From assembly GCF_007558815.1 (NCBI RefSeq), contig NZ_VLTJ01000039.1, positions 558,001-622,000 of the forward strand: 64,000 nt of DNA, written 5' to 3'. The stretch comes from Verticiella sediminum (GTDB lineage Bacteria > Pseudomonadota > Gammaproteobacteria > Burkholderiales > Burkholderiaceae_B). Shown here piece after piece: positions 1-64,000 of this stretch. The stretch's first letter is position 1. Each line of letters begins with the position of its first letter. Made by a program: the position numbers and the translations under genes. Below the pieces are notes generated by a model, which saw nothing but the letters and a program-made list of their open reading frames with translations, had not been told where the DNA came from and did no database searches.

Positions 1-7
1 GGCGGGC

Positions 8-313
8 TCACGCGGTGACAGTGTCGTCCTGGGCGATCTCGAGATCATGGGTCAGCCAGAGCTGGCAGGCCAGGCGATAGCCTGCGTCCAGGCGTTCGCC
101 GAGCTGCCGCTTTTCCTTCCAGTTGGGCGGGGGCAGGTGTTCGGCGCCGGCAAGCACGCGGCAGGCGCAGGTCGAGCACTTGCCCATCCCGCACTGATAG
201 CGCAGGTTGGGGAAGGGGAACTTGCGTATCCCGGCCTGCACGACCAGGTTGGCGTTGTCCTTGACCTCGTCGGCGTAGATCTGGCCGTTCTTGTGCAATA
301 CGACTCGGGGCAT
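8..313 (-). CDS. [2Fe-2S] plant-type ferredoxin
   Basis: This 101-residue protein is a small soluble electron carrier. Cysteines C41, C46, C49 and C83 give the C-x4-C-x2-C...C pattern that binds a plant-type [2Fe-2S] cluster. I chose the ATG at 313 because AAGGA lies 7 bases before it; an in-frame ATG at 367 would run translation through operator site A. The gene is transcribed leftward on its own and its stop codon lies 7 bases from the window edge, so anything downstream is unseen. The shared operator ties it to the di-iron oxidase and reductase genes at 4177-8151. I infer that it carries electrons between the reductase and the oxidase. The family is certain, the partner is not. Confidence 0.9.
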   Translation of the reverse strand: MPRVVLHKNGQIYADEVKDNANLVVQAGIRKFPFPNLRYQCGMGKCSTCACRVLAGAEHLPPPNWKEKRQLGERLDAGYRLACQLWLTHDLEIAQDDTVTA

Positions 314-351
314 GGCGATTCCTTGAGACCGTCGGTACGGCTGATATTTAT

Positions 352-365
352 GAATACTGTATACC
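352..365 (+). promoter_or_regulatory. GntR-type operator, site A
   Basis: GAATACTGTATACC, ending 39 bases before the ferredoxin start; a second TATACC follows at 367-372. It matches four other copies (2348, 2511, 4134, 8174) at 11 to 13 of 14 positions. The core GTATAC is palindromic, as is common for operators of FCD-type GntR regulators. The assignment to the regulator at 8226 is inferred. Confidence 0.7.
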
Positions 366-380
366 ATATACCGTTTGTCA

Positions 381-1445
381 TCAAGGTTGTGATCCAGGAA
401 TTCGTGCGCTAGCGCATCGCTGCAGTTTGGCCGACAAGGCAGGGCGTGCGCACGCGTTCGTCGCGGCGCCGCCCGCCGGGTCCGCGCGCGTCACGTCTGC
501 GCCGCTGGTTGCTGCGTCTACGCCACGCCTTGCGCCCGGGCCAGCCAGCCGATAGGCTTCGCCGGCGATGGCGATGTCTTCCAGCCCGACGCCGACGGAT
601 TTGTAGAGCAGGATCTCATCCTCGCCGCAGATGGGCCGGGCCTCGCCGCACAGCAGCTCGGCGAGTTCGACGATGCGCTCGGCGCGCACGGCCCCGTCGC
701 CGGCGAGCAGCAGATCGCCCGCTTCGCGCAGCGATTGCGGTTTCCATTCGACCACGATGGCCGCCGCGCGGCGCAGGGCGGTGTCGTCGAGCTCGCGGGT
801 GTGGGGCAGGCTGGAGCCGATGGCTGCGATGAAGGTGCCCGGGCGCACCGCACCGCCATCGAAGAGCGGTGTGCTCGAGCGCGAGGCGGTGACGATGATG
901 TCGGCTTCCCGGGCGGCGGTCTCGGCATCGGCTGCTTGGACCGCCGCTCCGCACTCGTCGGCCATGCGGGCGAGCAGGTCGGGATCGAGGCCGGGGCTGT
1001 GCACCAGGATGCGCTCGAGCGGATAGGCGCGCGCGAACTCGCGCGCGTGGCTCTGCCCCTGGACGCCGAAACCGTACACGGCCAGGGTCGCGGCCCCCGG
1101 GCGCGCCAGTTCGCGCGCGGCGATCACCGAGCAGGCCGCGGTACGCAGGCGCGTGATCGCACCGGCGTCCAGCGAGGCCAGGGGGCGGCCGTCCGCTGTG
1201 GAGAAGAGCACGATGACGAAGGAGAACCGGCCCTCGATCGTGGTGTAGACCTTGGCGCCGGCCACGCCCTGGCCGGGAATGACCGCGCCCAGCGTGGACA
1301 GCTTGACCCCCGCGGCCTGCGTGCGCTCGCGCGCCTGCATGGCGGCGCGGCCGTGGCCGAATTCGACGAAGGCGTCGCGCAGCAACTGCTGGGCGCGTTC
1401 CGGCGTGACCAGGCGGTCGATCATGTCATCGGTGATGTGCAGCAT
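381..1445 (-). CDS. ornithine cyclodeaminase / mu-crystallin family protein
   Basis: This 354-residue protein belongs to the NAD(P)-dependent ornithine cyclodeaminase/mu-crystallin family. Members cyclise ornithine to proline or reduce ketimines or oxo acids; the substrate here cannot be read from sequence. Visible features are GAKVYTT with the active-site lysine, the RLRTAA segment, the Rossmann motif VYGFGVQGQS, and the late DEILLYKSVGVGLED segment. I start at the ATG at 1445 because it opens directly on the family N-terminus; the frame is open back to 1568, but that part looks like non-coding sequence. After the usual end (EAYRLAG) the frame runs about 45 more residues of low-complexity Ala/Arg-rich sequence, longer than normal for the family. 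It follows the TauE gene in the same direction and is probably cotranscribed from site B. Confidence 0.85.
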   Translation of the reverse strand: MLHITDDMIDRLVTPERAQQLLRDAFVEFGHGRAAMQARERTQAAGVKLSTLGAVIPGQGVAGAKVYTTIEGRFSFVIVLFSTADGRPLASLDAGAITRLRTAACSVIAARELARPGAATLAVYGFGVQGQSHAREFARAYPLERILVHSPGLDPDLLARMADECGAAVQAADAETAAREADIIVTASRSSTPLFDGGAVRPGTFIAAIGSSLPHTRELDDTALRRAAAIVVEWKPQSLREAGDLLLAGDGAVRAERIVELAELLCGEARPICGEDEILLYKSVGVGLEDIAIAGEAYRLAGPGARRGVDAATSGADVTRADPAGGAATNACARPALSAKLQRCASARIPGSQP

Positions 1446-1592
1446 GGTGGGTTCCGTGGTGGCGTGAGGAAAAAAGCGTGGGTGGCCGCGAGCCGCGTTC
1501 GTGCGTTTTGGCGGGCGGCCCGAAGGGCGCGGTACACCTTGCCAGCGAAGCGCCAGGGCCGAACGCACAGGGAGTCCATCGTCTTCGCAGCC

Positions 1593-2333
1593 CTAGACGG
1601 CGCGCACGAGAATGCCGAGCGCGCCGGCGGCGCACAGGCCCAGCAGCAGCCGGCGCACATGGGCGGGCGACAGGTGGTGGCGCAGCCGGCTCGACATCGA
1701 GAAACCGCACAGCAGCAGCGGCAGCAGGAGCAGGCTGAGCTGCAGCTCGCGCAGGCCGTAGTGGCCGGTTGCAGCGAGCATGGTGATGGAAACCGCCGAG
1801 CCCACTGTCAGGATGGCGCCGATGGTGGCCCGCACGCGCGCGGGCGGCAGGTGCTGCATCACGATGGCGAAGGGCGGGGCGCCCGCGGACGTGAGCGTGC
1901 CCATGAAGCCCGAGGCCGCGCCGGCGGTGAGCAGGGTGCCCGTGGTGGCCTGGACGCGCCAGCCGAGCACGCTCAGGGCGACGGCGGCGAGGATGCAGAG
2001 CGCGAAGACGACGGCGAACACGCGCCCGGGTAGCAGGCTCATGACCGAGACGGCCAGCAGGGTGCCGCCGATGCGGCCGAACAGGGCGGTCGCCGCGTTG
2101 CGCCAGGCGATCTCATGACGCTCCCGGATTGCCGTGAGCAGCGATACCAGGCCGCCCATGGCCAGCAGCGGTCCCGGCACCAGCTCGGGAAAGTACAGCA
2201 GGGCGACGGGCGCGCACAGCATGGCGAAGCCCACGCCGCCCAGCCCCTGCAGGATCGCGCCGCCGAGCACCAGCGCACCCATGCCGGCATAGTGGGCCGG
2301 ATTCGCCGCTAGGAGCGCCAGGATGTCGGGCAT
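1593..2333 (-). CDS. TauE/SafE family permease
   Basis: This inner-membrane protein of 246 residues belongs to the TauE/SafE (DUF81) family, which moves sulfonates, sulfite or other small organic anions, usually outward. About eight hydrophobic segments are visible, and the two halves each carry a Gly-rich stretch (LQGLGGVGFAML early, GFMGTLTSAGAPPFA late), as expected of the internal duplication in this family. I prefer the ATG at 2333 because GAGGTG precedes it closely; a GTG at 2339 is the alternative and overlaps that ribosome-binding site. It is the first gene of a leftward unit behind operator site B and is divergent from the permease at 2567. It may export a product of the oxidase pathway; that is inference. 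Confidence 0.85.
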   Translation of the reverse strand: MPDILALLAANPAHYAGMGALVLGGAILQGLGGVGFAMLCAPVALLYFPELVPGPLLAMGGLVSLLTAIRERHEIAWRNAATALFGRIGGTLLAVSVMSLLPGRVFAVVFALCILAAVALSVLGWRVQATTGTLLTAGAASGFMGTLTSAGAPPFAIVMQHLPPARVRATIGAILTVGSAVSITMLAATGHYGLRELQLSLLLLPLLLCGFSMSSRLRHHLSPAHVRRLLLGLCAAGALGILVRAV

Positions 2334-2347
2334 GCTCACCTCATCAT

Positions 2348-2361
2348 GAATATAGTATACG
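2348..2361 (+). promoter_or_regulatory. GntR-type operator, site B
   Basis: GAATATAGTATACG, 14 bases upstream of the TauE ATG in the divergent intergenic region 2334-2566. It differs from site C by one base. Its closeness to the start suggests repression by blocking the promoter or transcription start. Confidence 0.7.
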
Positions 2362-2510
2362 GAGACGCGCGGTAGCTGCCTTCCTCAGAGGCACGGGACC
2401 GGAACAGGGCATGTCTTCGCGCTTCACATCGCCAAAAATTCTTGCGAGAAGCGGACAGCCGACATGCCGACTAGGGTAATTCCCGATACGCTGCCTGACG
2501 TTGGCATTCT

Positions 2511-2524
2511 GAATATAGTATACC
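2511..2524 (+). promoter_or_regulatory. GntR-type operator, site C
   Basis: GAATATAGTATACC, 42 bases upstream of the permease start at 2567. It is an exact match to the consensus of the five sites and probably controls the rightward permease gene. Confidence 0.7.
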
Positions 2525-2566
2525 TTTCGTGCAGGTTAGCCCGGTGCAACTTTTCAAGGACGTTTC

Positions 2567-4093
2567 ATGCAACCAGACATCGTGATCGGGGCGGCCCATT
2601 GGCTGTATCTCGCAGGTGTGGCGGTCATCGTGTTGACGATGATCCTGCGCGCCAATGTGGTCGTGCCCTCCATCATCGGCACGTTTCTCGTGGTCTACGC
2701 CCTGACGGGCAGCTCAGTGTCGGGCGTGGCCGGCATCTTTCAGGCCAGCATCGTGGCCGCGCGCGAGCTGTTCAACATCTTCCTGGTCATCGCCTTCATG
2801 ACGGCGTTGCTCAACTCGCTCAAGGCGCTGCGTTCGGACGTGCGCATGGTCGAGCCGTTCCGCGTGGTGATGACCAACGGCCATACCGCTTTCTTCATCC
2901 TGGCCGCGGTGACCTACCTGATCTCCCTGTTCTTCTGGCCGACGCCGGCCGTGCCCCTGGTCTCGGCGATCCTCCTGCCCGCCGCGATCGCCGCGGGGCT
3001 GCCGGCCCTGGCCGGCGCGATGGCGATCGCCATCGCGGGGCAGGGCATGGCGCTGTCGTCGGACTATGTGATCGGCGTGGCGCCCATGATCAGCGCCAAG
3101 GCGGCGGGCGTGAGCACGGCGATAGTGGCCGACCGCGCCCTGGTGCTGTCGCTGGTCGTGGGCGCAGTGGCGCTGCTGCTGGGCTACCTGTCCATGCGCA
3201 AGCGCATCCGGGCGCCGAGCCAGGCGCTGCTCGAGCAGTGGCAGGCCAAGGCCGAAGTGAGCGGGGCGGCCATGCACGAGCACGGCGGGTCGTTCGAGAA
3301 GGAAGCCTTGACGGAAGGCTCGCGCCACGACGAGCCGCTGGATACGCCGGCGCACATCCGCGCGAGTCTGCATGCGATCGAGCAGCGCCGCATCAAGTGG
3401 TCCAAGCTCTTCGCCGTGCTGACCCCGATCGCCTTCATCGCGGTGGTTGCGGTCATGGTGCTGCCGCGCCTGGGCTGGAACATCGCGACGCTGCGCGGCG
3501 GCGAGGCGGCGGCGCTGGTGGGCGGCGTGGCGGCGTTGATCATGATCTTCGCCACGCTGGCGATGGAAGGGCCGCGCCGCATGCTCGACGTCTGTGCGGA
3601 CCACATCACCGACGGCTTCGTGTTCGCCTTCAAGGCGATGGGCTCGGTGCTGCCGATCGCCGGCTTCTTCTTTCTCGGCAACGGCGAAACCACTGCCGCC
3701 ATCCTCGGCACGGAGACTGCACCCAGTCTGTTGTTCGAGCTGATCCAGGCGTACCAGACCGCCATTCCGAGCAATGCCGTCCTGGTGTCCTTCGGCGTGC
3801 TCATCGTGGGCATGATCACCGGGATCGACGGTTCGGGCTTTTCCGGTCTGCCGCTCACCGGCACGCTGTCCGGGGCGCTGGCGCCCGTGGCCGGCGTCGA
3901 CCCCGAGACCCTGGCCGCCATCGGCCAGATGGGCGCGGTCTGGACGGGCGGCGGCACCCTGATCGCCTGGTCGTCGCTGATCGCCGTCGCAGGCTTCGCC
4001 CGCGTGCCGGTGCTCGACGCCGTGCGCGCCTTGATGTTGCCTGTTCTGGCGGGCCTGGCCAGTTGCGTGCTGGTTTCTCTGATCGTTTGGTAA
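2567..4093 (+). CDS. large integral membrane permease, unclassified
   Basis: This 508-residue polytopic inner-membrane protein has about 11-12 hydrophobic segments split by a hydrophilic cytoplasmic loop around residues 205-280. Repeated glycine- and alanine-rich helices (PAAIAAGLPALAGAMAIAIAGQG, shown here only as a region near 140-165) and the late GIDGSGFSGLPLTGTLSG region recall ion-coupled secondary transporters of the IT superfamily (NhaC, Dcu and citrate carriers), but I cannot assign a family. AAGGA lies 7 bases before the ATG. The gene has its own operator (site C) and sits between the divergent TauE gene and the oxidase operon, so it is the most likely importer for the pathway substrate. 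Its substrate is unknown. Confidence 0.8.
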   Translation: MQPDIVIGAAHWLYLAGVAVIVLTMILRANVVVPSIIGTFLVVYALTGSSVSGVAGIFQASIVAARELFNIFLVIAFMTALLNSLKALRSDVRMVEPFRVVMTNGHTAFFILAAVTYLISLFFWPTPAVPLVSAILLPAAIAAGLPALAGAMAIAIAGQGMALSSDYVIGVAPMISAKAAGVSTAIVADRALVLSLVVGAVALLLGYLSMRKRIRAPSQALLEQWQAKAEVSGAAMHEHGGSFEKEALTEGSRHDEPLDTPAHIRASLHAIEQRRIKWSKLFAVLTPIAFIAVVAVMVLPRLGWNIATLRGGEAAALVGGVAALIMIFATLAMEGPRRMLDVCADHITDGFVFAFKAMGSVLPIAGFFFLGNGETTAAILGTETAPSLLFELIQAYQTAIPSNAVLVSFGVLIVGMITGIDGSGFSGLPLTGTLSGALAPVAGVDPETLAAIGQMGAVWTGGGTLIAWSSLIAVAGFARVPVLDAVRALMLPVLAGLASCVLVSLIVW

Positions 4094-4133
4094 CCATTGA
4101 GTGAACCCTACGGGGTTTACATACCGCATAAAC

Positions 4134-4147
4134 GGTATACAATATTC
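4134..4147 (-). promoter_or_regulatory. GntR-type operator, site D
   Basis: The minus-strand reading is GAATATTGTATACC, 29 bases upstream of the di-iron oxidase start. A second partial copy, ACTATACC, follows at 4148-4155. It lies where a promoter for the oxidase-dehydrogenase-GlcG-reductase operon should be. Confidence 0.7.
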
Positions 4148-4176
4148 ACTATACCCTTTACCACTAGGAGCCTGAC

Positions 4177-4902
4177 ATGTCCGAGTTGATGAGCCGTGAA
4201 GATTTTCGTGCCGCGCTGGAGTCCGCCATCAAGGGCAAGAGCGCCAACCAGTCGCCCTTCAGCCTGGCCTGGGCTAGTGGCACGCTCAGCCGCGAGCACC
4301 TGGCGCGCTGGGCGGAGAACCACTACCACTACGTCGGCCCGTTCGCCGACTACCTGGGCTACGTCTATGCGCGTATGCCGGCCAACTTCGTCGAGGCCAA
4401 GGATTTTCTGCTCGCCAACATGTACGAGGAAGAGATCGGCGGCGATCGCCACACCGATCTGCTGATCCGCTTCGCCGAGTCCTGCGGTACCACGCGCGAG
4501 CGCGTGATCGACCCTGACAACATGTCGCCCACCACGCTGGCGCTGCAGAGCTGGTGCTATGCCGTGGCCATGCGCGAAGACCCCATCGTTGCGGTGGCCG
4601 GTCTGGTCGTCGGGCTGGAGTCGCAGGTGCCCTCGATCTATCGCAAGCAGACGCCCACGCTGCGCGAGAAGTACGGCTTCACCGACGAAGAGGTCGAGTT
4701 CTTCGACCTGCACATCGTGTCGGACGAGATCCACGGCGAGCGCGGCTATCAGATCGTGCTCGAGCACGCCGACACGCCCGAGCTGCAGCAACGCTGCCTG
4801 AAGATCTGCGAAACCGGTGCCCAGATGCGCCTGCTCTATACCACCGCGCTCTACAACGACTACGTCAAGGGCGAGCAAGCGGCTGCCGCACTGGCGGCCT
4901 GA
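4177..4902 (+). CDS. TenA/PqqC-fold protein, probable heme-oxygenase-like di-iron oxidase
   Basis: This 241-residue protein has the all-helical TenA/PqqC/CADD fold. Three motifs stand out: YEEEIGGDRH (E85, H92), GLES (E148) and DLHIVSDEIH (H179, D183, H186). These match in order and nearly in spacing the six iron ligands of CADD (E81, H88, E142, H174, D178, H181), so it should bind two irons and activate O2. Plain TenA thiaminases and PqqC lack this set. Relatives such as UndA, BesC and SznF act on fatty acids, amino acids and guanidines; the substrate here is unknown. AGGAG sits 6 bases before the ATG. It leads an operon with an aldehyde dehydrogenase, a GlcG-like protein and a ferredoxin reductase, behind operator site D. 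The fold is near certain, the di-iron chemistry strongly supported and the reaction inferred. Confidence 0.85.
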   Translation: MSELMSREDFRAALESAIKGKSANQSPFSLAWASGTLSREHLARWAENHYHYVGPFADYLGYVYARMPANFVEAKDFLLANMYEEEIGGDRHTDLLIRFAESCGTTRERVIDPDNMSPTTLALQSWCYAVAMREDPIVAVAGLVVGLESQVPSIYRKQTPTLREKYGFTDEEVEFFDLHIVSDEIHGERGYQIVLEHADTPELQQRCLKICETGAQMRLLYTTALYNDYVKGEQAAAALAA

Positions 4903-5121
4903 GCGTTCACGCATAGCCGGCGGGCCGCGGCGGCGCCGGACGCCGGACGCGGCGGCCGGCAGGCGGTGCATTTGCGCAGGCCGCGGGCCGCGCCTGCGGC
5001 ACAGGGGCGGCCCGCATCGACTCCATCCGAGGGGCCGGGGAGCGCGGCGCACCGCCGGGCAGCTCGCATTCCTTCAGTCGGGGCAGGCAAGCCGTGCCCC
5101 GCACGCCACACGAGGCATTCC

Positions 5122-6597
5122 ATGGCAGCAGTTCCCAGCGCTTCCGAGCGCATTCCGGTATTCGGCAACTACATCGACGGCGCCTGGGCCGAGGGCAGCA
5201 GCGGCGCGACCTTCGACAACGTGAATCCCGCGGATACGCGCGACATCGTCGGCCGCTTCCAGGCCTCCGGCGCCGAGGATGGACGGCGCGCCGTGGCGGC
5301 GGCCGCGGCCGCGTTCGACGGCTGGCGCGCCATGCCGCCTGGCAAGCGCGCGGCGATCCTGGTCCAGGCCGCCGCCTATCTGGAAGCCAACGCGGCGCGC
5401 TTCGCCGAGGAACTCACGCGCGAGGAGGGCAAGAGCCTGGGCCTGGCCAAGGACGAGTTCCTGCGCTCGGCCCAGACGCTGCGCTTTTACGCCGTCGAGG
5501 CCCAGACCCTCGGCGGCGAGACCTATCCCAACGACGACCCCGCCATGCTGGTGTACGGCCAGCGCGAGCCGCTGGGGGTGGTCACGGTCATCTCGCCGTG
5601 GAATTTCCCGGTGTCGATCCCTGCGCGCAAGATCGCGCCGGCGCTCGCCACCGGCAACACCGTGGTATTCAAGCCGTCCTCGGATGCGCCGCTTTCGGGC
5701 CTGCGTCTGGTCGAGGCCTTCGTCGAGGCCGGGATTCCGAAGGGTGTGCTCAACCTCGTCACGGGCGGCGCGGGCCAGGTCGGCCCCGCCATCGTGGAGG
5801 CGCCCGAAGTACGCGCGATTTCCTTCACCGGGTCCACGGCGGCGGGCCGGCAGATCCACAAGTCGGTGGACATCACCACCCGCACGCAGATGGAGCTGGG
5901 CGGCAAGAACCCGCTCATCGTGATGGAGGACGCGGACCTGGACCTTGCGGTGGATCTCACGGTGAAGGGCGGGTTCTCGCTGAGCGGGCAGGCCTGCACG
6001 GGCACCAGCCGCGTGCTCGTGGTGCCGCAGGTGCGCGCGGCGTATACCGAGAAGCTGCTCGCCAGGGTGCGCGGCCTCAAGGTCGGCAGCGGCATGACGC
6101 CGGGCATGGACCTGGGGCCGCTCGCCACGCGCAAGCAGCTCGAGACCGTGCTGTCCTACATCGAGATCGGCAAGGCCGAGGCGCGCCTGCTCATCGGCGG
6201 CGAGCGCCTGACCGACGGCGATTTCGCGCACGGCTACTACGTCGCGCCGGCCGTGTTCGCCGATGTCACGCAGGACATGCGCATCGCCCGGGAAGAGATC
6301 TTCGGCCCGGTCATCGCCATCATCGAAGCGGCCGACTACGCCGACGCCATCGCCAAGGCCAACGACACGGAATATGGCCTGGCCGCGGCGATCGTCACGC
6401 GCAACCCGGTCTACATGCACCGCTTCCCGCTCGACATCCAGGCGGGCACCGTGAAGATCAACCGCACGACCACCGGCAACCTGGTCAACGCGCCGTTCGG
6501 GGGCGTCAAGCAGTCGAGCACGTCGACCTTCCGCGAGTCCGGCCGCGCCGGGCTCGAGTTCTACACCCAGATCAAGACCGTCTATCGCGGCGTGTGA
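5122..6597 (+). CDS. NAD(P)-dependent aldehyde dehydrogenase, KGSADH-like
   Basis: This 491-residue cytoplasmic enzyme oxidises an aldehyde to its carboxylic acid. The catalytic cysteine is C292 in SGQACTGTSR and the general base is E258 in MELGGKNP; the cofactor-site sequence VISPWNFP is also clear. The ACTGTSR context and the C-terminal EFYTQIKTVY resemble alpha-ketoglutarate semialdehyde dehydrogenases of the YcbD type. I chose the ATG at 5122 (GAGG 8 bases upstream) because the frame open back to 4966 reads as Arg/Pro-rich non-coding sequence. The 219-base gap after the oxidase is GC-rich and shows nothing I can name. The enzyme probably removes an aldehyde released by the upstream oxidase. 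The substrate is inferred only in broad terms. Confidence 0.9.
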   Translation: MAAVPSASERIPVFGNYIDGAWAEGSSGATFDNVNPADTRDIVGRFQASGAEDGRRAVAAAAAAFDGWRAMPPGKRAAILVQAAAYLEANAARFAEELTREEGKSLGLAKDEFLRSAQTLRFYAVEAQTLGGETYPNDDPAMLVYGQREPLGVVTVISPWNFPVSIPARKIAPALATGNTVVFKPSSDAPLSGLRLVEAFVEAGIPKGVLNLVTGGAGQVGPAIVEAPEVRAISFTGSTAAGRQIHKSVDITTRTQMELGGKNPLIVMEDADLDLAVDLTVKGGFSLSGQACTGTSRVLVVPQVRAAYTEKLLARVRGLKVGSGMTPGMDLGPLATRKQLETVLSYIEIGKAEARLLIGGERLTDGDFAHGYYVAPAVFADVTQDMRIAREEIFGPVIAIIEAADYADAIAKANDTEYGLAAAIVTRNPVYMHRFPLDIQAGTVKINRTTTGNLVNAPFGGVKQSSTSTFRESGRAGLEFYTQIKTVYRGV

Positions 6598-6626
6598 GCC
6601 GTTTTTTTTTCCCAGCAGGAGTCCGC

Positions 6627-7106
6627 ATGAAGCAAGTCCTCAAGCTCGAAGCCGCCGAAGCGCGCCACATGGTCGACGCCGCCGTGCGCAAGGCCCGTGA
6701 GATCGGTGTCCTGGAGACGGTATGCGTGGTCGACGACGGCGGCTATCCGCTCGTGCTCGAGCGCATGGACGGCGCGCGCGTGACCGGGCCGCAGATCGCC
6801 TGGAACAAGGCGTTCACCGCAGCCGGCCACAAGCGCTCGACCCACCTGTTCAATACCGCGCCCAACGGCCCCGCGCTGCCCGGCAACGAAGCCTTCGGCA
6901 TCCAGTGGAGCTTCGAGGGCAAGTTCGCCGTGTTCGTGGGCGGCTACCCGATCGTCGTCGACGGCGAGGTGATCGGCGGCGTCGGCCTGTCCGGCGGCAA
7001 CGGCGAACAGGACACGGCCTGCGGCGTGGCCGCCCTCGAGGCGCTGCGCGAACTGCTGGGCGGCCAGGGCCTGGAGGTCCTCGCCCAGGCCGACATCAAG
7101 AAGTAA
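6627..7106 (+). CDS. GlcG/HbpS-like (heme-degrading family) protein
   Basis: This 159-residue single-domain protein belongs to the GlcG/HbpS (DUF336) family. Family members bind heme or cobalamin-like ligands, or accompany glycolate and diol oxidation genes, often with unclear roles. Typical sequence includes VCVVDDGGYPLVLERMDGA near the N-terminus, SFEGKFAVFVGGYP in the centre and the glycine-rich VIGGVGLSGGNGEQD near the end. There is no signal peptide, so it is cytoplasmic. CAGGAG sits 5 bases before the ATG, 29 bases after the dehydrogenase. Its constant pairing here with oxidase and reductase suggests an accessory role, but I cannot say which. Confidence 0.85.
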   Translation: MKQVLKLEAAEARHMVDAAVRKAREIGVLETVCVVDDGGYPLVLERMDGARVTGPQIAWNKAFTAAGHKRSTHLFNTAPNGPALPGNEAFGIQWSFEGKFAVFVGGYPIVVDGEVIGGVGLSGGNGEQDTACGVAALEALRELLGGQGLEVLAQADIKK

Positions 7107-7122
7107 GCGCAGGAGCAAGACC

Positions 7123-8151
7123 ATGGCCATGACCGATAGCTGCGAGCGTCCCGCGGCCCAGGACGTGACGCACCGCGTACAGATCCAGGAAACCGGCGCG
7201 ATGTTCGTCGTGCAGCCGGGCGAGACCGTGCTCGAGGCGGGGCTGCGCGCGGGCGTGGCCATGGCGCACGAATGCCAGTTCGGCGGCTGCGGCACCTGCC
7301 GCGTGCGCGTGATCGAGGGCGAAGTGGGCTACGACGATATGCCGATGGCGCTGGTGGAGGAAGAGGCCGCCGCGGGGTTCGCGCTGGCCTGCCAGGCCCG
7401 CCCGCATTCGGACCTGGTGCTGAGCACTGCGCGCAACGAGCCCTGCGCGGAGCCGGTGTGGACGCAGGCCGAAGTGCAGGAAGTCGCGGCGCTCGCCGGC
7501 GACGTGCTGCACGTGCGCCTGGCGTTCGCGGCGGACATCCCGGCTCATCGGCCCGGCCAGTACCTCAAGCTGCGCACGCCGGTGGGCGAGCGCAGCTTCT
7601 CCATGGCCTCGCCGCCGCGAGGCCGGGAAGTGGACCTGCATGTCCGCTGCCTGCCGGATGGCCGCTTTACGAGCGGCGTGCTGCGCGACTGGCGGCCCGG
7701 CACGCCGGTCGAGGTGGAGCTGCCGCACGGCGACTTCTATTTCCGCGCGCGCGATGACCGGCCGCTCATCATGGCGGTGACCGGCACCGGGCTGGCCCCG
7801 GTCAAGAGCATCCTGGAAGGCTTGATGGACGACGATGCATGCCCGCCCGTCTGGCTGTATCGGGGCGCGCGCACCGAGTCGGATCTCTACCTGAACGAAG
7901 CGGTCGCGGGCTGGGGCGAACGCCTGTGCGAGTTCACCTATGTGCCGGTGCTCTCGCGGGCGCAGGAGGATTGGCCGGGCCGGCGCGGCCATGTCCAGGA
8001 TGCCATCGTCCAGGACTTTCCCGATCTGTCCGAATTCGCGATCTATCTGTGCGGCTCGCCCGACATGATCCATGATGCGCGCCAGCGTTTCCTGCAGCAC
8101 GGAGCGCATCCCTTGTACATGTATGCCGATGCCTTTACGTTCCAGCGTTGA
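7123..8151 (+). CDS. oxygenase-type ferredoxin/FAD/NAD(P)H reductase
   Basis: This 342-residue reductase passes electrons from NAD(P)H through FAD to a [2Fe-2S] centre. An N-terminal plant-type ferredoxin domain carries C51, C56, C59 and C90. It is followed by the FAD-binding RSFSMASPP near 157-165, the nucleotide-binding GTGLAPVKS near 221-229 and CGSPDMI near the C-terminus. The layout matches reductases of benzoate, phenol and related oxygenases (BenC/DmpP class). It follows the GlcG-like gene by 16 bases with AGGAG before the start, and ends the operon. No Rieske or multicomponent hydroxylase lies nearby, so the likely acceptor is the di-iron oxidase at 4177, directly or through the small ferredoxin at 8. 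Confidence 0.92.
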   Translation: MAMTDSCERPAAQDVTHRVQIQETGAMFVVQPGETVLEAGLRAGVAMAHECQFGGCGTCRVRVIEGEVGYDDMPMALVEEEAAAGFALACQARPHSDLVLSTARNEPCAEPVWTQAEVQEVAALAGDVLHVRLAFAADIPAHRPGQYLKLRTPVGERSFSMASPPRGREVDLHVRCLPDGRFTSGVLRDWRPGTPVEVELPHGDFYFRARDDRPLIMAVTGTGLAPVKSILEGLMDDDACPPVWLYRGARTESDLYLNEAVAGWGERLCEFTYVPVLSRAQEDWPGRRGHVQDAIVQDFPDLSEFAIYLCGSPDMIHDARQRFLQHGAHPLYMYADAFTFQR

Positions 8152-8173
8152 TGCATTGGCGTGCCGGCCCTGC

Positions 8174-8187
8174 GGTATACAATAATC
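8174..8187 (-). promoter_or_regulatory. GntR-type operator, site E
   Basis: The minus-strand reading is GATTATTGTATACC, 38 bases upstream of the GntR regulator start. It matches the other four sites and implies autoregulation. It is the main reason to link the five sites to this regulator. Confidence 0.65.
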
Positions 8188-8225
8188 GGAGCGCGGCCAG
8201 GCCGCGATTCTTCCGGTAGCTTGCC

Positions 8226-8948
8226 ATGACAGACTCGGCCGACACGCTGTCGACGCACACATCCTCCAGCCCCGCAACGGGCGCCACGCTCAATCTGGGC
8301 GCCATGCATTCGCCGCTGTTCGCCCTGGTGACGGACAGGCTGCGCGAGCGCATTCTCAAGGGCGAATACACCTCGGGTACCCGCCTGGTCGAGGGCAAGC
8401 TGTCCGCCGAACTGGGCGTTTCGCGCATCCCGGTGCGCGAGGCGCTGCGCGTGCTGGCGGCCGAAGGGCTGGTGCATATCGAACCGCGCAGGGGCGCCTC
8501 GGTGGCCAAGCTCTCGCCGAACATCGCCAGCGAGATCGTCGAGGTGCGGGCCACGCTCGAAGGCTTGAACGCCAAGCTGGCTGCCCAGCGGCGCGACCCC
8601 ACGCTGATCGCCGAGATCAAGAAAGTGCTGGAAGAGGGCGCGCGCGCGGCGGCGGCCGGAGACACCGAGCAGTTCCTGCGGCTCAATGCGCGTTTCCATG
8701 AATTGCTGGGCAATATCGCCGCCAACAGCGTGCTGCAGGACATCATGCGTTCGCTGCGCGAGCGTACCGACCGCCTGTTCGCTCCTTACAACGTCGTGCG
8801 TGCGCGCCAGAACTGGGAAGAGCATGCCCAGATTCTGCAGGCGGTGATCGACGGCGACGCCGACCTGGCCGCCTTGCTGGCGACGCGCCACGTGCACAAC
8901 GCGGCCAGCGCGGTGGAGCCCACCGCTAGGCCCGACGCGCCCGGCTGA
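8226..8948 (+). CDS. GntR family (FCD) transcriptional regulator
   Basis: This 240-residue regulator has an N-terminal winged helix (about residues 35-105, with LVEGKLSAELGVSRIPVREA as the recognition region) and an all-helical FCD ligand domain (about 115-225). Histidines in NARFHELLG and the late ATRHVHNA, with an upstream acidic residue, fit the metal or ligand pocket of FCD proteins. Such regulators usually repress catabolic operons until a carboxylate inducer binds. An unusually long 30-residue polar N-terminus precedes the DNA-binding domain. It follows the reductase by 74 bases behind its own operator. It is the probable controller of all five GAATATWGTATACC sites; that link is inferred from position and motif sharing. 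Confidence 0.9.
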   Translation: MTDSADTLSTHTSSSPATGATLNLGAMHSPLFALVTDRLRERILKGEYTSGTRLVEGKLSAELGVSRIPVREALRVLAAEGLVHIEPRRGASVAKLSPNIASEIVEVRATLEGLNAKLAAQRRDPTLIAEIKKVLEEGARAAAAGDTEQFLRLNARFHELLGNIAANSVLQDIMRSLRERTDRLFAPYNVVRARQNWEEHAQILQAVIDGDADLAALLATRHVHNAASAVEPTARPDAPG

Positions 8949-8970
8949 GCGCGGCGCCGCGGGTCTGCAC

Positions 8971-9000
8971 CAGGGCCGCCGCGTGCGGCCCTGTGTTTTG
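8971..9000 (+). terminator. rho-independent terminator after GntR gene
   Basis: A perfect 9-base-pair stem (CAGGGCCGC with GCGGCCCTG) with a 5-base loop is followed by TGTTTTG-type sequence, 22 bases after the GntR stop. The T-run is short but the stem is strong. Confidence 0.6.
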
Positions 9001-9134
9001 GCCGGCACGATGAAGCTAGCAAAGTTGCGGCGGCTCGGGCGGCTTGGGCGGCTCGCCGCGGCTGAGTCGCGCTGCCATCATGCACCGACGCGGTGCAAAC
9101 CCCCTATGTTGGGCGCCGATATGGCGCGGCGGAA

Positions 9135-9164
9135 TGGCACGCTGCACCATGAAGTTGCTATAAT
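9135..9164 (+). promoter_or_regulatory. promoter for the small protein at 9197
   Basis: A perfect -10 hexamer TATAAT lies at 9159-9164. A weak -35 candidate (TGGCAC, 9135-9140) stands 18 bases before it. Transcription would start near 9171, about 26 bases before the ATG. Confidence 0.5.
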
Positions 9165-9196
9165 AATGCTCAAGGTTAGATCAATTAGGGGAAACC

Positions 9197-9373
9197 ATGA
9201 TGTCGATCGACAAGACTTACTTCGATCAGCGCGTCGGTGAGCAGCTCCTGACGCATTTTGCGCGCCGCAACGAAGTGCGCCGCACCACGCCGCTGTTTCC
9301 GTTCAATCTCTTTGACGCCATGCGCTCCGAGAAGCATCCCGCGCAGGCCGGCGCCGAACCGAGTCGCGCCTGA
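9197..9373 (+). CDS. small orphan protein, 58 residues
   Basis: I do not recognise this 58-residue protein. It has its own likely promoter (TATAAT at 9159), the ribosome-binding site AGGGGA 4 bases before the ATG, and a strong terminator 48 bases after the stop, so it looks like a monocistronic gene. The sequence begins MMSIDKTYFDQRVGEQLL, continues with a basic stretch (ARRNEVRR) and a short aromatic patch (LFPFNLF), and ends in an Ala/Pro-rich tail. No signal peptide or membrane segment is visible. The transcript might also act as a regulatory RNA. I trust the gene call more than any function. Confidence 0.6.
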   Translation: MMSIDKTYFDQRVGEQLLTHFARRNEVRRTTPLFPFNLFDAMRSEKHPAQAGAEPSRA

Positions 9374-9420
9374 TGCGCGCCGCGTAGGAGCACGGCCAGC
9401 CTCTCGCTCTGGCTGATGAG

Positions 9421-9453
9421 CCCCGCATTTTCCGGAATGCGGGGTTTTGTTTT
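9421..9453 (+). terminator. rho-independent terminator
   Basis: A perfect 9-base-pair stem CCCCGCATT/AATGCGGGG with a 6-base loop is followed by TTTTGTTTTTT. It ends the small gene at 9197 and lies 43 bases from the convergent zur stop. Confidence 0.9.
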
Positions 9454-9495
9454 TTGCCTTGCGGGAGGTCTCAGCCCGGCAGCGGCTGCCGGACC

Positions 9496-10005
9496 TCAGT
9501 GCGCATGCTGGTGGGTGTGCGCGTCCTCGCGCTGCGAGGCCTGGCAATTCTTGCACAGGGCCTTGACCTCCATTTCGCCGCCCGAGAGCTTGAAGCCCGC
9601 CTTGTCGATACGGTCGGCCAGGCGCTTGCGCACCACGTCGTCGTGGATCTCGGCCACGGCGCCGCAGCCCGTGCATACGACCAGCAGGTTGTGCGGTGCG
9701 CCGTCGGCATCGCCACAGGCGATGAAGGTGTTGAGCGTATCGACCCGGTGCACCAGCCCTTCCTCGAGCAGGAAGTCGAGCGCGCGATACACCGTGGGCG
9801 GCGTGGCGTTCGGATGAATGGCGCGGATCTCGTCCAGCAGCTCGTAGGCCTTCAGGCTGCGCTGGTGGCGCAGCAGCAGTTCCAGCACCTTGCGGCGGAT
9901 GGGGGTGAAGCGGCGGCCGCGGCGCGCGCACAGGGCTTCGGCGACGGCGAGCGCGTCGTCGACGCGATGCGGGCTGCAGGAGGCGGAGGTTTCAGTGGCG
10001 GGCAT
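9496..10005 (-). CDS. zur: Zur, zinc uptake regulator (Fur family)
   Basis: This 169-residue Fur-family repressor has a winged helix (about 30-85, with KAYELLDEIR and PPTVYRALDFL) followed by a dimerisation domain. Two CxxC pairs, C111/C114 and C151/C154, form the structural zinc site, and the protein ends in a His-rich tail (HTHQHAH). Histidines and a cysteine near HRVDTLNTFIACGD suit the regulatory zinc site of Zur. Zur with zinc represses uptake genes. The neighbouring leftward genes encode a ZrgA-type zinc system with a Zur-box-like sequence upstream, which favours Zur over Fur or PerR. It is 78 bases after the DUF3299 gene in the same direction and may be the last gene of that operon, giving feedback. 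Confidence 0.9.
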   Translation of the reverse strand: MPATETSASCSPHRVDDALAVAEALCARRGRRFTPIRRKVLELLLRHQRSLKAYELLDEIRAIHPNATPPTVYRALDFLLEEGLVHRVDTLNTFIACGDADGAPHNLLVVCTGCGAVAEIHDDVVRKRLADRIDKAGFKLSGGEMEVKALCKNCQASQREDAHTHQHAH

Positions 10006-10083
10006 GGCAGAGGAAAACGCAGCGTTGGGGGCACGATAGCAGGCCGCCCCAGCGAGAGCAAACGCGCCGCCGGCCCCGGTTCC

Positions 10084-10578
10084 CTACATATAGGGGCGCA
10101 CCTGCTCCGCTTCAAAGCTGTAGGACGCCGCGGCCACGTCGTTCTGCGTGGCGCGCACGTGCATCGTGCCCTCGATCCAGTAGGGGTTCCAGATCTCCAC
10201 GTTCGGCACCGGCTCGGCTGGCTTGACCCACACGATCTGGTTGCCCGGCGGAGGCGGGACGTGAATGCAGGCCCCGTAGTAGGGCACCAGGAAGAATTCC
10301 GTCACCCGGTTCTTGTCGTCCGAGCTGAGCGGAACGATGTAGCCCGGCAGCTTGCCGCGCACGCCGTCCATCGTGGCGACCGTGCGCGAACTGCCGATGG
10401 GCTCGGCCGGGATATCGCTGTTGTGGTCGATTTCGATGTCGGCCATTTTTTCGAGTTCGGCCAGCTCGTCGGGCGGGATCATGTCCAGCCAGTCGATCTC
10501 GCGCAGCTCGGCCGCCCCGGCATGAGGCGCGAGCAGGCAGGCGCAGGCCAGCAGCAAAAGGCGTAGGTGTTTGAGCAT
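10084..10578 (-). CDS. DUF3299 periplasmic protein of the Zrg zinc system
   Basis: This 164-residue secreted protein starts with a signal peptide (MLKHLRLLLLACACLLAPHAG region, cleavage expected after Ala-Gly-Ala). The mature part carries the conserved FFLVPYYGACIHVPPPP segment of DUF3299, with one cysteine and one histidine that could bind metal. Proteins of this family accompany ZrgA and a lipoprotein-exporter-like ABC pair in zinc-regulated loci such as the Vibrio zrg cluster. Here it follows the permease by 21 bases. It probably acts in the periplasm in zinc handling; the molecular job is not known to me. Confidence 0.85.
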   Translation of the reverse strand: MLKHLRLLLLACACLLAPHAGAAELREIDWLDMIPPDELAELEKMADIEIDHNSDIPAEPIGSSRTVATMDGVRGKLPGYIVPLSSDDKNRVTEFFLVPYYGACIHVPPPPGNQIVWVKPAEPVPNVEIWNPYWIEGTMHVRATQNDVAAASYSFEAEQVRPYM

Positions 10579-10599
10579 CGGAACTCCGTCGGATGAGGA

Positions 10600-11862
10600 T
10601 CAGGTGCGTACGCTGACGCCGTCGGCGACCGAACGCCGGTAGGCGAGCCATGCCGGCAGGCAGGCCGCGACGAGCGCGGCCGCCACGATACCACCCATCA
10701 GCCGCCATTCGCCGGAACTGGGCAGGGCCGGGCCGACGAGCAGGCCCAGTGTTGCCTGCACCCAGCCGGCCGCGCCCAGCAGGACGGCCTGCAGCAGCAG
10801 GTAGCCCAGCACCGTGCCGAGCACGGCCAGCCCCAGGGCTTCGCACAGCAGCAGCCCGGCGATGTGCCGCGGCCCGGCGCCCACTGCGCGCAGGATCGCC
10901 ATTTCGCGCCGGCGGGCGTCCAGCGTGGCGAGCAGGACGGCCAGCAGGCCGAGGATGCCGACCGCCACCATGCAGACCGCGGTTGCGGTCAGTGCGCGTT
11001 CGCCCGTGCGCAGCAGGCTCCAGAGCTGCTGCAGGGCGACGCCGGGCAGCATCGCGGTGAGCGGCTCGCTGCGCATGTCGTTGACGGCGCGCTGCACGTT
11101 GAAGACGGCGCGGCGGTTCTCCAGCCCGACGTAGAAGGCGGTGATGTTGCGCGGCTGCAGGCGCTGCGCGTCGAGCGAGTCCGGATCGGGCGCGCGCCCG
11201 ACGCGCGTGCCCGAGCGCCAGTTGATGTGGATGGCTTCGATGCCGGCCAGGCTCACGTACACGCCCTGGTCGATCGGCGTGCCGGTGGGCGCGAGAATGC
11301 CGGTCACCGTGAAGGGGCGGTCGTCGTGCAGTTGCGGATTGAGCGCCGCCGTCCCGTGGGCGAGCACAATGCGTTCGTCCACCGCGTAGCCGAGCGTGCG
11401 CGCCACATCGGCGCCGAGCACCGCATCGAAAATGCCCGAGAACGGCTTGCCGTGTGCGAACTCGAGCCCGCGCTCGCCGCCGTAGCGCACGTGCCGGAAA
11501 TAGTCTTCGGTCGTGCCCACGACGCGATAGCCCCGGTGCGAGTCACCCAGCGAGATCGGCACCGTCCAGGCGACGTCGGGGCGTTGCGCGATCTCCTGGT
11601 AGCTCTGCCAGGAGAGGTTGTTGGTGGCGTCGCCCAGCCGGAATACCGAGTAGAGCATCAGTTGCACGGGATGCGAGCGCGCACCGACGATCAGGTCGAT
11701 GCCGGCGACCGTGCGCAGAAAGGACGTGCGCGCGTCCTGGCGCAGGCGCTCGACGCCCAGCAGCAGGGCCGCGCTCAAGGCGATGCACACGAGCGCGATC
11801 AGCGCGGTATAGCGCCGGGCCCAGAGACTGGCGAAGGCAATGCGGGGCAGGGCAGCGGTCAT
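10600..11862 (-). CDS. ABC transporter permease, FtsX/MacB type (Zrg system)
   Basis: This 420-residue membrane protein has one N-terminal transmembrane helix (about 18-40), a large periplasmic domain, and three C-terminal helices (about 275-400), the FtsX/MacB/LolC layout. The C-terminal ARRREMAILRAVGAGPRHI is the typical FtsX-domain coupling segment. The ATG at 11862 overlaps the ATPase stop by four bases (ATGA), which fixes the start; the frame upstream of it lies inside the ATPase gene. Such mechanotransmission-type transporters move lipoproteins or act on periplasmic partners rather than import ions through a channel, so how it serves zinc uptake with ZrgA is open. Confidence 0.88.
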   Translation of the reverse strand: MTAALPRIAFASLWARRYTALIALVCIALSAALLLGVERLRQDARTSFLRTVAGIDLIVGARSHPVQLMLYSVFRLGDATNNLSWQSYQEIAQRPDVAWTVPISLGDSHRGYRVVGTTEDYFRHVRYGGERGLEFAHGKPFSGIFDAVLGADVARTLGYAVDERIVLAHGTAALNPQLHDDRPFTVTGILAPTGTPIDQGVYVSLAGIEAIHINWRSGTRVGRAPDPDSLDAQRLQPRNITAFYVGLENRRAVFNVQRAVNDMRSEPLTAMLPGVALQQLWSLLRTGERALTATAVCMVAVGILGLLAVLLATLDARRREMAILRAVGAGPRHIAGLLLCEALGLAVLGTVLGYLLLQAVLLGAAGWVQATLGLLVGPALPSSGEWRLMGGIVAAALVAACLPAWLAYRRSVADGVSVRT

Positions 11863-12563
11863 GCGGGAAGCGGCGCCGGATGGGCGCGATTGAGCTCGGG
11901 CAGGGATTCGACGCGCAGAAATCGGCTGGCCAGGCGCTGATCGTGGCTGACGAAGAGCAGGGCGGCGCCGGTGGCGGCGCATTGCTCGAACAACAGGTCG
12001 ATGAAGGCCTGCTGGGCCGCGGCGTCCAGGGCGGAGGTCGGTTCGTCGGCGAGGACAAGCTCGGGGCTGCCGATCAGGGCGCGGGCGGCGGCCACGCGCT
12101 GCTGCTGGCCGACGGACAGCGTGCCGGCCGCGCGGCCGTGCAACCGGCGGTCCAGGCCCAGGCGTTCGAGCAGGGCCTGCGCGGCGGCGAGCGGTGAGCC
12201 TACGGCTCGGCTTGCCTGGGCCGCGCGGCGCGCCGAGAAGCGGCAGGGCAGCAGAACGTTCTCGCGCACGCTCAGAAAGGGCAATAGATTGAACTGCTGG
12301 AAGATCAACCCGAGGTGATCGCCACGCAGGCGGTCCCGACGCCCGCGCGCCAGTCCCGTGAGGGCCTGGCCGGCGATCTCGATGCGGCCGGCTCCGGGCG
12401 TCAGCGTGCCGGCGAGCAGATTGATGAGCGTGCTCTTGCCGCAGCCGCTCGGGCCGTGCAGGAACACCGACTCGCCGGCGTCCAGTGCGAAGGAGGGCAG
12501 GTCGATGAGCTGCGGCCCGCCACGATAGGCGAACCGGAGCGCTGTGGCGGACACGACCGGCAT
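11859..12563 (-). CDS. ABC transporter ATP-binding protein (Zrg system)
   Basis: This 234-residue ATPase of the MacB/LolD class powers the permease encoded downstream. The Walker A is GPSGCGKST, the signature is LSVGQQQRV (first position of the usual LSGGQ changed to LSVGQ), and the Walker B is LVLADEPTSALD. It starts 5 bases after the zrgA stop and its own stop overlaps the permease start. Together with its neighbours it forms a zrgA-ATPase-permease-DUF3299 operon likely repressed by Zur. Confidence 0.92.
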   Translation of the reverse strand: MPVVSATALRFAYRGGPQLIDLPSFALDAGESVFLHGPSGCGKSTLINLLAGTLTPGAGRIEIAGQALTGLARGRRDRLRGDHLGLIFQQFNLLPFLSVRENVLLPCRFSARRAAQASRAVGSPLAAAQALLERLGLDRRLHGRAAGTLSVGQQQRVAAARALIGSPELVLADEPTSALDAAAQQAFIDLLFEQCAATGAALLFVSHDQRLASRFLRVESLPELNRAHPAPLPA

Positions 12564-12567
12564 GGAA

Positions 12568-13179
12568 TCAGGGCAGTTGCAGCGTCGTCTGCGCCGGGGT
12601 GGCCACGCCGCCGCTCTGTCCGCTCGGGGTCACGGCTTGCCAGCGCAGTTCCGTGGTCTGGGGGAAGGCCTTGAAGACACCGAGGGCGAGCGAGGGCGGA
12701 ATCGCGTCCGGGCACTCGAAGCGGTAGGTGGCCTCCCAGTCGGTGTGGCCATGGTCGTCGTGATCGTGGTGATCCTCGTCGCCGTGCGCCGTCTTCGCGT
12801 CGGCGGCGCCGTGCGCGTGCGCGTCCTTCGCATGGCCGTGATCATGGTCATGGTCATGGTCGTGATCGTGGTCATGGTCGCCGTCGGGAGCGTCCACCTC
12901 GACCGACACCTTGCAGGCGGCGAGGCCGCCGAAAAGCGCGGCACCGTCCTGCAGGCTGGCGCGCGTGGCGGCCAGCGCCTCTCGCTCGGCAGCCGTCTGT
13001 GCGGCATGCTCGAAGCCGACGAAGTTGTGCCCAGGGCCGGCCAGCACGATGTCGACGACGCGGCCCTCGATGGCGATGTCGAGGCGGCCGACGCCGTGTT
13101 CATGCGCATGCTGCTCATGGGCGGCAGCGACGGCGGGCAAGGCCAGGCAGAAAGCGAGCAGCGAACGGGACAGGGTCAT
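12568..13179 (-). CDS. zrgA: ZrgA family zinc-binding periplasmic protein (DUF2796)
   Basis: This 203-residue secreted protein binds zinc. A signal peptide (MTLSRSLLAFCLALPAVAAA) is followed by a His cluster (HEQHAHEHG) and, near residues 105-150, a long Asp-His repeat plus further His-rich stretches. The DUF2796 core (GRLDIAIEG, GPGHNFVGFEHA) is clear. I chose the ATG at 13179 because the signal peptide begins there; ATGs at 13200 and 13221 are in frame, but the latter lies in the Zur-box-like sequence. It is first in the operon. The His-rich segment may buffer or capture zinc in the periplasm for the ABC pair. Confidence 0.9.
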   Translation of the reverse strand: MTLSRSLLAFCLALPAVAAAHEQHAHEHGVGRLDIAIEGRVVDIVLAGPGHNFVGFEHAAQTAAEREALAATRASLQDGAALFGGLAACKVSVEVDAPDGDHDHDHDHDHDHDHGHAKDAHAHGAADAKTAHGDEDHHDHDDHGHTDWEATYRFECPDAIPPSLALGVFKAFPQTTELRWQAVTPSGQSGGVATPAQTTLQLP

Positions 13180-13201
13180 GGTGCAAAGCCGGAGGGTCAT
13201 G

Positions 13202-13224
13202 GATGCGAAATAATATAACATCTC
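13202..13224 (-). promoter_or_regulatory. Zur box upstream of zrgA operon
   Basis: The sequence contains ATAATATAACATCTC (plus strand, 13210-13224). This matches the right half and centre of the proteobacterial Zur consensus (ATANTATAACATTTC) at all but one position; the left arm is weaker. It lies 22 bases upstream of the zrgA start, where repressor would block transcription. Confidence 0.7.
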
Positions 13225-13278
13225 ACCATGTGCGGCCCAGCCGTGCGCCGGGCGTTACGATGCCCGGCGCGGCGCGTT

Positions 13279-14448
13279 CTAGGCGCTGAGCGGCTGGGTG
13301 TCGGCGCCGGCATGCTGTAGCTGCCCGCGGCCGGCACGCTTGGCGGCATAGAGGGCGGCGTCGGCGCGGGCAAGCAGTTGCGCCGCGCTTTCATGCGGGG
13401 CGGCGATGGCGGCGCCGGCGCTGTAGCCGTAACGGATGGTATGGCCGCCGCCGAGCACCGGCTGCGCGGCCAGCGTCTTGCGCAGGACACCATCGAACAG
13501 GGCCGCCGCGCCGAGCGGGGCGTCGGCGAGCAGCACAGCGAACTCCTCGCCGCCCATTCGCCCGACGGCGTCGTGTCCGCCCAGGCGCGAGCGCAGCAGC
13601 GTCACGAAGTGCACCAGCACAGCGTCGCCGCAGGCGTGCCCGTAAGTGTCGTTGATGCGTTTGAAATGATCGAGGTCCAGCAGCACCAATTGCAATGGGC
13701 GGGTGCCCGGCTGCTTCAGTTGGCGCTCCAGGCGCGTCATGAAGGCGCTACGCGCGTCGGCGCCGGTCAATCCGTCGCGATACGCGATGTTCTCAAGTTG
13801 CGAGATCAGCCGGTCGTGAGCCATCAGCATCAGGCTGACGACGAAGGCCGAGGTGCCGACCAGGCCGAGGGTTACGAAGGCCAGCGCCAGGCTGTTGGTG
13901 GGCGTGGTGGCGGGACGCACCGGATCGATGTAGAACGCGAAGGCCAGAGCGCGCGACAGGTTCAGCGCCAGCATGGCGGATGCGACCAACCAGCTCAGCA
14001 CGTACGGGTAGGCAGGCCGCTGGCGCGGCCAGTAGCGCCACACCGTCCACGTATAGGCCGCGCAGATGCCGCCGTGGATCAGCGAGTAGACGACCAGGCG
14101 TTCGCGCAGGTCGTCGTACACATAGAGGGAGACGCTGTTGTAGATGACGGAGGCGACGAGGACGGTGGCCATGACGCGCCAGGGCGCGCGCAGGCCGAAA
14201 AACTCGCGCGAACCGGCATACAGCATGAGCATGCCGGCAAGAAAGGCGGCGTTGGCCGTGATGATGCCCAGCACGCTGGGCAGATTGTCCTGCCCACCGT
14301 AGAGCAGCAGTCCGACAATGAGCAGCAGCCCGCCGCTCAGCCAGTGCCTGGCGCCGGGCAGGGGGTAGCGCATCAGCGAGCCCAACACGGCGGTCACGAT
14401 GAGGCACGTGAGGATGGGCAGCGCCATCGGGTTGAATAGCGTTTCCAT
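13279..14448 (-). CDS. membrane-bound GGDEF diguanylate cyclase
   Basis: This 389-residue protein has an N-terminal membrane module of about six to seven helices (residues 1-210) and a C-terminal GGDEF domain (about 225-380). The active-site motif is GGEEF in GRMGGEEFAVLL, with LDLDHFKRINDTYGH upstream, so it should make cyclic di-GMP from GTP. The RxxD inhibitory site normally just before GGDEF is replaced by GGHD, so product inhibition is probably lost. I start at the ATG at 14448; the frame is open to 14523, but the added residues are not membrane-like. It stands alone, and the signal sensed by the membrane part is unknown. Confidence 0.88.
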   Translation of the reverse strand: METLFNPMALPILTCLIVTAVLGSLMRYPLPGARHWLSGGLLLIVGLLLYGGQDNLPSVLGIITANAAFLAGMLMLYAGSREFFGLRAPWRVMATVLVASVIYNSVSLYVYDDLRERLVVYSLIHGGICAAYTWTVWRYWPRQRPAYPYVLSWLVASAMLALNLSRALAFAFYIDPVRPATTPTNSLALAFVTLGLVGTSAFVVSLMLMAHDRLISQLENIAYRDGLTGADARSAFMTRLERQLKQPGTRPLQLVLLDLDHFKRINDTYGHACGDAVLVHFVTLLRSRLGGHDAVGRMGGEEFAVLLADAPLGAAALFDGVLRKTLAAQPVLGGGHTIRYGYSAGAAIAAPHESAAQLLARADAALYAAKRAGRGQLQHAGADTQPLSA

Positions 14449-14809
14449 GCGGATGGGTTCTGGCGGGTCCGTCGCGCTGCGGTGCAGCGCCGCATTATGG
14501 TACGGAAAGTCGGCCAAGAGCACGGATGCGGGTACGGAAATTCACCCGGGAGCAGGGATGCGCTGTTGTGGAGTACCCATCGGCCGCTCCATCGGCCCCT
14601 CCGCGACTTGCCTGGTCCGCCCGAAGGACGACAGGCCAGCGCCGGCGTGCCGTGCATTTCGGCGCGCAGCCGGCTGCGTGGTGAGTACGGCCATCAGACG
14701 CAGCCCCGGGACGCAGGAGGCGAGCGCGTCCTGGCCGTCGGGAATCAGGGCCGCGATGTCGCGCGCATGCGAGCACCGCCGGCCACACGCTTGCGGCTGC
14801 GCCGGGCGC
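14449..14809. other. intergenic, no gene seen
   Basis: This 361-base stretch lies between the GGDEF gene and the SRAP-like gene. Open frames here are short, Arg/Ala-rich and lack ribosome-binding sites. I see no RNA gene, riboswitch or terminator with a T-run. It must hold the promoter of the GGDEF gene and the 3' end of the SRAP-like transcript. Confidence 0.5.
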
Positions 14810-15505
14810 TCAGCCTTCCACGTGGTGGGGCGGCGTAGCCGCGTCTTCGGGTGCGGGCAATGGCGCCGATTCGGTCTGCAGCGCCTGCCATTCGAAGGCG
14901 GGCGGGGGCAGCAGGAACTCCAGGGCCAGCAGGCGCGCGTGCTCGGGCGTGGTTTGCGGGTCGGCCCAGACACGGGCGTCCTCCTCGGCCAGCACCACTG
15001 GGCGATGTCCCTGGGCGTCGAGCAGGCCGTTGCCTTCCTGGGCCGAGATCAGGACCAGGCCGCTGCCGGCGCGCTTGCCGCGTCCGGGCCGCGCGTCGGT
15101 GATAGCCGCGGCGAACAGTGGAGCGCCGCGCGGGAGCTGGATGCGATACGGAATCGCGTTGCCAGCCTCGCCTTGCCATTCGAACCACGCGTCCAGCGGC
15201 ACGAGGCAGCGGCCTTCGCGCCAGGCACGGCGCAGCGCCGGCATGGCCAGCGCCGTCTCCACGCGTGCGTGCAGATAGTGGTCGGGACGGCGCTGGCTGT
15301 CCGTCGCCGGGGTGTAGCCCCAGGGCAGCCAGGCCATCGCCGGCGCGCCGTGGTCCAGGCGGTGGAGCACCCGGACTTTGTCGCCGGGTGAGAGTACGGG
15401 GTGATCCGGCGCCGCGTCCAGGATCGGGCGGGGTGACGGGTCGTTCCAGCCCAGGGCGTCGAGATAGCTGACGCCCAGGGATGATTGTGCGAGACGCATG
15501 CGCAT
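14810..15505 (-). CDS. SRAP (YedK/HMCES-like) family protein, catalytically degenerate
   Basis: This 231-residue protein belongs to the SOS-response-associated peptidase family, whose members crosslink to abasic sites in single-stranded DNA through Cys2. Family landmarks are visible: WGYTP, YLHARVET (78-84), RCLVPLDAWFEW (99-110) and HRPVVL (167-172). The catalytic set is mostly gone. The N-terminus is MRMRLAQ instead of MCGR, the INAR asparagine is histidine (H79) and the HDRMP histidine aligns with Q165; only E109 remains. GAGGAGG lies 6 bases before the ATG at 15505, so the missing cysteine is not a start-site error. It may bind DNA without crosslinking or do something else. It is divergent from the thioesterase gene. 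Confidence 0.82.
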   Translation of the reverse strand: MRMRLAQSSLGVSYLDALGWNDPSPRPILDAAPDHPVLSPGDKVRVLHRLDHGAPAMAWLPWGYTPATDSQRRPDHYLHARVETALAMPALRRAWREGRCLVPLDAWFEWQGEAGNAIPYRIQLPRGAPLFAAAITDARPGRGKRAGSGLVLISAQEGNGLLDAQGHRPVVLAEEDARVWADPQTTPEHARLLALEFLLPPPAFEWQALQTESAPLPAPEDAATPPHHVEG

Positions 15506-15645
15506 GGCAGTCCTCCTCGGGGTCGGGACCCACAAAGCAATCGCCGTGCCGCGCGGCATCGCGCGGGCGCTGCCGCTATGATGGAGGGCTGGCGCCGGTA
15601 TCCATGGCGCAGCCGGCGGCACAGCCGCCGGGATCAGGAGGAGCC

Positions 15646-16536
15646 ATGCGCAACGAAGAATGGCGGCGCGATCCCGCTGCCTACGAAACCCGTCAGGAAC
15701 TCGCGACCCGCTATGCGGACATCGACCGCTGGCGGCATGTCAACAATGTGGCTGCGAGCGGCCTGCACCAGGAAGCACGCATGCACTGGCTGCGCCAGCG
15801 CGTGGGCCCCGATGCCTGGTACTCCGACGGTGTGCTGCTGCGGCCCGCCGTGATCGCCACCGACTTCCTGGGCGAGGGCCGCTATCCGGGCGCCATCGTC
15901 GCGGCCGCCTTGTGTACGCAGGCCGATGACCAGACCCTCGGCATGGCCAGCGCGTTGTTCCAGAATGGCGCGTGCATTGGACAGCAGCAGACCTGGCTGC
16001 AGGGGTGGTGCAATGGCGAGCCCGTGCCGCTGCCCGCCGCGGTACGGCAGGGCGCAGCCGGCGCGTTCGCACACCCGGCGACGGCAACCGACCCTGCCGT
16101 GGCGCCAGCCGAGCACGGCCCCCTGCCTTGGTCGCTTTCGCTGATGTCGCGTTTCGGTGATGCCGACGGCGATGACGTGATGGGCGACCTAGCCGTAGCC
16201 CGCCTCATGGAACAGGCGCGCGTCACTGCGCTGCGCCGGGCAGCACCGGCGTTTCACGAAGGTATCGTGGAGAGCGGCTTGGGCATCGTGGTGGCGCACA
16301 CCACGGTGCGCCATCTCCAGTATCGGCGCGTGGTGCCGGAGTTCGACGCGCGCATCGGCATGGTCCGCGTGGGCTCGTCCTCCTTCACCGTGCGCACAGC
16401 CCTGTATCGGCGCGACGCCTGCATCGCCGTGGCGGACAGTGTGCTCGTGATCGTCGATCGCAAGGCCATGCGCGCCGCCTCCCTGCCCGAGCGCAGCCGC
16501 GACGCCCTGCTGGAGGTCGCGCCGTCTGCGGGTTGA
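15646..16536 (+). CDS. double-hotdog acyl-CoA thioesterase family protein
   Basis: This 296-residue cytoplasmic protein contains two hotdog-like halves. The first carries YADIDRWRHVNNVA, the usual D..xHVNN active-site helix of 4-hydroxybenzoyl-CoA-type thioesterases; the second (from about residue 165) contains SRFGDADGDDVMGDLAVARLME and a terminal beta sheet. It should hydrolyse acyl-CoA or similar thioesters; the substrate is unknown. AGGAGGA lies 4 bases before the ATG. No operon partners are evident, and the neighbouring SRAP-like gene is divergent. Confidence 0.82.
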   Translation: MRNEEWRRDPAAYETRQELATRYADIDRWRHVNNVAASGLHQEARMHWLRQRVGPDAWYSDGVLLRPAVIATDFLGEGRYPGAIVAAALCTQADDQTLGMASALFQNGACIGQQQTWLQGWCNGEPVPLPAAVRQGAAGAFAHPATATDPAVAPAEHGPLPWSLSLMSRFGDADGDDVMGDLAVARLMEQARVTALRRAAPAFHEGIVESGLGIVVAHTTVRHLQYRRVVPEFDARIGMVRVGSSSFTVRTALYRRDACIAVADSVLVIVDRKAMRAASLPERSRDALLEVAPSAG

Positions 16537-16829
16537 ATGTCGCGCGCCGTCCGGCTGTCCGAGCGGCGTGCCCTGATGCAGCATCGCCGCGTCAGGGCCG
16601 CTGCCTGCGCACGGCCGGCACGGCTCATAGCCATCGCCGTCCCGACCGGGCCGCCCGGCGTTGCCGGGCCGGTCGGCCCGTCGTAGCATGGCAGCGACTG
16701 GCGTATGGCGTCGCGCGCCGTACGCCAGCCCAGCAGATAGGCATGCCTTCTGCTGCCTCGTCCGCACGGGCGGCGCCATGCCGTCCGCAGGCAACGCGCG
16801 CGTCCAGCGCATCTACCCAAGGAGTCTGC

Positions 16830-17123
16830 ATGAGCACGGAACTGGCCAAGGAAGTCCCGCCCGCCGTCATCGACGGCGCGGTGCGGTTCACCGCCCTGCT
16901 GCAGGGAAGGGTGCACCATGTCTTCGAGGTCTCGGGTGACGCCCTGGTGGAACATTTCGGCGCTCAGAGCCGCAGCGACGACGATCTGCTGGCCGCTTTC
17001 AAGCGCGGCAAGGCGGAGATTCTCGACGTCGCCGCCCAGAGCGCGAACATTCCCGTCAACGGTATGGTGGAACTGGGCACGGGCGATTTTTCCGAGCGCC
17101 GGCCGGGTCCAGCGTCGGCCTGA
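16830..17123 (+). CDS. DUF1488 family small protein
   Basis: This 97-residue cytoplasmic protein resembles DUF1488: a beta-rich start (VRFTALLQGRVHHVFEVSG), then a helix with LVEHFGAQSRSDDDLLAAF and a basic stretch (KRGKAEILDVAAQ). AAGGAG precedes the ATG by 6 bases. The 293 bases before it are GC-rich with several strong hairpins and no gene I can support. The function of the family is unknown. Confidence 0.75.
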   Translation: MSTELAKEVPPAVIDGAVRFTALLQGRVHHVFEVSGDALVEHFGAQSRSDDDLLAAFKRGKAEILDVAAQSANIPVNGMVELGTGDFSERRPGPASA

Positions 17124-17154
17124 CCGTCGTCGATCACGGGCTTTCGGCTGGGGC

Positions 17155-17182
17155 TTGTGCGTTCGTTCCGAATCGGTATAAT
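17155..17182 (+). promoter_or_regulatory. upstream promoter candidate
   Basis: TTGTGC (17155-17160) and a perfect TATAAT (17177-17182) are separated by 16 bases. It lies about 157 bases upstream of the tRNA gene, with another promoter in between. It may give a longer tRNA precursor or a short untranslated RNA from about 17189. Confidence 0.4.
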
Positions 17183-17294
17183 TCGCGCCTCGCGAAGGGA
17201 ACGACGCCGGCCGCAATGCCTCGTCGCCTGGCCAGCAGCAGCTTCGGCCGCTGTCCGTGGGGCAGCGATGTTCGGAAGGAAAATCGACCGTCGC

Positions 17295-17323
17295 TTGACA
17301 CGATAAAATAGCCAGGTTAATAT
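17295..17323 (+). promoter_or_regulatory. tRNA-Val promoter
   Basis: A perfect TTGACA (17295-17300) and TAATAT (17318-17323) stand 17 bases apart in an AT-rich patch. Transcription would begin about 8-10 bases before the mature tRNA. Confidence 0.75.
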
Positions 17324-17338
17324 TTATTTCTTCGCTGC

Positions 17339-17415
17339 AGGCGGTTAGCTCAGATGGTTAGAGCGCTACGTTGACATCGTAGAGGTCGTAGGTTCGATTC
17401 CTATACCGCCTACCA
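17339..17415 (+). tRNA. tRNA-Val (anticodon GAC)
   Basis: A 77-base cloverleaf can be folded. The acceptor strands AGGCGGT and ACCGCCT pair fully, the D-arm contains AGCTCAGATGGTTAGAGC, the anticodon stem is CTACG/CGTAG with loop TTGACAT (anticodon GAC), and the T-arm contains GGTTCGATTCC. The terminal CCA is encoded. It reads GUC and GUU codons. It is a single-gene unit with its own promoter and terminator. Confidence 0.95.
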
Positions 17416-17452
17416 AATACCGTGCGAACGTCGTCGACGTTGCCCAGAGAAG

Positions 17453-17486
17453 CCCGCGTAACTCCCTTGAGTTCGCGGGTTTTTTT
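17453..17486 (+). terminator. rho-independent terminator after tRNA-Val
   Basis: CCCGCG-T-AACTC pairs with GAGTT-CGCGGG around a short loop and is followed by seven Ts. It ends the tRNA transcript. Confidence 0.9.
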
Positions 17487-17595
17487 ATTGCTGGCACTGC
17501 CGAGTTCGCCCGTTGCGATCAAGCAGCGTTGGGACCAGGCCCGTTGTCCCGCTCATCGCCCATCCACGCGGGCGCGTCGAACACGAAGGAGCGAC

Positions 17596-17640
17596 ATGAG
17601 AGCGATCGTCCATCTTGCAGCGGCCGGGTCGGACGCATGA
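17596..17640 (+). CDS. 14-residue leader ORF coupled to the transporter
   Basis: ATG at 17596 with AAGGAG 6 bases upstream encodes MRAIVHLAAAGSDA, and its TGA overlaps the transporter's ATG (ATGA at 17637). The transporter itself has no good ribosome-binding site, so its translation probably depends on this leader. Whether the peptide matters is unknown. Confidence 0.45.
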   Translation: MRAIVHLAAAGSDA

Positions 17641-18632
17641 GCCGCCTGGCGCTGGAGCGGTATCAGGTCTGGGTCTACCTGCTGGCGATCCTCGTCGGAC
17701 TGGCGGTGGGGTCGACGTGGCCCGGATCGGGTCCGGCGCTCGAGCGCGGGCTGTGGCCGACGCTGGCCCTGCTGCTGTATGCCACCTTTTTGCAGATGCC
17801 TTTGCTGCATGTGCGCGCCGCGATGCGTGACCGGCGCTTCACGGCGGCGATGCTGCTGGGCAATTTCGTCGCGATTCCGCTCGTGGTATGGGCGCTGGTC
17901 GAGAGCTTCGCCTTCGATCCGGTGACTCGGCTGGGCGTGCTCCTCGTGCTGCTGATGCCTTGCACGGACTGGTTCATCACCTTCAGCCAGTTGGGCAAGG
18001 GAGATGCGCTGCGCGCGGTGGTCAGCACACCGCTCAATCTGGTCTTGCAACTGCTGCTCTTGCCCTTCTATTTGTGGCTCATGGCAGACGCGCAGGTTCT
18101 GGCCGGATGGGAGCCGGCCACGCTCTTGCCGGCCGTGTTCGTGGTGCTCGCGCCGCTGGTGGCCGCTGCCGCCACCGAAAAGCTGGTCGAGCGGTATCCA
18201 GGCGCTGCACCCTTGAAGGACGGGGCGGCCTGGGCACCCGTGCCGCTGCTGGGCCTGACCGTGTTCCTGATCGCCGCGGCACACGCGGGCGCCGTGGCCG
18301 GGGCGCTCGCGGCCCTGCTCGCCGTGGTGCCGATCTTCGTGCTGTTCCTGTTGTTCGCCGCGCTGCTGGCCAAAGGGCTGGCTGCAGGGTTTCGCCTGCC
18401 GGCGGTACAGGGGCGCACCCTGGCTTTCAGCTTCGCCACGCGCAATTCGTTCGTCGTTCTGCCGCTGGCCCTTTCGCTGCCTGCAGGCGCGGAGGCAGCC
18501 GCGCTGGTGATCGTGACGCAATCCCTGGTCGAGCTGTTCGGTATGGTCGTGTACGTAGTGGCCATACCGAGGCGTCTTTTTCCGGAGACGCCTTTTTGCG
18601 CGTCAGCGGCGGGGCGACGCGCAGGCCCTTGA
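17637..18632 (+). CDS. bile acid:sodium symporter / arsenite-permease superfamily transporter
   Basis: This 331-residue inner-membrane protein has about ten hydrophobic segments and fits the BASS/Acr3 superfamily. Typical marks are LMPCTDWFITFSQLGKGD (near 105-122) and FSFATRNSFVVLPLALSLP in the late half, both close to the unwound helix crossings of the family. Members carry bile acids, small organic anions or arsenite. The cysteine in MPCTD is the position used by Acr3 arsenite efflux proteins, so arsenite transport is possible, although no ars genes lie nearby. The start at 17637 overlaps the stop of a 14-codon leader ORF. Confidence 0.82.
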   Translation: MSRLALERYQVWVYLLAILVGLAVGSTWPGSGPALERGLWPTLALLLYATFLQMPLLHVRAAMRDRRFTAAMLLGNFVAIPLVVWALVESFAFDPVTRLGVLLVLLMPCTDWFITFSQLGKGDALRAVVSTPLNLVLQLLLLPFYLWLMADAQVLAGWEPATLLPAVFVVLAPLVAAAATEKLVERYPGAAPLKDGAAWAPVPLLGLTVFLIAAAHAGAVAGALAALLAVVPIFVLFLLFAALLAKGLAAGFRLPAVQGRTLAFSFATRNSFVVLPLALSLPAGAEAAALVIVTQSLVELFGMVVYVVAIPRRLFPETPFCASAAGRRAGP

Positions 18633-18693
18633 GCCGGTGACGCGGCCGCGCCCGGCCCAGCCCAGCCCGCGGCCTGCCCCTATGCGCACGGCG

Positions 18694-18921
18694 TCATTGC
18701 TCGGCCCATTGCCGGACCGTCTCTTCATACGGATGCAAGTGACCCCGCTGCTCGAGGATCTCGCCGGCGGCTTGGCGGCACAGCGCCTTGACGTCGCTTT
18801 CCGATAGCCCGTAAAGGCTCGCAACCGCATTCGCCGAGTCAGGCCCCGCGTCGCGGAGCTTGGCGAAGACTTGATGGTGCAATTGCTTGTCGTTGGTACT
18901 GCCAGGGTCTTCAGGGTTCAT
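18694..18921 (-). CDS. small acidic protein, 75 residues
   Basis: I do not recognise this 75-residue cytoplasmic protein. It is polar and helical in character, with VFAKLRDAGPDSANAVASLY and LSESDVKALCRQAA, and ends in RQWAEQ. AGAGGG lies 6 bases before the ATG. The first codons encode an Asn/Pro/Asp-rich N-terminus. The 224 bases upstream contain no further gene I can support. It could be a stress-associated small protein, but nothing in the sequence shows this. Confidence 0.6.
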   Translation of the reverse strand: MNPEDPGSTNDKQLHHQVFAKLRDAGPDSANAVASLYGLSESDVKALCRQAAGEILEQRGHLHPYEETVRQWAEQ

Positions 18922-19145
18922 GATCGGCCCTCTGTGGTTTCGCCTCGGGCGATGTCGAGGCGACGGCGAGACATTGGACACAGCGGCCGCCCTCGTTCGC
19001 CCATTCACTTCGGCGGACAAGGCCTTGCATGCGCAGCCTCCCGCACGCTGGCGGCGGCCGTGCAGGGCGCGCGCTCAGGCAGCCGCCTGCTCGCAGCCGC
19101 CGCAGCCCGGGTGCGCCCCGATCGGGCGGGCCGCCGCGCCGGCCC

Positions 19146-19325
19146 TCAGGAGGGGCGACGGGCGCCGCCGCCTCGCTGGCGCTGGCTGGTCTGGTCCTGT
19201 CCCGTGCCAACCTGCGACGTATGCCCGCTCTTCTTGGAGCGGTTCTGCGTATCGCCGTGGCTGCGCTGCTCGTCGCGCCGGGTATCGTCGGCGCGCAGGG
19301 GAGTGGTCGGTTTGTCGTTTTTCAT
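19146..19325 (-). CDS. small highly hydrophilic protein, 59 residues
   Basis: This 59-residue protein is almost free of hydrophobic residues and rich in Arg, Gln, Ser, Thr and Gly (for example GHTSQVGTGQDQTSQRQRGG). It looks intrinsically disordered and basic. AAGGAGC lies 5 bases before the ATG at 19325, which is the main evidence that it is a gene. I know no family for it. The gap of 259 bases upstream holds nothing clear. Confidence 0.5.
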   Translation of the reverse strand: MKNDKPTTPLRADDTRRDEQRSHGDTQNRSKKSGHTSQVGTGQDQTSQRQRGGGARRPS

Positions 19326-19584
19326 GGCTTGCTCCTTGTGAAAGTGGATCGTGGGTGGTGGATGCCGTGTTGCGCTCGGCCCTTGACTGTCGGTGTCGTC
19401 CCCGCACATGGCGAGCGGCCGACCGGCCCGCGGGACCTTGACGCATGGCGGCAAATGTGCCGATGTTTTCGCAAGGCCCATGCCAGGCTGCGCCGGTCTG
19501 CCGATGCGCGAGGCGCCCGGAGCATGGCGGGCATGCGTGCGGCGCTCAGTGGGCTTGCGGCTCGTCGCCGCGGGGCTGAGGCCT

Positions 19585-19746
19585 TCAGCCCGAGTTCTGC
19601 TCTTCGGGATGGTCGAATACCGGCCTGGCGGGCTCGGAGCGCCGCTCGGGCTTCTCCGCGTCTTCGGCCGGGCGCTGTTTCGGCTCGTCGGGCATCGGGC
19701 CTTCGGGACGGTCGCCGTCTTCGGGGCCGGGTACTTGTCGGGTCAT
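19585..19746 (-). CDS. small Pro/Glu-rich protein, 53 residues
   Basis: This 53-residue protein is dominated by Pro, Glu, Asp and Arg (MTRQVPGPEDGDRPEGP at the start, FDHPEEQNSG at the end) and is predicted to be disordered. Its ATG overlaps the stop of the membrane protein gene upstream (ATGA at 19743-19746), and GGAG stands 7 bases before it, so translation is probably coupled. Function unknown. Confidence 0.5.
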   Translation of the reverse strand: MTRQVPGPEDGDRPEGPMPDEPKQRPAEDAEKPERRSEPARPVFDHPEEQNSG

Positions 19747-20120
19747 GTCGTTCTCCGTTCGTCGTTGATATCGTCGGTGGGCGCTGCGTTGGGGCGGGTT
19801 CCGGCAGCGGCGGCCCGGGCCGGATGGGGCTTGCGGCGGCGCGGCAGCGGCTGCAGCACCCGTTGGGCCAGCAGAATGAGCGCGTACAGGCCGGCCAGTG
19901 AGACGAGCACGCGGGATTGGCCCAGAAGTGCGGCGGCCAGGCCATCCCACAGCGCGACCAGGCACAGCAGGCAGAAGGGAACGACGGCGACCCCGTGGCT
20001 CGCATGCAGGGCGAACGAGGCTTTGTCGTCGTCGCGCAGCCATCGCAGGAAGGCGTAGGCCAGCGCCACCACCAGCGTGCCGGCGCCGATCCAATTGGCT
20101 GCGTTCCAGATAGGCAGCAT
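19743..20120 (-). CDS. small integral membrane protein
   Basis: This 125-residue protein has about three transmembrane helices (near 8-25, 42-63 and 70-90), with an acidic-basic turn RWLRDDDKA after the first and a basic, Pro-rich cytoplasmic tail (LPRRRKPHPARA). No family is recognised. Its gene follows the membrane protein at 20124 by 3 bases and overlaps the next small ORF, so the three form one operon. Confidence 0.65.
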   Translation of the reverse strand: MLPIWNAANWIGAGTLVVALAYAFLRWLRDDDKASFALHASHGVAVVPFCLLCLVALWDGLAAALLGQSRVLVSLAGLYALILLAQRVLQPLPRRRKPHPARAAAAGTRPNAAPTDDINDERRTT

Positions 20121-20123
20121 GAG

Positions 20124-20441
20124 CTAGCCCACCCGCCGGGCTCTGAGCATGCCGGCCGTGGCGCAGGCCCCGAGCAGCGCCCCCAACGCCGGCAGGCCGG
20201 ACGTGCCCGCCAACGGCAGCTCCCAGCCCGGGGACAGGGCCGCCGCGGCCGCGCCCGCGAGGGCGCCAGCGAGCACGCGGCGCGAGGCCTCGAGGAAGCC
20301 GAGCGTCCAGGGTTCTCGCGCGCCTGCCTCAGTCGGTGCATCGTGCACCGCCCGCGCAGCAGCCGCCGCAGCGGCGCGTTCGCGCGGCTGGGCGGAAGGC
20401 GCAGGCTGCGGTGTGTGGCGGGGCGGGGGTTGTGTCGTCAT
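20124..20441 (-). CDS. small protein with C-terminal membrane hairpin
   Basis: This 105-residue protein starts with a disordered Pro/Gln/Ala-rich segment (MTTQPPPRHTPQPAPSAQP) and ends with two hydrophobic helices (about 55-70 and 80-98) separated by SPGWELPLAGTSG. I start at the ATG at 20441 with GGAG 4 bases before it. No family is recognised. It is the first gene of a three-gene leftward operon of small envelope-like proteins. Confidence 0.6.
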   Translation of the reverse strand: MTTQPPPRHTPQPAPSAQPRERAAAAAAARAVHDAPTEAGAREPWTLGFLEASRRVLAGALAGAAAAALSPGWELPLAGTSGLPALGALLGACATAGMLRARRVG

Positions 20442-20563
20442 GCGCGTCTCCGGGGAAGGAGAAAGGCATGGCGCATATCGCGTGCCAGTCGGCACGCCCG
20501 GGCGCGGCCCGGGCGGTTACGCGGTCTGCCGCGCCGGCAGCCGCGTACGATGGGCCAGGGGCC

Positions 20564-21805
20564 TCAGGCGGCCGCGGAGTGTTGCGCGTGCTTGGCCCGA
20601 TAGACCGCCAGGAAGTCGGCCAGGCGTTGCAAGGCTTCGAGCAAATCCTGCTCATGCGGCAGGAACACGATGCGAAAGTGATCGGGGTAGGGCCAGTTGA
20701 AGCCTGTGCCCTGCACCAGCATCACGCGCGTGGCCTCGAGCACCTGCACGAAGAATTCGCGGTCGTCCTTGATCGGGTACATCTGCGGGTCCAGTCGCGG
20801 AAACATGTACAGCGCGGCCTGCGGCTTGACGCAGGTGACACCCGGAATCGACGTGATGAAGTCGTAGGCGATGTCGCGTTGGCGGCGCAGGCGGCCGCCT
20901 GCGCGCACCAGGTCGTTGATGCTCTGGTAGCCGCCCAGCGCGGTCTGGATCGCCCATTGGCCCGGCACGTTGGCGCAGAGCTTCATGTTGGCCAGCATGT
21001 TCAGGCCTTCGATGTAATCGGTGGCCATGGTCTTGTCGCCCGAAACCACCATCCAGCCGGCACGATAGCCGCAAGCGCGGTAGCTCTTGGAGAGCGAATT
21101 GAAGGTGAGGGTAAGGACGTCGGTCGACAGGCTGGCGATGGCCGTGTGCTTGACGTCGTCGTAGAGCACCTTGTCGTAGACCTCGTCGGCCAGGATCACC
21201 AGGTCGTGCTCGCGCGCAATGTCGACAATCGCCTGAAGCACCGGCACGGGATAGACCACGCCGGTCGGATTGTTCGGGTTGATCACCACGATACCCTTGG
21301 TGCGCGGGGTGATCTTGGCGCGGATGTCGTCCAGGTCCGGGATCCAGCCCTTACTCTCGTCGCACAGGTAGTGCACCGGCACGCCGCCGGACAGGCTGGT
21401 CACCGCGGTCCACAGAGGATAATCCGGCGCGGGCACGAGCAGCTCGTCGCCGTCGTCGAGCAGGGCGTTGGTCGCCATGGCGATCAGGTCGGAGGCGCCG
21501 TTGCCGAGATAGATGTCTTCCAGCGTGACGCCCTTGACGCCCAGTTGCTGCGTGTAGTGCATGACCGCCTTGCGCGCGGCGAAGATACCCTTGCTGTCCG
21601 AGTAGCCGGCCGAATCCGGCAGGTTCCGGATCATGTCCTGCTGGACCTCTTCCGGCGCATCGAAGCCGAACACGGCGAGATTGCCGATGTTGAGCTTGAT
21701 GATCTTCTGCCCCTCGTCCTCCATCTGCTTGGCCCGGTCCATGATGGGGCCGCGGATGTCGTACAGGACGTGAGCGAGTTTGCTCGATTTGTGAATGGTC
21801 TTCAT
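20564..21805 (-). CDS. alaA: pyridoxal-phosphate aminotransferase, AlaA type
   Basis: This 413-residue class I aminotransferase closely follows E. coli AlaA, which makes alanine from pyruvate with glutamate. The N-terminus (HKSSKLAHVLYDIRGPI), the LNIGNLAVFGFDAPEEV segment, NPNNPTG (substrate loop) and SLSKSYRACGYRAGW, with the PLP-binding lysine, are all as in AlaA. The frame is open back to 21982, but those residues do not resemble the family. It stands alone, 122 bases downstream of the small membrane-protein operon start. Confidence 0.93.
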   Translation of the reverse strand: MKTIHKSSKLAHVLYDIRGPIMDRAKQMEDEGQKIIKLNIGNLAVFGFDAPEEVQQDMIRNLPDSAGYSDSKGIFAARKAVMHYTQQLGVKGVTLEDIYLGNGASDLIAMATNALLDDGDELLVPAPDYPLWTAVTSLSGGVPVHYLCDESKGWIPDLDDIRAKITPRTKGIVVINPNNPTGVVYPVPVLQAIVDIAREHDLVILADEVYDKVLYDDVKHTAIASLSTDVLTLTFNSLSKSYRACGYRAGWMVVSGDKTMATDYIEGLNMLANMKLCANVPGQWAIQTALGGYQSINDLVRAGGRLRRQRDIAYDFITSIPGVTCVKPQAALYMFPRLDPQMYPIKDDREFFVQVLEATRVMLVQGTGFNWPYPDHFRIVFLPHEQDLLEALQRLADFLAVYRAKHAQHSAAA

Positions 21806-21980
21806 GGGCGTGGGCGCGGCAGGCACACTGTGGCTGTTGCGACTGGAGTATCGGCGAGGCTGGCAAGCCTGGTTGGGGGAAAAGTCTTTCATTGAACCAT
21901 AAGTCGAGGCGCTTCTGCGTCGCGCCGGCGCCGCAGCGAGCGTCGCCACGTCCGGACGCCGGCTCCGGTATCCTGCGCGC

Positions 21981-22349
21981 ATGTACCGGATCGTTCTTGC
22001 ATTCGCGGCGTGGCTGGGATGGGCGCCGCTCGTGGCCGCGCAGTCCGCGCACGCTGCTCCCGTCTGCGTGCTCCCCGCGCTCGACCTGGACGGGCGCTAT
22101 GCGCACCTGCGGCCCCGCCTGGAAGGCGTCTACACCCTGGTGGTGCGCGTGGACGGCAGCATCGTCGGCGTACGCACCGAGCGCAGTTCGGGCAATCCGG
22201 CGTTCGATGCGGCGGCGGCGGCCCGCCTGCGTACCGCCGACTGCCGCAACGCCAGCCGCGTGCGCCGCGCCAACCCGGCGGACGTGCGCGCCGTGGTGGA
22301 GGTGCCGGTCACGGTGAGTGCGGCCGCCCAGGCGATGCGGGTGCGCTGA
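21981..22349 (+). CDS. secreted TonB-C-terminal-like protein
   Basis: This 122-residue protein has a signal peptide (MYRIVLAFAAWLGWAPLVAA) and a mature domain of about 100 residues that resembles the TonB C-terminal fold: LEGVYTLVVRVDGSIVGVRTERSSGNPAFDAA (30-residue region near 48-79) and a final strand VVEVPVTV. Two cysteines (VCVLP, ADCRN) could form a disulfide. It lacks the TonB membrane anchor and Pro-rich linker, so it is not a full TonB. Its role in the periplasm is unknown. Confidence 0.7.
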   Translation: MYRIVLAFAAWLGWAPLVAAQSAHAAPVCVLPALDLDGRYAHLRPRLEGVYTLVVRVDGSIVGVRTERSSGNPAFDAAAAARLRTADCRNASRVRRANPADVRAVVEVPVTVSAAAQAMRVR

Positions 22350-22374
22350 ATCCTGGTGTGGTGCCGCGGCCCGC

Positions 22375-22815
22375 TCAGCGGGGCAGGGCCCGGACCCGTT
22401 CGGTGAGCGCGTCGATGTCGGCATAGAGCCGATCGAGCAGCTCCTTGCCGATGATCTCCTCCAGCAGGCGGTAGCGCCGGTCCACTTCGGGACGCATGCG
22501 CTCGATCAGCTCGTGGCTGCGCTCGGTGAGCGAAATGGCCTGCCGGCGCTGGTCCGTCTCCTGGCGCTCGCGCCGGATCAGGCCCGCCTGCTCCATGCCG
22601 GCCAGCATGCGCGTCAGGCTGGGGCTCAGGATCTGGCATTGCCGGGCGATCTGGTTGGGCTCCATCGGGCCCGTCTCGCTCAGGGTGCGCAAGACCCGCC
22701 ATTGCTGTTCGGTGACGCCGGCCTCGTTCAGCACGGGCCGGAAATGCGCCATCAGTGTCTCGCGTGCGTGCAGCAGCAGATGGGGGAGGTTGCGATGGTG
22801 AAACGACGGGCTCAT
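22375..22815 (-). CDS. hpaR: MarR family regulator, HpaR type
   Basis: This 146-residue regulator has the MarR winged helix; the sequence NLPHLLLHARETLMAHFRP and TEQQWRVLRTLSETGPMEPN closely follow HpaR, the repressor of 4-hydroxyphenylacetate/homoprotocatechuate degradation. The recognition helix is around LSPSLTRMLAGMEQAGLI. No hpa catabolic genes lie nearby, so the target may be elsewhere or different. It is followed 35 bases later by the convergently placed stop of a secreted protein gene on the other strand. Confidence 0.85.
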   Translation of the reverse strand: MSPSFHHRNLPHLLLHARETLMAHFRPVLNEAGVTEQQWRVLRTLSETGPMEPNQIARQCQILSPSLTRMLAGMEQAGLIRRERQETDQRRQAISLTERSHELIERMRPEVDRRYRLLEEIIGKELLDRLYADIDALTERVRALPR

Positions 22816-22849
22816 GCTGCGATGTTAACCAATAACGCAGCGGCGGCGC

Positions 22850-23950
22850 TCAGGCCGTCGTCTGCCAGGTGGGTTCCTGTTCGCTGCGCGGGGCGTCGAA
22901 CGAGGTGCGCAGGCGCGGCAGACTGTCCGGATAGCGTTGGGCGCAGAAGCCGATCATGGCCTCGCGGATGGCGCAGCGCAGCTCGAAGGCGGTGCCCGAG
23001 TCGCGCGCGCTCATCAGCAGCCGCACCTGCATCGCGCGTTCGCTGGCGTCGGTGATGTGCATCACGCATACCCGGCCGTCCCAGAGTTGGGAACCCTTGC
23101 AGACGCGCTCGAACTCGGCGCGCACGGCCTCGGTCGGGACCGAGAAATCCAGCCACAGGAACACTGTGCCCAGGATGCTGGCCGAACGGTGCGTCCAGTT
23201 CTGGAAGGGGTTTTCGATGAACCAGCGCAGAGGGACGATGAGGCGGCGCTCGTCCCACACGCGCACGACGACGAAGGTGCCGGTGATCTCCTCGACGCGG
23301 CCCCATTCGCCCTCGACGATCAGAACGTCGTCGATACGGATGGGCTGCGAGAAGGCGATCTGCAGGCCGGCGATGAAGTTGCCTAGCACCGGCTGCGCGG
23401 CAATACCCGCGACCAGGCCGACGATGCCGGCCGAGGCGAGCAGGCTGGCGCCGATCTGCCGCGCGCCGGGCAGGGTGAGCAGCATGAACGACAGCCCGAT
23501 CAAACTCAGCACGAAGGTGGCGCTGCGCACCAGCACCCGGGTCTGCGTGAGGATGCGGCGTGCCTTGAGGTTGTCCGCCACTTCGTAGGGATTGCGTGCG
23601 GCCACGCTGGCGCCCATGGCGTGTACGCAGCGGATCGCGAACCAGGTGACGGCGGCGATGAACAGCATGCTCAGCACCTGGCTGGCGGCGGCCAGGCCGG
23701 CGAGTTCCCGAGGGGCGCCGCCCAGGACGAGGCGCACCGCGAAGAGCATGAGTACGACGCGGCTCGCCCGGCCGGTGTAGGCGAGCATCTGGGTGGCCAC
23801 GGCCCGTTGGGCGGTCAGCCGGCGCAGGAGCGCATGCAGCGCGCGGTGCGCGGCATAGGCGGCCAGCAGCGCGGCACAACACACCCCGATGAGAATCGCC
23901 CATGCGACGACGAGTTCGCGTTGAGGGTCGGAAAGCCACTCGAAAGCCAT
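22850..23950 (-). CDS. MscS-family mechanosensitive channel
   Basis: This 366-residue inner-membrane protein has about four to five hydrophobic segments in the first 190 residues followed by the MscS beta domain. The pore-lining helix is GARQIGASLLASAGIVGLVAG-like (near 155-175), with small residues spaced as in MscS, and the beta domain begins at QPIRIDDVLIVEGEWGRVEEI. It should release ions under osmotic downshock or modulate membrane tension. The C-terminal alpha/beta domain contains DWDGRVC-like and RLLMSARDSG segments. It is longer than E. coli MscS (286) by extra N-terminal helices. The gene stands alone. Confidence 0.88.
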   Translation of the reverse strand: MAFEWLSDPQRELVVAWAILIGVCCAALLAAYAAHRALHALLRRLTAQRAVATQMLAYTGRASRVVLMLFAVRLVLGGAPRELAGLAAASQVLSMLFIAAVTWFAIRCVHAMGASVAARNPYEVADNLKARRILTQTRVLVRSATFVLSLIGLSFMLLTLPGARQIGASLLASAGIVGLVAGIAAQPVLGNFIAGLQIAFSQPIRIDDVLIVEGEWGRVEEITGTFVVVRVWDERRLIVPLRWFIENPFQNWTHRSASILGTVFLWLDFSVPTEAVRAEFERVCKGSQLWDGRVCVMHITDASERAMQVRLLMSARDSGTAFELRCAIREAMIGFCAQRYPDSLPRLRTSFDAPRSEQEPTWQTTA

Positions 23951-24189
23951 GCGCCGTCCTCTTGTACAAGGACGCGGCGGGCCGGCCCGCGTCCGGTAAA
24001 GGGATGTGCCCGCACAGGCGCGGGCACGGAAAGGATGCTGCGATGCATCATTATCGGCGCATCCGGCACTCGACGGAACCGTGGGGACACCAACCGTAAC
24101 GGATCGGCGGGACGTCGGCCGTTCGCGCGTGCCTGGAATTCAGTGGAAAGCCACGGCGCCGAATTCCGGAGCGGCTGTCGCGGCGCGGC

Positions 24190-24561
24190 TCAGGCCTGGC
24201 GCCAGGCGGCCCAGGCGAGCACCGCCCATGCCGCGATGAAGGCCACGCCGCCGATCGGGGTGATCGCGCCGAGCACGCGTATCCCGCTCAGCGCCAGCAC
24301 GTACAGACTGCCCGAAAAGAGGACGATGCCGCCCAGCATCAGCCAGCCTGCAGTGCCGACGGCCGCGCCCAGTTTGGGCCAGAGCAGGGCGAGGATGAAG
24401 AGGCCGAGCGCATGCATGACCTGGTAGGTGACGCCGGTGTGCCAGACCGCGAGCATGTCGGCCGACAGCGTGTTCTTCAGGCCGTGGGCGCCGAACGCCC
24501 CGGCACCCACCGCGATGATCATGTTGATGGCGGCGTACACGATGAGCAGGCGTTCGGACAT
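24190..24561 (-). CDS. DUF423 (YgdD-like) membrane protein
   Basis: This 123-residue inner-membrane protein has four helices and the hallmarks of DUF423: AFGAHGLKN near residue 22-30, YQVMHALGLF in the middle and TPIGGVAFIAAW near the end. The function of the family is not established. I begin at the ATG at 24561; the frame is open further upstream but the added sequence is not membrane-like. The 239 bases between it and the MscS gene contain no gene I can support. Confidence 0.85.
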   Translation of the reverse strand: MSERLLIVYAAINMIIAVGAGAFGAHGLKNTLSADMLAVWHTGVTYQVMHALGLFILALLWPKLGAAVGTAGWLMLGGIVLFSGSLYVLALSGIRVLGAITPIGGVAFIAAWAVLAWAAWRQA

Positions 24562-24671
24562 GTTGCTTCCCGGATGAATGGCAGGCGCAGGCAGTGTAGC
24601 GTAGCTGCCGGGTGCGGGTACCCGAGGTGTCGGCATGCCTGGGGGCCCGCCCGCTCGGACATGGCATCCGT

Positions 24672-25574
24672 TCACTGCGTCGGCCCGGCGTCGGGCAGCG
24701 CAAGGGCGGGAGCGAGATCGGCGACCAGCGCTTGCACCAGCCGCGAGGGATGGCTGCGCCAGACTGCGCTGATGCGCACTTCGTTGATCCGGTCCGTGAG
24801 GGCGAAGAGCGCGATTCCCGCGATGCCCGCCTGTGCGACCGACGCGGGCACCAGTGCCACGCCGCGATCCTCGCGCACGAGTTGCAGCATGGTGAACACA
24901 TGGCGCGCCGTGTGCATGAGCTTCGGGCTGAAGCCCGCCTGGCGGCAGGCGACGATGAGATTGTCGTAGAGCGCGGGCGACACCTCGCGCGAGAAGCCGA
25001 TGAAAGGCTCGTCCGCGAACGCGTGCAGGCCCGCGGGCGCAGGACGCCCGCGGGCCCGGGCCGACGATGTTGCGATGACGTACGGCTCGCGCGTGAGCAG
25101 GCGCGAGTTCAGGTTCGGTACGTCGACCGGCGCGTGGACGAGCCCGATGTCGATCTGCTCGCGCAGTACGGCCGACAACTGTTCGGCCGAGCCCATTTCG
25201 AAGAGCGATATCTCCGCGCGCGGAAATATCCGCTCCGCGTGGGCGGTAAGCAGCGGTGTCGCGGTGAATAATCCCGAGGCCACGACGCCGATGCGGATCG
25301 TGGCAAAGCCGCCGTCGGCTGCCCGGCGCGTTGACACAGCGGCGGCGTCGATCTGTTCCAGGATGGCGCGCGCCCGGGAAAGGAACACCTCGCCAGGGCC
25401 GGTGAGCTTGACCTCGCGCGGTGAGCGCTCGAGCAGGCGCACGCCCAATTCGGACTCGAGTTCCTTGATCTGGGTCGAGAGGGGCGGCTGGGAGATCGAC
25501 AGGCGGCGGGCTGCCCGGCTGAAGCTCAATTCCTCGGCGACCGCCACGAAATAGCGCAGTTTGCGGATGTCCAA
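24672..25574 (-). CDS. LysR family regulator of the CoA-transferase operon
   Basis: This 300-residue LysR regulator has an N-terminal winged helix (residues 1-60, RAARRLSISQPPLSTQIKEL) and a substrate-binding domain of the BenM/CatM class (FVAVAEELSFSRAARRL start, then IGLVHAPVDVPNLNSR). It likely starts at TTG 25574, because no ATG fits the conserved MDIRKLRYFVAVAEE N-terminus. It is divergent from the CoA-transferase operon at 25666, with a 91-base shared region holding an inverted repeat, so it most likely activates that operon in response to an aromatic or CoA-pathway intermediate. The inducer is not visible. Confidence 0.9.
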   Translation of the reverse strand: MDIRKLRYFVAVAEELSFSRAARRLSISQPPLSTQIKELESELGVRLLERSPREVKLTGPGEVFLSRARAILEQIDAAAVSTRRAADGGFATIRIGVVASGLFTATPLLTAHAERIFPRAEISLFEMGSAEQLSAVLREQIDIGLVHAPVDVPNLNSRLLTREPYVIATSSARARGRPAPAGLHAFADEPFIGFSREVSPALYDNLIVACRQAGFSPKLMHTARHVFTMLQLVREDRGVALVPASVAQAGIAGIALFALTDRINEVRISAVWRSHPSRLVQALVADLAPALALPDAGPTQ

Positions 25575-25583
25575 GATTCGATT

Positions 25584-25604
25584 TTCGTATTGTTGACGTA
25601 CGAA
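25584..25604. promoter_or_regulatory. LysR operator candidate (inverted repeat)
   Basis: TTCGTA-N9-TACGAA is a 21-base inverted repeat that contains a T-N11-A-type core, typical of LysR binding sites. It lies just upstream of the LysR start and 62 bases before the CoA-transferase start, in the shared divergent region. Confidence 0.6.
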
Positions 25605-25665
25605 TTCAGTATTTCACATCAGTAAATCGTAATGACAACATGCGGGCAACCAGAACCCAGGAGAC

Positions 25666-26874
25666 ATGATGTCCGCATTTCCAGGCCGTCCGCTGGACAA
25701 CGTCCGCATTCTCGACCTCTCGCGCGTGCTCGCCGGCCCGTGGTGCACCCAGCTCATGGCCGACTTCGGCGCCGACGTGATCAAGGTGGAGCGCCCTGGC
25801 GCCGGCGACGATACCCGCAGTTGGGGCCCGCCTTTCGTCGACCAGGGCGATGGCGAGCGCGTCGCAGCGTATTTCTGCTGCGCCAATCGCGGCAAGAAGT
25901 CCGTGGCGCTCGATATCGGCAATCCGGCGCATCGCGACGCCATCATCGAGCTGGCTGGCCGGGTGGACGTCGTGGTGGAGAACTTCAAGACCGGCACCCT
26001 GGAGCGCTACGGTCTGGGCTACGAGGCGCTGCGCCGCCGCAACCCGCGGCTCGTGTATTGCTCGATCACCGGCTATGGCAAGACGGGCCCGTACGCGGAT
26101 CGTCCGGGCTACGACGCGGTGCTGCAAGGCGTAGCCGGCCTCATGAGCGTGACGGGCGAGAAAGACGGCGAGCCCGGCGCCGGTCCGCAGAAAGTGGGAG
26201 TGCCGCTCACGGACATCCTGACGGGCGTGTACGCGGCCTACGGCATCGTGACCGCGCTCTGGGAGCGCGAACGCAGCGGCGAGGGCCAGCGGATCGATCT
26301 TTCCCTGCTCGACGTGCTGGTGACGTCGATGGCCACGCTCGCGGTGCCTTATTTTGCGTCCGGCGTGGTGCCCACCCGGCAGGGGAACACGCACGCTTCC
26401 GTGGTGCCGAGCGACATCTTTGCGTGCGCCGATGGCCCGATCCTCGTGACCGTCGGCAACGATGCGCAGTTCCGCAAGCTGTGCCAGGCCTTGGCAGCGT
26501 CGGATCTCGCGGCCGACGAACGCTACGCGACCAACGAAGGGCGGGTGCGGCACCGCGAGGCACTGGTGTGCGCGCTGCGCGAACTGATGGCGCATCGGCA
26601 GCGCCTGCCGCTGATCCAGGCGCTGTCGGATGCGGGCGTGCCTGCGGGGCCGCTCAACGACCTGCGTCAGACCTTCGCGGATCCGCAGGTGCAGCATGCC
26701 GGGCTCACGGTCGACTTCCCGCTCGGCCAGGGGGCCGGCGGGCAAGTGAAAGTGCTCGGCAGTCCATTGAAATTTTCGCGCACGCCCGCGCAGTACGATC
26801 GCCCGCCGCCCGGCCTGGGCGAGCACACCGAGGCGGTCATGGCGGCGCTATCGCACGGACGGGAAGGAGCATGA
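25666..26874 (+). CDS. family III CoA transferase (CaiB/BaiF)
   Basis: This 402-residue enzyme moves CoA between carboxylic acids. The N-terminal LSRVLAGPWCTQLMADFGADVIKVE and the catalytic aspartate in PLTDILTGVYAAYG follow formyl-CoA transferase and its relatives. CAGGAG lies 5 bases before the ATG. It starts an operon with two crotonases and a Bug receptor, behind a divergent LysR. The TGA overlaps the ATG of a repeat-borne frame at 26871. The acid it activates is likely the substrate imported by the Bug-associated transporter; that is inferred. Confidence 0.92.
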   Translation: MMSAFPGRPLDNVRILDLSRVLAGPWCTQLMADFGADVIKVERPGAGDDTRSWGPPFVDQGDGERVAAYFCCANRGKKSVALDIGNPAHRDAIIELAGRVDVVVENFKTGTLERYGLGYEALRRRNPRLVYCSITGYGKTGPYADRPGYDAVLQGVAGLMSVTGEKDGEPGAGPQKVGVPLTDILTGVYAAYGIVTALWERERSGEGQRIDLSLLDVLVTSMATLAVPYFASGVVPTRQGNTHASVVPSDIFACADGPILVTVGNDAQFRKLCQALAASDLAADERYATNEGRVRHREALVCALRELMAHRQRLPLIQALSDAGVPAGPLNDLRQTFADPQVQHAGLTVDFPLGQGAGGQVKVLGSPLKFSRTPAQYDRPPPGLGEHTEAVMAALSHGREGA

Positions 26875-27032
26875 GCGCCCCCGCCCGGCCGCCCGAAGGG
26901 GGCGCTCCCTCCCGCGGGGAGGATGTCGCGCAGCGACAGGAGGGCACAGCAGTGAGCGCCCCCGCCCGGCCGCCCGAAGGGGGCGCTCCCTCCCGCGGGG
27001 AGGATGTCGCGCAGCGACAGGAGGGTACAGCA
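26871..27032 (+). repeat. 81-bp tandem duplication, repeat-borne bridging frame
   Basis: Two adjoining copies of an 81-base unit (26871-26951 and 26952-27032) differ at two bases, including the initial A/G. Each begins ATG or GTG AGCGCC and ends with AGGAGGG before GCACAGCAGTG. The unit is 27 codons without a stop, in frame with the crotonase gene, and contains strong hairpins (AGCGCCCCC with GGGGGCGCT; CTCCC with GGGAG). Read from the first ATG it would add two 27-residue repeats (SAPARPPEGGAPSRGEDVAQ-type) to the crotonase. More likely it is a GC-rich intercistronic repeat that supplies the ribosome-binding site. Confidence 0.85.
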
Positions 27033-27785
27033 GTGAGCGCCGCCGTTATCTACGAGGCCGCCGACGGCGTCGCCCTGGTCCGGCTCAATCGGCCCGAGCG
27101 GCACAACGCCGTGAACGAGGACATGCGCGCGGCCTTGCTCGACGCCTGGGCGCGTTTCGAAGCGGACCCGGGCGCGCGGGTAGCCGTCCTTTGCGCTGCG
27201 GGGCAGCGTTCCTTCTGTTCCGGCCGGGACATGGCCGAGCCTTCCGGCATCGGGCACCGGACCTTCCTGCCGATCCTGGGCGACACCGTGTGCGTCAGCA
27301 AGCCGGTCATCGCCGCCGTTCAGGGGGATGCTCTCGGAGGCGGCTGGTTCATGGCGCAGATGTGCGATCTCGTGGTCGCCGCCGAACACGTCCGTTTCGG
27401 GCTGCCCGAGGTCAAGGTGGGGCGCGTCCCTGCGTGGGCGGCGCAGTTGCGCGGCATGATCGGCGAGAAGCACATGCTCCAGGTCATGCTCACCGGCACG
27501 CCCATTTCTGCCGCCGACGCGCTGCGCATGGGGCTGGTGAACGCCGTGGTGCCGGACGAGGCGGTCATGGATGTCGCGATGCACTGGGCCGCGGCCATCG
27601 CCGCGAATGCGCCGCTGGCGCTCGCCGCGGCCAAGAGGATCGTCTACGAGAGCGCCGGGCTGGACCGCGCGAGCGCCTTGGAACATGCGTTCGAACTCGC
27701 CAGGCCCGTGCTGCACAGCGCGGATGCGGCCGAGGGCCTGGCGGCATTTCGCGAGAAGCGTGCCCCGGTGTGGCGGGGCAGATGA
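27033..27785 (+). CDS. enoyl-CoA hydratase/isomerase (crotonase) family protein
   Basis: This 250-residue crotonase acts on CoA thioesters, usually adding water to an enoyl-CoA or isomerising it. The oxyanion-hole segments are SFCSGRDMAE and QGDALGGGWFMAQMCDLVVA, and GLPEVKVG carries a candidate catalytic glutamate. The start is the GTG at 27033 with GGAGGGT 7 bases upstream; earlier in-frame starts at 26871 and 26952 would add duplicated 27-residue segments that do not belong to the fold. It lies between the CoA transferase and a second crotonase. Confidence 0.85.
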   Translation: MSAAVIYEAADGVALVRLNRPERHNAVNEDMRAALLDAWARFEADPGARVAVLCAAGQRSFCSGRDMAEPSGIGHRTFLPILGDTVCVSKPVIAAVQGDALGGGWFMAQMCDLVVAAEHVRFGLPEVKVGRVPAWAAQLRGMIGEKHMLQVMLTGTPISAADALRMGLVNAVVPDEAVMDVAMHWAAAIAANAPLALAAAKRIVYESAGLDRASALEHAFELARPVLHSADAAEGLAAFREKRAPVWRGR

Positions 27786-27815
27786 AGGCGCATGAGTCGC
27801 CGGGAGGAGATGCTG

Positions 27816-28628
27816 ATGATGCAGGCAGGACAACCCTTTCTCGATGTCGAGGTCCAGGAGCACGTGGCCGTGGTCCGGCTGAACCGGCCGGAACGACGCA
27901 ACGCCTTGAGCGAGCCCGGGGTGCCGGGCGAGTTCGAGGCGCTCGTGGACCGGCTGAATCAGGACATGGAGGTGCGCGTCGCCATCCTGACGGGCGCAGG
28001 GACGGCGTTCTCGTCGGGAGGCAACGTCAAGACCATGCTCGCGCGCAATGGCCCGGGCAGCGGGCCCGTGGCGGCCGTCCCGGGCCGGTACGCCAGCGGC
28101 ATTCAGCGTGTGACGCGCGCCCTGTTCCGTCTGAACGTGCCCGTCATTGCCGCCATCAACGGGGCGGCCACGGGCGCCGGGCTGGACCTGGCCTGCATGT
28201 GCGACATGCGCATCGCGGCGCGCTCGGCCAGGCTGGCCGAAAGCTTCATCCGGCTGGGTATCGTGCCCGGTGACGGTGGCGCGTGGGTCCTGCCGCGACT
28301 GATCGGCGATGCGCGTGCGAGAGAGATGGCTTTCACTGGCGACGCCATCGACGCCGACACGGCGCTCGCCTGGGGACTGGTGTCCCAGGTGGTCGACGAC
28401 GCAGGGCTGATGCCAGCGGCAATGGCCCTGGCTGCCCGGGTGGCCAGGAACGCGCCGTACCAGTTGCGCTTCACCAAGCAGTTGTTCCGCGATTGTCGCG
28501 ACATGGATCTGGATCGTGCACTCGAGATGTCGGGGCTGTACCAGGCCATGTCGCACTGGACCGAGGATCACGCGGAAGGCGTCGCCGCGGCGCTCGACAA
28601 GCGGATGCCGGTATTCAAGGGACATTGA
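27816..28628 (+). CDS. enoyl-CoA hydratase/isomerase (crotonase) family protein
   Basis: This 270-residue crotonase has the oxyanion motifs AFSSGGNVKTM and INGAATGAGLDLACMCD and the active-site region AESFIRLGIVPGDGG, where an aspartate takes the place often held by the second glutamate. Such variants are more often isomerases than hydratases. GGGAGGAG sits 6 bases before the ATG at 27816; ATGs at 27792, 27810 and 27819 are alternatives. It shows only moderate likeness to the crotonase upstream, so the two probably act at different steps of one pathway rather than being a recent duplication. Confidence 0.88.
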   Translation: MMQAGQPFLDVEVQEHVAVVRLNRPERRNALSEPGVPGEFEALVDRLNQDMEVRVAILTGAGTAFSSGGNVKTMLARNGPGSGPVAAVPGRYASGIQRVTRALFRLNVPVIAAINGAATGAGLDLACMCDMRIAARSARLAESFIRLGIVPGDGGAWVLPRLIGDARAREMAFTGDAIDADTALAWGLVSQVVDDAGLMPAAMALAARVARNAPYQLRFTKQLFRDCRDMDLDRALEMSGLYQAMSHWTEDHAEGVAAALDKRMPVFKGH

Positions 28629-28685
28629 CGCCGGCGCAGCGCCGGTGCGAACACTTCGACGAAAAGAACGTTCAGGAGACTAGAA

Positions 28686-28922
28686 ATGAAACGACCCCCA
28701 ACGCTCACTGCGTTCGCTGCCCCCGAGGGTGCCTCAGCCTCCTTCGGGCGGCCGTGCGGAAAGGAAGTGCCCCCACGCTCACTGCGTTCGCTGCCCCCCA
28801 AGGGTGCCTCAGCCTCCTTCGGGCGGCCGTGCGGAAAGGAAGTGCCCCCCACGCTCACTGCGTTCGCTGCCCCCCAAGGGGGCCTCAGCCTCCTTCGGGC
28901 GGCCGTGCGGAGACTGAAATGA
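28686..28922 (+). repeat. tandem GC-rich repeat array with bridging ORF
   Basis: Three copies of a 74-76-base unit start at 28701, 28775 and 28851 (each opening ACGCTCACTGCGTTCGCTGC and containing CTCCTTCGGGCGGCCGTGCGGA). They differ mainly in the length of a C-run. A 78-codon open frame, ATG at 28686, runs through all copies and its TGA overlaps the Bug gene's ATG; the last unit supplies GGAG 8 bases before that ATG. A related single copy is at 61007-61087. Whether the peptide (MKRPPTLTAF...) is made is unknown; I regard it as repeat-derived. Confidence 0.8.
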
Positions 28923-29899
28923 AGACAAATATCATGCGCCGTGCGGCGCTTGGCGCGGCGCTGGCCGTGCTTGGCCTGGTCCAGGCGAATGTTGCGCTCG
29001 CGGAATCGACCACGCCGGTCAATGTGGTCGTCGCGTTCCCGCCGGGCGGCCCGGCGGATCGGATCGCCCGGGTGCTGGCGCAGCACCTGAGCGAGGCGCT
29101 GGGACGCAATGTGTTGGTCGAGAACCGACCGGGTGCGAGCGGCATGATCGCCGCGAGCTACGTGGCGCGTTCCTCCGACCCCGACAGCACGCTGTTCCTC
29201 TCCAATGCCGGAGCGCTCACGATCAACCCCGCGCTCTATCACGACTTGAGCTACGACCCCGCCAAGGATTTCAAGGCGGTGTCCATGGTGGCGGACACCA
29301 CCACCGTCATGGTCACCTGGGCCCCCACCGAGATCGGCGACGCAGCCGATCTGGTCAAGCAGGCCAGGGGGGGCAAGGAGTTCAGCGCCGGGTCCTCCGG
29401 CGTCGGCGGCGCATCGCATCTGAGCCTGGAGATGTTCCAGGAAGGCGCGGACATCAAGCTGTTGCACATTCCGTACAAGGGCGCTTCGCCGGCCCTGACC
29501 GATCTGGTGGGTCGGCGCGTGGACGTGTTCTTCGGTGATCTTCCTGGCGTGCAGGCACTGATCGAAGGCGGCAAGCTCAAGCCCCTCGGGGTGGCGGCGG
29601 AACAGCCGTCAGCGCTGCTGCCCGGCGTCAAGACCTTGGAGGAGCAGGGCATTGCGGGCGTGGTTCCGAGCGGCTGGTACGGCGTGGTGATGCCCGCCGC
29701 GGCATCGGACGAGCAGGTGCAGCGAATGTCCGACGGCATTCACAAGGCGTTGAGCGGCGCCAAGGTGCAGCAGCAGTTGCAGGCGATGGGCGCCGTGGCG
29801 ACGCCCAATTCCCCCGCCGAGTTCCAGGATTTCCTGGCGAACGATGCCCGACGCTGGCAGGCGTTGGTGACCCGGCGCGGCATACAGGCAAGCCAGTAG
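28919..29899 (+). CDS. Bug-family periplasmic solute receptor (TTT type)
   Basis: This 326-residue periplasmic binding protein belongs to the Bug/TctC family, which captures carboxylates for tripartite tricarboxylate transporters. The signal peptide (MRRAALGAALAVLGLVQA region, cleavage near ALAE) is followed by VNVVVAFPPGGPADRIAR, VENRPGASGMIAA and IPYKGASPALTDLVGRRVD, the family ligand loops. No TctA/TctB membrane genes are in the window, as is common for Bug receptors. It is the last gene of the CoA-transferase operon and presumably binds the operon's substrate. Translation is probably coupled to the repeat-borne frame upstream. Confidence 0.92.
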   Translation: MKTNIMRRAALGAALAVLGLVQANVALAESTTPVNVVVAFPPGGPADRIARVLAQHLSEALGRNVLVENRPGASGMIAASYVARSSDPDSTLFLSNAGALTINPALYHDLSYDPAKDFKAVSMVADTTTVMVTWAPTEIGDAADLVKQARGGKEFSAGSSGVGGASHLSLEMFQEGADIKLLHIPYKGASPALTDLVGRRVDVFFGDLPGVQALIEGGKLKPLGVAAEQPSALLPGVKTLEEQGIAGVVPSGWYGVVMPAAASDEQVQRMSDGIHKALSGAKVQQQLQAMGAVATPNSPAEFQDFLANDARRWQALVTRRGIQASQ

Positions 29900-29926
29900 G
29901 CGGGGCTTGTCCAGCGGGGACGAAGG

Positions 29927-30056
29927 CACGCCGCCTCAAGCCGGGCGGCGTGCACCGCTGTGGCGCCGGCAGACGGGGTGAAGCGCACGAAGCAGTGCGC
30001 TGTCTTGCGTCCAGCCAGGTACACCCGGATGCTGCGCTCTGGGCGGCATCCGGGTG
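29927..30056. terminator. two strong hairpins between convergent genes
   Basis: CACGCCGCC/GGCGGCGTG (29927-29952, 8-base loop) and CACCCGGATGC/GCATCCGGGTG (30022-30056) lie between the convergent Bug and acyl-CoA dehydrogenase genes. No T-run follows on either strand, so they are terminator-like rather than classical. Confidence 0.45.
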
Positions 30057-30069
30057 CGGCAGGGCAGGC

Positions 30070-31212
30070 TCAGGCAGCGTCCTGCAGACGCGCGTAGCGC
30101 TCCAGGTGGTAGTCGGCGTCGCCGAACTGCTGGCCGATCAGGGTGAGACGACGGAAGGTATGGGACACCTTCAGTTCCTCCGTCATGCCCATGCCGCCGT
30201 GCAGTTGCACCGCTTCCTGGGAGATTTGGCGGCAGGCGTCGGCCGTCTTGATCTTCGCGCCCGAGGCGATGCGCGCGCGTTCCTGCGCGTCGTCCAGCGT
30301 GTCCAGGCGCGAGCACACCAAGTACTGCATCGAGCGCATCTGTTCCTGCGTCACGAACATGTCGACCATGCGGTGCTGCAGGGCCTGGAAGCTGCCGATC
30401 GGCGCGCCGAACTGCTTGCGCGTCTTCAGGTATTCCAGGGTGTCGGCGTTGGCCGAACGGATCGCGCCGGACGCTTCCGCGCACAGCATGGTGTTGGCGA
30501 AGTCGAAGGCGGCTTCGATATCGGCCAGGGCGTTGCCGGCATCGCCGAGCAGCTCGCCCGACGAGACCGAGACGCCGTTCAGGACAATGTCCGCGGCGCG
30601 CTGGTTGTCCAGCGTGCGGTAGGCCGTCATCTTGAGCCCGGGCGCCTTGGCGTCCACGACGAAGAGCGAAATGCCGTCGGCGTCGCCCTCGGTGCCGGCG
30701 GTGCGCGCGCTGACGACGATCTTGTCGGCCATGGGCGCGCCGAACACCAACTGCTTCCTGCCGGAGAGTTTCCAGCCGTCGCCCGAGGCCTCGGCGCGGG
30801 TGGCCACCTGCGCGGCCTGGTAGCGCGATTCCGGCTCGCCGTGGGCCAGCGCGAGCTTGAGTTCGCCCGCGATCACCGGGCCGAGAATGGCTTCGTGCTG
30901 CGCGCCGCTGCCACGCTGGGCGATGAGGCGACTTGCCAGCACCGTGGGCAGGTAGGGCTCGACGACGAGGTATTCGCCCAGTGCTTCCATCACGCTCATC
31001 AGGGCGACCGCGCCACCGCCGAAGCCGCCGACCTCTTCGGGCAGCGGCAGGCCGAGCAGGCCCGTCTCGGCGAAGCCCGCCCACACCTCGGGGCTGTAGC
31101 CGGCGTCCGACGCGATGATGCGCTTGCGCGACTCGAAATCGTAGTGGTCGGCGAGGAAACGGCGGAGCGAGTCCGCCAGCATTTGCTGGTCTTGGTCTAG
31201 TTCGAAGTTCAT
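30070..31212 (-). CDS. acyl-CoA dehydrogenase, PimD-like
   Basis: This 380-residue flavoprotein removes two hydrogens from an acyl-CoA. It resembles the small subunit (PimD) of pimeloyl-CoA dehydrogenase: MNFELDQDQQMLADSLRRFLADHYDFESRK start (region 1-30), FAETGLLGLPLPEEVGGFGGG, and the C-terminal QLHGGMGMTEELKVSHTFRR. The catalytic base in this position is carried by the partner or by E/D near GGMGMTEE. It ends a three-gene operon with a larger dehydrogenase (17 bases upstream) and a CoA ligase. Confidence 0.9.
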   Translation of the reverse strand: MNFELDQDQQMLADSLRRFLADHYDFESRKRIIASDAGYSPEVWAGFAETGLLGLPLPEEVGGFGGGAVALMSVMEALGEYLVVEPYLPTVLASRLIAQRGSGAQHEAILGPVIAGELKLALAHGEPESRYQAAQVATRAEASGDGWKLSGRKQLVFGAPMADKIVVSARTAGTEGDADGISLFVVDAKAPGLKMTAYRTLDNQRAADIVLNGVSVSSGELLGDAGNALADIEAAFDFANTMLCAEASGAIRSANADTLEYLKTRKQFGAPIGSFQALQHRMVDMFVTQEQMRSMQYLVCSRLDTLDDAQERARIASGAKIKTADACRQISQEAVQLHGGMGMTEELKVSHTFRRLTLIGQQFGDADYHLERYARLQDAA

Positions 31213-31229
31213 CGTGGACTCTCTTGCGT

Positions 31230-32420
31230 TTACAGGCCCAGGGTCATCTTGGCGATGATGTTGCGCTGGATCTCGTTGGAGCCGGCGTAGATGCTCGTCT
31301 TGCGGTAGTTGCAATAGCGCGGCGAGAGCGCCATGTCGAGCACATCGAGTTCGCCGGCGGCCTGTTCACCGACGGGCGCGATGGCGGCGGCGGCGTTGCC
31401 CGCGGCCTGCATCATCAACTCGGTGAGCGCCTGCTGGATCTCGGTGCCGCGGATCTTGAGCATGGACACCTCCGCGCCCGGCGGGCGGCCGCCGCGCATC
31501 TCGTCGAGAAAGCGCAGGTTGGTGATCTCCAGCGCGGCGAGTTCGATTTCCAGGCGGGTGATGCGGTCGCGGAAACGCGCATCCTCCATCATGCTGCGGC
31601 CGCCGCCCGCCGGGCACTTGGAAGCGAGTTCCTTGAGATGGGCGAGTTCGCGCTTGGAGACGCCGACGCGGCCGGTGTTCAGCCGCTCGTGGCCGAGCAG
31701 GTACTTGGCCACCGTCCAGCCCTTGCCTTCTTCATGGACCAGGTTCTCCGCCGGCACGCGCACGTCGTCGAAGAAGACTTCGTTGACCTCGTGGTGGCCG
31801 TCCATCAGGATCAGCGGACGCACCGTGATGCCCGGGGTCTTCATGTCGATCAGGAGAAAGCTGATGCCTTCCTGGCGGATGCGCGGGCTGGGGTCGGTGC
31901 GCACCAGGCAGAAGATCCAGTCGCCGTAGTGGCCGAGCGTGGTCCAGATCTTCTGGCCATTGACCACGTAGTGATCGCCGTCGCGCACGGCGCGGGTCTT
32001 GAGCGAGGCGAGGTCCGAGCCCGAGCCCGGCTCGGAATAGCCCTGGCACCAGAAGTCGTCACCGTTCAGGATGCGCGGCAGGAAGTGCTTCTTCTGCGCC
32101 TCGGTGCCGAATTTCATCAGTACCGGCGCGCACATGGACAGACCGAACGGCACCAGCGGCGGCGCGCCGGCGAAACCGCATTCTTCCTCGAAGATGTAGC
32201 GCTGGGTGGCGTCCCAGCCGGGGCCGCCCCATTCCTCGGGCCAGGCCGGCCCGGCCCAGCCCTTGGCGGCCAGGATCTTCTGCCAGCGCAGGATGTCTTC
32301 CTTGGACAGGCCCTGGTAGTGATCGACCTTGAAGCGCAGGTCGGCCGGCAGGTTGGCAGCGAGCCAACTGCGGACTTCGTCGCGAAACGCGATTTCTTCG
32401 GGGGTGTAGTTCAAGTCCAT
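31230..32420 (-). CDS. acyl-CoA dehydrogenase, PimC-like
   Basis: This 396-residue flavoprotein resembles the large subunit (PimC) of pimeloyl-CoA dehydrogenase. The N-terminus (MDLNYTPEEIAFRDEVRSWL), LAAKGWAGPAWPEEWGGPGW, the FAD/substrate segment CQGYSEPGSGSDLASLKT and the end YAGSNEIQRNIIAKMTLGL match the class. It should pair with the product of the next gene to oxidise a dicarboxyl- or cycloalkyl-type acyl-CoA. It begins 2 bases after the ligase stop. The frame upstream of 32420 lies within the ligase gene and was not used. Confidence 0.92.
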   Translation of the reverse strand: MDLNYTPEEIAFRDEVRSWLAANLPADLRFKVDHYQGLSKEDILRWQKILAAKGWAGPAWPEEWGGPGWDATQRYIFEEECGFAGAPPLVPFGLSMCAPVLMKFGTEAQKKHFLPRILNGDDFWCQGYSEPGSGSDLASLKTRAVRDGDHYVVNGQKIWTTLGHYGDWIFCLVRTDPSPRIRQEGISFLLIDMKTPGITVRPLILMDGHHEVNEVFFDDVRVPAENLVHEEGKGWTVAKYLLGHERLNTGRVGVSKRELAHLKELASKCPAGGGRSMMEDARFRDRITRLEIELAALEITNLRFLDEMRGGRPPGAEVSMLKIRGTEIQQALTELMMQAAGNAAAAIAPVGEQAAGELDVLDMALSPRYCNYRKTSIYAGSNEIQRNIIAKMTLGL

Positions 32421-32422
32421 GG

Positions 32423-34108
32423 TCAGGCTTTTTCCTTGGTGTTTTCGAGTTCCTGCAACTTGCGCCAGAACACCTTGCCCGTGGCGGTCTTGGGCAGGGC
32501 GTCGACGAATTCGACGAGGCGGGGCACCTTGTAGGCGGCCATCTTCTCGCGGGCCCAGGCGGTGATGTCCTCGGGCTCGACCGTGCCGACGGCGTCGCGG
32601 CGCAGCACGATGACCGCCTTGACCGTCTCGCCGCGGTGCGGATCGCGGCTGGCGATCACGCAGGCCTCGGAGACTGCCGGATGGCCATAGAGCATGGCCT
32701 CGACCTCGGCCGGCCACACCTTGTAGCCCGAGGCATTGATCATGCGCTTGAGGCGATCGGTGATGAAGAAATAGCCTTCGTCATCGTAGTGGCCGAGGTC
32801 GCCGGTGCGAAAGAAGGGCTTGCCGTCGATCTCGATGAACGACTCGGCGGTGGCCTCCGGACGGCGCCAGTAGCCCTTGAACACCTGCGGGCCGTTGACC
32901 ACGATCTCGCCCGTCTCGCCAGGGCCTTTTTCCTCGCGCGTCTCGACATCGATCACGCGGGCGTCGGTGTTGAAGATCGGGATGCCCGCGCATTGCTGCT
33001 TGGGGCGATGCGGCGGGTTGATGTGGGTCGGCGCGATTGTCTCGGACAATCCGTAGCCTTCGATGAACTCGAGCCCGATCACCTTCTTCAGGCGCTCGGC
33101 CACGGCCTGCGGCATGGCCGCGCCGCCGCCCGACAGATAGCGCAGCGAGGACAGGTCGTATTTCTCGACGTCGGGATTGGCCAGGAAATCGATCATCATG
33201 GTGGTGATCCCGCCCATGGCCGAGACCCGGTACTTCTCGATGAGCTGCGCGGCGACCTCGCGGTCCCAGCGGGTCATGACGACCGAGGTTTCGCCGGCCA
33301 GGATCGGCACGTTCATGCCGCTCTGCATGCCGGTGACGTGGAACATGGGCAGCACGGCCAGGCCGATGCGGTCGCCCCCGCTGGGCATCCAGACCGCCTG
33401 GGCGGCCGCCGTGCTCATCACCGAGCCGTGCGTGTGCATGCAACCCTTGGGCGCCCCGGTGGTGCCGGAGGTGTAGGGCAGCACGGCCAGATCGTCGCTG
33501 CCCACGGTCAGTTCGGGCGCGGCATGGCCGCTCTCGAGCATGGCGCTCCAGCCGATCAGCGTGGCCGATGCCGGTGCGTCGGGCAGCGGCACGGTGCGCG
33601 CCTGCACGATGTCGGGCAGCGCGCCGACCGCAGGCTCGGCGGGCAGGTAGTGCGAATAGGGCGCGCTCACGCCATGCTGCAGCGTGCCGTCGGCCAGCAG
33701 CGGCTCCCACTCGGGCAGGTTCTCCTGCCCGAAGACGGCGGTGTTGGCCTGGCTGTCCTGCATCAGGTAGCGCAGCTCGTCGGCCTTGAGCATGGGATTG
33801 GCCGGCACCACCACGGCGTTGGCGCGCAGGATGCCGTAGTAGCCGATGATGAACTGCGGACTGTTCTGCACGTTGAGCAGCACGCGATCGCCGCGGCGCA
33901 CGCCGCAGACATCGTGCAGGTAGCCTGCCAGCGCCTCGACCTCGCGCTTCAGGCGCGTGTAGTCGATCACCTCGCCGTAGTACACGATCGCCGGCTTGCC
34001 CGGGTATCGCGTGGCGGCGACGTCGAGGTTGTAGCAAAGACTGGTCTTCGGCACGGTCAGCGTCTTCGACGCGTGAGGCGGCCAAAAGGGGTAATGACGG
34101 GTGAACAT
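32423..34108 (-). CDS. AMP-forming acyl-CoA ligase, PimA-like
   Basis: This 561-residue enzyme activates a carboxylic acid with ATP and CoA. The P-loop-like motif is LPYTSGTTGAPKGCMHTH, followed by GYGLSET, the hinge-containing FRTGDLGHYDDEGYFFITDR and the C-terminal catalytic lysine in PKTATGKVFWRKL. AGGAG lies 6 bases before the ATG. It heads an operon with the PimC/PimD-like dehydrogenases, similar in content to the pim operon for dicarboxylic and long-chain acids, though the transport and thiolase genes are missing. An inverted repeat lies 16 bases upstream. Confidence 0.92.
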   Translation of the reverse strand: MFTRHYPFWPPHASKTLTVPKTSLCYNLDVAATRYPGKPAIVYYGEVIDYTRLKREVEALAGYLHDVCGVRRGDRVLLNVQNSPQFIIGYYGILRANAVVVPANPMLKADELRYLMQDSQANTAVFGQENLPEWEPLLADGTLQHGVSAPYSHYLPAEPAVGALPDIVQARTVPLPDAPASATLIGWSAMLESGHAAPELTVGSDDLAVLPYTSGTTGAPKGCMHTHGSVMSTAAAQAVWMPSGGDRIGLAVLPMFHVTGMQSGMNVPILAGETSVVMTRWDREVAAQLIEKYRVSAMGGITTMMIDFLANPDVEKYDLSSLRYLSGGGAAMPQAVAERLKKVIGLEFIEGYGLSETIAPTHINPPHRPKQQCAGIPIFNTDARVIDVETREEKGPGETGEIVVNGPQVFKGYWRRPEATAESFIEIDGKPFFRTGDLGHYDDEGYFFITDRLKRMINASGYKVWPAEVEAMLYGHPAVSEACVIASRDPHRGETVKAVIVLRRDAVGTVEPEDITAWAREKMAAYKVPRLVEFVDALPKTATGKVFWRKLQELENTKEKA

Positions 34109-34123
34109 GCAGTCTCCTGAACT

Positions 34124-34138
34124 GTATGATTGCCATAC
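34124..34138. promoter_or_regulatory. operator candidate of the pim-like operon
   Basis: GTATG-N5-CATAC, an inverted repeat with 5-base arms, lies 16 bases upstream of the ligase start in an AT-rich promoter region (34124-34150). No regulator gene is adjacent, so the protein that binds is unknown. Confidence 0.4.
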
Positions 34139-34228
34139 TTTTTATTCAGTCTAACTGCGTCGCGGTGCGAGCGTCCATGGCCCCCGCCAGGGCGTTCCGC
34201 ATCGCAGAACGGTTTCGGGGGATACCGG

Positions 34229-34720
34229 CTATTCGATATCGCGTTCGCGATAGGGGTCGGGCACGCGCAGGCGCGCCAGGATGCGGGTTTCCAGCGCTTC
34301 CATCTGCGCGGCCTCTTCCTCGTCCAGGTGATCGTAGCCGAGCGCGTGCAGCACGCCATGCACGACCAGGTGGGCGGCGTGCTGGCGCAGCGGTTTGCCC
34401 TGTTCGGCGGCTTCGCGCTGCAGCACGGGCAGGCACAGCACGATGTCGCCGTGCAGTGTGCCTTGCGGGTCGATGCCGTATTCGAAGGTGAGCACGTTGG
34501 TGGCGTAGTCGCGCTCGCGGTAGCCGTGATTGAGCGCGCGGCCCTCGTCGGCGTCGACCAGGCGCAGGGTCAGCTCGGCTGCCTGCGGCGGTTCCTCGAG
34601 CGTTGCGGCGCCCGCGTTCAGGGCCGACTCGGCCCAGCCGCGCAGGCGCCAGCGCGGCAGCTCGGCGGCTGTCGCGCCGTACTGGATGCTCAGCGAGAGC
34701 CGGACCTTGCCCTCGCTCAT
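34229..34720 (-). CDS. ybeY: YbeY, endoribonuclease/rRNA maturation factor
   Basis: This 163-residue metal-dependent endoribonuclease takes part in 16S rRNA 3'-end maturation and ribosome quality control. The zinc site HGVLHALGYDH (H121, H125, H131) is complete. Its ATG overlaps the PhoH stop (ATGA at 34717-34720), giving the standard miaB-phoH-ybeY order. It is slightly longer than E. coli YbeY (155) owing to the region around residues 36-47. Confidence 0.95.
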   Translation of the reverse strand: MSEGKVRLSLSIQYGATAAELPRWRLRGWAESALNAGAATLEEPPQAAELTLRLVDADEGRALNHGYRERDYATNVLTFEYGIDPQGTLHGDIVLCLPVLQREAAEQGKPLRQHAAHLVVHGVLHALGYDHLDEEEAAQMEALETRILARLRVPDPYRERDIE

Positions 34721-35763
34721 GGGCGGTTGGAGTCGGCCTGTTCGTAGGCGTCGACGATGCGTGCGACCAGCGGATGGCGCACCACGTCGCGGCTGGTGAA
34801 GCCCGAGAACGCGATGCCGTTCACGCCCTGCAGCACTTGCAGGGCGTCGGCCAGGCCGCTGCGCTGGCCCTTGGGCAGGTCGACCTGCGAGGGGTCGCCG
34901 GTGATCACCGCCTTGCTGCCGAAGCCGATGCGCGTGAGGAACATCTTCATCTGCTCGGGCGTGGTGTTCTGCGCTTCGTCCAGGATCACGAAGGCATGGT
35001 TGAGCGTGCGCCCGCGCATGTAGGCGAGCGGCGCGATCTCGATCGTCTGCTTCTCGAAGAGCTTCTGCACGCGCTCGAAGCCGAGCAGGTCGTAGAGCGC
35101 GTCGTACAGCGGGCGCAGGTAGGGGTCGACCTTCTGCGCCAGGTCGCCCGGCAGAAAGCCCAGGCGCTCGCCGGCCTCGACGGCGGGGCGGGTCAGCACC
35201 AGGCGCTGGACGATGTCGCGTTCCAGGGCATCGATGGCGCAGGCCACCGCGAGCCAGGTCTTGCCGGTGCCGGCCGGGCCCGTGCCGAAGGTGATGTCGT
35301 GCGAGAGGATGTTCTTCAGATAGTCGCGCTGGCGCGGCGTGCGCGGGCGCAGGTCCGTGCGCCGGGTGCGCAGCACGATGGTGTCGTCGTCCTCGTCGGG
35401 CGAGGGGACGGGGGGCGCAGGCGCCGGCTCGGCGGCCGCCGTCGCGGCCTCCTGCTGGCGCGTCTGGGCGTCGCGCTGCATGCCCTTGATCTCGACCAGG
35501 CCCAGTTGCACGTCGTCGACCGACAGGGGGCGATGACGCGCCCGCACGTGCAGGAAGTTCAGGGCGACGGCCGCCTCGTCGGCGCGCTCGCCGGTGAGCG
35601 TGACGCGGTTGCCGCGGCGCGCGATCTCGACCGAATAGGCCGCAGCGAGCTGGCGCAGGTTGTCGTCGAGCGGGCCGCACAGGTTGGCGAGGTGGGTGTT
35701 GTCGCCGTCCAGGACGACCACGGTGGGACGAACACGCTTGCTACGCGTGCGGGGAGCTGTCAT
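34717..35763 (-). CDS. ybeZ: PhoH-like ATPase (YbeZ)
   Basis: This 348-residue P-loop ATPase is the usual partner of YbeY. The Walker A is [17 protein letters not shown] and the Walker B is [14 protein letters not shown]; an N-terminal KH-like part (about 20-90) precedes them. A Pro/Ala-rich acidic linker (about 105-128) separates the two, a lineage-specific insertion. The ATG overlaps the miaB stop and the TGA overlaps the ybeY ATG, so translation of the three is coupled. Confidence 0.93.
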
Positions 35764-37229
35764 GGGGCCAGTGTCTCCTGGCGCAGACCGCGCGCCTTGT
35801 CGAATGCGCCGACGGCGGCGGCGCTGGTCGAATCCTCAGCATTGGCCATGCCGTCGCGCGTGACGACGTCGGCCCGCAGGCTGTTCGGATAGGCCTCGGT
35901 GATGCGCACGTCGACCATCTGGCCGATCAGGCGCGCCGGGGCGGTGAAGTTCACGATGCGGTTGTTCTCGGTACGCCCCATCAGGTCGGTGTCGCCGTTG
36001 CGGCGGGCCGGCCCTTCGACCAGCACGCGCTGCACGGTGCCGACCATGGCCGCGCTGATCGCCTGCGCCTGCGCATTGATGAGGGCCTGCAGGCGCTGCA
36101 GGCGTTCGAGCTTGACCGACTGCGGTGTGTCGTCCTCGAGGTCGGCCGCGGGCGTACCCGGGCGGCGCGAGTACACGAAGGAGAACGAGGTGTCGAAGCC
36201 GACGTCCTCGATGAGCCGCATGGTCTTCTCGAAGTCGGCCTCGGTCTCGCCCGGAAATCCGACGATGAAGTCCGAGGACAGCGTGAGCCCCGGGCGCGCC
36301 GCGCGCAGCTTGCGCACGATGGACTTGAACTCGAGCGAGGTATAGCCGCGCTTCATCGCCGCCAGCACGGTATCGCTGCCCGCCTGCACGGGCAGGTGCA
36401 GAAAGGGCACCAGCTTGGGCAGGCTGCCGTGCGCCTCGATCAGGCGCGGCGTCATTTCCTTGGGGTGCGAGGTGGTGTAGCGGATGCGCTCGATGCCCGG
36501 AACGTCGTGCACGTATTCGAGGAGCAGGGCGAAGTCGGCGACTTCGCCGTCGCCGAGCGGCGCGCGGTAGGCGTTGACGTTCTGGCCGAGCAGCGTCACT
36601 TCGCGCACGCCGAGTTCGGCGAGATCGACGATCTCGGTCAGCACGTCCTCGAACGGACGCGAGACCTCCGGGCCGCGCGTATACGGCACCACGCAGAAGC
36701 TGCAGTACTTGCTGCAGCCTTCCATGATCGAAACGAAGGCGCTCGGGCCCTCGACCCGCGCAGGCGGCAGGTGGTCGAATTTCTCGACTTCGGGAAAGCT
36801 GATGTCCACCTGCGAACGGCGTTCGGCGCGGCTGCGGGCGATCAGTTCGGGCAGGCGGTGCAGCGTCTGCGGGCCGAACACCACGTCCACATAGGGCGCG
36901 CGCTGCACGATCGCGGCGCCTTCCTGGCTGGCCACGCAGCCGCCCACGCCGATCACGATGTCCGGGCGGGCCTGCTTGAGCAGCTTGGCGCGGCCGAGGT
37001 CGGAGAACACCTTTTCCTGCGCCTTCTCGCGCACCGAACAGGTGTTGAAGAGGATGACGTCGGCTTCCTCGACGTTGCCGGTGAGTTCGAGGCCCTGGCC
37101 TTCGTGCAGCACGTCGGCCATCTTGGCCGAGTCGTACTCGTTCATCTGGCAGCCGAAGGTGCGGATATAGACTTTGCGCGCGCGACTGGGCGCGCCTGCC
37201 GGGGTTTCCGGCGAACGGGTGGTGTCCAT
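35760..37229 (-). CDS. miaB: MiaB, tRNA-2-methylthio-N6-isopentenyladenosine synthase
   Basis: This 489-residue radical-SAM methylthiotransferase modifies A37 of tRNAs that read UNN codons. The N-terminal cluster domain starts [14 protein letters not shown], the radical-SAM motif is CSKYCSFC in [18 protein letters not shown], and a TRAM domain ends the protein. I start at the ATG at 37229; the frame is open to 37334, but the family N-terminus is reached soon after 37229. It leads the miaB-ybeZ-ybeY operon. Confidence 0.95.
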
Positions 37230-37360
37230 GCGATTGCCGTAACGGTTGTTGAGTCCGGGGGCGGGAAAACCGGCCATTGTAGCCTTGGCGCGATCGGGTG
37301 TGTCGGGTACGGGCATGGCCGGTATCGGTTTCAAGGCGGTGTCGCCCGCACCGGAAACGG

Positions 37361-37385
37361 CGACGCCGGCAAGATGCCGGCGTCG
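37361..37385 (-). terminator. hairpin after the Rieske oxygenase gene
   Basis: CGACGCCGGC and GCCGGCGTCG form a perfect 10-base-pair stem with a 5-base loop (AAGAT), 25 bases past the stop of the Rieske gene. The T-run is poor, so termination may be partial. Confidence 0.5.
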
Positions 37386-37409
37386 CGCGGTGCCCGGTGG
37401 CGCAGGGCG

Positions 37410-38564
37410 TCAGTCCCGGATCGCGTCGCCCATGGTGTCGCGATACCACTCGTGAAAGTGCTGCATGCCGTCTTCCATCGGCGACTGGTACGGGCCGACT
37501 TCGCTGGTGCCGCGCTGCATCAGCGCGCGGCGCCCGGCGTCCATGCGCTCGGCGATCTCGTCGTCCTCGACCGCGGTCTCCATGTAGGCGGCCTGCTGGG
37601 CCTCGATGAACTCGCGCTCGAAGGCGGCGATTTCCTCGGGGTAGTAGAACTCGACGATGTTGACCGTCTCCTGCGGGCCCTTGGGGTACAGCGTGGACAT
37701 CACCAGCACGTGCGGATAGAGTTCGATCATCAGGGTGGGGAAGTAGGTCACCCAGATCGCGCCGTAGTCGGGCGCCTTGCCGTCGCGGTATTCGAGCAGG
37801 CGGTCGTGCCACAGGCGGTACACGTCCGAACCCGGTTGCGCGAGCGCATTGTGCACGCCCACGCGCTGCAGGCTGTGCTGGCGGGCGAACTCCCAACTGA
37901 GGTCGTTGCAGGTCACGAAGCGGCCCAGGCCCGGATGGAAAGGCCCGACGTGGTAGTCCTCCAGGTAGACCTCGATGAAGGTCTTCCAGTTGTAGTTGCA
38001 CTGGTGGACCTCGATCTTGTCGAGCACGTAGTCGGAGAAGTCGAACTCCGGGCGGCCCAGCAGTTCGCCGAGGTCCTTGGCCACGTCGCGCGGGCCCTCG
38101 AACAGCAGGCCCTTGTAGTTCTGTACCGGGAAGCGCTGCAGGTTCATGCAGGGCGTGCTTTCGAACTGCGGCGCGCCCAGCAGTTGGCCGCGGGCGTCGT
38201 AGGTCCAGCGGTGCAGGGGGCAGACGATGTTGCCGCCCTGCGCGCGCAGGTTGCCGGCCGAGTTCTCGGGGCCGGATACGTTGCCCGCCGCGCCGCCCAG
38301 CATGATGGCCTGGCGGTGGCGGCAGACGTTCGAGAGCAGCTCCACGCCCTGAGGGTTGCGCACGAGCGCGCGCCCGCCGTCCTCCTGGAGGAGGGTGCGA
38401 TAGTCGCCGACGTTGGGCACGAGCTTCTCGCTCCCAACGTACAGCGCCGATTGCTGAAAGATGGTTTGCAGTTCCCGCTTGAAGATCGATTCGTCGAAGT
38501 AGGCGGTGACGGGCAACTGCGCCCGGCTGGCTGCCACATGTGCCATGCGACCGATATCGGTCAT
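37410..38564 (-). CDS. Rieske non-heme iron oxygenase, alpha subunit
   Basis: This 384-residue protein is the catalytic subunit of an aromatic or amine-oxidising Rieske oxygenase. The Rieske cluster ligands are C81, H83, C115 and H118; the loop between the two pairs is 31 residues, longer than the usual ~17. The mononuclear iron site is LEDYHVGPFH with H205 and H210, and D203 bridges the two centres. GGAGGG lies 4 bases before the ATG at 38564. No reductase or beta subunit is adjacent, so electrons must come from elsewhere, for example from the ferredoxins at 8 or 50499. The substrate is not apparent. Confidence 0.9.
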   Translation of the reverse strand: MTDIGRMAHVAASRAQLPVTAYFDESIFKRELQTIFQQSALYVGSEKLVPNVGDYRTLLQEDGGRALVRNPQGVELLSNVCRHRQAIMLGGAAGNVSGPENSAGNLRAQGGNIVCPLHRWTYDARGQLLGAPQFESTPCMNLQRFPVQNYKGLLFEGPRDVAKDLGELLGRPEFDFSDYVLDKIEVHQCNYNWKTFIEVYLEDYHVGPFHPGLGRFVTCNDLSWEFARQHSLQRVGVHNALAQPGSDVYRLWHDRLLEYRDGKAPDYGAIWVTYFPTLMIELYPHVLVMSTLYPKGPQETVNIVEFYYPEEIAAFEREFIEAQQAAYMETAVEDDEIAERMDAGRRALMQRGTSEVGPYQSPMEDGMQHFHEWYRDTMGDAIRD

Positions 38565-38926
38565 GATTCCCTCCGCGTAGCGTACGACGTCGCCAAGTCT
38601 GGAGTCGGTGGGCCACGTCGCGCTGCGCAAAGGCGGGCTCGCCCTGCGCTCAAAACGCATCGATGACACATCGCCCGCATACCCGGGTAGAAGACGCCAA
38701 AGTGGTGTGGCCGACTTTTCCCGGAAAATTACCGTTCAGGGCGGCGCGAAGAAAATTTGATCGCTTGGATCAACCAAACTTTACATTGTACCTCCAAGCA
38801 GCGTTCGACCGCCAGCGACCCGGGGTGTTCCCCCGGCCTGCAGCCGCCCGCTTCCATTACAATGCTCGCCTTTCGTTTTCGCCCCGCGCCGCCGTAGCGG
38901 CAGCGCGCACGGCGCAGGAGCCAGCC
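38565..38926. other. divergent intergenic region, Rieske gene / xseB
   Basis: This 362-base gap lies between the divergent Rieske and xseB genes. It includes an AT-rich patch (38740-38795) with a possible Rieske-gene promoter, a candidate xseB -10 (TACAAT, 38858-38863), and nothing that looks like a gene. The small frames here lack ribosome-binding sites. Confidence 0.5.
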
Positions 38927-39187
38927 ATGAGCGACAACCCCCAGAAGCCTGGCGACGCCGGGACCCCGCAGAATTTCGAGGCCGCCCTCGGGCAGCTCGA
39001 AGCCCTGGTCGCCGAACTCGAGCGTGGCGATCTGCCGCTCGAGGCCTCGTTGCTGGCCTATCGCAAGGGGGTCGACCTGGTGCGCGTCTGCCAGCAGCAG
39101 TTGGCGGCGGCCGAGCAGCAGGTCAAGGTGCTGGACGCGGATTTGCTGAGACCCCTGGACGCCGACGACGTTCGCGGCGATGCCTGA
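38927..39187 (+). CDS. xseB: exodeoxyribonuclease VII small subunit
   Basis: This 86-residue helical protein is the small subunit of exonuclease VII, which trims single-stranded DNA. The family signature FEAALGQLEALVAELERGDLPLE (region 17-39) is clear, followed by the second helix with VRVCQQQLAAAEQQVKVL. CAGGAG precedes the ATG by 7 bases. The next gene, ispA, overlaps or follows directly, the usual xseB-ispA-dxs order. Confidence 0.95.
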   Translation: MSDNPQKPGDAGTPQNFEAALGQLEALVAELERGDLPLEASLLAYRKGVDLVRVCQQQLAAAEQQVKVLDADLLRPLDADDVRGDA

Positions 39188-39197
39188 GACATATCGT

Positions 39198-40118
39198 ATG
39201 AGCACCATCACGACATTGCCGCAGTTCGCGAGCTGGCTGGAGAGCGCCCGCCGCCGTTGCGAGGACGCGCTTGCGCGCCATCTGCCCAAGGCCGAGGACG
39301 TGCCCGCCGCGCGCCTGCACGACGCCATGCGCTACGCCGTGCTCGGTGGCGGCAAACGGGTGCGCGCCGCGCTGGTGTATGCCGCCGGCGCGGCCTGCGG
39401 CAGCGCGACGCAACCGGTCGCCAATGGCCTGGACGCCGCCGCCGCCGCGGTCGAGTTCATCCATGCCTATTCGCTGGTGCACGACGATCTGCCGTGCATG
39501 GACGACGACGTCATGCGGCGCGGGCGCCCCACGCTGCACGTGCAGTTCGACGAAGCCTGCGCGCTGCTGGCCGGCGACGCACTGCAGCCGCTCGCCTTCG
39601 GCTGCCTGGCGCAAATGCCGATCGCGCCCGCGCTGGTGGCCCAGGCCGTGCGTACCCTGGCCGAGGCCAGCGGCAGCCTGGGCATGGTCGGTGGCCAGGC
39701 GATCGACCTGGACAGTGTCGGCCGCAGGCTGAGCCTGGACGAGCTGGAAACCATGCACCGCATGAAGACCGGCGCGCTGCTGCGCGCGAGTGTCGCACTG
39801 GGCGCCGTGGTGGCGGGCGCCGCTTCGCCGATGCGGCGCAGCCTGGATACCTATGCCCAGGCGATCGGGCTGGCCTTCCAGGTGGTGGACGACGTGCTGG
39901 ACGTGAGCGCGGACAGTGCCGCGCTGGGTAAGACCGCGGGCAAGGACGCCGCCGAGAACAAGCCGACCTACGTCTCGCTGCTGGGCCTGGAGCGCGCGCG
40001 CGAGTTGGCCGAGGCGCTGCGCATCGAGGCCCACAACGCGCTGCGGGAGCTGGGCGAGGGCCAGCGCATCGAGCCGCTGGCCGGGCTGGCGGATTACATC
40101 GTGTTGCGCGACCGTTGA
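39198..40118 (+). CDS. ispA: farnesyl diphosphate synthase
   Basis: This 306-residue prenyltransferase makes farnesyl diphosphate from IPP and DMAPP for ubiquinone and cell-wall carrier lipids. The first Asp-rich motif is DDLPCMDDD and the second DDVLD, both intact, with [10 protein letters not shown] and the KTGALL segment. The ATG at 39198 gives a normal-length N-terminus; an ATG at 39180 overlaps the xseB stop and would add six residues. Both are possible. It lies between xseB and dxs. Confidence 0.95.
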
Positions 40119-40162
40119 CGGGTCTGGCGCGGCATTCCCTGACGATATTGGATAATCGCGGC

Positions 40163-42049
40163 ATGACTACTGATTTGCTGGACCGCATCCAGTCGCCGGC
40201 GGACGTGCGCCGACTGACGCGCGGACAACTCGACACGCTGGCCGGCGAGCTGCGCAGCTTCGTGCTCGACTCCGTATCCCGCACCGGCGGGCACCTGTCC
40301 TCCAACCTGGGCACGGTCGAGCTGACCATCGCCTTGCACCATGTCTTCGACACGCCGCACGACCGCATCGTGTGGGATGTCGGTCACCAGACGTATCCGC
40401 ACAAGATCCTGACCGGACGGCGCGACGCCATGGCGACGCTGCGCCAGGCCGGCGGCATCTCGGGCTTTCCCAAGCGTTCGGAATCCGAGTACGACGCCTT
40501 CGGCACCGCGCATTCGTCCACCTCGATCTCGGCCGCGCTCGGCATGGCCGTGGCCTCGCGCAACGCGGGCGTCAAGCGCAAGCACATCGCCGTGATCGGC
40601 GATGGCGCGATGACGGCCGGCATGGCTTTCGAGGCGCTCAACAACGGCGGCGTGACGCCGGACATCGACCTGCTCGTCATCCTGAACGACAACGACATGT
40701 CGATCTCGCCTCCCGTGGGCGCGCTCAACCGCTACCTGACGCGGTTGATGTCCGGCTCGTTCTACGCGGCCGCGCGCAACATGGGCAAGGCGGTGCTGCA
40801 GCACATGCCCTCGCCGGTGCTCGAGATCGCGCGGCGGGTGGAGAACCATGCCAAGGGCATGGTCGGGCCGGCCACGCTGTTCGAGGAGATGGGGTTTCAT
40901 TATTTCGGCCCGATCGACGGTCATGACCTGGATGCACTGCTGCCCACGCTGCAGAACCTGCGCAACCAGACCGGGCCGTTGTTCCTGCACGTGGTCACGC
41001 GCAAGGGCCAGGGCTACAAGCTCGCCGAAGCCGACCCCGTGCTCTACCACGGTCCCGGCAAGTTCGACCCCGCGGTGGGCATCCGTCCGGCCAGCAAGCC
41101 GGCGCGCCAGACCTTCACCCAGGTGTTCGGCAACTGGCTGTGCGACATGGGCGCGGCCGATGCGCGCCTGGTCGGTGTCACGCCCGCCATGCGCGAGGGC
41201 AGCGGCCTGGTCGAGTTCGAGAAGCGCTTTCCCGGGCGCTACTTCGACGTCGGCATCGCCGAGCAGCACGCCGTGACCTTTGCCGCGGGCCTGGCCTGCG
41301 AGGGCCAGAAGCCGGTCGTGGCGATCTATTCGACCTTCCTGCAGCGCGCCTACGATCAACTGATCCACGACGTGGCGCTGCAGAACCTGGACGTCACCTT
41401 CGCCCTGGACCGCGCCGGGCTGGTCGGCGCGGACGGCGCCACGCACGCGGGCAACTACGACATCGCCTTCACCCGCTGTATTCCGAACATGGTGGTGGCC
41501 ACGCCGTCCGACGAGGCGGAGTGCCGGCTGCTGCTCAGCACCTGCTACCAGCATCCGGGGCCGGCCACCGTGCGCTATCCGCGCGGTAGCGGCGCCGGGG
41601 TGGCCGCGGGCGACGGTCTGGCCACCGTCCCGCTCGGCAAGGCGGTGCTGCGCCGCGAGGGCGGCAAGGTGGCGCTGCTGGTCTTCGGCACGCTGCTGCC
41701 GGCGGCCATGGCGGCGGCGCAGGCGCTGGACGCCACGGTGCTCGACATGCGCTTCGTCAAGCCCATCGACCGCGAGGCCATCCTGCGGGCCGCGGCCGCG
41801 CATGCTGCGCTGGTCACGGTCGAGGAGGGCTGCATCATGGGCGGTGCCGGCAGCGCCGTCGGCGAAGTTCTCGGCGAGGCCGGTGTGGTGCTGCCGCTGC
41901 TGCAGCTCGGCCTGCCGGACCGGTTCATCGACCATGGCGACCAGGCCACGCTGCTTGCCGGCCTGGGGCTGGACGCCACCGGCATCGAGCGCGCGATACG
42001 ACAGCGTTTCGGCGATCTCTACGCTCGTCCCGACGTGGCCGCGGCTTGA
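40163..42049 (+). CDS. dxs: 1-deoxy-D-xylulose-5-phosphate synthase
   Basis: This 628-residue thiamine-diphosphate enzyme starts the MEP isoprenoid pathway by joining pyruvate and glyceraldehyde 3-phosphate. [17 protein letters not shown] and the cofactor motif [16 protein letters not shown] are complete, and the transketolase central and C-terminal domains follow ([13 protein letters not shown], then [12 protein letters not shown]). It begins 44 bases after ispA and forms an operon with it, matching supply of IPP with its use. Confidence 0.97.
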
Positions 42050-42101
42050 ACGTCCCGTCAGGGGGCTGTCGTTTTGCCCAGGTGATACTATCGGAACGAT
42101 A

Positions 42102-42115
42102 GGTAATACCTTACC
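42102..42115. promoter_or_regulatory. inverted repeat upstream of folE2
   Basis: GGTAA-TACC-TTACC lies 54 bases upstream of folE2 in a short AT-rich promoter-like region (42080-42120). folE2 is Zur-regulated in many bacteria, but this sequence does not look like the zrgA box, so its regulator is unclear. Confidence 0.35.
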
Positions 42116-42169
42116 AATACAGTCGGGATTCGGGTCATAATGCTGCCTGGTCCCGCTTTTCAGATTGCC

Positions 42170-42973
42170 ATGAACTCTCCTCTCGATTCCGCGCTGGCGA
42201 TGCCCGATGTGCAGTCCAGCTACGACCCCCGCCAGATCGCGATCCAACGCGTGGGCATTCGCGGCGTCAGGCACCCCTTCATCGTCGCGGGCGAGGATGG
42301 CGAAGCCATGCCCACCGTGGCCGATTGGACGCTGACGGTCGCGCTGCCTGCAGATCAGAAGGGAACGCACATGTCGCGTTTCGTGGCCTTGCTCGAGAAG
42401 CATCGCCGCACGCCGGCCGACCTGGACGGGTTCTCGGCCATGGCGGCCGAGATGCTCGGGCTGCTCAATGCGCAGCGGGGCGAACTGATCGCGAGCTTTC
42501 CGTATTTCATCAACAAGACGGCGCCCATCTCGGGCGTGCAGAGTCTGCTCGACTACGCAGTCACCTGGACCGCGCGCGCCACCACCGGCGGCGTGCAGCG
42601 TGAAGTCAAGGTCGTCGTGCCGGTGACCAGCCTGTGCCCCTGCTCCAAGACCATCTCGCAGTACGGCGCGCACAACCAGCGTTCGCACGTCACGGTGGCC
42701 GTGGTGCTGGAAGAGGGCGAGGCTTTCTCGATGGACGGCCTCATCCGCGCCATCGAGAGCGAGGGCTCGTGCGAGCTCTGGGGCCTGCTCAAGCGCACCG
42801 ACGAGAAGTTCGTCACCGAGCATGCCTACGACAACCCCAAGTTCGTCGAGGATCTGGTGCGCGATGTCGCCGCGCGGATCGCGATCCATCCGGGCGTGGC
42901 GAGCTACGTGGTCGAAGCCGAGAACTTCGAGTCGATCCACAACCACTCGGCCTACGCCGTCGTCGAAGGCTGA
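42170..42973 (+). CDS. folE2: GTP cyclohydrolase FolE2
   Basis: This 267-residue GTP cyclohydrolase IB makes dihydroneopterin triphosphate, the first step of folate synthesis, without requiring zinc. The catalytic cysteine is C156 in LCPCSK, with [10 protein letters not shown] and the late NHSAYAVV segments as in FolE2. No zinc-dependent FolE is visible in the window. I start at the ATG at 42170, where the family sequence begins. A terminator follows at 43021. Confidence 0.95.
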
Positions 42974-43020
42974 GCCACCGGACATCGCAGCCGTCCCTGG
43001 TGTATGCCAGGGCGCCGTCC

Positions 43021-43051
43021 AGACCCCGCGTGCCCACGGCGCGCGGGGTCT
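43021..43051 (+). terminator. terminator after folE2
   Basis: AGACCCCGCG and CGCGGGGTCT form a perfect 10-base-pair stem, followed by TCGTTCATT. It lies 47 bases past the folE2 stop and just beyond the convergent LysR stop, and may serve both strands. Confidence 0.65.
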
Positions 43052-43055
43052 TCGT

Positions 43056-43943
43056 TCATTTGCGCCCGCGTTGCGCCGCCGCGGCCTGCGCGTCGATGCA
43101 GGCGATCAGCGAGGCCAGTGCGCCCGCCGGTGCGGGGTGCGTGCGAAACACCAAGCCCAGGTCGCGATGGAATGTCTGCTCGCCCAGGTCGAGCGCGCGT
43201 ACGCGGCGCGGCCAGGCCCCGTGCATCACCGGCTCGGGCATGAGGGCGACGCCCACGCCGTCGGCCACCAGCCGCACGATGGCCTCGAGCTCGTCGGCTT
43301 CGCACACCTCGTGCGGGCGCAACTGGCGCTCGCGCAGAAAGCGCTCGACCTGCCGGCCGCCGAACGAGGTCCGCTCATAGCGCACGAAAGGCTGGGTGGC
43401 GAGCAGTTCGGCCCAGTCCGCGCCGGGCGTCGTGCGCGGCACCAGCAGGCGAAAGGGCTCGCGCACCAGCGTGCTCCAGTGCAGGTCGCTGTGCAGGCCG
43501 AAGGGCGGGCGGATGACCACGGCCAGATCCAGTTCGCCCGCATCGACCCGGTTGACCAGGTCGATCGATACGCCCGGCACGATGCGCGTGTGCGCGTTCG
43601 GGTGCTCGCGGTGAAAGCGCGCGAGCGCGTCGGGCAGCAGTGTGCGCTGGATCGACGCGATCGCCCCGAGCTGGATGCGCGTCACGCCGGCCTCGGCCGT
43701 GCCCGCCGAACCGAGCTGCTCGTAGAGGGCGAGCAGCTCCTGGGCCTGCGCCAGCACCTGCGTGCCGCGGGCCGTGAGCTGCGCCGCCCGGCCGTGCTTC
43801 TCGAACAGGGCGAAGCCCAGGCCTTCCTCGAGCCGCCGCATCTGGGCGCTCACCGCCGCCTGGGTCAGGCCGACCTTGGCGCCGGCCCGCGCGAAGGTAC
43901 CTTCGCGGGCCACGGCGAGGAGGGTGCGCAGTTCACGGATCAT
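43056..43943 (-). CDS. LysR family regulator
   Basis: This 295-residue LysR regulator has the N-terminal winged helix (FARAGAKVGLTQAAVSAQMRRLEE, region 18-40) and a substrate-binding domain with IQLGAIASIQRTLLPDALARF and RIVPGVSIDLVNRVDAGELDLAVV. It is divergent from the VOC gene at 44076, with a 132-base AT-rich region between them that carries a 38-base inverted repeat, so it probably controls that gene and itself. The inducer is unknown. Confidence 0.9.
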   Translation of the reverse strand: MIRELRTLLAVAREGTFARAGAKVGLTQAAVSAQMRRLEEGLGFALFEKHGRAAQLTARGTQVLAQAQELLALYEQLGSAGTAEAGVTRIQLGAIASIQRTLLPDALARFHREHPNAHTRIVPGVSIDLVNRVDAGELDLAVVIRPPFGLHSDLHWSTLVREPFRLLVPRTTPGADWAELLATQPFVRYERTSFGGRQVERFLRERQLRPHEVCEADELEAIVRLVADGVGVALMPEPVMHGAWPRRVRALDLGEQTFHRDLGLVFRTHPAPAGALASLIACIDAQAAAAQRGRK

Positions 43944-43945
43944 GG

Positions 43946-43983
43946 ATCAATAATTTTTGTGTTTTCGAAAAATATATATTGAT
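43946..43983. promoter_or_regulatory. 38-base inverted repeat, LysR operator candidate
   Basis: ATCAATA at 43946-43952 is mirrored by TATTGAT at 43977-43983 around an AT-rich core with TTTTT and AAAAA. The region is markedly AT-rich for this genome and lies directly upstream of the LysR gene, as expected for an autoregulatory operator. Confidence 0.55.
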
Positions 43984-44075
43984 TTTATTTTGATTTGGAC
44001 CGTACTACCATGTCGTCCATCCACCTGTGGCGCTGGCTGGCGCTGCGGGGCCGACCTCGATACGGAGCCTACGCC

Positions 44076-44501
44076 ATGAGTCTGTCGCCTTTTCACCTTG
44101 CCATCCCGGTCTACGACCTGCCCGCCGCGCGCCGCTTCTACGGCGAAGTGTTCGGCCTGGCGGAGGGGCGTTCGAGCCAGCAGTGGGTGGATTTCGATTT
44201 CTTCGGCCACCAGCTCGTCATTCACGAGCATCCCAAGACCGCCTCGCAGGATCACGCGCACACCAACCCGGTGGACGGCCATGACGTGCCGGTGCCGCAT
44301 TTCGGCGTGGTGCTGGGCTGGGAGGCGTGGGAAGCCCTGGCCGAGCGGCTGAAGTCCTTCGACACCAAGTTCGTGATCGAACCCTATGTGCGCTTCCAGG
44401 GCCAGGTTGGCGAACAGGCCACCATGTTCCTGCTCGACCCCTGTGGCAACGCGCTGGAGTTCAAGGCCTTCAAGGACCTCGGGCAGCTCTTCGCGAAGTG
44501 A
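44076..44501 (+). CDS. VOC-family (glyoxalase/dioxygenase fold) protein
   Basis: This 141-residue protein has the vicinal-oxygen-chelate fold: [25 protein letters not shown] at the start, VPHFGVVL in the middle and [15 protein letters not shown] at the end. Candidate metal ligands are the histidine of FHLAI, the histidine of PHFGV and the glutamate of LEFK, so a metal-dependent lyase, isomerase or dioxygenase is possible. GGAG lies 9 bases before the ATG. It is divergent from the LysR gene. Confidence 0.85.
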
Positions 44502-44520
44502 GCGCGGGCGCGCGCCCGAC

Positions 44521-44555
44521 AAAACAAAACCCGCGCCGGGCAGGCCGGAGCGGGT
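44521..44555 (-). terminator. rho-independent terminator of yajQ
   Basis: On the minus strand CCCGC pairs with GCGGG around a GC-rich loop and is followed by TTTTGTTTTG. It ends the yajQ transcript 25 bases past its stop and may also end the VOC transcript. Confidence 0.7.
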
Positions 44556-44579
44556 CGGTGGCTCGGCGGGTGATCGCCT

Positions 44580-45065
44580 TCAGTCGCGGAAATTCTCGAC
44601 GGTGAGGGGAATATCCTGCACGTCCTTGCGCAGCATGGCGATGATCGACTGCAGATCGTCGCGCTTGGCGCCCTGCACGCGCACGCTGTCGCCCTGGATG
44701 CTCGCCTGGACCTTGATCTTGCTGTTCTTCACCAGGGCCACGATCTTCTTGGCATTCTCCTGGGGAATGCCGTTGCGCACGGTGAGCACCTGCTTGACCT
44801 TGTCGCCGCCGATCTTCTCGACCTTGCCGCGGTCGAGAAAGCGCACGTCCACGTTGCGGCGCGTCATCTTGTTCAAGAGGATGTCGATCACCTGGTCGAG
44901 CTGAAAGTCGCTGTCGGCGTAGGCGGTGAGTTCCTTCTCGCCCTGGTCCACGCGCGCATCCGATCCCTTGAAGTCGAAGCGGTTGCCGATCTCCTTGTTG
45001 GCCTGCTCGACCGCATTGCGCAGCTCCACCGTATCGGGCTTGCAAACGGCGTCGAATGAAGGCAT
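44580..45065 (-). CDS. yajQ: YajQ family nucleotide-binding protein
   Basis: This 161-residue protein (DUF520) is built of two RNA-recognition-motif-like halves and binds nucleotides; some members bind cyclic di-GMP and act in regulation. The N-terminus [21 protein letters not shown] (region 1-21) and the segments [13 protein letters not shown] and [21 protein letters not shown] are characteristic. AGGAG lies 6 bases before the ATG. It is divergent from murB with 56 bases between starts. Confidence 0.93.
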
Positions 45066-45121
45066 GTCGTACTCCTGGAAAGCGGGTCTGTCGATCCAAA
45101 TGAGTATGACATAATTCGCGG

Positions 45122-46144
45122 GTGCCTCTTGCCGCCGTATCCCCCGCCCTCCATGATCTCTCGCGCCTGAACACGCTGGCGCTACAGGCGCATGCACGCA
45201 CGGTGGTCGCGCTGGATCGCCTGGATGCGGTGGAGCGCCTGTTCGCACAGGCGCCGGCGGCCTTCGTGCTGGGCGGCGGCAGCAATGTCGTCCTGCCCCG
45301 CGTCTTTCCGGGCACCGTGGCGCTAATACGCCTGGCCGGGATACGCCGCCTGCCGGACGATGCGGGCGACGTCATCATCGAGGCTGCCGCGGGAGAATCC
45401 TGGCATGGCTTCGTCGCGCACTGCGTCGCGCAGGGCTGGGGCGGGCTGGAGAACCTCGCGCTCATTCCCGGCACGGTGGGCGCCGCGCCCGTGCAGAACA
45501 TCGGCGCCTACGGCGTCGAAGTCTGCGAGCGCCTGGAGAGCGTGACCGCCTATGATCGCCACGCGCGCGAGTGGGTGCGGTTCACGTCCGACGCCAGCGC
45601 CTTCGCCTATCGCGACAGCCGCTTCAAGCGCGAGCCCGGACGATGGCTCATCACCGCGGTGCGCTTTCGGCTGCCGTCGGCCTGGACGCCCAGGCTGTCG
45701 TATCCCGACCTGCGCGAACGGCCCGAATGGCGCGATGGCGCCCCGACCCCGCAGGCCGTCTTCGATGCGGTTTGCGCGATCCGCCGCGCCAAGCTGCCTG
45801 ACCCCGCTCAACTGCCGAATGCCGGCAGTTTCTTCAAGAACCCCATCGTGCCCGCCGCGCTGGCCGAGCGGCTGCGTGCCCAGGCGGCGCGCATGCCTGC
45901 CTGGCCGCTGGCCGACGGCCGGGTCAAGCTCGCAGCCGGCTGGCTGATCGAACAGGCGGGCTGGAAGGGCCGCCGGCTCGGCCGGGTGGGCATGCACGAG
46001 CGCCACGCGCTGGTGCTGGTCAACTACGGCGGTGCCGAGCGGCGCGACGTGCAGGCGCTGGCCGATGCGGTCGTCGCGGACGTGGCGGCGCGCTTTGGGG
46101 TGATGCTCGAGGCCGAGCCGGTGCAGGTGCCGGCCGCCGGCTAG
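45122..46144 (+). CDS. murB: UDP-N-acetylenolpyruvoylglucosamine reductase
   Basis: This 340-residue flavoenzyme completes UDP-MurNAc for peptidoglycan. The FAD motif [30 protein letters not shown], the catalytic segment [10 protein letters not shown] and the final MLEAEPVQV are as in type I MurB. It starts at GTG 45122; no ATG fits the N-terminus ([12 protein letters not shown]). Its stop overlaps the stop of the convergent LysR gene by 3 bases. Confidence 0.95.
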
Positions 46145-47076
46145 GCGCGGCTTTCCGGTGCGCGCGCCGGCGCCGTCATCTCGTCGCTGAATTCTCTCGC
46201 CAATTCCAGCAGTGCATGCAAGGCCGGGTTGTCGTCGCCGTGGCGCCAGGCCAGCGAGATCTCCTGGTAGAGCGCTGGCTCGTCATGCGATAGCGGCACG
46301 TAACGCACCTTGGGATGGATCAGCGAGGCCAGGTTGCCTGGTACCAGGGCAACGCACAGGCCGGCGGCCACCACGCAGATCACGCTCGCGATCTGCGAGG
46401 CCTCCTGCTCGATGGCCGGCTGGAACCCCGCTGCGGCGCACACGGAGAGCAGTTGGGCATGCGAGGCCGGCACCTTGTCGCGCGAGAAGGCGATGAAGGC
46501 TTCGCCGGCAAGCTCCGCCACATCCAGCGAGGCACGTTGCGCGAGGCGATGCTGGGAAGGCAGCGCGGCCATCAGTTTGTGGCGCGCGAACGGCTGGGTG
46601 CATAGCTGGGGCTCGTTGCTGGGCAGCGGCGTGCGCAGCAGACCGACGTCCAGGTCTCTGCGCTTGAGCTGTTCGATCTGGTCGCGGCTGGTCATCTCGG
46701 CCAGACGCAGCCGCACGCCGGGCCGGCGGCGGCGAAAGCGAGCGACCAGATCGGGCATGAAGCCGTAGCCGACGCTGCCGATGAAGCCCATGGCCACCGC
46801 GCCCAGGGTGCCCTCGTTCGCCGAGCGCGTGCGTTCGAGCACGGCGGCTTCGTAGCGCAGCCAGTGATAGGCCTCCTGGAGAAACACCTTGCCCGCCGGG
46901 GTGAGCGCCACCGAACGCTTGTTGCGCAAGAAGAGCTGGGTACCGAGGTGGCTCTCCAGCCTTTGAATGGCCTGGCTGAGCGGAGATTGCGCAATCCCGG
47001 CGCGCTGTGCCGCGCGCGTGTAGTTGAGTTCTTCCGCAACCGCGATGAACTGGCGAAGCAGGCGGGTGTTGAGCAT
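46141..47076 (-). CDS. LysR family regulator of the second CoA-transferase operon
   Basis: This 311-residue LysR regulator has the winged helix (LNYTRAAQRAGIAQSPLSQAI, region 17-37) and the substrate domain (AMGFIGSVGYGFMPDLVARF, LLRTPLPSNEPQL). It resembles BenM/CatM-type proteins. It is divergent from the CoA-transferase gene at 47233 with 156 bases between them, the same arrangement as the LysR/CoA-transferase pair at 24672-25666. The inducer is unknown. Confidence 0.9.
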   Translation of the reverse strand: MLNTRLLRQFIAVAEELNYTRAAQRAGIAQSPLSQAIQRLESHLGTQLFLRNKRSVALTPAGKVFLQEAYHWLRYEAAVLERTRSANEGTLGAVAMGFIGSVGYGFMPDLVARFRRRRPGVRLRLAEMTSRDQIEQLKRRDLDVGLLRTPLPSNEPQLCTQPFARHKLMAALPSQHRLAQRASLDVAELAGEAFIAFSRDKVPASHAQLLSVCAAAGFQPAIEQEASQIASVICVVAAGLCVALVPGNLASLIHPKVRYVPLSHDEPALYQEISLAWRHGDDNPALHALLELAREFSDEMTAPARAPESRA

Positions 47077-47232
47077 GGCGGGGGCAGCGGCTGGGGTAGT
47101 GGCGGGTTACGCATGTCGCCGTGACTCGCGCCGCCCAGACTTAGATATGAATCAGCTTACAGAGCAATGAATTATATGTTGGACGGCACAAGAGCGCTTC
47201 CCTACACTGCGACCGCATCAGGAGGAGTAGCG

Positions 47233-48666
47233 ATGTCCAATCCAACGCACGACGAAACCCGCGCTCTCGAGGCGCGCGAGGCTGTGAAGGCCCTGCTGGC
47301 ACCGCATCAGGCCGTGCCCGACGAACTGCTCTCGCGACTGCGCCTGCACGGTTCGGCACAGGAATTCGACAGCCCGCACAAGCTGGTGCTGGCTTCGGCC
47401 AGCGCCGTGGGTGCGTTCGCGCTGGGCGTGGAGCAGTACTGGCGCCTGGCGGGCGGGCCCGGCCAGTCCATCGGCATCGACTGGATGCAGGCGGCGTCCG
47501 GCCTGAACCCCGGCCACTTCCAGACGCAGAGCGGCTACGCCTTGCCGGCCCTCTCGCTGCTGACCGAACTCAAGGCGGACTTCTACGAGACGGCCGACGG
47601 CAGGTGGTTCTTTCCGATCGGCTCCTATCCGCACTTGCGCGACGGCGTGCTGGAGTTGCTCGACTGCGCGAACACGCAGACGGCGCTCGCCGCCGGCATC
47701 GGCCGCTGGCGCGCCGACGACCTGGAGCAGGCGTTCGCCGAGCGCAAGCTGCCCGGCGTGTACGCGCGTTCGCAGCAGGAATGGCTGGCGCACCCGCAGG
47801 GCAGTCTGCTGGCCCAGGTTCCGCCCATCTCGCTGGAGAAGATCGGCGATTCGGCGCCCGAACCGCCCCGACTTCTCGAGCGTCCCCTGCAGGCGTTGCG
47901 CGTGCTGGACATGGGCCACGTGATCGCCGGGCCGGTGGTGGCGCGCACGCTGGCCGAGCACGGTGCCGACGTGTTGCGCATCGGCGCGCCGACCAACCAG
48001 GATCCGTTTCGCCAGACCGTGGACACCAACATCGGCAAGCGCTCGGCATTCCTGGATCTGGACGTGCCGCTCGATCACGCCAAGGTGCGTGAGCTGATGA
48101 CCGGCGCCGACGTGATCGTGCAGTCCTGGCGTCCGGGCAGTCTGGAACGGCGAGGCTTGGGCGCCGCAGATGCCGCAGCACTGCGGCCGGGCGTGATCTA
48201 CGTCAGCGTCAGCGCCTTTGGCGACGAAGGCGCGTGGCGCGAGCGCGGCGGATTCGAGCAGCTCGGTCAGGCCGTCAGTGGCGTGACGGTGCGCGAGGCC
48301 GTGGGCGGGCGACCGCGCGTGGTGCCGACCTACCTGCTGAACGACTATCTGTCGGGTTACCTCGGCGCGGCCGGCGTGATGCAGGCCCTGATGCGTCGTG
48401 CGACCGAGGGCGGCTCCTACCACGTCCGGGTCTCGCTCGCGCGCACATCGATGTGGGTGCAGGATTTGGGCCTGTTGCCGTTCGATGCCGGGCGCGGCGA
48501 GCGCCGGCACTTCGCCGACGGGCTGCGTCCCGTGCTGCAGACGCGCGAGTCCGCGTACGGTCCGCTGCGCCAGTTGCCGCCCATCGCGCAGTTCTCGCAC
48601 ACGCCGGCGCGCTGGGACCTGCCGCCCGCGCCGAACGGCGCCCATGCGCCGGCTTGGCGCTGCTGA
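47233..48666 (+). CDS. family III CoA transferase with extended N-terminal domain
   Basis: This 477-residue CoA transferase is longer than most of its family (about 400). The catalytic part starts near residue 220 (VLDMGHVIAGPVVARTLAEHG) and carries the aspartate in LLNDYLSGYLGAAG. The first 220 residues resemble a partial CaiB half (GPGQSIGIDWMQAASGLN, FETADGRWFFPIGSYPH-like), so it looks like a fused or duplicated form. AGGAGGAG lies 5 bases before the ATG at 47233. It is followed by a Bug receptor, as in the first such operon. Confidence 0.88.
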   Translation: MSNPTHDETRALEAREAVKALLAPHQAVPDELLSRLRLHGSAQEFDSPHKLVLASASAVGAFALGVEQYWRLAGGPGQSIGIDWMQAASGLNPGHFQTQSGYALPALSLLTELKADFYETADGRWFFPIGSYPHLRDGVLELLDCANTQTALAAGIGRWRADDLEQAFAERKLPGVYARSQQEWLAHPQGSLLAQVPPISLEKIGDSAPEPPRLLERPLQALRVLDMGHVIAGPVVARTLAEHGADVLRIGAPTNQDPFRQTVDTNIGKRSAFLDLDVPLDHAKVRELMTGADVIVQSWRPGSLERRGLGAADAAALRPGVIYVSVSAFGDEGAWRERGGFEQLGQAVSGVTVREAVGGRPRVVPTYLLNDYLSGYLGAAGVMQALMRRATEGGSYHVRVSLARTSMWVQDLGLLPFDAGRGERRHFADGLRPVLQTRESAYGPLRQLPPIAQFSHTPARWDLPPAPNGAHAPAWRC

Positions 48667-48718
48667 ACGCAGCCCGCACAGCCTCGCCATCCACCATCGA
48701 CAAGAAGGGAGACACATC

Positions 48719-49705
48719 ATGTCCAAACGCAGACTTGCCGCATCGCTCGCGGCGCTTTCGCTCACCGCTTCCGGCGCCGTCTGGGCACAGTCCACGGACA
48801 ACTACCCGAGCAAGCCCATCAGCCTGCTGATCGGCTTTGCGCCGGGCGGCCCCACCGACGCCATCGGCCGCGTGCTGTTTCGCAAGGTGTCGGAGCTGCT
48901 GGGCCAGCCCATCGTGATCGAGAACCGGCCGGGTGCGGGCGGCAACATCGCCGCGGCGGAGCTGCTGCGCACCGCGCCCGACGGATACAAGCTGATGTAC
49001 GGCACCTCGTCCGTGACGACCGCGCCGGCGCTGTTCTCGCGGGACGACTTGAATCCGGGCAAGGCGTTCGTCGCAGCCGGTTGCTCGGTCGCGGTCCCCC
49101 TGATCCTGCTGGTCAGCAAGAGCAACAAGGCGCCCGATGCGCGTGCCTTCTATGGCGAGATCAAGCAGGACCCGCAGCGCTACTTCATGGGCACCTCGGG
49201 CAACGGTTCGGTCGACCATCTGGTCGGCATGGAGATCGCCGACAAGCTCGACGTGAATGCCGAGACGGTGCCGTACAGCGGCAACGGACCGGCGCTGACC
49301 GACCTTGCCGGCGGCAACACGGGCTTCATGTATTCGGGTTCGTTCAACAGCGCCATGCCTTTCATCCAGAGCGGACAGGTGCGTGCGCTGGCGGTGACCT
49401 CGGCACACCGCTCCGAGGCGCTGCCGGATGTGCCCACGCTCAGCGAGAGCGTACCCGGGCTCGAATCGTTCGACGCCGGCACCTGGCAGGTGCTGCTGGC
49501 TCCCAAGGGAACGCCGACGCCGATACTGCACAAGCTGAACGACGCGCTGCAGACTGCGCTCAAGGATCCGGACGTGCTCACCAGCTTGCGTTTCCAGGGT
49601 GCGGAGGCCATGGACATGACGCCGGAGCAATGCCAGCAGTATGTCGATGCCGAGTTCGTGCGCTGGACCGCGACGGTCGAACGGCTGGGACTCAAGCTGA
49701 ACTAG
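48719..49705 (+). CDS. Bug-family periplasmic solute receptor (TTT type)
   Basis: This 328-residue periplasmic receptor has a signal peptide (RRLAASLAALSLTASGAVWA) and the Bug landmarks PSKPISLLIGFAPGGPTD, VIENRPGAGGNIAAAE and VPYSGNGPALTDLAGGNTG. The third loop, usually IPYKG, is VPYSG, a change in the pocket. It captures a carboxylate, probably the acid that the CoA transferase activates. It lies 52 bases after the CoA-transferase stop; GGGAG precedes the ATG by 7 bases. Confidence 0.92.
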   Translation: MSKRRLAASLAALSLTASGAVWAQSTDNYPSKPISLLIGFAPGGPTDAIGRVLFRKVSELLGQPIVIENRPGAGGNIAAAELLRTAPDGYKLMYGTSSVTTAPALFSRDDLNPGKAFVAAGCSVAVPLILLVSKSNKAPDARAFYGEIKQDPQRYFMGTSGNGSVDHLVGMEIADKLDVNAETVPYSGNGPALTDLAGGNTGFMYSGSFNSAMPFIQSGQVRALAVTSAHRSEALPDVPTLSESVPGLESFDAGTWQVLLAPKGTPTPILHKLNDALQTALKDPDVLTSLRFQGAEAMDMTPEQCQQYVDAEFVRWTATVERLGLKLN

Positions 49706-49729
49706 GGCCTGTCGACGGGCTGTAGTTCA

Positions 49730-49752
49730 GGGCCGGCCTTCAGGACCGGCCC
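49730..49752. terminator. hairpin between convergent genes
   Basis: GGGCCGG and CCGGCCC form a 7-base-pair stem around a 9-base loop between the convergent Bug and LON-domain genes. No T-run follows on either strand. Confidence 0.4.
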
Positions 49753-49775
49753 GGGCCGCCCCCGCGCACGGGGGC

Positions 49776-50396
49776 TCAGTCGTCTTCCAGCAACCCGTGC
49801 TCTTCGAGCACCGCGTGGATTTCGCCCAGGCGCGCGAGCGGATCGTCCTGGGCCAGCAGATCGCGCTTGCGGCGGGGCGACAGGGGCAGCAGTTCGGCCC
49901 AGCGGTTGGCCACCCAGCCAGCCTCGTCCAGACGAAAGGGCGGCGCGACGGGCATGCTGGCCGGTGCGGTGCCGTCGCGCTGCAGCGAGGCGATGAGCCG
50001 GCCCAGGGCGTCGGCCGCCGGTTGCAGGGCGGCGGGGATAGGCTGCGTGGGGTCGTCCGCCAGCGGGGCCGCCTCGCCTTCCCACAGCCCGTAGCGCCCC
50101 TGCGCAACGTCGCTCAGGCGAAAGCGGGCGCCGCCGCGGCATCGGATCTGGTAGAGGCCCGGCATGGGCTGGTGGCATTCCTCGATGTGCGCAAGGGTGC
50201 CGACATCGGCGAGCACTTCGTGGCCCTCGGGCGTGCGGACTTCGCGGCCTTCGAGTAGCACCACGACGCCGAACGGGCTGCCGTCGGCCACACAGCGGCG
50301 GATCAGGTCGAGGTAGCGCACCTCGAAGATGCGCAGTTGGAGGCTGCCGTCCGGAAACAGGGCATTGCCTAGCGGGAACAGGGAGAGGGCGGACAT
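49776..50396 (-). CDS. LON substrate-binding-domain protein
   Basis: This 206-residue protein has the LON N-terminal (substrate-binding) domain without the protease: LFPLGNALFPDGSLQLRIFEVRYLDLI at the start (region 6-32) and VLADVGTLAHIEEC in the middle. Stand-alone LON-domain proteins are common in proteobacteria and their role is unclear. The C-terminal 70 residues are helical with RWAELLPLSPRRKRDLLAQDD. The start at 50396 is the first ATG at the family N-terminus. Confidence 0.85.
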   Translation of the reverse strand: MSALSLFPLGNALFPDGSLQLRIFEVRYLDLIRRCVADGSPFGVVVLLEGREVRTPEGHEVLADVGTLAHIEECHQPMPGLYQIRCRGGARFRLSDVAQGRYGLWEGEAAPLADDPTQPIPAALQPAADALGRLIASLQRDGTAPASMPVAPPFRLDEAGWVANRWAELLPLSPRRKRDLLAQDDPLARLGEIHAVLEEHGLLEDD

Positions 50397-50498
50397 GGCG
50401 TTGTGCGGGCAAGGAGGACGAGCGGGCGGGCGGACAGGGCGGACAACACGGCCGCGTGGCGGGCTATGATGACGCCGATCCCTTCTGCGAGGTTTCGA

Positions 50499-50843
50499 TT
50501 GTCCATCGATTCGGTCCATGACGTGCGGCTACGGCCCAGCGGCTGGGTGTTCGGCGTTGCGCCCGGCGAATCCATTCTGGAGGCGGCGCGCCGCGCCGGC
50601 ATCCGCATGCCCAGTTCGTGTCGCAACGGAACGTGTCGGGCCTGTTTGTGCCGCATGGTCTCGGGCGCCGTGGACTATCGGGTGGAGTGGCCGGGCGTCA
50701 GCCGCGACGAGCGTGACGAGGGTTGGCTGTTGGCCTGTGTCGCGCGGCCGCGCATGCCCCTGGTGCTCGATGCCCCGCGCGCCGCGCGCCTCGCGGATGA
50801 GGCGCCGCGGGCGCCGCTTCCGCTGACGGGCGCGCGCCGCTAG
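50499..50843 (+). CDS. [2Fe-2S] ferredoxin, plant type
   Basis: This 114-residue ferredoxin-like protein has C41, C46, C49 and C80 in the C-x4-C-x2-C...C arrangement (SCRNGTCRACLC). An extra cysteine, C51, follows at once. I start at TTG 50499 because GAGG lies 6 bases before it; the in-frame ATGs at 50466 and 50469 have no ribosome-binding site. The N-terminal beta strand (DVRLRPSGWVFGV) and the Glu in GESILEAARRAG are typical. A possible partner is the Rieske oxygenase, but nothing in the context proves it. Confidence 0.8.
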   Translation: MSIDSVHDVRLRPSGWVFGVAPGESILEAARRAGIRMPSSCRNGTCRACLCRMVSGAVDYRVEWPGVSRDERDEGWLLACVARPRMPLVLDAPRAARLADEAPRAPLPLTGARR

Positions 50844-50848
50844 ACGGC

Positions 50849-51178
50849 TCAGCCGCAGCGTGCCGACGAGACGCGATTGCTCTCGTCGAGAATGACGGTG
50901 AGACGGCGCGGGTTGTATTCCAAGGTCATGACCTCTCCCGGCTTCATCACGCGCAGGGTGCTGGCGCCCGAACGCTGCTGGGCGTCGCTGGCGGCGCGAT
51001 CCGACCAGGCCTGGCCCGCGAGATTGGCGATCGGCTCGTTGTTGCAGACCTGGTCGCCGCCCATGGCAGGCGGCGGTGCCGACGCGCTGCTGTCAGCCCT
51101 GGCAGATGTCTGCGGCGCGCCGGACGAGCATGCCGCGAGCAGGGCGGCGAACATGGGAACGATGAGCTTGGCGTTCAT
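50849..51178 (-). CDS. I78-family peptidase inhibitor-like lipoprotein
   Basis: This 109-residue protein is a lipoprotein: MNAKLIVPMFAALLAACSSG has a signal with the lipobox LAAC (C17). The mature part is the I78 inhibitor domain, with VCNNEPIANLAGQAWSD, GASTLRVMKPGEVMTLEYN, PRRLTVILDESNRVSSARCG and two conserved cysteines. It may protect the envelope from serine proteases. AGGAG lies 5 bases before the ATG. Confidence 0.85.
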   Translation of the reverse strand: MNAKLIVPMFAALLAACSSGAPQTSARADSSASAPPPAMGGDQVCNNEPIANLAGQAWSDRAASDAQQRSGASTLRVMKPGEVMTLEYNPRRLTVILDESNRVSSARCG

Positions 51179-51379
51179 GACTTCTCCTGTAGGACACGAT
51201 GGGCGGCGCCAGCGCCGCACGTGAGCCCAGCGAGCCTGCAACCGGCGTGCCCGCTGGGCTCACGCAGGCCGCTACCGTAACATGTTGCCGTTCGCGCTCG
51301 TACGGGTGCGGCATCTTGCTTGCTGACTCTGCCGTTTTTCCGGCCCGCCTGGGCGGGCGTCTGCTGCGAGGATACGACG

Positions 51380-53893
<2,514 letters not shown>

Positions 53894-53896
53894 GGC

Positions 53897-55117
53897 ATGC
53901 CCGAATCGACGGCGGGCGGCGCGGTGATCACCAGCTTGCTCGATACCGACCTGTACAAGTTCACGATGTGGCAGGCGATGCTGCATCGCCACCCCGAGAA
54001 CCAGGCCGAGTATCGCTTCCTGTGCCGCAATCGCCCGGCGTTTGCGCTGGCCGAGCTGGCGGGCGAGGTCGAGCGCGAGCTGGATGCGGTATGCGCGCTG
54101 CGCTTCTCGGAGGACGAGCTGGCGTATCTCGCCGGGCTGCGCTTCATGAAGTCCGACTTCATCGACTTTCTGCGCATCTTCCAGTATCAGCGCCGCTTTC
54201 TCGAGGTGGGCGCGGACGGCGACGATCTGCACATCGTCGCGCGCGGGCCCCAGGTCCACATCATGGGCTTCGAGATCCTGGTGCTCGCCATCGTCAACGA
54301 GCTGTACTGCCGCCGCTTCGACCAGCAGGCCGCCCTGGCCGAGGGGCGCCGCCGCCTCGACACCAAGGTGCTCCGCCTGCGCGCGGCGCAGGCGGACCCG
54401 CAGGTGCGCGCGCGCCGCCACCCCTTCGAGTTCTTCGACTTCGGCCTGCGGCGCCGCTATTCGGCGGCCTGGCAGCGCGAAGTGCTGAGCACGCTGAAGA
54501 ACGCCGTGCCCGATTTCTTCAAGGGCACGTCCAACGTCCTGCTCGCGCGCGAGCTGGGGCTGGTGCCCATCGGCACCATGGCGCACGAGTACCTGCAGTC
54601 CTACCAGGCGCAGAAGGTGCGCCTGCGCGACTTCCAGAAGGCCGCGCTGGAGGACTGGGTCCAGGAGTACCGGGGCGATCTGGGCATCGCGCTCACCGAT
54701 GTGGTCGGCATGGACGCCTTCCTGCGCGATTTCGACCTGTATTTCGCCAAGCTCTTCGACGGCCTGCGCCACGATTCGGGCGACCCCTTCGACTGGGGCG
54801 AGAAGGCGCTCGCACACTATGCGCGGCTGCGCATCGATGCGCGCAACAAGCGCCTGGTGTTCTCGGACGGCCTGAACGTGGAGCGCGCGCTCGCGCTGCA
54901 CGCGCACTTCGGCGACCGCGTCAACACGGGCTTCGGCATCGGTACGCATCTCACCAACGACATGGGCACCGTCACGCCCTTGAACATCGTGATGAAGCTC
55001 GTGCACTGCAACGGGCAGCCGGTGGCCAAGCTGTCGGACACGCCGGGCAAGACCATGTCGGTGGACAACACGTTTCTCACCTACCTGCGTCAGGTGTTCG
55101 ACGCGCCGGCGGGGTGA
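53897..55117 (+). CDS. pncB: nicotinate phosphoribosyltransferase
   Basis: This 406-residue enzyme makes nicotinate mononucleotide for NAD salvage. The N-terminus [16 protein letters not shown] and the loop with the phosphorylated histidine ([16 protein letters not shown]) are intact, and GTHLTNDMG and [12 protein letters not shown] follow. It starts 3 bases after glgP, so the two are probably cotranscribed; the pairing is common in this group but has no obvious metabolic reason. Confidence 0.95.
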
Positions 55118-55135
55118 GCCCCCGGGGGGGGCTCA

Positions 55136-56179
55136 TTATTGGGCCACCTCCCGATTCCACTGTTCGACCCAGTCGCGCACGTTGACGGCGATCTCTTCGT
55201 AGGGTGGCCAGAGGATTTCGTCCGGCTTGGTGACGCGGTCGATCACATCGGGCTTGTAGACCGCCTTGCCGTTGCCCACGCCGTACTGCATGCGGTTGCC
55301 GAAGCACGACATCGCCTCGGCCGACAGCATCACGTTGAGGAAGTCCCACGCGTCCGGGTTCCCGTTCTTCACCTTCTGGACCAGCGAGCTGTGGATGGCG
55401 ACGCCGGGCTCGGGCTTGATGAAGGCGATCTCCGGATTGCCGTCGTCGTGAAACGCCCAGGTGCGGCCCTCCCAATACATGCCGATGTCGATCTCGCCGA
55501 GTTTGAGCAGGTTCAGAAACTCGTTCATGTCGTTCCACACCCGCATGTGGCCCTTGGCGTTCATGCGCTCGATGGCTTGGAACGCGGGGTCGATGTTGTC
55601 GGCGCCGCCGCCGAACACGTGGGCGAACATCCAGAGCACGGTCGAAGGCGTCGATGCCTCCTTCATGCCCTGGATCGCGGCGTTCCACTCGCCGTTCTGC
55701 GTGCGCGCGACGAATTCCTCCCAGGTCTTGGGCGGGTTCTTGACGGTCTCGGTGTTGTAGGCGAGGCCCATCGAGCTGTAGCCGACCACCGCGGCGTGTC
55801 CGCGACCGATCTCCAGCATGCGCGGATCCATCTCCTCGAGGACCGGGAGCTTGTCGGGCGTGAACGGCTCGACCAGCCCGCGCTTGATGTTGTCGATCAC
55901 CATGTCGGGGGGCACGATGATCAGGTCGATCGGTGGCCTGTTGGGGTTGGCCGCGACCTGGTTCACCCATTGCGGGCTGCTCCCGAGTACGACACGGGCT
56001 CTTTTGCCCGTCTGTTTCTCGTAAGGCGCGACGAAGCATTCCCTGGTTGCGACCTCCCACAATCCGCCATTGGAGGCCACCACGACGTCGGCAGCGTGGG
56101 CCCACAGAGGGCATCCGATCAGCGTCAGGCCCAGTGAAACGCCCGCCAGACGGACCTGCGCAAGATTCGACAGCTTCAT
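55136..56179 (-). CDS. polyamine-type ABC substrate-binding protein, copy 1
   Basis: This 347-residue periplasmic protein has a signal peptide (GVSLGLTLIGCPLWAHAA) and resembles PotD/PotF receptors: ADVVVASNGGLWEVATRECFV at the start (region 30-50), VVGYSSMGLAYNTETVKNPPKTWEEF in the middle, and VRVWNDMNEFLNLLK-like and DIGMYWEGRTWAFHDDGNPEIAF later. It is very similar to the binding protein at 62856 and so binds a related substrate. It is encoded alone and divergent from the aldehyde dehydrogenase at 56411. Confidence 0.9.
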   Translation of the reverse strand: MKLSNLAQVRLAGVSLGLTLIGCPLWAHAADVVVASNGGLWEVATRECFVAPYEKQTGKRARVVLGSSPQWVNQVAANPNRPPIDLIIVPPDMVIDNIKRGLVEPFTPDKLPVLEEMDPRMLEIGRGHAAVVGYSSMGLAYNTETVKNPPKTWEEFVARTQNGEWNAAIQGMKEASTPSTVLWMFAHVFGGGADNIDPAFQAIERMNAKGHMRVWNDMNEFLNLLKLGEIDIGMYWEGRTWAFHDDGNPEIAFIKPEPGVAIHSSLVQKVKNGNPDAWDFLNVMLSAEAMSCFGNRMQYGVGNGKAVYKPDVIDRVTKPDEILWPPYEEIAVNVRDWVEQWNREVAQ

Positions 56180-56262
56180 GCTCGTTTCTCCGGTCGGTGA
56201 AATTCCGACAGAGTCTGGAAGGCATCGACACAGGGGGCAAACGCCACTCTCGGCGGACGCGC

Positions 56263-56294
56263 CATACCAATTGCCCACGCCCCGTACTGGTATG
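56263..56294. promoter_or_regulatory. inverted repeat CATACCA...TGGTATG in the divergent region
   Basis: CATACCA (56263-56269) and TGGTATG (56288-56294) form 7-base arms 18 bases apart between the binding-protein gene and the dehydrogenase gene. The right arm's neighbour TGGTACT repeats at 56311. The sequence CATACCAAATGC recurs at 59681, just before the ABC ATPase gene, so both may be sites for one regulator. Confidence 0.4.
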
Positions 56295-56410
56295 TCCTGT
56301 GCCCGAAGACTGGTACTCCCCCGCCGGTCCGCGGATGCCTAGCATCGGCGAAAGCCGTGAGTCGATCGCCAAGGCGGCGGATGCGGCGTCAAAACGTCGG
56401 AGGTGTGCGA

Positions 56411-57886
56411 GTGAAGCAGTACGACATGTGGATCGGCGGCCAGTGGGTCGAGGCGAGTTCGGGCGAGAGCTTCGAATCCTTCGATCCGTACACGGGCAAG
56501 CCCTGGGCGTTGATTCCGCGCGGCACCGCCGAGGACGTGGACCGCGCTGTGCGCGCCGCCGCCGAGGCTTTCCAGGGGCCATGGTCGCGCCTGACCGCCA
56601 GCGCGCGCGGCGAGTTGCTGCTCCGCCTGGGCGAACTCCTCGTGCAGCACCAGGACACGCTGGCCGAGACCGAAGTGCGCGACAACGGCAAGCTGATCGC
56701 GGAGATGAAGGCGCAGATGCGCTATCTGCCGAAGTGGTACACGTATTTCGGCGGGCTGGCCGACAAGATCGAGGGCTCGGTCATGCCCATCGACAAGCCG
56801 GGGCTGTTCAACTACACCCGCCACGAGCCGGTGGGCGTCGTGGCCGCCATCACCCCGTGGAACTCACCGCTCATGCTGCTCGCCTACAAGATCGCCCCGG
56901 CGTTGGCGGCGGGCAACTGCGTGGTCATCAAACCCTCGGAGTACACCTCGGCCTCCACGCTCGAGTTCGCCAAGGTGCTCGAGCTGGCGGGCTTTCCCGC
57001 CGGCGTGGTGAACGTGGTCACCGGCCTGGGTGCCGAGGCGGGCGCGGCCCTGACGGCGCACCCGCTGGTGGACAAGGTGTCCTTCACGGGTTCCGACTTG
57101 AACGGCCAGAAGGTCTACGAGGACTCCGCCCGCACACTCAAGCGCGTCAGCCTGGAGCTTGGCGGCAAGTCGCCCAACATCGTGTTCGCCGACGCCGTGC
57201 TCGAGGACGCCGTCAAGGGCGTGGTCTCGGGTGTGTTCGCCGCTTCCGGGCAGAGTTGCCTGGCGGGTTCGCGGCTGTTGGTCGAGGCGTCCATGCACGA
57301 TCGACTGGTCGACGCGCTGGTCGCCTTCATGAAACAGGTGCGGCTGGGCGATCCGTCCGACGCGGCCACCCAGATCGGGCCGATCGCCACGCCGCCGCAG
57401 CACCGCAAGATCCTGGACTACATCGACATCGCGCGAGCCGAAGGCGCCACCTGCGTGCTGGGCGGCAAGGTGCCCGAGGCGCCGCAGTGCACCGGCGGGC
57501 AGTTCGTGGAGCCGACCATCTTCACCGGTGTGACCAACCGGATGCGCATCGCCCGTGAGGAAGTCTTCGGTCCCGTGCTCACGGTGATTCCCTTCGAGAC
57601 GGAAGAGGAAGCCGTCGAGATCGCCAACGACACGCCCTACGGCCTGGCCGCCGGCGTGTGGACGCAGAACATGGCGCGAGCGATCCGCATGGTCGAGCGC
57701 ATCCGCGCCGGCACCGTCTGGGTCAACACCTATCGCGCCAACAGTTTCATGTCGCCTTTCGGCGGCTACAAGCGCAGCGGCCTGGGCCGCGAGAACGGCA
57801 TCGCCTCGATGCGCGAATTCATGGAGCTGAAGACGGTGTTCATCAGCACCGCCGACGGCGTGGCCAACCCCTTCATCCTGCGTTGA
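56411..57886 (+). CDS. NAD(P)-dependent aldehyde dehydrogenase
   Basis: This 491-residue enzyme oxidises an aldehyde. The catalytic cysteine lies in SGQSCLAGSR and the general base in LELGGKSPN, with TPWNSP and the late GLGRENG segments. The start is GTG 56411, with GGAGG 7 bases upstream and no suitable ATG. It precedes the GMC oxidoreductase by 7 bases, and the pair should oxidise an alcohol first to an aldehyde and then to an acid. It opens the seven-gene ABC-linked block. Confidence 0.92.
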   Translation: MKQYDMWIGGQWVEASSGESFESFDPYTGKPWALIPRGTAEDVDRAVRAAAEAFQGPWSRLTASARGELLLRLGELLVQHQDTLAETEVRDNGKLIAEMKAQMRYLPKWYTYFGGLADKIEGSVMPIDKPGLFNYTRHEPVGVVAAITPWNSPLMLLAYKIAPALAAGNCVVIKPSEYTSASTLEFAKVLELAGFPAGVVNVVTGLGAEAGAALTAHPLVDKVSFTGSDLNGQKVYEDSARTLKRVSLELGGKSPNIVFADAVLEDAVKGVVSGVFAASGQSCLAGSRLLVEASMHDRLVDALVAFMKQVRLGDPSDAATQIGPIATPPQHRKILDYIDIARAEGATCVLGGKVPEAPQCTGGQFVEPTIFTGVTNRMRIAREEVFGPVLTVIPFETEEEAVEIANDTPYGLAAGVWTQNMARAIRMVERIRAGTVWVNTYRANSFMSPFGGYKRSGLGRENGIASMREFMELKTVFISTADGVANPFILR

Positions 57887-57893
57887 CCGGCCG

Positions 57894-59531
57894 ATGCGTC
57901 AGCCAACCCGTCTTCCTGAAGCGCCGGAAAGCGAACACTACGACTACATCGTCGTGGGCGCGGGCTCCGCTGGCTGCGTGCTCGCGCGCGCGCTGAGCGA
58001 CGACTCCGCCCAGCGGGTGCTGCTGCTCGAAGCGGGGCCGGACGCGGAGACCTTCTGGGTCCGCACGCCCGCCGGCGTGCCCTTCCTGTTTCACAACGCT
58101 GCGCTGAACTGGCGCTTTGCCACCGAACCCGAGCCGAACCTGGGTGGGCGCGCCATCTACTGGCCGCGCGGCAAGGTGGTGGGCGGGACCAGCGCCATCA
58201 ACGGGATGATCTACATCCGCGGCGACCGGCAGGACTATGACGACTGGGCGGCGCAGGGCAATCCCGGATGGGCCTACAGCGATGTCCTGCCTTACTTTCG
58301 CCGCTCCGAGAAGAATGAACTGGGCGCGAGCGAGTGGCACGGCGGGGACGGTCCGCTCAAGGTTTCCACGGGCGAGTACCAGCGGCCCATCAGCGCGGCG
58401 TTCATCCTCGCCGCCAACCGGATCGGCATTCCCGAGAACCGGGATTTCAACGGCGCGCATTTCGCGGGCATCGGCTATTGCCAGCACACGATCCATGGCG
58501 GCGTGCGGCAGTCGGCTTCGCGAGCCTTCCTGCGGCCCGTGCGCAGCCGCCGCAACCTGGTGGTGCGCGGCGGTGCGCTGGTGCATCGCGTGGTGCTCGA
58601 AGATGGCGCCGCCACCGGCGTGGTCTACGAACGGGACGGCCAGGTGATGCGCGCGAGCGCCCGCAGGGAGGTCATTCTGAGCGCGGGCGCGATCGGCAGC
58701 CCGCACCTGCTCATGCTCTCGGGCGTCGGCCCGGGCGACCAACTGCAGGCGGCCGGGGTGCCCGTCGCCCTGCACCTGCCCGGTGTGGGCCGCAACCTGC
58801 AGGATCATCTGTGCCTGAATACGGTGTTCGAGGTGCACGAAGGCCTGTCGATGAACCGGGCCCTCGACGGGTGGCGCAAGTACCTGCACGGCGCACGCTA
58901 CCTGCTGAACAAGGGCGGGCCGCTGTCCATGGGCACCTCGCACGTACAGGCCTTCGTCGCCACGCACGCGCAGCGGAGCCGTCCTGACGTGCAGCTCAGC
59001 TTCAAGCCCTACAGCTTCACCTTCGAGAGCGACGAAGTCCTGCGCGTGCATCCTTTTCCGGGCATGCAGGTCGCCGGGTTGCAGTTGCGTCCGGCGTCGC
59101 GCGGTGCGATCTCGCTGCGCAGCGCCGACCCGGCCCGGGCTCCGCGCATCGAGGCCAACTACCTGGCGGCGCAGGAGGATCGGCAGACCATGATCCGGGC
59201 GCTGGAACTCATCCGACGCCTGGCCGCGACCAGCCCGCTGTCCGACATGGTGGTGCGCGAGCATCTGCCGGGTTCCGGCACGGATACGCCCGAGCGCATG
59301 CTCGAGTTCATCCGCAGCAACAGCCAGTCCATCTATCACCCGGTGGGCACCTGCCGCATGGGCCAGGACGAGGCCGCCGTCGTGGACGAGCGACTGCGGG
59401 TGCGCGGCATCAGGAATCTTCGCGTCGCCGATGCCTCGATCATGCCCAACCTCATCAGCGGCAACACCAACGCGCCGACGATCATGATCGCCGAGAAGGC
59501 GGCCGACATGATCGCCGCCGACCGCCCGTGA
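57894..59531 (+). CDS. GMC-family FAD-dependent alcohol oxidoreductase
   Basis: This 545-residue flavoprotein belongs to the GMC family (choline dehydrogenase, alcohol oxidase). The FAD-binding motif is DYIVVGAGSAGCVLARALS, GMC signature 1 lies at PRGKVVGGTSAINGMIYIRG-like sequence (near 95-115) and signature 2 at GAIGSPHLLMLSGVGP. The active-site region HPVGTCRMG and NTNAPTIMIAEKAADMI is complete. It probably oxidises a primary alcohol to the aldehyde that the upstream dehydrogenase uses. It shares the operon direction with the ABC genes 157 bases downstream. Confidence 0.92.
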   Translation: MRQPTRLPEAPESEHYDYIVVGAGSAGCVLARALSDDSAQRVLLLEAGPDAETFWVRTPAGVPFLFHNAALNWRFATEPEPNLGGRAIYWPRGKVVGGTSAINGMIYIRGDRQDYDDWAAQGNPGWAYSDVLPYFRRSEKNELGASEWHGGDGPLKVSTGEYQRPISAAFILAANRIGIPENRDFNGAHFAGIGYCQHTIHGGVRQSASRAFLRPVRSRRNLVVRGGALVHRVVLEDGAATGVVYERDGQVMRASARREVILSAGAIGSPHLLMLSGVGPGDQLQAAGVPVALHLPGVGRNLQDHLCLNTVFEVHEGLSMNRALDGWRKYLHGARYLLNKGGPLSMGTSHVQAFVATHAQRSRPDVQLSFKPYSFTFESDEVLRVHPFPGMQVAGLQLRPASRGAISLRSADPARAPRIEANYLAAQEDRQTMIRALELIRRLAATSPLSDMVVREHLPGSGTDTPERMLEFIRSNSQSIYHPVGTCRMGQDEAAVVDERLRVRGIRNLRVADASIMPNLISGNTNAPTIMIAEKAADMIAADRP

Positions 59532-59688
59532 GGTCTCTCTCCGGCTTTCCAGGTTGGGACATTTGCCGAAAACGCCGGTGCCGACCGTCCCAAGTGGTCT
59601 GCGCAGTGAAGGCGAATTGGCTATTACCGTGCGATGGCCGCAAGGCCACAATCATTTCTCCAGCACCTCGACCGGCAGGACATACCAA

Positions 59689-60861
59689 ATGCACTCCTTG
59701 GCTTCGGAACTACCGTCAGGGCCATCTGACATCCAGGCGAGTACCGCGGCTCAACCGTCTGTCGAACAGATTCGCAGCGACCTGCCCGCAAAGTCGGTCA
59801 GCCTGATCGGGATCACCAAGCACTATGGGGGCAACGTGGTGCTCAAGCCGCTGAGCCTGGAGATCCGGCCGGGCGAACTGCTCGCGCTGCTCGGCCCGTC
59901 CGGCTGCGGCAAGACCACCACGCTGCGCGTGCTGGCGGGCTTCGTATCGCCGGACAGCGGCACCGTGCGGCTGGACGGCGAGGACGTCACCGACGTGCCG
60001 CCCAATCTGCGCGGCCTCGGGATGGTCTTCCAGTCGTACAGCCTGTTCCCGCACATGACCGTGCTCGAGAACGTGGCGTTCGGGCTGCGCATGCGCGGCG
60101 TGCCGGCGTCCCGGCGTACCGCACCGGTGCGCGAAATGCTGGAGCTGGTGCGGCTGGGCGACTATGCCGACCGCTATCCGTCCCAGCTCTCCGGCGGCCA
60201 GCAGCAGCGCGTGGCCCTGGCACGCGCCCTCGTCACCCGCCCGTCCGTGCTGCTCCTGGACGAGCCGCTCGGCGCACTCGACAAGAACCTGCGCGAGCGT
60301 ATGCAGTTCGAGATCCGCGCCCTGCAGCGCAGTCTGGGCATCACCACCGTCCTGGTCACGCACGACCAGGAGGAAGCGATGACCATGAGCGACCGGATCG
60401 CCGTCATGTCCGGCGGCGAGATCATTCAGATCGGCGAGCCGGCGAGTATCTACGCCAGGCCGAAGAACCGCTTCGTCTCCGAGTTCCTGGGTACCTCGAA
60501 CCTGCTCGAAGGCACCTGCATGGGGCGGGACCCGCAGGGCCGCGTGCTGGTGCGCCTGGATCTCAACGGGCGTATCAACGCCGGCAGCCTGCCGCCCGGC
60601 GTGGACGACTGCCCGGAAGGCGCCCGAGTCGCCCTGGCGGTCCGGCCCGAGCACCTGGTGGTGCAGGCGTCGCCCTCGTTCGGCGTCGAGTGCGTGCTCG
60701 AGAGCCGCATATTCCGCGGCAGTTACTGTGTCTACGAACTGCAGGCGGGTGCCGGGACCAAACTGATCGCGTTCACCCAGGTGCCGGACGAGTCGATAGG
60801 CATCGGCGATCAGGTCCAGGTCTCCTGGCAGGTCGAACAAGCCGTCGTCCTGGTGGACTGA
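59689..60861 (+). CDS. PotA-type ABC ATP-binding protein
   Basis: This 390-residue ATPase of the spermidine/putrescine (PotA) class powers the importer. The Walker A is GPSGCGKTT, the signature [15 protein letters not shown] and the Walker [12 protein letters not shown], with the [11 protein letters not shown]-loop. A C-terminal TOBE domain (from about residue 300) follows. The ATG at 59689 has AGGA 9 bases upstream. A repeat-derived frame begins 2 bases after the stop. Confidence 0.93.
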
Positions 60862-60862
60862 G

Positions 60863-61087
60863 ATGAAGGCCCACCCCCTACGCGCTGACGCGCGCCCCCT
60901 CAAGGGGGCGGCACTGGCGGACCGGCAAAGCCGGCTCCGCGGTGCCCTGGATCGCATCGCCGCAGTTTCATGCGTCGAGGGTGGCGCGCAGCGCCATGGA
61001 ACTGAGATGAAACGACCCTCGCGCTCACTGCGTTCGCTGCCCCCCGGGCGGGCTTCAGCCGCCTTCGGGCGAGCGTGCGGAGGCTGA
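60863..61087 (+). repeat. composite intercistronic repeat with 74-codon frame
   Basis: Two dispersed repeat types lie between the ABC ATPase and the first permease. The first (60868-60950) has the hairpin GCCCCCT-CA-AGGGGGC and GCCGGC arms. The second (61007-61087) begins ATGAAACGACC and matches the array unit at 28686-28922 (GCTCACTGCGTTCGCTGCCC, TTCGGGC). An open frame from 60863 runs through both and ends one base before the permease ATG, and the second part supplies GGAGG. It is probably a repeat rather than a gene. Confidence 0.75.
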
Positions 61088-61088
61088 G

Positions 61089-61967
61089 ATGACTTCATCC
61101 GCTTTGCGACGCGTCCTGACCGCTCGCCGGCCCGCACGGGAAGACTACAGCGCCACGCGGCGCCGATGGATGCTGCCGGCGCTGCTGCTGCTCGGCATGT
61201 TCTTCGTCGCGCCGCTCGTCTACAACGGCTGGCGCAGCATGACAGAGGAGGGCGCGGCGGCCGACCCGCTCTTCTACTACGCCAAGCTGCTTGGCGACCC
61301 GTATTACCGCGAGGTGCTCTGGAGAACGCTGTACGTCAGCTTCACCGTCACGCTGCTGTGCCTGGTGGCAAGCTACCCGGTGGCCTACTTCATGGTGCGC
61401 CGCGCCGGGCGGTGGCAGCCGCTGATCATCTTCTGCCTGATCGCGCCGCTGCTGACCTCGATCATCATGCGCACGCTCGGCATCCGTCTGCTGCTCGCGC
61501 GCCAGGGCGCATTCAACGCGGTTCTCGAGTCGGTAGGGCTGCCCAGCCTGCCGGGCTGGATGGCGAGCGGGGTGTTTCCCGTCTATCTCGGGATGATCCA
61601 CGTGCTTATCCCCTTCATGGTCCTGTCCATCGCACCGGTCATCCAGCGCATCGAGCCGGCGCTGGAGGAGGCCGCAGGCATCCTCGGCGCGAGCAAATGG
61701 CGCGTGTTCTGGCACGTGACGCTGCCGCTGAGCCGTGAGGGCATCTACGCCGGCTGCATCCTGGTCTTCATGCTCTCGAACGGCAGCTTCGTGACGCAGC
61801 TCCTGCTCGGTGCCGGCAAGATGACCACGCTGCCCGTGCTCATCTTCCAGCAGTTCAACGTCACCATGGACACCGCGTTCGCCGGCGCGATGGGCAACGT
61901 TCTGCTGATCCTCACGCTCGGCTGCCTGTTCGTGCAGTCCGTGCTCACCGGCCGCCGCCGAGGATGA
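61089..61967 (+). CDS. PotB-type ABC permease
   Basis: This 292-residue inner-membrane permease has about six helices and the EAA-loop EEAAGILGASKWRVFWHVTLPLS near residues 195-217, which couples to the ATPase. The N-terminus is polar (MTSSALRRVLTARRPARED), then the helix LLLLGMFFVAPLVYNGW. It is the first of the two permeases. The start is 1 base after the stop of a repeat-borne frame that supplies the GGAGG site. Confidence 0.93.
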   Translation: MTSSALRRVLTARRPAREDYSATRRRWMLPALLLLGMFFVAPLVYNGWRSMTEEGAAADPLFYYAKLLGDPYYREVLWRTLYVSFTVTLLCLVASYPVAYFMVRRAGRWQPLIIFCLIAPLLTSIIMRTLGIRLLLARQGAFNAVLESVGLPSLPGWMASGVFPVYLGMIHVLIPFMVLSIAPVIQRIEPALEEAAGILGASKWRVFWHVTLPLSREGIYAGCILVFMLSNGSFVTQLLLGAGKMTTLPVLIFQQFNVTMDTAFAGAMGNVLLILTLGCLFVQSVLTGRRRG

Positions 61968-62818
61968 CCACGATGTCCGCAATCCCCGCGACTTCCCTGC
62001 CCACCGGCCGTGCGCGACGGCGCAGTCCCGATCTCGGCAGACTGCTGCTGCCGGGCTACGTGGTCTGTTTCCTGTTCTTCATCGTGCTGCCGATCGCGTT
62101 GGTGGTGATCGTCTCGTTCTCGCCGTCGCCGTTCCTGCGCTTTCCGATCACCGACCTGTCGCTGCGTTGGTACCAGCGCGTCTTCGAGTACGAGCCATTC
62201 ATCACGTCGCTCAAGACCAGCGTACTGCTGGCCGTGGTGTCCTCCTCGGTCGGCGCCGTCGTGGCCGTGCCCTGTGCGCTGGCCATCGCCCGCTCGCGCA
62301 GCCAGGCGGCCAAGGCGGTCGTCTTCCTGCTGCTGTCGCCCATCTCCATTCCCGGCATCGTGGTGGGCTTCGCTCTGCTGTACTACCTGGCCGCGCTCGG
62401 CCTGGGCCCCGGCTTCACGGCACTGCTCGTCGCGCACACCGTCATCGCCATTCCCTACATTTCGCGCACGGTAATCAGCGTCTACCTCACGATGCCGGCG
62501 AGCGTGGAGGAGTCCGCGGTCATCCTCGGCGCATCGCGCGCCAAGGTCCTGCTGTACGTGACGCTGCCCCAACTGCGCCACGGCATCTTCGCCGGCGTGC
62601 TGTTCGCCTTTCTCATCTCGCTGGACAACCTGCCCGTGTCGTTCTTCTTCGGCACGGCGCAGACCGATACCCTGCCCGTCGTGATGATGAGCTACCTGCA
62701 GAACCAGTTCGACCCTTCGGTGGCGGCCATCGCCACCATCCAGATGCTTCTGGCCGTGGCCGCCCTGCTCGTCGTGGATCGCGTCCACGGCCTGGGGCGC
62801 ATGGGCCGTGCGGTCTGA
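61964..62818 (+). CDS. PotC-type ABC permease
   Basis: This 284-residue inner-membrane permease has about six helices and the EAA-loop EESAVILGASRAKVLLYVTLPQ. The ATG overlaps the preceding stop by four bases; an ATG at 61973 is a second choice. It pairs with the permease at 61089 to form the channel. The order ATPase-permease-permease-binding protein is the usual potABCD order. Confidence 0.93.
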   Translation: MTTMSAIPATSLPTGRARRRSPDLGRLLLPGYVVCFLFFIVLPIALVVIVSFSPSPFLRFPITDLSLRWYQRVFEYEPFITSLKTSVLLAVVSSSVGAVVAVPCALAIARSRSQAAKAVVFLLLSPISIPGIVVGFALLYYLAALGLGPGFTALLVAHTVIAIPYISRTVISVYLTMPASVEESAVILGASRAKVLLYVTLPQLRHGIFAGVLFAFLISLDNLPVSFFFGTAQTDTLPVVMMSYLQNQFDPSVAAIATIQMLLAVAALLVVDRVHGLGRMGRAV

Positions 62819-62855
62819 GCCGCGCCTAGTCAACGACTCACTTGGAGAGCCCGAC

Positions 62856-63908
62856 ATGAACTGCTTGCCCTTTGTCCTCAGCCGGTGCGCGCGCGCACTG
62901 CTTCCGGTCTGCGCCGGCGTCCTGGCTCTCGCGCCGGCCGCCCAGGCGGCGGACGTGGTCGTCGCCTCGCACGGCGGTGTCTGGGAGCGCGCTACCCAGG
63001 AGTGCTTCGTCAAGCCCTATCAGGAGAAGACCGGAAAAAGCGCACAGGTGGTGCTCGGCACGCCCGCTCAATGGGTGAACCAGATCGTCGCGAACCCGGC
63101 GAAGCCGCCGATCGATCTGCTGCTCGCCTCGCCCGACGGCGTGATCGACGCCATGAACCGGGGCATCGTCGATGCCCTGGACCCGGAGCGGCTGCCGGTC
63201 ATGAAGGAGATGAATCCGCAGCTCAAGAGCCTGGAGCGCGGCTATGCCGCGGTGGTCGGGTTCAGTTCCATGGGCCTGGCCTACAACACCGAGACCGTCA
63301 AGAGCCCGCCCAAGACCTGGGCCGAGTTCGTCGAGCGCACGGCCAACGGCGAGTGGAACGCCGCCATCCCGAGCATGCGCCAGGCGTCGACGCCGTCCGT
63401 GGTGCTGTGGATGATGGCCCACACCTTCGGCGGCGGTGCGGACAACATCGAGCCAGCCTTCGAGACCATCGCCAAGATGCGCTCGGGCGGCAGCATGCGC
63501 GTCTGGAACGACATGAACGAGTTCCTCACCTTGCTGAAGATGCAGGAGATCGACATCGGCATGTACTGGGAAGGGCGGGCCTGGGCCTTTCACGACGAAG
63601 GCAATCCCGAGATCGCCTTTGTGAAGCCCGAGCCCGGCGTGGCGATTCATACGACGCTGGTGCAGAAAGTGAAGAACGGCAGCGAGGCGGCCTGGGAATT
63701 CCTGAACGACTACATGTTGTCGGCCGAGGGCCAGAGCTGCTTCGGCAACATGGTGCAGTACGGCGTCGGCAACGCGAACGTCGAATACAAGCCGGAAATC
63801 GCCGGGCGCATCACCAGGATGGACGAAATCGTGACGCCGCCCTACGACGAGATCGCGCCCCACGTGCGCGAATGGGTCGAGCGGTGGAACAAGGAAGTCG
63901 ACCGCTGA
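62856..63908 (+). CDS. polyamine-type ABC substrate-binding protein, copy 2
   Basis: This 350-residue periplasmic receptor has a signal peptide (LLPVCAGVLALAPAAQAA) and the same body as the protein at 55136 (ADVVVASHGGVWERATQECFV, VVGFSSMGLAYNTETVKSPPKTWAEF, GMYWEGRAWAFHDEGNPEIAF). Comparing them by eye, most of the chain is conserved, with changes such as NGGL to HGGV near the start and IVPP to LASP in one ligand-side strand. It ends the potABCD-like unit. GGAGAG lies 7 bases before the ATG. Confidence 0.92.
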   Translation: MNCLPFVLSRCARALLPVCAGVLALAPAAQAADVVVASHGGVWERATQECFVKPYQEKTGKSAQVVLGTPAQWVNQIVANPAKPPIDLLLASPDGVIDAMNRGIVDALDPERLPVMKEMNPQLKSLERGYAAVVGFSSMGLAYNTETVKSPPKTWAEFVERTANGEWNAAIPSMRQASTPSVVLWMMAHTFGGGADNIEPAFETIAKMRSGGSMRVWNDMNEFLTLLKMQEIDIGMYWEGRAWAFHDEGNPEIAFVKPEPGVAIHTTLVQKVKNGSEAAWEFLNDYMLSAEGQSCFGNMVQYGVGNANVEYKPEIAGRITRMDEIVTPPYDEIAPHVREWVERWNKEVDR

Positions 63909-63968
63909 GTATGCCGTCCGGCCCGCTGCATCCTGTTTCCCAATCAACCCAGCCCACAGCAATCGTCC

Positions 63969-64000
63969 ATGCCAATGCAAGCATTCCAAGAGGCCGCCGT
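63969..64000 (+). CDS. possible start of a further gene, cut by the window edge
   Basis: ATG at 63969 (or 63975) opens a frame (MPMQAFQEAA) that runs off the window. The ribosome-binding site is weak and only about ten codons are visible, so the call is tentative. Confidence 0.3.
   Translation, partial: MPMQAFQEAA

Follow-up and report, generated by a model that had tools for sequence, protein, structure and literature searches.

The 64,000 nucleotides of Verticiella sediminum DNA analysed here (hereafter the window) contain a tandem array of a short repeat, which we call F1, between an enoyl-CoA hydratase/isomerase gene and the gene of a tripartite tricarboxylate receptor. The array and its neighbours are as follows:

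27792..28628, + strand: enoyl-CoA hydratase/isomerase gene, 5' of the array, with its stop 57 nt ahead of it
28673..28679, + strand: CAGGAGA, Shine-Dalgarno-like, 5' of the first ATG of the array (read directly in the sequence)
28686..28922, + strand: F1 array of three copies, with a 78-codon mini-ORF whose end overlaps the receptor gene in an ATGA
28686..28768, + strand: F1 copy 1, with the head ATGAAACGACC
28769..28844, + strand: F1 copy 2
28845..28922, + strand: F1 copy 3, whose end gives GGAGACTGAA and the ATG that starts the receptor gene
28919..29899, + strand: TctC/Bug tripartite tricarboxylate receptor gene, 3' of the array (Pfam PF03401, E 5e-52)

The three copies stand in register with spacings of 75 and 76, and TRF reports a period of 76, 2.9 copies and 95% matches. 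As the first-pass annotation of this DNA had described, the copies differ in the length of a run of C, an uninterrupted 78-codon ATG frame passes through all three of them (28686-28922), and the TGA of this mini-ORF (28920-28922) overlaps the ATG of the receptor gene (28919-28921) in an ATGA. The open frame by itself was discarded as evidence because a frame just as open turns up in 25% of composition shuffles and among 47% of the 77-codon frames picked at random in the window. The 18-mer which that annotation had named occurs four times in the window, compared with 0.26 expected from shuffles, and the fourth occurrence lies in a further copy at 61007.

As the array starts 57 nt past the upstream stop, at an ATG with a CAGGAGA of its own, it reads as an insertion at the original start of the receptor gene. 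The CAGGAGA at 28673-28679 is probably the original ribosome site of the receptor gene, and the F1 array at 28686 has probably taken over the gene's own ribosome-binding site and start and given it a new start. A search of the window against Rfam at the gathering threshold returned only a tRNA and no curated RNA family for the array, by which a known RNA family was ruled out; below the threshold, two weak matches (E 0.52 and 2.2) fall within 28500-29100. TRF also picked out a tract of 6- and 24-base repeats (CATGGT units) at 12831-12893 of the window.

The window holds a single further copy of F1 and members of two other families, F2 and F3:

26871..27036, + strand: F3 array (third family), two units of 81 nt
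59554..60861, + strand: ABC transporter ATPase gene, upstream of F2
60863..61010, + strand: F2 element (second family), about 147 nt, starting 1 nt past the stop of the ABC ATPase gene
60863..61088, + strand: mini-ORF across F2 and F1, ending beside the permease start
61007..61092, + strand: single F1 copy, directly 3' of the F2 element
61089..61967, + strand: ABC transporter permease gene (BPD_transp_1), whose start is at the F1 end

The related copy that had been noticed at 61007 does lie in another operon, where it ends at the ATG (61089) of the ABC permease gene. The F3 array at 26871-27036 bridges the CoA-transferase and enoyl-CoA hydratase genes in the same operon as the F1 array; its first ATGA shares bases with the TGA that ends the CoA-transferase gene, and the ORF, which begins on that stop, continues in frame into the next gene. 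As the F3 units of 81 nt (27 codons) are in frame with that gene, its product might carry N-terminal repeats of 27 residues.

Copy number and placement of the three families

At least 52 F1, at least 42 F2 and at least 64 F3 matches were found in the 6.0 Mb V. sediminum genome, counts that are possibly low as 40 of the 106 (F1), 130 (F2) and 119 (F3) first-look candidates were scored; three short F1 matches sit within F3 copies. Placement was assessed on the window and 80 requested regions (79 distinct loci), which together hold 135 elements in 94 arrays, with genes called by a codon-usage script on the fetched stretches and with the F2 elements split by another insert (C23:22072/22241 and C26:140810/140921) counted as two arrays each. 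The orientation bias is strong: 70 of the 94 arrays lie between co-directional genes in the orientation of these genes, while 4 are antisense to both; of the rest, 12 have a convergent gene ahead of them, 6 follow a divergent one and 2 fall within a called gene. The 5' end of most arrays is at or over the upstream stop, with the mini-ORF starting there; 64 of the 82 arrays with a co-directional upstream gene start within -12 to +15 nt of its stop, and F3 often overlaps the stop codon itself (ATGAGCGCC). The F1 array of the window, 57 nt from the upstream stop, is an exception to this placement. In this genome-wide search on fetched stretches, the three families are thus far from random relative to genes; neither random placement nor a location mostly outside operons was seen (70 of 94 sense, 4 of 94 antisense), which supports the family of intercistronic elements proposed in the first-pass annotation. 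At the 12 arrays that face a convergent gene, coupling to the next gene cannot be the role of the element. An F3 array of four units, each ending in ATGA, was seen at another junction of this genome (C17:131367-131709, L155), and its units, like the F3 units at C32:11168-11404 (L170), have GGAGG near their ends.

A scan of genome contigs for the F1 core returned at least 111 stretches, and the 106 core hits with enough flank were used. Hosts among the matches listed include Thauera, Rubrivivax, Ramlibacter, Trinickia, Burkholderia, Zoogloea, Methyloversatilis and others. In these other genome records, 81 of the 106 listed hits lie in sense between co-directional genes and 3 are antisense to both; the remaining listed hits lie before convergent genes (6), after divergent genes (4), inside called genes (8) or at the edge of the stretch (4). 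For 2220 random positions in the same loci the numbers are 198 sense and 61 antisense. F1 probably settles mostly at the stop-start junction of two genes in one operon. A Zoogloea copy lies directly 5' of nifN (NCBIfam gene name).

F1 is also present in 13 plasmid records, 7 of them without a gene table at the place. In five of the six records with a gene table it starts at most 15 nt from an annotated stop, the junctions being gnd-zwf, substrate-binding protein-permease, sensor kinase-methylesterase, succinate dehydrogenase iron-sulfur subunit-assembly factor 2, and UAAP2-urea carboxylase; the sixth has a partial F1 match within an annotated pgk gene, about 100 nt from the gene start. For succinate dehydrogenase assembly factor 2, the start is annotated ahead of F1, and the repeat thus forms part of the annotated protein. 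In this case, on a plasmid of Paraburkholderia largidicola (L460, 1494-1850), the start is possibly wrong.

The exact F1 18-mer is present in 5 of the 268 genomes in the family, with 20 occurrences in V. sediminum and one in each of the others, and a related 20-mer, with 22 occurrences in V. sediminum, is present in 4 of the 399 genomes in the order. These counts rule out that most relatives carry the exact core, for which the V. sediminum genome is a copy-number outlier. F1-like BLAST matches were found in 14 of 19 chosen relatives, many of them partial and some in other contexts. At eight loci (L238, L272, L284, L286, L288, L291, L295 and L300) the F1 head is fused to an F2-like tail (CGGACCGGC..GCCGGATCCG, often with TTTCATGCGTCG), and F1 and F2 look modular, with exchangeable halves.

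Several junctions that are filled in one species are empty in another. At fliF-fliG, three F3 units in V. sediminum (C32:11168-11404, L170) correspond to an overlapping stop and start in a genome of the same genus. There, the ileS-lspA and lspA-coaBC junctions, which carry F2 and F1 respectively in V. sediminum, are short gaps, and hisB-hisH, with F1 in V. sediminum, reads TGAGATGAAACG...CTGATATGG in the filled state versus TGACACCATGG in the same-genus genome. By BLAST of fetched loci, these junctions hold none of the three families in the other 29 lspA loci, of which not every one has coaBC adjoining, in the other 29 fliG loci, in the 15 loci of the hisH search or at the corresponding junction in 30 metW loci; gene names at these loci are those of NCBIfam. 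Away from the junctions there were two weak matches of less than 35 nt (L328 and L448). Between metW and the gene upstream of it, which we take to be metX, F1 is present in Thauera aminoaromatica, T. propionica and two further records with the same flanks (L194 and L199 among the loci), and the junction without the cassette is a -4 ATGA overlap in 26 of 30 relatives. The empty sites seen are all differences between species, none of them a strain-level insertion. At one locus (L346, 685-771) an F3-like element was seen among the clustered flagellar genes, but away from fliF-fliG, at a distance of about 700 nt from fliG.

Mini-ORF frame and terminal hairpin

The frame of the F1 mini-ORF was followed, from a start codon chosen close to the upstream stop, at the 30 of the 106 listed core hits that have a stop and a start at the expected distances. 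The mini-ORF usually ends next to the downstream start: at 25 of these 30 selected junctions from other genomes, its first stop falls within -12 to +6 nt of that start, while the other frames of the same junctions give 1 of 30 (frame +1) and 6 of 30 (frame +2). At L297 the start chosen is a GTG inside the upstream gene, an artefact which is counted as a miss among the 30. A TGA, one base and the start follow one another at 14 of 30, and a -4 overlap is found at 4 of 30. All three reading frames of the F1 core are in use, giving peptides with RSLRSLPPEG, LTAFAAPRGG or AHCVRCPRG. Among the seven copies outside the main frame (L297 left out), five end at the junction, one ends 16 nt before the start (L287) and one reads on in frame with the next gene (L235). 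That off-frame copies still end at the junction implies that the end of translation tends to be kept and the peptide does not. A functional peptide was considered unlikely, as the same core is used in three frames.

In V. sediminum itself the frame signal is weaker. The test there covers 51 junctions, of which 4 have no start codon at the stop, and sets aside 19 arrays as too far from stop or start; the array of the window is among these because of the 57 nt to the upstream stop. With the three families taken together, the mini-ORF stops at the next start at 21 of 47 junctions in frame 0, at 0 of 47 in frame +1 and at 7 of 47 in frame +2, numbers that, like those from the other genomes, do not represent independent events because the copies are related by descent. 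By family, the counts for stopping at the next start are 8 of 11 for F1, 8 of 19 for F2 and 5 of 17 for F3, where in 8 of 17 the frame continues into the next gene. Frame +2 is often open into the next gene, at 6 of 11 F1 and 6 of 19 F2 junctions.

The 3' part of F1 consists of a conserved loop near TTSGGGCGGCCSGGC between two arms that differ greatly among copies but remain complementary, and this covarying hairpin ends in or beside the stop of the mini-ORF and the downstream start. Pairing was scored over nine bases on each side of the loop without a search for complementarity, for the 105 of 113 elements that have the loop motif. Over 79 distinct arm pairs, 7.62 of the 9 positions pair, versus 4.49 with shuffled partners (maximum 5.04 in 1000), and seven of the nine positions use three or four Watson-Crick pair types. 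One Thauera copy (z -2.1) and one Zoogloea copy (z -3.8) fold better than shuffles, with three hairpins. The three stretches of the window do not (z -0.65 to -0.80), and the structure predicted for them is not the one with the covarying stem.

A Shine-Dalgarno sequence is present at 9 of the 30 F1 junctions from other genomes and absent at 21. The earlier suggestion that the array supplies the ribosome-binding site of the receptor gene is possible at this locus, where GGAG stands 5' of the receptor start, and it fits the version of the F1 arm found in V. sediminum, but not the family; as a general role of F1, the supply of a Shine-Dalgarno sequence is ruled out by the 21 of 30 junctions without one. 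Restart by a terminating ribosome fits the family better than the supply of a binding site, given these 21 junctions.

Proposed translational coupling and its alternatives

We consider it rather probable that F1, and by their placement F2 and F3, are cassettes, mobile now or formerly, that settle at start codons and would keep the genes of an operon translationally coupled. An effect of the three families on translation is suggested by their anatomy, namely the register with stop and start, the frame of the mini-ORF and the hairpin at the next start. A ribosome ending the upstream gene, or loading at the original ribosome-binding site, would start the mini-ORF on the ATG of the cassette, read through the cassette while melting its hairpins, stop at the terminal stop of the mini-ORF and restart on the overlapping or nearby start. 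The cassette would in this way keep two genes coupled despite moving them tens to hundreds of nucleotides apart; it would use the coupling site as a safe place for insertion, and it may tune the ratio of the two proteins.

A wider formulation, to which we give somewhat less than an even chance, is that the Betaproteobacteria harbour a class of mobile coupling cassettes, with at least three families in one genome, which would have arisen independently of the mycobacterial repeats compared below, insert in stop-start overlaps (ATGA), rebuild the coupling by a mini-ORF whose peptide is unimportant and end in a hairpin rewritten in each lineage. The lineage-rewritten F1 arms would perhaps set how many ribosomes reach the next gene. 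If this is true, insertion of a cassette turns a fixed overlap into an adjustable coupler.

The same anatomy could be produced by purely selfish or neutral inserts that play no part in translation and survive nowhere but in the few bases separating genes, an explanation that we regard as unlikely though deserving of serious attention. The frame, the adjacency of the stop and the nearby start would then come about as side effects, because gaps are short, the target is oriented (such as ATGA) and GC-rich DNA contains few stops. Short gaps before the insertion would by themselves place an insert near both a stop and a start, and this calls for caution about coupling. Open frames are common (25% of shuffles and 47% of random frames), the copies share ancestry, frame +2 is often open too, relatives live without the cassettes, and 12 of the 94 arrays lie before a convergent gene, all of which is as expected of neutral inserts. 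The orientation (70 versus 4 in V. sediminum and 81 versus 3 elsewhere) nevertheless needs an oriented target or selection, and 5 of the 7 off-frame F1 copies end at the junction all the same.

REP and BIME elements are short palindromic intergenic repeats with many copies, associated with RAYT transposases. An mRNA structure element of this kind, with hairpins that protect the ends of the upstream mRNA or set its processing and thereby give the cistrons unequal stability, would account for the strong covariation of the F1 stem, for the three-hairpin folds that beat shuffles in the Thauera and Zoogloea copies (z -2.1 and -3.8) and for the many arrays before convergent genes that also lie closely 3' of the upstream stop. 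It leaves the mini-ORF frame, the termination at the next start and the start and stop codons at the cassette ends unexplained, and with window copies that fold no better than shuffles it seems improbable. The three families also differ from REP/BIME in their strong orientation bias and their register with stop and start. A search of the V. sediminum genome with the Y1_Tnp profile (PF01797) gave 0 matches, while the same search was positive in 5 of 14 control genomes; a REP driven by a RAYT was ruled out on this result. That the repeat is a promoter or a regulated leader for separate expression of the downstream gene is very improbable in our estimate, even with the precedent of the senX3-regX3 repeat region in mycobacteria, for which the relevant passage of one paper describes senX3-independent expression of regX3 (PMC4213456). 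Between 28600 and 28960 no sigma-70-like site was found, which is a weak test as 0.0 were expected in shuffles.

Likeness to known repeats

The nearest functional parallel to the coupling cassette proposed here is the mycobacterial interspersed repetitive unit (MIRU), reportedly described by Supply et al. in 1997. In the passages on MIRUs of a 2025 review (PMC12548453), they are given as a case in which a mobile repeat may exploit translational coupling. According to these passages and parts of a second paper (PMC12548453, PMC4213456), MIRUs are inserted at start codons, their ORF being coupled at a spacing of -4 to the gene at that site, and appear to be mobile with minimal impact on expression; the senX3-regX3 region of H37Rv has three tandem 77-bp MIRUs, and regX3 is expressed independently of senX3 (PMC4213456). 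As far as these descriptions go, the likeness extends to short interspersed units between co-directional genes in the same orientation (70 of 94 arrays in V. sediminum, 81 of 106 listed hits elsewhere), an internal ORF that ends at the start of the next gene (25 of 30 for F1; 21 of 47 for all families in V. sediminum), insertion sites that are start codons or stop-start overlaps and stand empty in relatives, and tandem units in one operon gap as in the F1 array. Unlike the MIRU as described there, F1 ends in a hairpin whose arms differ by lineage, stops 1 nt before the next ATG at 14 of 30 junctions and at -4 in 4 of 30, and shares its genome with two further families; the hosts belong to different phyla. 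F1 is therefore filed as an element that would work like a MIRU and not as a MIRU, the two being likened by description with no claim of sequence homology. If the coupling reading is true, it adds a second MIRU-like case in an unrelated phylum, and the filled and empty states of core operons (hisB-hisH, fliF-fliG, ileS-lspA-coaBC and metX-metW) are natural before-and-after pairs, with which to ask if stop-start overlaps are of consequence and if protein ratios can be altered by a cassette. The cassettes could also explain some doubtful annotation of start codons beside such repeats.

In the collection of papers searched, neither the F1 core strings (two of 18 bases and two of 16) nor repeats and coupling in combination returned a paper. 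By description, the beta-proteobacterial repeat element (BRE) of Hot et al. 2011 (PMC3110155) is close: in the parts of that paper used here, it is 75-91 bp long, GC-rich and tandem, it is scattered in Bordetella and other Betaproteobacteria with variable copy number and judged possibly mobile, and some copies overlap the ends of ORFs by a few bases. Table 3 of the paper places 9 of 13 loci between co-directional genes, 4 of 13 between convergent and 0 between divergent genes (PMC3110155), orientations that resemble F1 placement, and F1 units likewise are about 75-86 nt long, tandem and found in betaproteobacterial hosts. By contrast, section 14 of the same source mentions neither a stop-start rule nor a mini-ORF nor a covarying hairpin, and offers no function (PMC3110155). 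By these descriptions, F1 may be the same element as BRE. The placement of F1 provides a positional rule for trying on BRE, whose authors, in the parts used here, proposed no function (PMC3110155). A wider group of repeats with another head (CCCCCACGCTGCGC...GCTTGCTGCCCCCCGAGGGGGC) and a terminal hairpin was seen in relatives (L374, L378, L389 and L391), where two or three members have T- and A-rich, terminator-like arms; this group may resemble the published BRE more closely than F1 does.
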